From positions 1-24,059 of the IMG/VR virus record IMGVR_UViG_3300006754_000171: a stretch of DNA of 24,059 bases; one strand, 5' to 3'. The notes under the pieces are model-generated. The model made no database searches. It saw only the letters and a program-made list of their open reading frames with translations, and was not told the DNA's origin. The stretch is from a virus. Shown here piece by piece: positions 1 to 24,059 of this stretch (positions are counted from its first letter, which is position 1; each line of letters starts with the position of its first letter). Position numbers and translations under genes: made by a program.

Positions 1-203
1 ACAATCACTTTTCTTGTAGAAGTATTTCTATTAACTCTAGCTGTTACTCCAATATCAGGATCTAGTACTTTTTCAGTTAGCATATCTAATTTTTCAACTA
101 CTTTATCTAATTTATCTTCCATACTATTCATTCTATGTTCCATTATTGTAATTTCTCTTATTATATCTGTATGTGTACATTCTTTTTTCATTACTTTACT
201 CAT
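1..203 (-). CDS. Partial small coiled-coil protein, N-terminal part
   Basis: The reading frame starts at ATG 203-201 and stays open to the left edge, giving 67 residues with no stop in the window. The N-terminus is MSKVMKKECTHTDII. Residues about 14-45 form an amphipathic heptad-like helix (EITIMEHRMNSMEDKLDKVV, then EKLDMLTEKV), followed by a polar stretch with DPDIGVTARVNRNTS. Short phage proteins with a coiled coil followed by a C-terminal membrane helix (XhlA-like or holin-associated) begin this way, but the part that would hold a membrane segment lies outside the window, so this is only a possibility. The gene follows the 114-residue Cys-rich gene after 19 bp and is probably in the same transcript. 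Function unknown. Confidence 0.7.
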   Translation of the reverse strand, partial: MSKVMKKECTHTDIIREITIMEHRMNSMEDKLDKVVEKLDMLTEKVLDPDIGVTARVNRNTSTRKVI

Positions 204-222
204 GCTATAGCTAATATAATTC

Positions 223-567
223 TTACCATCCTACTATATAATTATTTGTATTAACACTAAGTGTTGAGATTGGTTGGCAGTTCTCTCCTAAACGTCTTAA
301 TATACCATGAATTAAACAACATTCATCACATATACAGCAAGTTTCAGGGAAAGACTCTACTAAATTAGACATAAAACCCAACTCTTCTTGAGTATGCATA
401 AGCCAAAAAGCTATTCCATATAGTTTAAGTCTTTCTAAAGTTTGGTCCATACAATTTGTATTTCCTATTTCTCCATATTCTACATATGCATCTGCAATTC
501 CTAAATAGTAATTACAGTTAAATATTTCCTCTTTAGTACAACTTCCTTTACATTCGTATAAACTCAT
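223..567 (-). CDS. Cys-rich hypothetical protein, 114 aa
   Basis: I do not recognise a family. The protein has ten cysteines (residues 6, 10, 18, 39, 77, 78, 80, 83, 84 and 97), including a dense ETCCICDECC cluster at about 76-84. The region between the cysteines looks helical. No signal peptide or membrane segment is evident. It starts 11 bp downstream of the stop of the 1637-residue virion protein, with an A/T-rich leader and no Shine-Dalgarno. That giant protein also contains Cys-rich helical segments, so a shared fold or a partner role in the same virion structure is conceivable, but I cannot show homology by eye. Metal binding or disulfide cross-linking are the two obvious readings of the cysteine pattern. 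Confidence 0.75.
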   Translation of the reverse strand: MSLYECKGSCTKEEIFNCNYYLGIADAYVEYGEIGNTNCMDQTLERLKLYGIAFWLMHTQEELGFMSNLVESFPETCCICDECCLIHGILRRLGENCQPISTLSVNTNNYIVGW

Positions 568-578
568 AATTTTTTAAT

Positions 579-3500
579 TTAACAACATTTACAATTACCC
601 GATTCCGCAGCAGTTAAAGCCGCTTGTAAATCTTCAATTTTAGAATTAACATATTCTATATATTCATAATCCCATCCTGTAATTTTTAACGCTCTAAATA
701 ATGTATAAGCCACTATAAAATCTTCATATACCTTATCACATTTATTACATTTAATATTACACATATTATCTTTAAATAACTCCTGAAGTCTGCCAGCAGC
801 CTCACATAATATAAGTCTACATTCTTTCCATGGTGTCCCTCCAACGCCTTCTAGTTCTAAAACATATAATCCATCCGCAAGCTCTTCATTTGCTGTAAGG
901 GCACTTTCTCTAAATGGAACTGTTACCGTAATATCAGGAGCAGTTCCACCTATCATACTATCTAGTATATTCGTTACTACTTCTGTAGTAAGATTTGTTA
1001 TTGTCCCTATAATGCCATCTGCAGGGGTTGATTCATCTGTAGGAGTATTTGATCCTGTATTAATAGTTATATAAGCAGTAACGGGATCTCCTGGTTCAGT
1101 TATACAAGCACAAGTAATTTCAGGATATGTAACACATACAGTATACTCAGATTCACCATAATCAAATATAAATGTAAACTCAGTACAAGCTCCTGGTAAT
1201 GTATAAGACCATGCTTCTGCTCCTTCAAATCCAAATGTTATAGTTCCTACTAATCCTAAAAGAGCAGCATGACTTATATTTGTTATTTCTCCACTAGCGT
1301 CTGTAGTATAAACTACACCATTTACAGCAAACTCTGCCCCAACTTTGGGTGAACCGTTTTCTAATATTCTAAAATTAACACAATCTGTACCATCACAACT
1401 AGTTCCTCCTTGTCCTAAAAATAATTCTAAATCAGTTTCAAATCTAGAAGCAGTAAATGTACGACATTGCGTATTAATCCACCAACCTTTATCTTCTAAT
1501 CCTCCCCAATTAATACTATCAGAATTTCCTGCAGGTATAGGATGATCCGTAAGATTCCAATATGGATTTGCAGTTTCTAATGCAGTTAGATCAGCATAAG
1601 CACATTTATCATTAATACCTGTTGTTGAGTCAGGATAAGGAGAGTCTGTAGTATTTGTACCTGATGTTGTTGGAGCTGTTCCTGCAGCCCACATTCCCGC
1701 AGCTGAAGTTCCATTTGCTATTGCGGCTAAACCTTGTAAAGGTAATGCTTTATGAGGATCCATAGCTCCTCCAGAAGGTTTAGAAGGATAAAAGAAGGCT
1801 TGATAAGATTTTCCAGAAACTGCTGTATAAGCGGCTCTTCTAGCATTAAATTCTAATAAATCATATTTATAACGATATGTTGGTTGTACAATTCTTTCAT
1901 CCGCTAAATCATAAGTAGTAAAGTTAGAAAGATGAGGTACTGCAGGTCCAGTTATAGCACCAGGGGAATTATAATAAGGATTATATTCTGATCTATTTAA
2001 AGAGTAGAAAGTTCCTGTAAAGTCAGGCGTAGATCCTGAACTTCGATCGTGATAAGCAGGAACTGATTCGTCAGCAAACACTATAACTAAAACATTATCA
2101 GTAGCTGGCTCTGCTATAGGAGGAGGTCCTAAATGGACACAGTTAGCTTGTGATCTTGCTATAGGATCTGAAGCGTTATTCGCGGTAGCTGCATCTGCTT
2201 CTTCCGCCATTCTAGTCCATGTATTAGGAGCTGTATAATTTGTACTATTATATGTAAATACAGAATGCCCTTTTGGTCCTTGTCCTGTAGCTGTATCATA
2301 TGAACTTGGACAATAAAATTGTACAGGTTGAACTGTACCACCGCCAGGTAAATTTGTTATATTACTATTTTTCCATTGATCAAAGGACCAGTTAATCGCT
2401 TGCACTGAATAACCAAAATCAGGATATAAAGGCCAAGCCCAAGAAGTACGTAGATTATTAGATACATTATTAAATTCAGTTCCGTCAGGTTTAGATAGAC
2501 TTGTTGCTCTATTTGCAGAACCTGCTGACATTACAGCGAAATTCAGAGGCCATTCACTCTTAGTCGGTGCTCCCGATTTAGTTCCAGCGAAAGATACCCC
2601 CCAACCTACCCAATGGTTAAGTTTCCCTGTAATTATACCAGTAGAACCAGTATAACTATATCCTGCAGATTCTCCCGTAGCATGTCCGAATCCTTCAACG
2701 TGTTTTGTACCTCCTGTATGATTCCCTCCTGCTCCTAAATGATCTCCTATATATCCTCCTTTATTAGATTGAGCAGTTTGTTCTGCAGATTCATCTACTG
2801 AAGTATCAAACATACCTGTTATAGGTACTATTCCCCAATCTAACCAGTTTTCTCCTGGTGAACCTATTGATATATGAAATACATTCTCACCTGGAGTTGT
2901 TCCATAAGAAAAAGCGGCATAAGCTCCTGTAGCATCTTGATTATTATAATTAACCTGTTGAGAAGGATCTCTTAATACGGGCGTAAAATCAGGATGTAAG
3001 TCTAGCCAATCATGAACAGCTATAAAGGCAGCTTCTACTGCTGCTTGTCCCAATGATGTACCATCATAAAAACAATATATTTTTGTATCTATACCTATAG
3101 TAGACATTCCACAAGCTTCTAATTGTTCTTCAAGATCGTCAAAACAGATATGTTGCTCTTGGGCTATTTTTCCTGTTACATCTCCTAAATTTGTTACATT
3201 AGGAGGAGTACCCATACTAGTCCAAGTTGTACCTCCATCTATACTTGTTACAGCAGAGATAACATCTTGTCCAGGGTCAGCTATTAAAGATGTACAATTA
3301 CCTCCGAAATCAACTTCACAATCTGCAGGTTGAGTACTACCATCATCCCCTGCAGATATTCCCGTTTGTCCAGGATGATATTGCCCACAATTATCACATT
3401 GATATTCTTGAAATAATTTTCTAAATGCTGAGAATATTTTAGTATATGCTTCCACTGTTAAAGGACTTGCCTCTCCTTCTACCTCAACTGTATCACATTT

Positions 3501-5492
3501 ATACATTTGATAGAATTGAGCTAATAATGATTCTGCATATTGTAAATCAGATCTAAGTTTTTCTATTTTAGGGTTTGTCTCACAAAGATCTGTACAGTCT
3601 TCTAATAACTGTTTTGATATATCTTTTAATAAACATTCTGCTGTATCAGGCATTACTTGACAGGAGCCATCATCGCAAGTAGCTGCTGGATTATAGTTTA
3701 AAGATAAAGGATTAGTGCATCCATATATACAATAAATACAACTTCCATCATCTATATTAGCAGTTGGATCATAATTAAGTGCTCCATTAATTCCTAAACC
3801 TGCACCATTTATTGTCCAATTATCTGTACATCCATATATACATAATGCAGTTGGAGTATGTGTATGTTCAAAATATTTTAAAATTACAAGATGTTGTCTA
3901 CAATCTCTCAGTAAATTTAAAGTCTCGCATGGCCCTATATTTATAGTATAATTTCCTAGACCTGTTACCATTGGTGTATATCCTAAACTGTCTGTAGTAT
4001 AATTAGTTCCTCCTATATCAACAACATGTCCAGAGATTGCTGCTCCAGTATCAGAACTTACAACTTGAACTCTTACACAATCTGTTTGATCACACTGTGT
4101 AGTAGGACCACTTCCTGTAATAAATGCTTCTAGATCAGTTACAAATGTACCTGAAGTAAAGGCCGCACATTCTACATTACACCCAAAATTTAAAGCATCT
4201 AACTGTCCAAATCTACCCGATTCTTGAGTACTATAAGGGTTAGACAGTGTTATATTCGTAAGATCTGCAATATTACAAGTAGGAGCTGATGCAAGTGTTC
4301 CTGTTGTTATAGCTCCTAAAAGATGTAATGGAAATACATTTTGTGCAGAATTAGTTGAACTATGTACTGCAGGATAAACGAAAGTTTTAAGAGTTCCAGA
4401 TGATTGATGATTTGCTATTATCGTTTTTGCTCTTAAAACATCATATTTCCATAGATCTGTTAATTCAAAATCCCCTGGAGCAGTAGATAATTGTCCTCCT
4501 GTAGCCTCCTCCCAAGGAGTAACTATATTAGCAGTACTGGCATTTTTAAAGTGATAACCATCATTTAAATCATTTGAATTAGTATTACCAAATTCTGGAT
4601 AACTTCCTCCAGTAGCACCATCTGGTCCCCAATTTCCTGTATTGGCTGTTTGATTTACTGGATCAGCTCTATAACTTGACATTGGAACTCCTTGAGCTTC
4701 ATCTGCAAAACATACAACTAATACATTAGCTGTAGGTCCTTCTGGAGCAACAGGAAGTGTAGCAGTAGGTTGTCCAGATCCTAAAGAGGCATTAGCATCA
4801 TTTGTCCAAAACGTATTACTTCCTACTGCATTATCTCCTAGAGCATAGGCCCAAGGAGTAGCTACTGGATCGTGACAAGATGTACCACCATTACAAGCAT
4901 TACTATGATCATCTGTACCTCCACAGTTAACATTATGATCTACAACCCACGCTGGCCATAAAACCCAACGTTCCCCGTCTGCTGCAATATGGTATACTTT
5001 ACCTGTATAAGTTCCAGCATTTCTTAAAGCAATAATCCAATCATTAGCTGCTAAATATATTACCTCACATTCGTCCTCATCTAAAGAGGTAGTATCGTAA
5101 AAGAAATAGATTGCTGTATTAGAAGCTAAAGTACTCGTACCACATTCACCTATTGCCCATGCTGGCTGAGTACCTGTTCCATCCCAACTTAATGCATTTT
5201 GAATAGATTCGTCAATATCGCAATATGCTGTAATAGTAACATCATCCCATCCTGTTGCTGCAATAGGATTGGGTTGCAGATCTAGCGTAGATAATATTGG
5301 GCATCCTGAAGCATTAGCTTCACAACATGGGACTGGAATAGGTCCTATAAGTACTCCACCTGCTTGTACCTGAACTTGAAAAAGACCAGAAGGGGCACCA
5401 TATGATAATCCTATCTGTAGATCACCATTAGGTAAACATGTTTCTGTTACCTGAACTTGACAAGGGGGAATATTATTGTTTATATTAGGCAT
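579..5492 (-). CDS. Giant duplicated Cys-rich virion adhesin-like protein, 1637 aa
   Basis: This is the largest gene, the last big one in the head and tail series, so a tail-fibre or other host-contact virion protein is likely. Two related halves are visible. Copy 1 (residues about 128-507) has IYFFYDTTSL at 128, NVLVVCFADE at 256, a KYD-L block at 349, FVYP at 371, FTSGTFVTDLEAF at about 445 and CDQTDCVRVQV at 467. Copy 2 (about 805-1403) has IYCFYDGTSL at 805, NVLVIVFADE at 1133, YKYDLLEF at 1208, FFYP at 1233, FTASRFETDLELF at 1346 and CDGTDCVNFRI at 1366. The strand, acidic loop and helix order resembles a von Willebrand factor A fold, but the canonical DxSxS is not exact. The CDxTDCV blocks precede Ig-like or carboxypeptidase-regulatory-like segments. 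Two GCT[DN]...DDGSC motifs lie at 551-611. Cys-rich helical segments occur at about 620-703 and 1558-1637. By my count there are about 55 cysteines. No signal peptide is seen. Confidence 0.93.
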   Translation of the reverse strand: MPNINNNIPPCQVQVTETCLPNGDLQIGLSYGAPSGLFQVQVQAGGVLIGPIPVPCCEANASGCPILSTLDLQPNPIAATGWDDVTITAYCDIDESIQNALSWDGTGTQPAWAIGECGTSTLASNTAIYFFYDTTSLDEDECEVIYLAANDWIIALRNAGTYTGKVYHIAADGERWVLWPAWVVDHNVNCGGTDDHSNACNGGTSCHDPVATPWAYALGDNAVGSNTFWTNDANASLGSGQPTATLPVAPEGPTANVLVVCFADEAQGVPMSSYRADPVNQTANTGNWGPDGATGGSYPEFGNTNSNDLNDGYHFKNASTANIVTPWEEATGGQLSTAPGDFELTDLWKYDVLRAKTIIANHQSSGTLKTFVYPAVHSSTNSAQNVFPLHLLGAITTGTLASAPTCNIADLTNITLSNPYSTQESGRFGQLDALNFGCNVECAAFTSGTFVTDLEAFITGSGPTTQCDQTDCVRVQVVSSDTGAAISGHVVDIGGTNYTTDSLGYTPMVTGLGNYTINIGPCETLNLLRDCRQHLVILKYFEHTHTPTALCIYGCTDNWTINGAGLGINGALNYDPTANIDDGSCIYCIYGCTNPLSLNYNPAATCDDGSCQVMPDTAECLLKDISKQLLEDCTDLCETNPKIEKLRSDLQYAESLLAQFYQMYKCDTVEVEGEASPLTVEAYTKIFSAFRKLFQEYQCDNCGQYHPGQTGISAGDDGSTQPADCEVDFGGNCTSLIADPGQDVISAVTSIDGGTTWTSMGTPPNVTNLGDVTGKIAQEQHICFDDLEEQLEACGMSTIGIDTKIYCFYDGTSLGQAAVEAAFIAVHDWLDLHPDFTPVLRDPSQQVNYNNQDATGAYAAFSYGTTPGENVFHISIGSPGENWLDWGIVPITGMFDTSVDESAEQTAQSNKGGYIGDHLGAGGNHTGGTKHVEGFGHATGESAGYSYTGSTGIITGKLNHWVGWGVSFAGTKSGAPTKSEWPLNFAVMSAGSANRATSLSKPDGTEFNNVSNNLRTSWAWPLYPDFGYSVQAINWSFDQWKNSNITNLPGGGTVQPVQFYCPSSYDTATGQGPKGHSVFTYNSTNYTAPNTWTRMAEEADAATANNASDPIARSQANCVHLGPPPIAEPATDNVLVIVFADESVPAYHDRSSGSTPDFTGTFYSLNRSEYNPYYNSPGAITGPAVPHLSNFTTYDLADERIVQPTYRYKYDLLEFNARRAAYTAVSGKSYQAFFYPSKPSGGAMDPHKALPLQGLAAIANGTSAAGMWAAGTAPTTSGTNTTDSPYPDSTTGINDKCAYADLTALETANPYWNLTDHPIPAGNSDSINWGGLEDKGWWINTQCRTFTASRFETDLELFLGQGGTSCDGTDCVNFRILENGSPKVGAEFAVNGVVYTTDASGEITNISHAALLGLVGTITFGFEGAEAWSYTLPGACTEFTFIFDYGESEYTVCVTYPEITCACITEPGDPVTAYITINTGSNTPTDESTPADGIIGTITNLTTEVVTNILDSMIGGTAPDITVTVPFRESALTANEELADGLYVLELEGVGGTPWKECRLILCEAAGRLQELFKDNMCNIKCNKCDKVYEDFIVAYTLFRALKITGWDYEYIEYVNSKIEDLQAALTAAESGNCKCC
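1284..3080 (-). repeat. Internal duplication copy 2, expanded
   Basis: Codes for residues about 805-1403 of the 1637-residue protein. It has the same anchors in the same order as copy 1, but the stretch between FYDGTSL and NVLVIVFADE is about 200 residues longer. That insert is rich in Gly, Ser, Thr, Asn and aromatic residues, so the host-facing variation may sit there. Confidence 0.8.
3660..3842 (-). repeat. Tandem GCT[DN]-NY[DN]P-DDGSC motif
   Basis: Codes for residues 551-611 of the 1637-residue protein. Two adjacent units each run from CIYGCT through a NYDP or NYNP turn to DDGSC. The first unit has an insertion (NWTINGAGLGING), while the second has the compact form. The motif is widespread in secreted and surface proteins of marine Bacteroidetes. 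Its Asp-rich turn and paired cysteines suggest a small metal- or disulfide-stabilised module. It sits between the two duplicated halves. Confidence 0.85.
3972..5111 (-). repeat. Internal duplication copy 1 (VWA-like plus Ig-like block)
   Basis: Codes for residues about 128-507 of the 1637-residue protein. It aligns by eye with 1284-3080 through the ordered anchors FYDxTSL, NVLVxxFADE, KYDxL, FxYP, LxGAI or LAAI, FTxxxFxTDLExF, CDxTDCV and the YTTD turn. Similarity is at protein level only; I see no long identical DNA run, so the duplication is old. Confidence 0.8.
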
Positions 5493-5517
5493 ATTAACTT
5501 AAGATTTTAATTCAGAC

Positions 5518-5575
5518 CTCTATATGAGCCTGTAGAGATGTAATTGATGTAGAGAACTCCCGAAGGAGTCTCTAC
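5518..5575 (-). other. UUCG-capped hairpin with competing repeat arm
   Basis: This lies in the 158-bp gap between the 347-residue gene and the 1637-residue gene. On the minus strand the arm GTAGAGA-CTCC (5575-5565), loop TTCG and GGAG-T-TCTCTAC (5560-5549) form an 11-bp stem with one bulged T and a cUUCGg tetraloop. A second TCTCTAC at 5538-5532 could pair with the same 5' arm. It could also form a small CTCTA...TAGAG stem (5537-5533 with 5522-5518). There is no T-run after the hairpin, so a simple intrinsic terminator is unlikely. An RNA-processing site, stability element or 5' leader switch for the giant gene is possible. Confidence 0.6.
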
Positions 5576-5628
5576 GCCAATCAACCAATTAAACAACAAA
5601 ACAAATGGACAAACAACCCACTGTTTCT

Positions 5629-5648
5629 TATATGCTTAAAAGCATATA
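5629..5648 (-). other. Perfect 9-bp hairpin just after a stop codon
   Basis: On the minus strand TATATGCTT-TT-AAGCATATA begins 2 nt after the TAA of the 347-residue gene. The stem is perfect but AT-rich, and no T-run follows. It may protect the 3' end of the message or act as a weak terminator. The short central loop and palindromic form also allow a protein-binding site. Confidence 0.5.
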
Positions 5649-5650
5649 TC

Positions 5651-6694
5651 TTAAGCAAATATAGCTGCGATATTAGCTATCGTTCCAGCTTGATTTATAC
5701 CAACAATAAGTTCTTGTGACTGAACTACTGGATTAAGTGTGTTAGCACCTAAATAAGATTCACAAACTTCTACTACTACATAGTCATAACCAGTAATTGT
5801 AGCATCAATTGCACCTGCAGCATTTGGCCATGCTACTCCACCATTATAAAGTTCTGCTCTGTACGTACCAAACTCACGTTTGTAACCATCAGACCATCTT
5901 ACCATATTACCTATTTGGTATGGGTATCCAATACCGTAAGTTACGGCAGTAGTTTGAACTACAGCAGCATTCGTTTGGCACTCAAATCCTCCTAATAAGC
6001 TAATATTAAATGTTCCCATAGTTTGATCTAATTCCATAACATCTTGACCACATGGAACTGGCTGACTTAATGGAAAATCTCCTGTTACAACAATTACAAC
6101 TTCATCACATTCTGCCTCACTAAGAGCCCAATTTGCTTCAGTAAGGTCTTCTGGAGCAGCACCAGAAATATCTTGTGCTACAGCTGTTAAATAAGGGTGA
6201 TTATTAATTTGCACACCCATATAATAAGCTAATTCAGCACAATTTCCTGATGGACATGCAGTTGAACAATCATCACAACATCCAGTAGTATAACTAAAAG
6301 TTTCTATCATATCGTTATAACCATATGATTTAGCTATTGCCTCTGAATCAAAAGAAACTTTTACTAAATACTCAGTTTCACAAGATGTATCTCCAACTGT
6401 GATTGTCATAACTTTATTAACAGCTTCTGTAGCTTCAGCTGTAGTTATTCTACATGGAACTGTGTTAAATACATTTGATAATTGTGTAAATGGTGCTGTA
6501 GCAACTCCGCTAGCAACTCCTAAATACCAACCATCATTTGCAGCTAAAGCTGCTGTTACGGTCGCATAGCATGTGCCGTCATCACTTCCTATGACAGCAA
6601 TTTCACCTACAGCAAAAGTAGCTGCGGTAGCTGCTGCTGAAGTTTGAACTCCTTCGGTTCCTTGTAGGAACACTTGACTTACATTGTTTTTCAT
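5651..6694 (-). CDS. Cys-rich virion structural protein, 347 aa
   Basis: No family is recognised with confidence. The protein is Ala/Thr/Val-rich with many short beta-strand-like segments, and begins MKNNVSQVFLQGTEGVQTSA. It has 12 cysteines, five of them in one cluster at about 138-152 (GCCDDCSTACPSGNC). No signal peptide or membrane helix is apparent. Its place downstream of the capsid and probable head-completion genes, and just before the giant adhesin-like gene, suggests a major virion component such as a tail-tube-like, head-fibre or decoration protein. The A/T-rich leader before ATG 6694 lacks a Shine-Dalgarno. A 9-bp hairpin and a UUCG hairpin follow the stop. The high cysteine count is shared with the giant protein, suggesting that the two are adapted to the same environment or contact each other. 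Confidence 0.85.
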   Translation of the reverse strand: MKNNVSQVFLQGTEGVQTSAAATAATFAVGEIAVIGSDDGTCYATVTAALAANDGWYLGVASGVATAPFTQLSNVFNTVPCRITTAEATEAVNKVMTITVGDTSCETEYLVKVSFDSEAIAKSYGYNDMIETFSYTTGCCDDCSTACPSGNCAELAYYMGVQINNHPYLTAVAQDISGAAPEDLTEANWALSEAECDEVVIVVTGDFPLSQPVPCGQDVMELDQTMGTFNISLLGGFECQTNAAVVQTTAVTYGIGYPYQIGNMVRWSDGYKREFGTYRAELYNGGVAWPNAAGAIDATITGYDYVVVEVCESYLGANTLNPVVQSQELIVGINQAGTIANIAAIFA

Positions 6695-6713
6695 AATTTC
6701 TAAATTTTTTTAA

Positions 6714-7457
6714 TTATTCATTAATTCCTGTTTTTGCCATCTTAATTTGAAACCCAGGATGATTAATATCTCCAGAAGCTATAAGTACAGCTGTATCAAC
6801 AACCTCCTTGTGAGCATGCTCTGGCAACTCACAATCTTGGTTTGCAGCAACTACTGTGCCATCTGGATATATATAACTACCACCAGGTACACCTGAAGGA
6901 AAGGCTATCCTTGCAGGTTGACGTAAATAATCTATTCTAAAACCATTAACTGTAAAACTTCCATCTGTGTAACCGAACAATGTGTTAGCATCAATTGCAG
7001 CTGAACTTAATGTTCCGTAAACAATGGGCATCTCGCCCCATTCATAGGAAGGACTATAGTTAGGATCCTTTAATACACTATCTAAGTCATCATGTTGAGT
7101 CGGTCTACAAGTAATTACTTTATCCCCGCAAGATTCGTTATTTGCTTCTGCATTAATTCTAACAGCAAAAGCATAATCCGCAGGCAAAGTCGCACTTATA
7201 GAATTCGGCTCAGTAGATGTGGCACTTGGTAGTAAAACGTTTTTTACTACCAAGTTCCGTAAATCATCTATTCTTTTTTGACTTCCTTCAAAACCAGTAT
7301 TTGTAGTGTTATTCACACCATAACGTTGTTTAAGAAATAACCACATTCCTTCATTTAGCATCCAATCGATTTCAGGTAACTGAAAATTTCGATAGTCACT
7401 ACTATCAAGTTTATTAAACTTGATCTTAAAGTCATAATGCATTTCTTCTACAGTCAT
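6714..7457 (-). CDS. Putative head-to-tail adaptor or connector, 247 aa
   Basis: The N-terminal 40 residues (MTVEEMHYDFKIKFNKLD, then LPEIDWMLNEGMWLFLKQRY) look like the short helical start of connector-type proteins, in which a D-x-LN motif precedes a helix. The middle has a beta-rich, Cys-containing segment with VITCRPTQHDDL and FTVNGFRIDYLRQPARI. The C-terminus (ELPEHAHKEVVDTAVLIASG) resembles the closing helix of adaptor or ring proteins of Bacteroidetes podoviruses. This is recognition from memory, not an alignment. The start ATG overlaps the preceding gene's stop in TAATG, implying translational coupling. Position after the capsid gene and one further structural gene fits head completion. 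Other virion roles remain possible. Confidence 0.75.
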   Translation of the reverse strand: MTVEEMHYDFKIKFNKLDSSDYRNFQLPEIDWMLNEGMWLFLKQRYGVNNTTNTGFEGSQKRIDDLRNLVVKNVLLPSATSTEPNSISATLPADYAFAVRINAEANNESCGDKVITCRPTQHDDLDSVLKDPNYSPSYEWGEMPIVYGTLSSAAIDANTLFGYTDGSFTVNGFRIDYLRQPARIAFPSGVPGGSYIYPDGTVVAANQDCELPEHAHKEVVDTAVLIASGDINHPGFQIKMAKTGINE

Positions 7458-8254
7458 TATTTTCTAGCTTTTAAGTCGTCAGTTAGTTTAACTAAAAGTT
7501 CTTGGTTTTTAGGATTTAATAAATACTCTACAGTATTATCATAATCAAAACCAACTTGCTGATCATTGTATAAATATGAAGTTCCTTTAGTTCTTAAGAT
7601 TCCTTTAGTTTCTAAATCAAAAATAAGGGCTTTAATCTTAATCTCCCCAGCTTTCATACTCGCCACTTCGATAAATCTCTTTGGCTCTTCTTCTACTATC
7701 TCATAGAGTTTAGCATATGAAAAGTCATCAGTTACATTATCTGAAGCTTTACCAAATATTTTAAGCAGTGATAAACGTTTGGCAGGACTTAAATCAGAAA
7801 ATAATTTGCTAGCTTTAGCTTTAACCTCAGCAGCAACTGCTTCTTTTTCAATTTCACTTGCCTCATCGTATATTACATACTTAGCACTTGGCCATTTCCC
7901 AGCATCTAATTCCTTTTGAGAATTAGCTATAAATTTACTAGCTTTTAGCACACTAATTTGCAATTCTTGAAGAGGTACACGAGAATCATAGATTTGCGTT
8001 TTATCTTCAAGTTTTATTTTAAAGTTATTCCAATATTCATTGGTGCTAACTGGACTAAGATCAATTCCTAATGTTTTACCTAATCTTTCTTGGTCCTTTT
8101 CGGCTAACCCAGTTGCTAACGTTCCTATTGTTGTATCATAAATAGGTTGTATAACATCTGCTGTACCTTGAAATTTGGCACGGCCTTGCTTGTGCAGGCC
8201 ATGCCATCTTTCCTTTATGATTGGTTTTACATATACAAGATTTCCTTTTTTCAT
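7457..8254 (-). CDS. Virion-associated hypothetical protein after capsid, 265 aa
   Basis: I recognise no named domain. The N-terminus is basic (KKGNLVYVKPIIKERWHGLHK). Residues about 100-215 are mainly helical with several acidic/basic heptads (EKEAVAAEVKAKASKLF; SPAKRLSLLKIFGKASDN). The tail (DYDNTVEYLLNPKNQELLVK) is a compact amphipathic helix. The gene lies 26 bp downstream of the major capsid gene and is coupled to the probable adaptor by a 1-bp TAATG overlap, so a head-completion or capsid-associated role is the natural guess. No Shine-Dalgarno precedes its start. The product is soluble, with no signal or membrane segment. Confidence 0.8.
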   Translation of the reverse strand: MKKGNLVYVKPIIKERWHGLHKQGRAKFQGTADVIQPIYDTTIGTLATGLAEKDQERLGKTLGIDLSPVSTNEYWNNFKIKLEDKTQIYDSRVPLQELQISVLKASKFIANSQKELDAGKWPSAKYVIYDEASEIEKEAVAAEVKAKASKLFSDLSPAKRLSLLKIFGKASDNVTDDFSYAKLYEIVEEEPKRFIEVASMKAGEIKIKALIFDLETKGILRTKGTSYLYNDQQVGFDYDNTVEYLLNPKNQELLVKLTDDLKARK

Positions 8255-8280
8255 AATTTCTTATTTATGTATCATAATTA

Positions 8281-9720
8281 TTACTGTAATCCTAAAATCA
8301 ACTCACCACATCTTGTAACATCATCAATCTGGATACCACACTGATCGTGTACAATCATAGTATAAGCGTCTTTAGCATTACTCATTAAACCACCTTTGTT
8401 TGCTCCATAAGGAGTTTGTAAACCAGAAACGTATCCTAATTTATAACCACCTTTTTTATGAACATACTTGATATTACTTTCACCACCTTTACCTCCGAAA
8501 TCAAGGAACGTGAATCTCATAGACTCAGCTGGTACTTGGGTATCTGGATGTATGATATGATTGATCTCTCTATCATCATACATAGGGTTGTGACGTAATG
8601 TTAAAGTAATTCCATTAGGTCCAATATATTTAACGAACTGACCACCAAATGCTAAATTAGAGCTCTCTCCTGTTATGAATTTAGAATCCACAGTTAAGAA
8701 AGGAGCAGATGCATTAGACATCGCTTGATGGAATGCTAACATTCCGTATTCACCAGTATATGCTACAATATTTCTATTGTTCATATCAACTCTTCCAAAG
8801 AAGATATCTAGTAAGTACTCACGTATTAACTTTTCAGTTAAAGTGTTATATATGTGAACATGAGAATCTTTAAGTAGTTCTTGAACACCTGGTCCTGTTC
8901 TTGCAGATCTACCATTAGCACCTGCAACAGCATTAGACATTTGTCCATACCATAAAATTCTTTCTTTTTCTTTGTGCCATTGGATCCAATATTCAGCCTC
9001 AGCATATTTTAACCATTTATAGTCTTTATATACTTTACCTTCTGCATCCATTAACGCAACAACTAACGCTTGGTTAGCCGCATCACCAGTAATAGAATAC
9101 TCTTTTCTCATTGTAGATAGTTGAGATCTTAGTTTCATTGGCATTGCGTAAGTAGTAGATCCACTTTGATCTCCACCTTCTTCATAAACAGAGAACATTT
9201 TACTCCACTGCACTCCAACTGCCCCAGGTTGCCCTGCGTTAATGTTGAAAGATGCTGTAGCATCATCTGTTACAAGTTTACACACATATTTAAATCCTGC
9301 ACCTGATGGAGTAGGTCCAGACTGTATACGTGCTAAGATTCTTTCAGTACCTGCTGAAGGACTGATAACGTCTCCTGGTTTGAACCAGTCATCATCTAAA
9401 GTAAGATTAAAGGCACTATTGTTAACACCTAATATCATTTCTCCTACTCCAGTAGCTAGTGCTAGTGCAGTTAAAGGTCTACTAGACGCTCCCATTAATT
9501 CCCATTCCCAATCAAATGATTCGATTTCCGAAGTTCTTCCCATACCTTTAGTCATCGCTGTAAGAGGATTATCTGCTAAACGTGAAGCAGTAAATACTCT
9601 AGTCAATACCTTATCAAACTTGTGAGGTTCAGACAAAAATGCTGACCCTAAATGGTTTGTTTCAGTAAAATTAGCATGCCAAGGGCGAGTTAGAACAGTC
9701 AATTTTGAATTTGCTTTCAT
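8281..9720 (-). CDS. Major capsid protein, 479 aa
   Basis: This is assigned as the main shell protein, expected to have the HK97 fold, from its size, its gene order and its composition. It follows directly after an acidic scaffold-like gene and precedes probable head-completion genes. The N-terminal region (MKANSKLTVLTRPWHANFTE, then LSEPHKFDKVLTRVFTASRL) could be an extended N-arm. Residues about 195-260 have long helices with a KYAEAEYWIQWHKEKERILW stretch, compatible with a spine-like helix. The C-terminal half has strands and Gly turns (FLDFGGKGGESNIKYVHKKGGYKLGYVSG). Similar capsid proteins are known to me from uncultured Bacteroidetes phages, but I cannot run a search. No cleavage site is identified. 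A distant scaffold or capsid swap is the only serious alternative. Confidence 0.85.
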   Translation of the reverse strand: MKANSKLTVLTRPWHANFTETNHLGSAFLSEPHKFDKVLTRVFTASRLADNPLTAMTKGMGRTSEIESFDWEWELMGASSRPLTALALATGVGEMILGVNNSAFNLTLDDDWFKPGDVISPSAGTERILARIQSGPTPSGAGFKYVCKLVTDDATASFNINAGQPGAVGVQWSKMFSVYEEGGDQSGSTTYAMPMKLRSQLSTMRKEYSITGDAANQALVVALMDAEGKVYKDYKWLKYAEAEYWIQWHKEKERILWYGQMSNAVAGANGRSARTGPGVQELLKDSHVHIYNTLTEKLIREYLLDIFFGRVDMNNRNIVAYTGEYGMLAFHQAMSNASAPFLTVDSKFITGESSNLAFGGQFVKYIGPNGITLTLRHNPMYDDREINHIIHPDTQVPAESMRFTFLDFGGKGGESNIKYVHKKGGYKLGYVSGLQTPYGANKGGLMSNAKDAYTMIVHDQCGIQIDDVTRCGELILGLQ

Positions 9721-9763
9721 AACTTTCTTCTTTTTTAATTAATTTATACTATTATTATTTTTA

Positions 9764-11014
9764 CTAAATTTGCCAGTTAGAGTTGTCTTTTGCAACTTGT
9801 CCTGGTTTTTTATTTCCTCCAAAACTACCTTGAGTTCCTGTCATACTCTTTTTATTTTGAAGTTGTGTACGAAGTTTAGAAGTTAAATCTGTTTTAGATC
9901 TTTTCTTAACACCGTCCAGATTAAAATCTGTCATTCTCAAATATGCCTTTAGAACAAAGTCTTCTAAATTTTGAGCCGCCTTCATTTCATCTGCCTGAAA
10001 TTGTGTTACATATTGAGCTCCCTCAGAGCCATCAACTTTAACATTTGTTTCAGTCATATAGGAAAGAAGTTCTTTTTTAGCTTTACGAGTCAAAGGAAAT
10101 CCTTTTAAATCTGAAGAATCATTAACAAGTGTTGAAATGTTTGTTAATACCTCTTCTCTTTGAGTTTCCTTTTTCTTAACTTCCTCAGCTCGTCTTATTT
10201 CTAGTTCGTTTTTCTTATGTTTATCATATTGAACTAGTCTCATCTGAGCCTTCTGTGCTTGCTTCTCTAGCTTACCAAGATCTTCGTAATCACTAAGAGT
10301 TTCGACAATTTCTTCTTGAGTATCGCCTCGTAATTTTAAGAACTCTGAAATAACCCACTTTTGATTATTTACGTTACTTCCTCTAACATCGACTCTATTG
10401 AAGTCTGGACTGTTATAAACTTCTTTGAAGTCTCTAACACTCCCTCCATCCATCATATGTTTCAAGAGTTCTCTCCCTTCGAGGGGTAATCCTTTTTGAA
10501 ATAATTCTACTTCTTCGGATACCCGATTCTCAAGAGTTTTGCCAAATGCGTCTAGTAATGCCTCTACATCATTGGCGTTCTCTCCTTCTTCTAAATCTAA
10601 AAGTTCATTCTCTGCTAACATTTTAGCAAAAGTTGTAATTTCATTTTCGTCTTTTACAACTTCTTCTTCTACGTCAGGTTTGTCTTCACTCTTTTCTTTA
10701 GTAGAAACTTCAGGGTCAAATTCAGGTTCAACTGAATCTTCTTCTTCTGTTTCTTTAGAAGTGTCTCCAACGTTTTCTTCGTCAAAGTCAGCTCCTATAG
10801 CTTCTGGAAGTTCTTCTTCCTTTTGTTCGGTTGGTTCATCTTTAGATTCTTCCGTCTCTAAATCTAATCCTCCTAAAACTGGGTCTGGGTCTGTATTGGT
10901 TCCCAATGCTTCATCAAAGCTTGGTTCATCAATATCCCAGATTTGGTTTAGTCCTTCTTCCTTTTGCGTGATTGGTTTTTCTTCGCTCAAGGCTTCTTTC
11001 ATAGTGTTGTCCAT
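9764..11014 (-). CDS. Probable capsid scaffolding protein, 416 aa
   Basis: The first 150 residues are extremely acidic and low in complexity (runs of Glu, Asp, Ser and Thr such as EEELPEAIGADFDEENVGD). A helical, charged middle follows at about 150-300, with coiled-coil periodicity (LGKLEKQAQKAQMRLVQYDK; ELEIRRAEEVKKKETQREEV). The C-terminus is basic and Gly/Asn/Gln-rich (KLRTQLQNKKSMTGTQGSFG). An acidic N-terminus, a helical core and a short basic tail directly before the capsid gene is the classic scaffold arrangement. The stop is TAG. Its own promoter-like TATATTTG lies 14 bp upstream of the ATG, after a 111-bp gap with repeats, so this gene and the capsid genes may be transcribed at a higher level than the genes before them. 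Function is inferred from composition and position. Confidence 0.75.
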   Translation of the reverse strand: MDNTMKEALSEEKPITQKEEGLNQIWDIDEPSFDEALGTNTDPDPVLGGLDLETEESKDEPTEQKEEELPEAIGADFDEENVGDTSKETEEEDSVEPEFDPEVSTKEKSEDKPDVEEEVVKDENEITTFAKMLAENELLDLEEGENANDVEALLDAFGKTLENRVSEEVELFQKGLPLEGRELLKHMMDGGSVRDFKEVYNSPDFNRVDVRGSNVNNQKWVISEFLKLRGDTQEEIVETLSDYEDLGKLEKQAQKAQMRLVQYDKHKKNELEIRRAEEVKKKETQREEVLTNISTLVNDSSDLKGFPLTRKAKKELLSYMTETNVKVDGSEGAQYVTQFQADEMKAAQNLEDFVLKAYLRMTDFNLDGVKKRSKTDLTSKLRTQLQNKKSMTGTQGSFGGNKKPGQVAKDNSNWQI

Positions 11015-11027
11015 AATTTTCAGTTTA

Positions 11028-11035
11028 CAAATATA
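11028..11035 (-). promoter_or_regulatory. Promoter -7 element TATATTTG before scaffold and capsid genes
   Basis: The minus strand reads TATATTTG, an exact match to the Bacteroidetes -7 consensus TAnnTTTG, 14 bp upstream of ATG 11014. The -33 side is weak: the nearest TTG (11062-11060) is 24 nt away, longer than usual. An ATAACA-ATTTT-TGTTAT inverted repeat (11056-11072 on the plus strand) overlaps that -33 region and could be an operator. Confidence 0.55.
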
Positions 11036-11063
11036 ATTAAGTTTATATTAAGTTCATAACAAT

Positions 11064-11100
11064 TTTTGTTATATATTTTTACTTTTTGTTTTGTTATATA
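11064..11100. repeat. 12-bp direct repeat TTTTGTTATATA, two copies
   Basis: Identical copies lie at 11064-11075 and 11089-11100, 25 bp apart start to start (about 2.4 helical turns), just upstream of the TATATTTG element for the scaffold gene. On the minus strand they read TATATAACAAAA. The spacing and position suit a pair of regulator sites, though low-complexity AT sequence could produce such a repeat by chance. Confidence 0.5.
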
Positions 11101-11125
11101 GCGAAACGTTTAATTTCATATATAA

Positions 11126-14100
11126 CTAAGGGGTTACTGTTACTTCAGGAAGTATATAACCACCTATTAAATGTTCTGGTCCTTCATCTCTACTAAATTC
11201 CCAAAGTAGTCTCTCATTATCGTGCATATTATGAAATCCTGGTAAAAATGCACCGTTATCCATCCATTCTCCTCCATCATAATCACTTCCTCCCTTCTGT
11301 TTACTGTATACAGATTCGTCAGAAAATGTAGGGTGATTAGGTTTTTTCCATTTATCACTTCCGTGTCCTCTGGAATCTGTTGCTTTCCAATCTCCAGATT
11401 TCCAAAAACCTCTAACATCATATGCGCCCTCATCCATCATATTTACTTTCTCGCCCGTAACTGGATTTTTCCAGTTAGTGGCCCAAAGTAAAAAACTATC
11501 CATCTCCTCTTCTGATAATTCTGTATTATACTTTTCTTGAAATATCATTTCCATATCTGAAAGAGGACTTATACCGTCTGGTATATATGGTAATCTATCT
11601 TTTACAAAACCTGTAAGTTGATTTTCTGTAGTATTCCCTACTTTTCCTCCATCATTAAATTTTCTAAAACTTTTCATATATCGAGAAGTAGCAGCGTCTT
11701 TATTTGCATATACAGTTCCTCCTTGTTTATAATTACTTTCTTTTTCACTTTCATTTACTTTTACTTTTTTATTCTGAGGAAATTCATTAGTATTATAATA
11801 ATTTACAACATCGGTTATATATTCAGGTTCTTCATCTTTTACACCGCCTCTCCAGTGTTTTACTAATTCCTCTAAAGAAGGCTCTCTTCCTAAATCTTCT
11901 TTTAACATATTATATGTTCCTTTCAATAAAACAGTACTAAGATCTTTATATTTTTGATGATACTCTTCTCCACTTAAATCTCCCGAACCTTTATAATTAT
12001 ATCTACTTATATCTTCTCCAGTTGTAGGATCTATACCACCTTCAGGATAATCTATACCTCCATATTTAAAAAATAAAGCTGCTTGATCTTTAAGTTGATC
12101 TACATAAGACTGGTCCCAAGATACTCCTCCATCTTCTGGGTTATCAGCTGTAGGGTCATCCCAATAGTGTCGTCTTCTACCAAATGTATTTAAATCTTCT
12201 AATCTACTAGTAGTAATTTGAATAGGCCCATAGGCAGAAGAACCTTTTTCAGTTCCTGCTCTTTGGCCTTTAGTGCCTTTTGTTCTTATGTAAGGACTAT
12301 AATTTTCCGTTCCTAAATATCCTAAATGTTCTCTCGCTTCTATAGCTTTATAGAGTTTTTCATAATCTATTGGTTCTTGATATTTATTAATAAGTCCTCC
12401 ATCTTCAAACACATCTGCTTCCATATACATACCATTACCTATACCTAGACTTCCTGTAGTAGTAGTATTTCCTGTTTGTTCTGCAATTAAATTTTGTCTA
12501 TTTATTTGAGCATTTAAAGCTGAATCAGAACTTACTGTCTTGGGAGTATTATCAACAATTGTATTAATTAACTTATTAGTTTTATTAAGTTTACCAGCAA
12601 CTCCCAACTCTAGCCCACCCCCTCCTATTAAAGGTTTATTATACATATTTTCGCTAAACCCATAGTTAGCTTTTTGTAACCAATTTAAATCCTGATAAGG
12701 AGTTTCTTGAGCTTGAAATGATGTTAAAGGAAGAGTTTCAGAAGTAACATTAGTTCCATCTGAATAGGTAGTTGCAGCAACAGGGACTGTTCCCCAAGCG
12801 TATGGCATTGTTTTTTTAATCATTTCATACCATTTTTTACTTCCTACTGTGGCTCCCTCCATGTTACCCAGAAGTTGAGTAACGTCATTTGGTAAATACT
12901 TACCATCAGAAGCCCTTGCTATTCCTAACATTGGTTTGCCCTTTATGTGTGAACCTGTAGTACTATTTATAATATCATTTGTTAAACCTTTTTTGGTACC
13001 ATCCCAACCATGTGCTTTTAAGATCTCTTTATACCTTAACATCCTTACTTGTTGTTCTTGAGGCCGCATCAAGTATTCATGCATCTTATGCCCTTTGTTT
13101 ATTTCAATTTTAGGATAATTTTTATAAGCTCCTTCCCATGTAGAAACCTTTGTTGCTTTATCATAACTGTATCCTGCTTCTGCGCCCTTCTCTCCATACT
13201 TACTAGCCCACTCAGTATGTTTTGGATTCTCGCCAGCAAATCTTATATCATCAGAAGATGTAACAGCATTAGATTCTTTTGCTGTTAAAGATTTACCTTT
13301 TGATTCTGTCCATAAAAACTCTTCATGAGGGTTCTTTCCCTTAGCAGGAACATTAGGTTTAGATGCAGGACTTAATAGATGTTTTGTTTCATGATCAAGA
13401 TTACCTAAAAGCTGATCTATCTCGTCTATCTCGTCACTTAATCGTATTTCGTTAGCAGATCGCTTATACCATGCAGCTGTTTTTTCATCATTATGGCTTA
13501 ACCACTTACTCTCTGTGCTACTTTGTTTAACAGCAGTTTTTTTTGCTTCTTCTAAATATTCTTTTATTTTTTTAACAACATGTTCTCTACTCTCTCCAGT
13601 ATTTGTTGTTCTTAACTTTATGTATTCCTCACTTATTAAATAATCTTTATTTTTCTGAAATACATCTTTGTATGATGGGATCCTATTTGGACCAAGAGAA
13701 GGATCCATTTTAGGAGTATGTTTTACATTTTTTAATTTTGAAGCATTTGGTAAAATTTTTGGTAAAAGTTTTTTAGTAGCTGATATACTAGAAGGAATAG
13801 CAGGTACAACTCCAAGTGCTTCTAGTGAGCCCGATAAAAGATTTCCTTGCTTAAACTCTTCCTTAGAAGCCTCTGCAGACTCTAACCATGCAAATGGATT
13901 AACCATTCCTACAGCATAAGTATCAAATGCATTTTCATGTCTAGGAACATTACCCCAAGGTATATCTTCTCCTCTAACAGAATACCCAAACGTAGCTAAT
14001 GGATTAGCCCCTGCATTTTTTATTTTCTCCCATAATGTTTTTTCTGGACCCGCTGGATTTAGATATGTTCTACGATTATGATAATTCTGTTCTTCCTCTT

Positions 14101-14194
14101 CAATTTCTATATTAGGATTAGGTATAGTTACACGAGTATTATCCGCTTCAGCTATATATGGATTATTATGATAGAATGGCAAATGATGCGGCAT
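11126..14194 (-). CDS. Virion internal or ejection protein with metallopeptidase-like and lysozyme-like motifs, 1022 aa
   Basis: This is probably a virion enzyme that helps DNA entry by opening the cell wall. An HExxH zinc-peptidase motif (HETKH, residues 268-272) follows the acidic helix DEIDEIDQLLGNLD. A possible third ligand, Glu380, lies in RPQEQQVRMLR. Residues about 611-690 look like a lysozyme or transglycosylase domain: a helix with candidate catalytic Glu619 or Glu622 (KAIEAREHLG), then YIRT and SSAYGPIQIT (652-661). A related helical part reaches HWRGG at 780. Short Gly-Gly linkers recur (FEDGGLI at 596, YKQGGTV at 822, FNDGGKV at 846). The C-terminus ends GGYILPEVTVTP, a tail I have seen on virion proteins of Bacteroidetes phages. 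No signal peptide is present. It sits 2 bp after portal. The peptidase assignment is inference from motifs; the lysozyme-like one is stronger. Confidence 0.85.
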   Translation of the reverse strand: MPHHLPFYHNNPYIAEADNTRVTIPNPNIEIEEEEQNYHNRRTYLNPAGPEKTLWEKIKNAGANPLATFGYSVRGEDIPWGNVPRHENAFDTYAVGMVNPFAWLESAEASKEEFKQGNLLSGSLEALGVVPAIPSSISATKKLLPKILPNASKLKNVKHTPKMDPSLGPNRIPSYKDVFQKNKDYLISEEYIKLRTTNTGESREHVVKKIKEYLEEAKKTAVKQSSTESKWLSHNDEKTAAWYKRSANEIRLSDEIDEIDQLLGNLDHETKHLLSPASKPNVPAKGKNPHEEFLWTESKGKSLTAKESNAVTSSDDIRFAGENPKHTEWASKYGEKGAEAGYSYDKATKVSTWEGAYKNYPKIEINKGHKMHEYLMRPQEQQVRMLRYKEILKAHGWDGTKKGLTNDIINSTTGSHIKGKPMLGIARASDGKYLPNDVTQLLGNMEGATVGSKKWYEMIKKTMPYAWGTVPVAATTYSDGTNVTSETLPLTSFQAQETPYQDLNWLQKANYGFSENMYNKPLIGGGGLELGVAGKLNKTNKLINTIVDNTPKTVSSDSALNAQINRQNLIAEQTGNTTTTGSLGIGNGMYMEADVFEDGGLINKYQEPIDYEKLYKAIEAREHLGYLGTENYSPYIRTKGTKGQRAGTEKGSSAYGPIQITTSRLEDLNTFGRRRHYWDDPTADNPEDGGVSWDQSYVDQLKDQAALFFKYGGIDYPEGGIDPTTGEDISRYNYKGSGDLSGEEYHQKYKDLSTVLLKGTYNMLKEDLGREPSLEELVKHWRGGVKDEEPEYITDVVNYYNTNEFPQNKKVKVNESEKESNYKQGGTVYANKDAATSRYMKSFRKFNDGGKVGNTTENQLTGFVKDRLPYIPDGISPLSDMEMIFQEKYNTELSEEEMDSFLLWATNWKNPVTGEKVNMMDEGAYDVRGFWKSGDWKATDSRGHGSDKWKKPNHPTFSDESVYSKQKGGSDYDGGEWMDNGAFLPGFHNMHDNERLLWEFSRDEGPEHLIGGYILPEVTVTP

Positions 14195-14196
14195 AT

Positions 14197-16707
14197 TTAT
14201 TCAGATTTTTTCTTAGATGCTCTATCTTTAGCTTTTTCTTTTTTATCGTGTTCTCTTTTTTTCTCCTCTTCATAAGTTTTTTCGCCTATTTCTTTTTCTT
14301 TAATATCGAGTTTACGATTTTCAAGTTCCATCTTTTTATCATTATTCTCTACTTGAGCTTTTAATTTCTCAATCTCTAACTGATCAGGAACTCCGTTATC
14401 GTTAGAATCTTGATCCATTTGATTTCGGAAAGAATTTATTTCTGCTACTTTAAGTTTAGTTTCGTTATCTTTATCTACTTTATACTTATCAAGTTCAAGT
14501 TTTTGTTTCTCAATTTCAGCTTTTTCTGCAGCCATTTGCTGAGCAGCTTGTTGTTGAGCTTGTACTTGTTGTTGCTGAGCTTGTTGTTGCTGTTCTTGAA
14601 TTTCTTTCTCTCTTTGTCTTCTTTCGTCTTCAGCTTTTTCTAATATAACTTTTATTTCACTACTTGAATCAGTTGATAACATCTTAATTACATCTGATAA
14701 TTCTGCCTGTTGATTTTGTAATGCAGCATGTGCAAGTTGTTTCATAGTCATAAACATCTCTTGATCTTTTGCGGAGTCAGAAACAAATACCCCAAAACTA
14801 GAGTTAGAAAGCTCAGGAGGATCTATAGTTATAAGCCTAGTAGTCATATCATCTAGTATATATTGAAGTTTCTTTTTCTTACCGTCTCCCCACGCAACTT
14901 TAGCAGTATCTACTAATCCTTCTAAAACAGCTCCTTTTAAATAATTATGTTGGTAAAACCACTCCTCAGTAATATGTGAAGATTGTACAACAGCTTGTTG
15001 AGTATTTCCAACAAGTTCATGGGGACCTACTTGACCTTCTCTTTGTTTAGTAACCCCAGATACTTCACCACATTGTGCCTCTAGATATTCTAATAACGAT
15101 ATCTTTTGTTGTATAGTTTGTGCCATAGTAAGATCAATAGATTGCCATTGATTGAAATTACTAGGTTTATTTCTAGCTCCCTCTTCATTTGGATTAACAA
15201 ATGCGATACCTAAAGCGTCAAAATAGTATAACCACTTTTCCATATCCATCCCCATAGAAGATGGTATTTGAGTAATATCTGCTAAGAACTTTTTACCTTT
15301 ATCAGATGCTAGATCTAATTCTAATCTATACATCATAATATTATATAAGTATTGATAAGGTTTCATTCTATCTATCATAGAGATAGATTGAGAATTTAAA
15401 TTATTATAAGCTAATCCACAATATCCTAACTTAGCTGTATATAAATTATCTATATCCTTAAATTGATTAGGTTTTGCTCTCATGTTAATATAAATATCAT
15501 CTCCTATTTTGGTACCTTCCCATATTTCAGGAATCCATTCCCATTTTATGTTGATATCTCCAGCATCTTTATTTATTTTATATGTACCATCAACTATCAT
15601 TTCTGCCTCTTCCATGGTTTCAGGATCTAAATATGTTAAAAATCCTATACGTTGTAAAGATTTCCACTCACAGTGAACGACTCTTATATAAGAGCCGCTT
15701 TCACTGTCAGTGTTATTTGAATCCCACTCGAAAGGAAAAGAAGAAGAAAATACGTCTTGGTCATCGTAGTTAAATTCAGGGGAGCCCAATGGATGGGCGG
15801 TACCAGCTGTACTGGTATCGTCAAATAAATCTTTTACTTGTTTTTCAGTTAGATATTCTCCAAAATTATCTACAACAGATCCTGGAGTCATTCGCATAGT
15901 ATATTTAGCCCACTGTGCATCTTGGATATTATCTATATCAGGATCTTTATCACATTCAAAATATAAAGGATTAACTACCCTAACAGCAGGTTCACCATTA
16001 ATAACGCCAACCCAATATATTTCTTGGCCAGCAATTAATGCATGTTTCCATCCTTTATTAAATTTTAAACGTAAAGATTCCTTTTTCTTCAGATACCCTA
16101 ACATTTGATTACCCATAATCTCAATAGTCCCTTGGTAATCTCTTCGCATATACTCTTCAATCTCTGAAGGAGTCATTTGCTTCTGTATTTGTTGTATCTG
16201 TTGTTGCATTTGTTGCGCCTGTTCAGGATCTTGAGATTCTGGAACACCCCCTTCAGGAGATAACCCAGATTCCATAATAGCTTGCTGAACTCTAACTTGC
16301 ACTTCTTGTTGTATATAGCTTTTAAGTAATTTGGCCTTTTCTCTTTCTCTTTCTGTTATAGCTTCTGGATTTGTAGCTACAACCTTAAAATTAAAAGGTC
16401 TTTTGATTTCTTCTCCAAATAAAACACGCAATTTAGGAGACATAATATCGTAATGTCTTAATTCTGCAGGTAATTCACCTACTCCTTCAACTCCATAAGG
16501 TTTACAAACGTATTCAAAGTCGTTGAGGTCTAGTATTCCATTAAATAAATCATAGTTTACTGATTTTCTTTCTATATCATTACGACCACCTGTGGTCATA
16601 TTTCTATGCTTATCTATTTGATCTATAACGTCTTTAGCCCATTGAAAGTCATTTGCTTTCTTTTTAGAGTATGAAAGTCTCTGTTGTGGAAATGCATATG
16701 ATGCCAT
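14197..16707 (-). CDS. Portal protein with long coiled-coil tail, 836 aa
   Basis: The portal forms the dodecameric ring at the capsid vertex through which TerL packages DNA. The N-terminal core has a block typical of Bacteroidetes podovirus portals, with LRHYDIMSPKLRVLFGEEIK and PFNFKVVA at about 82-110. The centre carries receptor-like segments such as YCGLAYNNLNSQSISMIDRM and the helix TMAQTIQQKISLLEYLEAQC, followed by SGVTKQREGQVGPHELVGNT. From about residue 685 the protein becomes a Gln/Ala-rich then Glu/Lys-rich coiled coil that runs to the C-terminus (residue 836), much longer than in a minimal portal. Within it, residues 765-778 form a DxDxNDNGxPDxxE loop. The gene lies between TerL and the 1022-residue virion protein, as expected. 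It is preceded by a TATATTTG promoter-like element. Confidence 0.9.
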   Translation of the reverse strand: MASYAFPQQRLSYSKKKANDFQWAKDVIDQIDKHRNMTTGGRNDIERKSVNYDLFNGILDLNDFEYVCKPYGVEGVGELPAELRHYDIMSPKLRVLFGEEIKRPFNFKVVATNPEAITEREREKAKLLKSYIQQEVQVRVQQAIMESGLSPEGGVPESQDPEQAQQMQQQIQQIQKQMTPSEIEEYMRRDYQGTIEIMGNQMLGYLKKKESLRLKFNKGWKHALIAGQEIYWVGVINGEPAVRVVNPLYFECDKDPDIDNIQDAQWAKYTMRMTPGSVVDNFGEYLTEKQVKDLFDDTSTAGTAHPLGSPEFNYDDQDVFSSSFPFEWDSNNTDSESGSYIRVVHCEWKSLQRIGFLTYLDPETMEEAEMIVDGTYKINKDAGDINIKWEWIPEIWEGTKIGDDIYINMRAKPNQFKDIDNLYTAKLGYCGLAYNNLNSQSISMIDRMKPYQYLYNIMMYRLELDLASDKGKKFLADITQIPSSMGMDMEKWLYYFDALGIAFVNPNEEGARNKPSNFNQWQSIDLTMAQTIQQKISLLEYLEAQCGEVSGVTKQREGQVGPHELVGNTQQAVVQSSHITEEWFYQHNYLKGAVLEGLVDTAKVAWGDGKKKKLQYILDDMTTRLITIDPPELSNSSFGVFVSDSAKDQEMFMTMKQLAHAALQNQQAELSDVIKMLSTDSSSEIKVILEKAEDERRQREKEIQEQQQQAQQQQVQAQQQAAQQMAAEKAEIEKQKLELDKYKVDKDNETKLKVAEINSFRNQMDQDSNDNGVPDQLEIEKLKAQVENNDKKMELENRKLDIKEKEIGEKTYEEEKKREHDKKEKAKDRASKKKSE

Positions 16708-16736
16708 AGTATTAAAGTATTTTCTTTTCTAACTTA

Positions 16737-16744
16737 CAAATATA
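16737..16744 (-). promoter_or_regulatory. Promoter -7 element TATATTTG before portal
   Basis: The minus strand reads TATATTTG 29 bp upstream of the portal ATG, starting 5 nt after the TerL stop. The expected -33 region lies within the end of TerL and shows no clear TTTG, so this is a weaker promoter call than the one at 20342. Confidence 0.45.
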
Positions 16745-16748
16745 GTAT

Positions 16749-18797
16749 TTATCTTTTAAACATATTGCTCATGTTATCTACTAAATACTTAATATTCGGA
16801 TTTACGTATGGCTCTTTGTCTACACTTTGTTCATAGTACTCTTCAACACAGAACATTATCTGCATAAACCCCATAACTCTATCGAAATTCCCTTGTCTAT
16901 GATATTGAATCATTTCTTCAATTAATCCTGGTGAAGGGATTAAATCCATATTATATATCATAGATCCGTCTTCATTCTTACCTCTCTCTGTCCACAGCCA
17001 TCTTAATATAAATTTTTCTCCTGCATCTTTCAAACGATCGTTCATATGACATCCTTTTATTCTGGCTACTGTTGAATTTTGTATTACTTTCGATATTACA
17101 TTATCAGGTTGGTCTGCAAGTAAATGCATTTTACCTCTACGTTTAAAATAAGAGAGTACTTCTCCCCTATCATTTTCGAACATTATCTCAGCTCCTCCAA
17201 AATACTCAGATAATAATTCAAGATTTCTATTATAAATCTCTATATTGTCAGGTCTGCCAACATACTCCGCAACTATTTCATCATATCCATGATCAAATTT
17301 TTGATGTGACTTATATACAAAAGCTGCATTTAAAGATTTACTTCCAGACTTGTCAAATGCTACAGGGTCAAGTCCGATTTTATAAAGACCATAGGGCATG
17401 TCTTCAGGAGGATGTTGATATACAACAATACATCCTTCTTGTGGATCATTAGGACTATGCGGAAACTTATGCATAGGAAATAATTTTTTATTTAAGTCAG
17501 GTCTAAATCTAACCTCTCCATCTTCTTCAAATAATGTTCCTGCTGTTCCTAATTTTTTATATCTTTCATCTTGTTTTAATTTGGCTAATACATTATATAA
17601 CTCAATGGCTGGAAAAACTGCTCCTTCATTTCTCAAGAATGCTTCTTTTGGTGTATGAGGATGCTGAGTTACCATCATATTATATGCTTTTGGATCAGCT
17701 TTTTTCTTTTCTTCTCTCTCTAAATCTATATCCTCAACAGCTTTTTCTCTTAATGCATTTCCATCTTCATCTATAAAAGGTTCTCTATACCACGCATCAT
17801 CTACAAACCATCCCGCCTCTCCTACAGCAGATTCATCATATATATTTTCATATGCTCTTAATCCATATGCTGAAGGATTATAAAACATAGCTTCAAAGTC
17901 TGCATTAGTTCCATTTTTATTATTACCCCCTGTTCCATATATAATAGGAATACCGATCATAATATTACCATCTTTAAATAGAGGATATGAACGTTGATAT
18001 GCTTGCATTAATCCAGGCCAATCTCCAGCTTCCTCAAATAACATTCGTTCAGCAGTACGTCCTACAGATTTTTGTGGAGAATCTTTAAATGATAATGCTA
18101 ATATTTCAGATTTAAATCCTTTCTGTATATTAATTCCCGATATAGGATCCTTTTCTACATATCCAGATTTAATAGCATCTTGTCTATCGTGTAAAAATCC
18201 TTTTGCCCAATCTGTGTTTTCATTAATAAAGTTAATCATATTCTTAGCCATTTCCATAGTATTGGCCCAGAATGTTTTCTCATATGCTGCTAGTATAGAT
18301 ATAGAATTAGGGAACCAATTGTATTTCCACGCCATCCCAAAAGCGTTCTTATAAGAGAATCCTTTCCGCCTAGCTTTTACAACAATCATACCTTGTCCAT
18401 TCTTCTCTGCTTGTTCGAGTTCATGATACCAATAATAGTCCATATCTAAAAACTTAGGAAAGGTATCTATCTTTCTTTGGCGCTTATCTTGTGTAACTGT
18501 CGCTAAAATTCTTCCGTAATTAAGGTAGGCATAATGCTCTCCTGTAACGCGTACTCCTCCTACAGTATATCCAAATTTACAACGTCTTTCTTCTTCGTCC
18601 CAAAATTCTATATACTCAGAAGTCCCTACTGGAGCTAATGTATAACGTTTATGTTTTAAGTAATGTCTCGCGGATTCGCTAAATACCTGTGTATTTATAA
18701 ATTTTAGGTATTTCTGACCTGTATGTCTTACTGGATCTTTTTTGTCTGGTTCTAGTTTATTCCATTCTTTCCCTATAATTTCTTTTTGTTTACCCAT
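16749..18797 (-). CDS. terL: Terminase large subunit (ATPase and nuclease), 682 aa
   Basis: This is the packaging motor that translocates DNA into proheads and cuts concatemers. The ATPase part shows a Walker A-like VVKARRKGFSYK at 139-150, with the lysine- and arginine-rich form typical of this terminase branch. Walker B and the catalytic acid are RMLFEEAGDW at 251-260. A following motif has PLFKDGNIMIGIPIIYGTGG (272-291), a likely coupling segment. The nuclease part has acidic residues in YKIGLDPVAFDKSGSKS (Asp477) and in MFENDRGEVLSYF (Glu541 and Asp543), with a third candidate at Asp639 (FDRVMGF). The length fits TerL. The start overlaps the 115-residue gene by 25 bp. I recognise no small terminase next to it. 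Confidence 0.95.
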   Translation of the reverse strand: MGKQKEIIGKEWNKLEPDKKDPVRHTGQKYLKFINTQVFSESARHYLKHKRYTLAPVGTSEYIEFWDEEERRCKFGYTVGGVRVTGEHYAYLNYGRILATVTQDKRQRKIDTFPKFLDMDYYWYHELEQAEKNGQGMIVVKARRKGFSYKNAFGMAWKYNWFPNSISILAAYEKTFWANTMEMAKNMINFINENTDWAKGFLHDRQDAIKSGYVEKDPISGINIQKGFKSEILALSFKDSPQKSVGRTAERMLFEEAGDWPGLMQAYQRSYPLFKDGNIMIGIPIIYGTGGNNKNGTNADFEAMFYNPSAYGLRAYENIYDESAVGEAGWFVDDAWYREPFIDEDGNALREKAVEDIDLEREEKKKADPKAYNMMVTQHPHTPKEAFLRNEGAVFPAIELYNVLAKLKQDERYKKLGTAGTLFEEDGEVRFRPDLNKKLFPMHKFPHSPNDPQEGCIVVYQHPPEDMPYGLYKIGLDPVAFDKSGSKSLNAAFVYKSHQKFDHGYDEIVAEYVGRPDNIEIYNRNLELLSEYFGGAEIMFENDRGEVLSYFKRRGKMHLLADQPDNVISKVIQNSTVARIKGCHMNDRLKDAGEKFILRWLWTERGKNEDGSMIYNMDLIPSPGLIEEMIQYHRQGNFDRVMGFMQIMFCVEEYYEQSVDKEPYVNPNIKYLVDNMSNMFKR

Positions 18798-19120
18798 TTT
18801 GTATTGTTGTATATCTTAGTTAACTCATCTAGTTGTCCCTTCTTAGTTAATTTCTTTTTTATCTCTACCAATTCGGCACATATTTCATAATTTTCTCTTT
18901 CAGAGTCTGCAAAATATTCTATTAAATTATCTATAGAGGTGGTTTCATCAAAACCTGTAGGTAACCATAAACCTCCTCCATCATCACTTTCTATATCTAT
19001 TAATTCCTCATATGTTAATTTTCCTGCTACTAACATATAACCATTAACCATCGCTTCATGAAGGATTTTTTCATCATGCAAAAGTTTTTCACTATACGAT
19101 TTGTTATCTTCCTTGTCCAC
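18773..19120 (-). CDS. Acidic hypothetical protein upstream of TerL, 115 aa
   Basis: I recall proteins of this kind beside terminases in Bacteroidetes phages but know no function. It has an acidic middle with a Gly-rich turn (DIESDDGGGLWLPTGFDETT) followed by helices LIEYFADSERENYEICAELV and EIKKKLTKKGQLDELTKIYN, ending WVNKKKL. The last 25 bp overlap the start of terL, and the 46-residue basic ORF overlaps its own start by 17 bp, so the three are probably translated as a coupled set. A small terminase subunit is possible by position, but no DNA-binding helix is clear. There is no signal or membrane segment. The stop is TAG. Confidence 0.8.
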   Translation of the reverse strand: MDKEDNKSYSEKLLHDEKILHEAMVNGYMLVAGKLTYEELIDIESDDGGGLWLPTGFDETTSIDNLIEYFADSERENYEICAELVEIKKKLTKKGQLDELTKIYNNTKWVNKKKL

Positions 19121-19244
19121 GGTATGGTTTTATATAATTAACAGAATGTTTATGTGAGGTACGTTTAGTTTTCGCATGAATTCCTGGTCTCTTTTTACGT
19201 CTTGTTGTAACATGTGTTGCACCTATACCGAACTTTTTTACCAT
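19104..19244 (-). CDS. Small strongly basic protein, 46 aa
   Basis: A short frame runs from ATG 19244 to TAA 19104. Its start overlaps the stop of the preceding 163-residue gene in TAATG, and its end overlaps the next gene by 17 bp; such tight packing supports a real gene. The product is rich in Lys, Arg and His (THVTTRRKKRPG, then AKTKRTSHKHS) and ends YIKPYRGQGR, with a single acidic residue at most. Very small basic proteins with a PYRGQGR-like end next to terminase genes are familiar to me from Bacteroidetes phages, though I cannot search. Nucleic acid binding in the packaging machinery or a minor virion role is inferred from charge alone. Confidence 0.7.
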   Translation of the reverse strand: MVKKFGIGATHVTTRRKKRPGIHAKTKRTSHKHSVNYIKPYRGQGR

Positions 19245-19735
19245 TAGCTAAGTATCATAATTTCTACTAATGCCGCATTAGATGCATCTATATTTGTAAT
19301 TATTAAACCTGCATACATTGGACATGGAATAACCATCCAATCGTCCTTAGCTAAAACTGCAATAGCGTGATCACAAGCAGTTGGATCATCACAAACGACA
19401 CTCGTATGAGCATTAGCTAGATTTATATCTCCTCCATCAGAGAATACCATAATCTCCCCCTGTTCTGCTGTTTCTGTACAATTTTTTAGGTATATATAGT
19501 TTTTATATAGGTCAGTTCCATAGGTTGATCCCGTAGATTTATTTACATATGATAATGTATTTGCTAATAATGTAGTATTAGTTGCTCCCGCAGCTATACT
19601 AACTCTTTGTACTCCACTTGAGCCTGAAACGTCATCTCCAATAGTATTTTTAAATGATGATGTTATTGCTAAATTTAACTTATCTGATGTTAATTCTGCA
19701 CTTGTAAGTGTTAATTTTGAGGTTGTAGTTGCCAT
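19244..19735 (-). CDS. Beta-rich putative virion protein, 163 aa
   Basis: No named family. The N-terminal half is Ser/Thr-rich with alternating strands (ATTTSKLTLTSAELTSDKLN). The middle holds YLKNCTETAEQGEIMVFSDGG. The C-terminal part has VLAKDDWMVIPCPMYAGLII, ending in the strand ALVEIMILS. The pattern is compatible with a small jelly-roll or Ig-like virion protein such as a decoration or tail component. Four cysteines occur. It lies 15 bp after the M15 peptidase gene and is coupled to the 46-residue basic ORF by TAATG. No signal peptide is visible. The structural role is inferred from composition. Confidence 0.8.
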   Translation of the reverse strand: MATTTSKLTLTSAELTSDKLNLAITSSFKNTIGDDVSGSSGVQRVSIAAGATNTTLLANTLSYVNKSTGSTYGTDLYKNYIYLKNCTETAEQGEIMVFSDGGDINLANAHTSVVCDDPTACDHAIAVLAKDDWMVIPCPMYAGLIITNIDASNAALVEIMILS

Positions 19736-19750
19736 TTTAAATTATTTTAT

Positions 19751-20227
19751 TTATGCGTTTATGTGTTTATATTTAGTTTTACCTTTCACAGTTTCCGCAA
19801 GTGTTAATTTTTTTCTATTTTTTCTATGAGTCACAAAGCTAATGTGAATCCAATTAGGATTACCGTCTGGATATTCAGATCCAAACTCCCAAACCATTTG
19901 ATCAAAGTCTAAATTATCTTTTATATAGTGAAACATCTCGGCATTTGTTTTATGTCCAAATGTATCATCTATATCCATCGCTTGACCTTTCATATGTTGA
20001 GAAGTTTTTGATCCTCCAATCGCTGTATTTGTAGGTTCTCCTCTAAAAAAGCTATTAACTTTTATAGGTCCTCCTACCCATTCTCTTAAAGGTTCAAACA
20101 GTAATCTGGCAATATCTTGCATACATCTCAATTGATCAGGAGTAGGTATATTTTTAAATCCTCTTCTTATCGCAGTATTACTATGTATGCCCTCTTTGTA
20201 GCTAACATGTTTACTTATTCTTACCAT
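19751..20227 (-). CDS. M15-family peptidase, probable endolysin, 158 aa
   Basis: The enzyme should cleave peptide bridges of peptidoglycan for lysis. It shows the M15A pattern: SxHxxGxAxD as SQHMKGQAMDID, with zinc ligands His78 and Asp85, the catalytic Glu114 in QMVWEFG, and the third ligand His128 in NWIHISF. Length and order match compact D-Ala-D-Ala carboxypeptidase or endopeptidase domains of phage lysins. There is no signal peptide, so release would need a holin or another route, and no holin is seen nearby. The C-terminal basic tail (HRKNRKKLTLAETVKGKTKY) might contact cell wall or membrane. The start ATG lies inside the end of the 42-residue ORF. The promoter at 20342-20369 probably serves this gene. 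Confidence 0.92.
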   Translation of the reverse strand: MVRISKHVSYKEGIHSNTAIRRGFKNIPTPDQLRCMQDIARLLFEPLREWVGGPIKVNSFFRGEPTNTAIGGSKTSQHMKGQAMDIDDTFGHKTNAEMFHYIKDNLDFDQMVWEFGSEYPDGNPNWIHISFVTHRKNRKKLTLAETVKGKTKYKHINA

Positions 20228-20339
20228 TCTTTTCCTTTTGTATTTGCCACTTTCTCTTTTCTTCTAAAGAAAGACTAGCCCACCAAGCAGGGAAATCCCC
20301 TCCTTTTATGGTTAAGTACTCTGCCCAAATGTTTCTCAT
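20211..20339 (-). CDS. Small Trp-rich ORF upstream of the lysin, 42 aa
   Basis: The frame runs from ATG 20339 to TAA 20211 and overlaps the M15 gene by 17 bp. It reads MRNIWAEYLTIKGGDFPAWW, then ASLSLEEKRKWQIQKEKNGK and NK, with four tryptophans and a basic C-terminal helix. The composition looks protein-like rather than random, and the overlap style matches the neighbours. The problem is that the promoter -7 element ends only 2 nt before the ATG, so the message would be leaderless or the frame must be read from a longer upstream transcript. It could regulate lysin translation, since its ribosomes would pass over the M15 start. Function unknown. Confidence 0.55.
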   Translation of the reverse strand: MRNIWAEYLTIKGGDFPAWWASLSLEEKRKWQIQKEKNGKNK

Positions 20340-20341
20340 TG

Positions 20342-20369
20342 CAAATATATATAATATTTAGTTTACAAA
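20342..20369 (-). promoter_or_regulatory. Bacteroidetes-type promoter before the lysin and packaging block
   Basis: The minus strand reads TTTG (20369-20366), 16 nt, then TATATTTG (20349-20342). This is close to the Bacteroidetes TTTG...TAnnTTTG promoter, with spacing about 1 nt shorter than typical. It sits in the 82-bp gap between the 182-residue gene and the 42-residue ORF, at the boundary of two gene groups, and is the best promoter in the window. Confidence 0.7.
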
Positions 20370-20421
20370 GGTAATAAAATTTATTTAAAAAAAGAACGAT
20401 TAGCTATACGTTATTCTATTT

Positions 20422-20970
20422 TTATGGATCTTCTCTATTACCTTTTTGTCTTTGACCACGCAATTGTGCTGAATGCATAATCTCTCTTTCTACATTTTCT
20501 TTAACTTTTTGCAGAGATTCTACAATATTACCTATTTTTGATAAGGCTCCAGTTATATCGTTAGGCTTATATATAGGTTTATCGTTTTTATCTCGTTCTT
20601 GTAGATCTACATTCTCTAAATAATCTGTTAAGTTATGCACAGTTTTTATAGCAGCCTTTAATAATAACATAGATGGAGTTATTTGCAACTCTCTATATTT
20701 GTCTATAGCTGCTATAACTTCAGAATTAGGCTCATAAGATTCGTCTTTCAGATAATCCTTCGCTATAGTTCTCGCTAAAATTTCAGGAGATAAAGCTGCT
20801 ACATAAGGAGACTTAAAATCTGTAAAAAAATATACATAAGATATCTCTCTTAATGCAGTTTCTTTATCTTCAGACTTATCTCTATCCCAAAGCGCTTTAA
20901 ATTCTGGAATCATTAAGGCTGCTGGAGAGAAAGTTACCTGTCTGTTCTTAAGGTCAAAGAGATCTTTCAT
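20422..20970 (-). CDS. Conserved-looking phage hypothetical protein, 182 aa
   Basis: I recognise the general pattern from Bacteroidetes phages but know no function. The N-terminus has LIPEFKALWDRDKSEDKETA followed by LREISYVYFFTDFKSPYVAA, which is helical and aromatic. The C-terminal third is a coiled-coil-like helix (GALSKIGNIVESLQKVKENV) ending in a basic tail (RGQRQKGNREDP). Its start overlaps the stop of the 63-residue gene in ATGA. The protein ends the small-gene block, upstream of the lysin promoter. A small-terminase or scaffold-assembly role could be proposed from helix content and location, but there is no direct evidence for either. Confidence 0.85.
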   Translation of the reverse strand: MKDLFDLKNRQVTFSPAALMIPEFKALWDRDKSEDKETALREISYVYFFTDFKSPYVAALSPEILARTIAKDYLKDESYEPNSEVIAAIDKYRELQITPSMLLLKAAIKTVHNLTDYLENVDLQERDKNDKPIYKPNDITGALSKIGNIVESLQKVKENVEREIMHSAQLRGQRQKGNREDP

Positions 20971-21158
20971 CTATCGTTTAATTCTGCTTCTATTTCATCT
21001 TGAGATACTGGGATCGCAATAGTAACTTTACATATATTCTTTCCTATTTCGTTAACGGTCACGTTTTCTACATGGCCAAAGTACATATAAACTAGTGCTA
21101 CAACAGCATTCTTGTTACCTGTAAGTGTAACATCTACAAAATGATATTTCTGTGTCAT
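20967..21158 (-). CDS. Small hypothetical protein, 63 aa
   Basis: No family is recognised. The predicted strand and helix order (YHFVDVTLTGNKNAVVALVY, then HVENVTVNEIGKNICKVTIA, then a short acidic tail) suggests a small alpha/beta fold. It begins right after the GroES-like gene's stop, with no gap, and shares ATGA with the 182-residue gene, so translation is likely coupled through all three. A hydrophobic stretch VVALVYMYFG is too short and interrupted for a confident membrane segment. Confidence 0.75.
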   Translation of the reverse strand: MTQKYHFVDVTLTGNKNAVVALVYMYFGHVENVTVNEIGKNICKVTIAIPVSQDEIEAELNDR

Positions 21159-21437
21159 TTACTTTTCTACTTTAGCAAATAGAGCAAACTCTTTAAATAC
21201 ATGATAAACATCTTCTTCGTAAGATACAGGTATACTACCTCCTGGAGGTAATAAAATCTCATCGTTTTTAGAAAAGTTCTTCACATCTGGCCCAATCGCT
21301 ATAATTTTCCCAGTTAGGTTCTTTTGTATTTCTCTCGCTACATCTTCAGAGACTTGTATCCCTGATTCTGTTTCTGTTGAAGGTATTTTAACATATACTA
21401 ATATGTTATCACCCATCATTTTAATTTTGTTTGTCAT
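21159..21437 (-). CDS. GroES-like co-chaperonin, 92 aa
   Basis: The protein should cap a host GroEL ring and help fold a phage protein, most likely the capsid protein, as T4 gp31 does. Family marks are in order: GDNILV at 9-14 (for GDRVLV), the mobile loop with SGIQVS at 25-30, which keeps the GI-x-V pattern that contacts GroEL, GKIIAIGP at 43-50, then NDEILLPPGGSIPVSYEEDV and a terminal strand EFALFAKVE. The length is near the usual 95-100 residues. The mobile loop reads IPSTETESGIQVSED, which is standard in length. It stands between the 113-residue zinc protein (3 bp gap) and the 63-residue gene, in the block transcribed ahead of the capsid genes. I see no large chaperonin subunit here. Confidence 0.88.
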   Translation of the reverse strand: MTNKIKMMGDNILVYVKIPSTETESGIQVSEDVAREIQKNLTGKIIAIGPDVKNFSKNDEILLPPGGSIPVSYEEDVYHVFKEFALFAKVEK

Positions 21438-21440
21438 TTT

Positions 21441-21782
21441 TTATTTTTTAGGCCATTTATTTAATGGACAATTTTTATTAGGAGCCATTACATTAGCGGG
21501 AAACGCACAACCACAAGCGCCACATTTATAACCTTTAACAACTGGTCCATCAGATTTAACTTCTGGATCAAACGTTTGTCTTATCTTAGATTTTCCTCCA
21601 TTAGGTAATAAACGTTCTATAATTTGATATATCGTTCCAGATTCTTTTAACTCTGGACACGTTTTACAAACCTCAGCACGCTCTTCGGACATTATTCTTA
21701 CATCCTCTGGTAGATTATCGTAATTTTCGTTAGCTCTAATGAAATTAGTCCAACCATCTTTAATGTTCTTTAATGTTCCCAC
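21441..21782 (-). CDS. Zinc-ribbon-like Cys-rich protein, 113 aa
   Basis: The protein has a CKTC pair at 39-42 (RAEVCKTCPELKE) and a second cluster at 87-92 (YKCGACGC), with a final Cys105 in NKNCPLNKW. Together these give at least four ligands for a structural zinc. Proteins of this layout are frequent in Bacteroidetes phages and have no established function. The N-terminal helix (GTLKNIKDGWTNFIRANENY) is basic and aromatic. It overlaps the preceding 81-residue gene by 1 bp, and that gene also carries a CKTCKTCP motif, so the two may act together. The likely role is nucleic-acid or protein binding, which is not proven. Confidence 0.82.
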   Translation of the reverse strand: MGTLKNIKDGWTNFIRANENYDNLPEDVRIMSEERAEVCKTCPELKESGTIYQIIERLLPNGGKSKIRQTFDPEVKSDGPVVKGYKCGACGCAFPANVMAPNKNCPLNKWPKK

Positions 21783-22027
21783 TACTTATAACTAGTTCTT
21801 ATAGGTTTTAAAAGATTGTCAAATACTCCTTCTTTACATTCTTCTACAAATAATTGAAACTGTTCTTTAGTGAATTTCGTATATCCCTCATCATCTCCTC
21901 CAATTACAACTATATCAGAATCTTTTATAATATTTATTGTAGGACACGTTTTACAAGTTTTACAAAACGTCATTTGAACTCTATCCTCTTCAATTATACA
22001 GTCTCTTATACCTTTCTTATATTCCAT
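21782..22027 (-). CDS. Small Cys-motif protein, 81 aa
   Basis: It carries FCKTCKTCPT (Cys22, Cys25, Cys28) after a short strand region, with another Cys at 10 and one at 64. The middle is IVVIGGDDEGYTKFTKEQFQ, likely a strand, an acidic turn and a helix. The shared CKTC-P element with the next gene suggests a related zinc site, either intra- or intermolecular. One-base overlaps with both neighbours imply a tightly coupled operon. No known family is recognised. Confidence 0.75.
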   Translation of the reverse strand: MEYKKGIRDCIIEEDRVQMTFCKTCKTCPTINIIKDSDIVVIGGDDEGYTKFTKEQFQLFVEECKEGVFDNLLKPIRTSYK

Positions 22028-22302
22028 TATATACTTTTTAAAATTTCTGCTAACTTAGACTGTAATTCTTTACGAGTTTCTTTATCAAATAAAGGCTCTA
22101 CTACATCACCCCCTACAGCTAAGCCGTTCATGATAATATTAGCTCGTCTAATTTTTAACTCAGTTTTTGAAGCCATCTTTTGAAAAGCTATCGCTTCTTG
22201 CTGCTCCATCATTTGCTCTGGAGAAAGCATTTGTGGTTGTCCCATACCTTCGGGCATTCCTTGCATTGGTGGTACATCCACCATTTGTTTTTCATTTGCC
22301 AT
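22027..22302 (-). CDS. Met/Gln/Pro-rich small protein, 91 aa
   Basis: The N-terminal 38 residues are low in complexity and rich in Met, Gln, Gly and Pro (PPMQGMPEGMGQPQMLSPEQ), probably disordered. The C-terminal half is helical and basic (KTELKIRRANIIMNGLAVGG; FDKETRKELQSKLAEILKSI). No domain is recognised. It overlaps the 76-residue gene by 11 bp upstream and the 81-residue gene by 1 bp downstream. A minor virion or assembly-accessory protein is possible, but there is no direct evidence. Confidence 0.72.
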   Translation of the reverse strand: MANEKQMVDVPPMQGMPEGMGQPQMLSPEQMMEQQEAIAFQKMASKTELKIRRANIIMNGLAVGGDVVEPLFDKETRKELQSKLAEILKSI

Positions 22303-22522
22303 TTTTTAATGTTTTTAATTGTGTTAATACGTTATTGATTTCATCTATCTTATTACTGACCTTAATTATAGAAGGTCCATAATCTAAAACAGCCCGATCT
22401 CTTATATCAAGAGTGTCAGCCTGATCCTCGACTAGATCTGCTAGTCTGAGTTTTTCTTCTGTTAAACATACTTTCCAATAAGCTTCAGAAGTTTTTATTT
22501 TATCTTTTGTATCTATATTCAT
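22292..22522 (-). CDS. Small helical hypothetical protein, 76 aa
   Basis: It is predicted to be nearly all helix, with heptad-like spacing in AYWKVCLTEEKLRLADLVED and KVSNKIDEINNVLTQLKTLK, so a small coiled-coil protein. It is acidic, with one cysteine, and has no signal or membrane segment. It overlaps the HU-like gene by 1 bp and the next gene by 11 bp. The function is unknown. Confidence 0.72.
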   Translation of the reverse strand: MNIDTKDKIKTSEAYWKVCLTEEKLRLADLVEDQADTLDIRDRAVLDYGPSIIKVSNKIDEINNVLTQLKTLKNGK

Positions 22523-22815
22523 TATTTATAAGTGTTTTTTCTTACGGCCCAAAGATAACGAATTTTTTCTTTCAATTCCAACTCATTACCACTTTTTTTT
22601 CTTAATCTCCAAATTATCTTCTTAATTAAGAAGTCAATACGTCCTCGTCTAGCTCTAAAAGTTCCTAATCCATGTAATAAAACCCCCTGGAGGCCATCTT
22701 CCTGCATTTTTCTTTTTAGAAAAGCAAATTGATGCTTAACTATTATATCTATCTTAATTTCAGATAAACCCGTTTCTTCCCTGATAGTTTTATAAAACTT
22801 CGAATTCTCCTTCAT
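22522..22815 (-). CDS. HU/IHF-like protein with missing arm, 97 aa
   Basis: Residues about 5-56 resemble the N-terminal half of HU and IHF: a two-helix start with ETGLSEIKIDIIVKHQFAFL and then LLHGLGTFRARRG, matching the LxGFGTFxxR strand of the family. After that, the DNA-embracing beta arm with its usual GRNPxTG motif is absent. Instead there is a basic helical tail (DFLIKKIIWRLRKKSGNELE; LKEKIRYLWAVRKN). It may bind DNA in a different way, or act as a replication or packaging architectural protein. It overlaps the 72-residue gene by 26 bp. Several HU/IHF-like genes are known in crAss-like phages. Another reading is an unrelated small helical protein, which I think less likely. Confidence 0.65.
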   Translation of the reverse strand: MKENSKFYKTIREETGLSEIKIDIIVKHQFAFLKRKMQEDGLQGVLLHGLGTFRARRGRIDFLIKKIIWRLRKKSGNELELKEKIRYLWAVRKNTYK

Positions 22816-23008
22816 TGTTTACGGCTACAGCTATCTTCATATTTTGAAAATTTGTAAGTTCATCAATATCCTCCATACCTAAGTGTTCTCTTAAAGCTGC
22901 AGCTGTATAAGGATCCACTACTAATGTAGTCGGCTTATTACTATTTTGTTTTATAAAAGTCTCCTTAGCTTTAATAATCTTACTTACTATGTCTATTGTG
23001 GGTTCCAT
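22790..23008 (-). CDS. Small hypothetical protein, 72 aa
   Basis: No family is recognised. The N-terminal helix (TIDIVSKIIKAKETFIKQNS) is followed by KPTTLVVDPYTAAALREHLG, then a helix and strand with FQNMKIAVAVNNEGEFEVL. The pattern suggests a small alpha/beta domain. It starts right after the 119-residue gene and its end overlaps the HU-like gene by 26 bp. The PTTLVVDPYTAAAL segment resembles an often-seen strand and helix in capsid-like proteins, but the protein is far too short for that role. Confidence 0.72.
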   Translation of the reverse strand: MEPTIDIVSKIIKAKETFIKQNSNKPTTLVVDPYTAAALREHLGMEDIDELTNFQNMKIAVAVNNEGEFEVL

Positions 23009-23368
23009 TTACTTAATTTTAAAGGCAAATGTAAGTGTCACCTCTCTCTCTTTTTTTATATCTATTTTAGGACTAAGTGCAAGCTTTCCTGTCTTAGGAT
23101 CCTTCTCTATTACTCCCTTTTGTTTAAAATACTTTATATAGTTATCTAAATTTGAATGCGTTTTAAATCCTAACCTTTCTCTAACTACAGATCTAGCTTG
23201 AGTACCAAATCGATCTAACTCCACTAAATCCCCTTGGAGTTCCATAAAGCATGATAATACTTCAATCTCCTTTGTAGTTAAGGGATTAGGTAAGATTACA
23301 TTTACAAGCTTAAGATATTTGGGATTAAAATCCTTCCTATTTATAACTTCTTTTTTTATTCGCTTCAT
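23009..23368 (-). CDS. Winged-helix-like DNA-binding protein, 119 aa
   Basis: This is the first gene of the minus-strand block and probably a transcriptional regulator or other DNA-binding factor. After a basic N-terminus (MKRIKKEVINRKDFNPKYLK), residues 30-44 (LTTKEIEVLSCFMEL) form the first helix of a helix-turn-helix. Residues 58-100 (ARSVVRERLGFKTHSNLDNY, then IKYFKQKGVIEKD and a wing hairpin with PKTGKLALSP) match the recognition helix and wing of winged-helix proteins. Proteins of this type are common in Bacteroidetes phages. A TATATTTG promoter lies just upstream with a TTG at N20, so this is the likely start of the operon. No signal peptide. Its position next to the divergent control region fits a role in switching between the two arms. 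Confidence 0.78.
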   Translation of the reverse strand: MKRIKKEVINRKDFNPKYLKLVNVILPNPLTTKEIEVLSCFMELQGDLVELDRFGTQARSVVRERLGFKTHSNLDNYIKYFKQKGVIEKDPKTGKLALSPKIDIKKEREVTLTFAFKIK

Positions 23369-23386
23369 ATTTCGCTTTTATATGTG

Positions 23387-23417
23387 CAAATATATACAAA
23401 AAAAGTCCACCCCACAA
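23387..23417 (-). promoter_or_regulatory. Promoter with TTG-N20-TATATTTG before the minus-strand block
   Basis: The minus strand reads TTG (23417-23415), 20 nt, then TATATTTG (23394-23387), within the usual TTG(N17-23)TAnnTTTG range for Bacteroidetes. It lies 18 bp upstream of the first minus-strand ATG and probably drives the small-gene cluster. Confidence 0.65.
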
Positions 23418-23444
23418 CTTTATTTAAAGAATTTCGCATTGTTA

Positions 23445-23633
23445 ACTGAGTTTCTTCTAGTAAAACTCTTTAATTTTCAGTTCTTTAACGTTGTGAATAA
23501 ACACATATCCCCTCCCGCAAGTGTGTTTTATTCCCCGAAACTCATCGATTTGATGAGAAGTCCACTGACTTTTTGAAAGCTGATCTGTAAAGTTAATTAC
23601 AGTGGTGGTATATAGTATGAGTTGTATATACCA
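23445..23633. other. Hairpin-rich region, candidate structured RNA or origin
   Basis: Successive inverted repeats tile this stretch: AACTGA with TCAGTT enclosing GAGTTT with AAACTC (23445-23483), GAATAAA-CACA with TGTGTTTTATTC (23495-23533, one bulge), CTCATC with GATGAG (23541-23557), AAGTC with GACTT (about 23559-23573), CTGTAA with TTACAG (23585-23602) and TGGTATATA with TATATACCA (23606-23633, 9 bp perfect). The pairing is symmetric on either strand. If transcribed from right to left it would form the leader of the winged-helix gene. No convincing ORF spans it. It may be a structured RNA, a regulatory leader or part of a replication origin. Confidence 0.55.
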
Positions 23634-23714
23634 TTAGACGTAGTAGCGGGACTTCATATCATTTATTTTCTTGATCCCGTGTCACGGTCTTTCTCCGTTG
23701 GTGAATTATTGCTG

Positions 23715-23722
23715 CAAAAATA
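23715..23722 (-). promoter_or_regulatory. Weak -7-like element TATTTTTG
   Basis: The minus strand reads TATTTTTG, matching TAnnTTTG, at the edge of a very AT-rich tract (23716-23770), with no good TTTG upstream. Transcription from here would run left through the hairpin region 23445-23633. AT-tract chance matches make this a weak call. The tract could also serve as a DNA-unwinding element. Confidence 0.3.
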
Positions 23723-23822
23723 TAAAAAAATATTTAAAAAATATAATTTTCAGCATAAATTTTAAAACATTAGGCTATACCCCTAGTAAAATTATACGTG
23801 TAATCGAGATCTTAATCTACCA

Positions 23823-23855
23823 AATACAAAACACCCCGACTAACTTTCGGTCGGG
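23823..23855 (-). terminator. Rho-independent terminator-like hairpin, minus strand
   Basis: On the minus strand CCCGAC (23855-23850), a 9-nt loop (CGAAAGTTA) and GTCGGG (23840-23835) form a 6-bp GC-rich stem, followed by GTGTTTTGTATTTG. On the plus strand no T-run follows. If real it ends a minus-strand transcript from about 23860-24010, where no protein gene is seen, which points to a short RNA. It may instead be one stem of a larger structured RNA. Confidence 0.5.
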
Positions 23856-24000
23856 AAGCACCCCCGCCCAAAGTCTCTCACGTGTTGTTAGGAATACGTG
23901 TCTGCACTTAAAAGGTGGACTATGGTTGACACTAGGTCATTCACTATACGACATAGTTTAACACCGTGAGGGTGACGTAGCATGAGAGTTGCTACCAGTT
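23856..24000. other. GC-rich non-coding island with several stems
   Basis: This stretch is visibly richer in G and C than the surrounding genome and carries short inverted repeats: CACGT with ACGTG (23879-23900), CTATG with CATAG (23920-23956), CACC with GGTG (23962-23974) and GTAGC with GCTAC (23977-23995). Such an island in an AT-rich genome often marks a structured RNA. I see no tRNA-like cloverleaf or rRNA signature. Either strand could carry the product; the terminator-like hairpin on its left favours the minus strand. Confidence 0.45.
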
Positions 24001-24013
24001 TAAACATACTATT

Positions 24014-24059
24014 ATGGAAACACTACATACTAAAGTACGTCAAACTGAATTACAACCTG
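24014..24059 (+). CDS. Probable start of a divergent plus-strand gene, partial
   Basis: The frame opens at ATG 24014 and reads METLHTKVRQTELQP to the right edge with no stop. It would be the first gene of an opposite arm, divergent from the minus-strand block. Fifteen residues are too few to name a function. No Shine-Dalgarno or clear TAnnTTTG precedes it, although genes on the minus strand also lack Shine-Dalgarno sequences. A hairpin GTAGC...GCTAC (23977-23995) lies about 19 bp before the ATG. The assignment rests on the change of orientation and on the lack of coding on the minus strand here, so it is tentative. Confidence 0.45.
   Translation, partial: METLHTKVRQTELQP

Follow-up and report, generated by a model that had tools for sequence, protein, structure and literature searches.

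The 645-bp divergent gap (23369–24013) in a marine crAss-like phage genome encodes a chain of stem-loops, of which P2, P3, P4 and a 3′ hairpin are backed by covariation and P5 and P6 are predicted by folding. We read this chain as a putative minus-strand RNA gene of ~215 nt, with homologues in distant phages and in bacterial mobile elements, which may act in trans on the host.

A divergent gap in a crAss-like phage genome

The window, that is, the whole stretch of 24,059 nucleotides analysed here (IMG/VR record IMGVR_UViG_3300006754_000171), is of crAss-like phage origin: it encodes a capsid protein with a match to Crass_capsid, as well as a terminase and a portal with matches to phage families. 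Minus-strand genes extend up to 23368 and a plus-strand gene begins at 24014, the latter encoding a full 130 aa in the overlapping contig L010. An earlier note on this DNA had described the gap between them as exceptional in a genome whose other gaps mostly stay under 160 bp, and it is indeed more than three times the size of the next largest gap in the window, which measures 194 bp. The compositional contrast it described is also real, with 7% GC at 23716–23770 and 49% GC in the GC-rich island at 23830–24000. Elsewhere in the window (21159–21437, minus strand) the phage encodes a GroES-like co-chaperonin. The features in and beside the gap are as follows.

23009–23368, minus strand: first late gene, 119 aa, assigned to phrog_16323, a family annotated without a function
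23387–23394, minus strand: second promoter box TATATTTG, for the late operon (18 of 21 relatives, 1.6 expected)
23495–23710, minus strand: predicted non-coding RNA gene of ~215 nt, from conservation and covariation in phages and bacterial elements; we infer both ends, the start (~23710) from the promoter box and the end (~23495) from the last conserved hairpin
23499–23528, minus strand: 3′ hairpin with a G-rich loop (consensus GGGNGGG..AUAAG), from a pair count over 16 sequences
23541–23557, minus strand: stem-loop P6, CTCATC/GATGAG, from the predicted fold; kept in the window and in L012
23558–23571, minus strand: stem-loop P5, predicted by minimum-energy and centroid folds
23585–23602, minus strand: stem-loop P4, CTGTAA/TTACAG, from covariation within subgroups
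23606–23633, minus strand: stem-loop P3, a perfect 9-bp stem TGGTATATA/TATATACCA, 100% paired with compensatory changes in six sequences
23637–23644, minus strand: unpaired conserved ACTACGTC, opposite GGAYAC and flanking P2 (alignment A2)
23647–23679, minus strand: stem-loop P2, CGGGAT/GTCCCG, with the conserved apical loop CAAGAAAA..AATGATATGA
23715–23722, minus strand: promoter box TATTTTTG of the RNA (TAnnTTTG, Bacteroidota sigma-A type), inside the AT-rich tract, from counts in homologues
23716–23770, no strand assigned: AT-rich tract, the promoter upstream region, from base composition
23803–23870, plus strand: separate conserved element in the plus-strand leader, a C-rich hairpin outside the RNA, from a loose pattern found in 17 of 21 relatives (~13 clear)

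Across relatives the core is laid out as GGAYAC–stem–CAAGAAAA..AAUGAUAUGA–stem–GCNACUACGUC, followed by several hairpins and the 3′ hairpin with its loop GGGAGGGGAUAAG. Three unpaired surfaces are strongly conserved: CAAGAAAA..AAUGAUAUGA at the apex of P2, GGAYAC/GCNACUACGUC in the internal loop, and the G-rich 3′ loop. The fold of the window also has a long-range helix that joins the 5′ end to UUUCGGGGAAU; as some relatives, judged by eye, do not keep it, it was omitted from the model. A reading of the locus as a short peptide was rejected, as the AUGAAG frame is closed immediately by a stop codon in L052 and L055.

Covariation and strand

P2 carries the strongest covariation. Across 21 sequences all 126 of its 126 cells are paired (117 Watson–Crick, nine G–U and no A–C), and five of its six pairs are altered on both sides. 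These one-sided wobbles fix the minus strand, since a plus-strand reading would give mismatches; P4 also shows G–U wobbles when read on the minus strand. The nine-pair core structure has a covariation score of 0.64, compared with 0.21 in the shuffled control and at most 0.21 in slid controls, so its compensatory changes exceed both kinds of control, the pattern sought in structured non-coding RNAs generally. P3 and P4 covary inside two subgroups, and comparable stems of different sequence occupy the place of P3 in other clades. In 16 sequences with hand-placed arms, the 3′ hairpin has 87 Watson–Crick, four G–U and one A–C among 96 cells; on a MAFFT alignment at register +2 it is 97.4% paired, a figure that covers roughly half of the sequences, those that MAFFT aligned.

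Against 20 shuffles per strand, the whole gap has folding z-scores of −5.55 (plus) and −2.58 (minus); the RNA itself (23490–23712, minus strand) folds with z = −2.48 (200 shuffles), recovering P2–P6 and the 3′ hairpin. Two of the checks proposed in the earlier note, folding against shuffled sequence and covarying pairs in related intergenic regions, thus came out on the side of structure, the first for the gap and the RNA and the second for P2, P3, P4 and the 3′ hairpin. The two long inverted repeats that it named exist and are conserved: 23606–23633 is P3, and 23495–23533 includes the 3′ hairpin. As a strand criterion, folding energy was discarded as uninformative because both strands fold about equally, with a mean z over 28 homologues of −2.09 sense and −2.35 antisense. 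On sequence grounds, strand is settled by covariation together with promoter orientation, not by folding energy.

Promoters and transcription unit

TAnnTTTG is the consensus of Bacteroidota sigma-A at positions −12 to −5 (PMC9723704). In 19 of 28 homologues such a box precedes the RNA on the RNA's own strand, where 3.0 are expected; three occur on the opposite strand. The predicted gene thus has a candidate promoter of its own. The box of the window runs from 23722 to 23715, and the RNA start is therefore placed near 23710. The AT-rich stretch, previously taken for an unwinding-prone tract, is better explained as the promoter region of the RNA. With separate boxes preceding the RNA and the late operon, the RNA probably forms its own transcription unit. 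Reading of the sequence for an intrinsic terminator found no U-run after the 3′ hairpin, nor after the hairpin at 23835–23855 in either direction, and the description of the latter as terminator-like is not upheld.

On the plus-strand side of the gap, the element at 23803–23870 has the form TCGAG..CCAC..AAAC[T/A]CCCC..ACCCCCG with alternative hairpins in most relatives. The remaining plus-strand leader (23871–24005) was considered as a second RNA and rejected, its fold being no better than shuffled (z = −1.03 and −1.30); its hairpins display apparent compensatory changes between the window and L012.

Occurrence in phages

Matches to the terminase and to the first late protein served to gather related phage contigs. 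The element is present in all 24 of 24 that cover the stretch upstream of the first late protein, several of them near-identical, and it lies upstream of the same late operon. Each of ten records tested contains a single copy. A DNA-level search pattern based on the core picked up further viral contigs, among them two distantly related crAss-like phages, of 98 and 112 kb. Both of these, L264 and L265, have the RNA between a tRNA gene array and the late operon, with 21 and 19 tRNA genes, respectively, in the surrounding 19 kb.

R1, a covariance model built on the core, scores 72.0 bits in the window. Applied to the whole genomes of five cultured relatives, Fpv1, FPSV-S29, cr50_1, phi14:2 and crAss001, it found no RNA; thus the RNA is not a general feature of crAss-like phages. 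In Flavobacterium phage FPSV-F12 (L101), the divergent gap (5327–5892) is without the RNA and contains a motif like AATAAGTGAGGGTTTTG about three times, which is possibly a phage promoter.

Occurrence in bacterial mobile elements

The DNA core pattern, run over 84,980 prokaryote species, returned 78 stretches, and those convincing after a stem filter came from two Chitinophaga species (L136 and L171), the Flavobacteriales MAG L160, and L173. The last of these (NZCU01000008.1) is filed as a Nanoarchaeota MAG and has a length and match position identical to those of the phage contig L068/L076; it is probably phage contig L068 under another name, through a binning error. With R1, and with the known copy counted in, Bacteroidota genomes gave one hit in a phylum sample of 395, two among 197 genomes of the family, four among 79 of the genus, two among 299 of the order and two among 395 of the class. 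The RNA is rare in Bacteroidota genomes.

Altogether, eight Bacteroidota loci carry the RNA, four as strong and four as weak matches. L136, L171, L160 and L206 score above 50 bits with R1, and L160 and L206 were not among the sequences used to build it. L213, L214, L215 and L263 score 34–42 bits; their acceptance depended in part on inspection by eye of the 3′ architecture that they share. Most of these loci are integrative elements that encode tyrosine or serine recombinases, and several sit at tRNA genes. Some have defence genes in or beside them, including ApeA-type HEPN, CAP12/Pycsar-type TIR and Cas12a. The Cas12a gene lies at 13671–17441 (plus strand) of L263, in an island beside tRNA-Ser that holds one of the weaker copies. 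At five bacterial loci (L210, L212, L213, L215 and L263) the downstream gene is convergent to the RNA. BLASTP between the phage and bacterial neighbourhoods compared found no common gene.

Relation to known RNAs

The earlier note recognised no known RNA family, and this holds against Rfam 15, which spans tRNA, tmRNA, 6S, RNase P, GOLLD, ROOL, riboswitches and ribozymes: at the gathering cut-off there was no match in the window and none for the RNA in relatives, and permissive sub-threshold searches returned noise only. Literature searches of open-licence papers turned up no account of a structured RNA at the crAss-like phage locus. GOLLD and ROOL are structured non-coding RNAs of phages and prophages, often near tRNAs and of unknown function (PMC12286853). 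Two distant members of the new RNA likewise follow a tRNA array. However, GOLLD and ROOL are larger (~650 to >800 nt) and have other structures, while the conserved region here is ~215 nt, below 600 nt, and has no Rfam match. The close relative L012 does have a GOLLD RNA (211.7 bits; 1454–1828, minus strand) and a Pistol ribozyme (67.6 bits; 2137–2203, minus strand), both in the opposite gene block and ~3–4 kb from the new RNA.

Phages P1, P7 and N15 and the satellite P4 encode regulatory antisense RNAs beside genes that they possibly control (PMC7567579), and the present RNA resembles these as an element-encoded non-coding RNA adjoining candidate controlled genes. An antisense regulator of the adjacent plus-strand leader, that of the divergent early genes, was nonetheless rejected, with pairing of the G-rich loop reaching p < 0.05 against shuffled leaders in 0 of 19 cases. 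A Shine–Dalgarno mimic, with GGAGG directed to the 16S 3′ end, is disfavoured: L045, L160 and L052 have T or G for A and keep the G-runs of the 3′ loop but not GGAGG. Among the early genes of phage crAss001 is one for a TROVE protein (PMC8375218). A Y RNA of a Ro/TROVE particle is not supported here, as none of seven phage records that carry the RNA has a TROVE gene. Of five host genomes tested, three do, on another contig than the RNA.

What the RNA may do

Compensatory pairs, strand-specific wobbles, a promoter box, occurrence only once in each genome, and homologues both in distant phages and in mobile elements of bacteria all argue for the phage-encoded structured RNA that the earlier note had offered among its readings. 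The claims for structure and promoter are much firmer than the claim for function. For the latter we favour, at a probability of about 0.6, an independent trans-acting small RNA with a host-type promoter that engages a host factor. A minus-strand RNA of ~215 nt would be read from the sigma-A-type promoter in the AT-rich tract and would act in trans, as RNA or RNP, through its conserved unpaired surfaces. The factor engaged would be common to Bacteroidota cells (a protein, the ribosome or an RNA), and an incoming or excising element might thereby be helped to use or disarm its host. A host partner is sought because the loci compared have no common partner gene.

Much of the arrangement in phages would also suit a replication origin, the other reading raised in the earlier note, in which the RNA, transcribed into the origin, would form a persistent hybrid through its G-rich loop and prime DNA synthesis as ColE1 RNA II does. 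That plasmid primer exceeds 500 nt, has multiple stems and has its G-rich loop near an AT-rich region. The RNA described here is likewise multi-stemmed, with a conserved G-rich 3′ loop, an adjacent AT-rich tract, a divergent position and one copy per element, although at ~215 nt its length differs. A check of GC skew gave a divided answer: one 92-kb relative has its cumulative minimum near the RNA and the divergent point, and a 94-kb relative has it elsewhere. The skew change also coincides with the coding-strand switch, which alone could yield a minimum at the divergent point. Furthermore, bacterial islands place the RNA beside an integrase and not consistently beside a replication gene, and we consider a part in an origin unlikely. 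A cis-regulatory role, in which the RNA would serve the late operon as a 5′ leader of the attenuator or riboswitch type, strikes us as distinctly unlikely. In phages the RNA is co-directional with that operon and directly upstream of it, and the conserved internal loop is a conceivable ligand pocket. Yet the first late gene has its own TAnnTTTG box just before it in most relatives, and some phages have an extra gene inserted between the RNA and the 119-aa gene. The downstream gene is not always co-oriented either; where it is convergent, at the five bacterial loci, the RNA is not a leader.

Selection might, on the other hand, act on the inverted repeats as DNA, as a cruciform origin or a packaging site with any RNA incidental; the repeats fold about equally on both strands and packaging genes lie in the adjacent operon. 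The one-sided wobbles of P2 argue against a purely DNA-level structure, under which they are unexpected, and promoter orientation agrees with the RNA strand, making this account very improbable. Beyond the independent trans-acting RNA that we favour, we raise more tentatively that one RNA family is common to crAss-like phages and to integrative elements of Bacteroidota, possibly of satellite or defence type, because it acts on a shared host factor or on each other. In this reading the shared RNA would manipulate a conserved Bacteroidota process, such as the ribosome or a defence system; beside this suggestion we note that several bacterial copies lie near defence genes.

crAss-like phages are abundant, and the RNA would be both a new family and a handle on interactions between such elements and Bacteroidota cells. 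The Chitinophaga copies reside in sequenced, named strains, so expression and deletion are directly testable. As far as sequence comparison can tell, the distribution points to an RNA that phages and other mobile DNA of Bacteroidota have in common.
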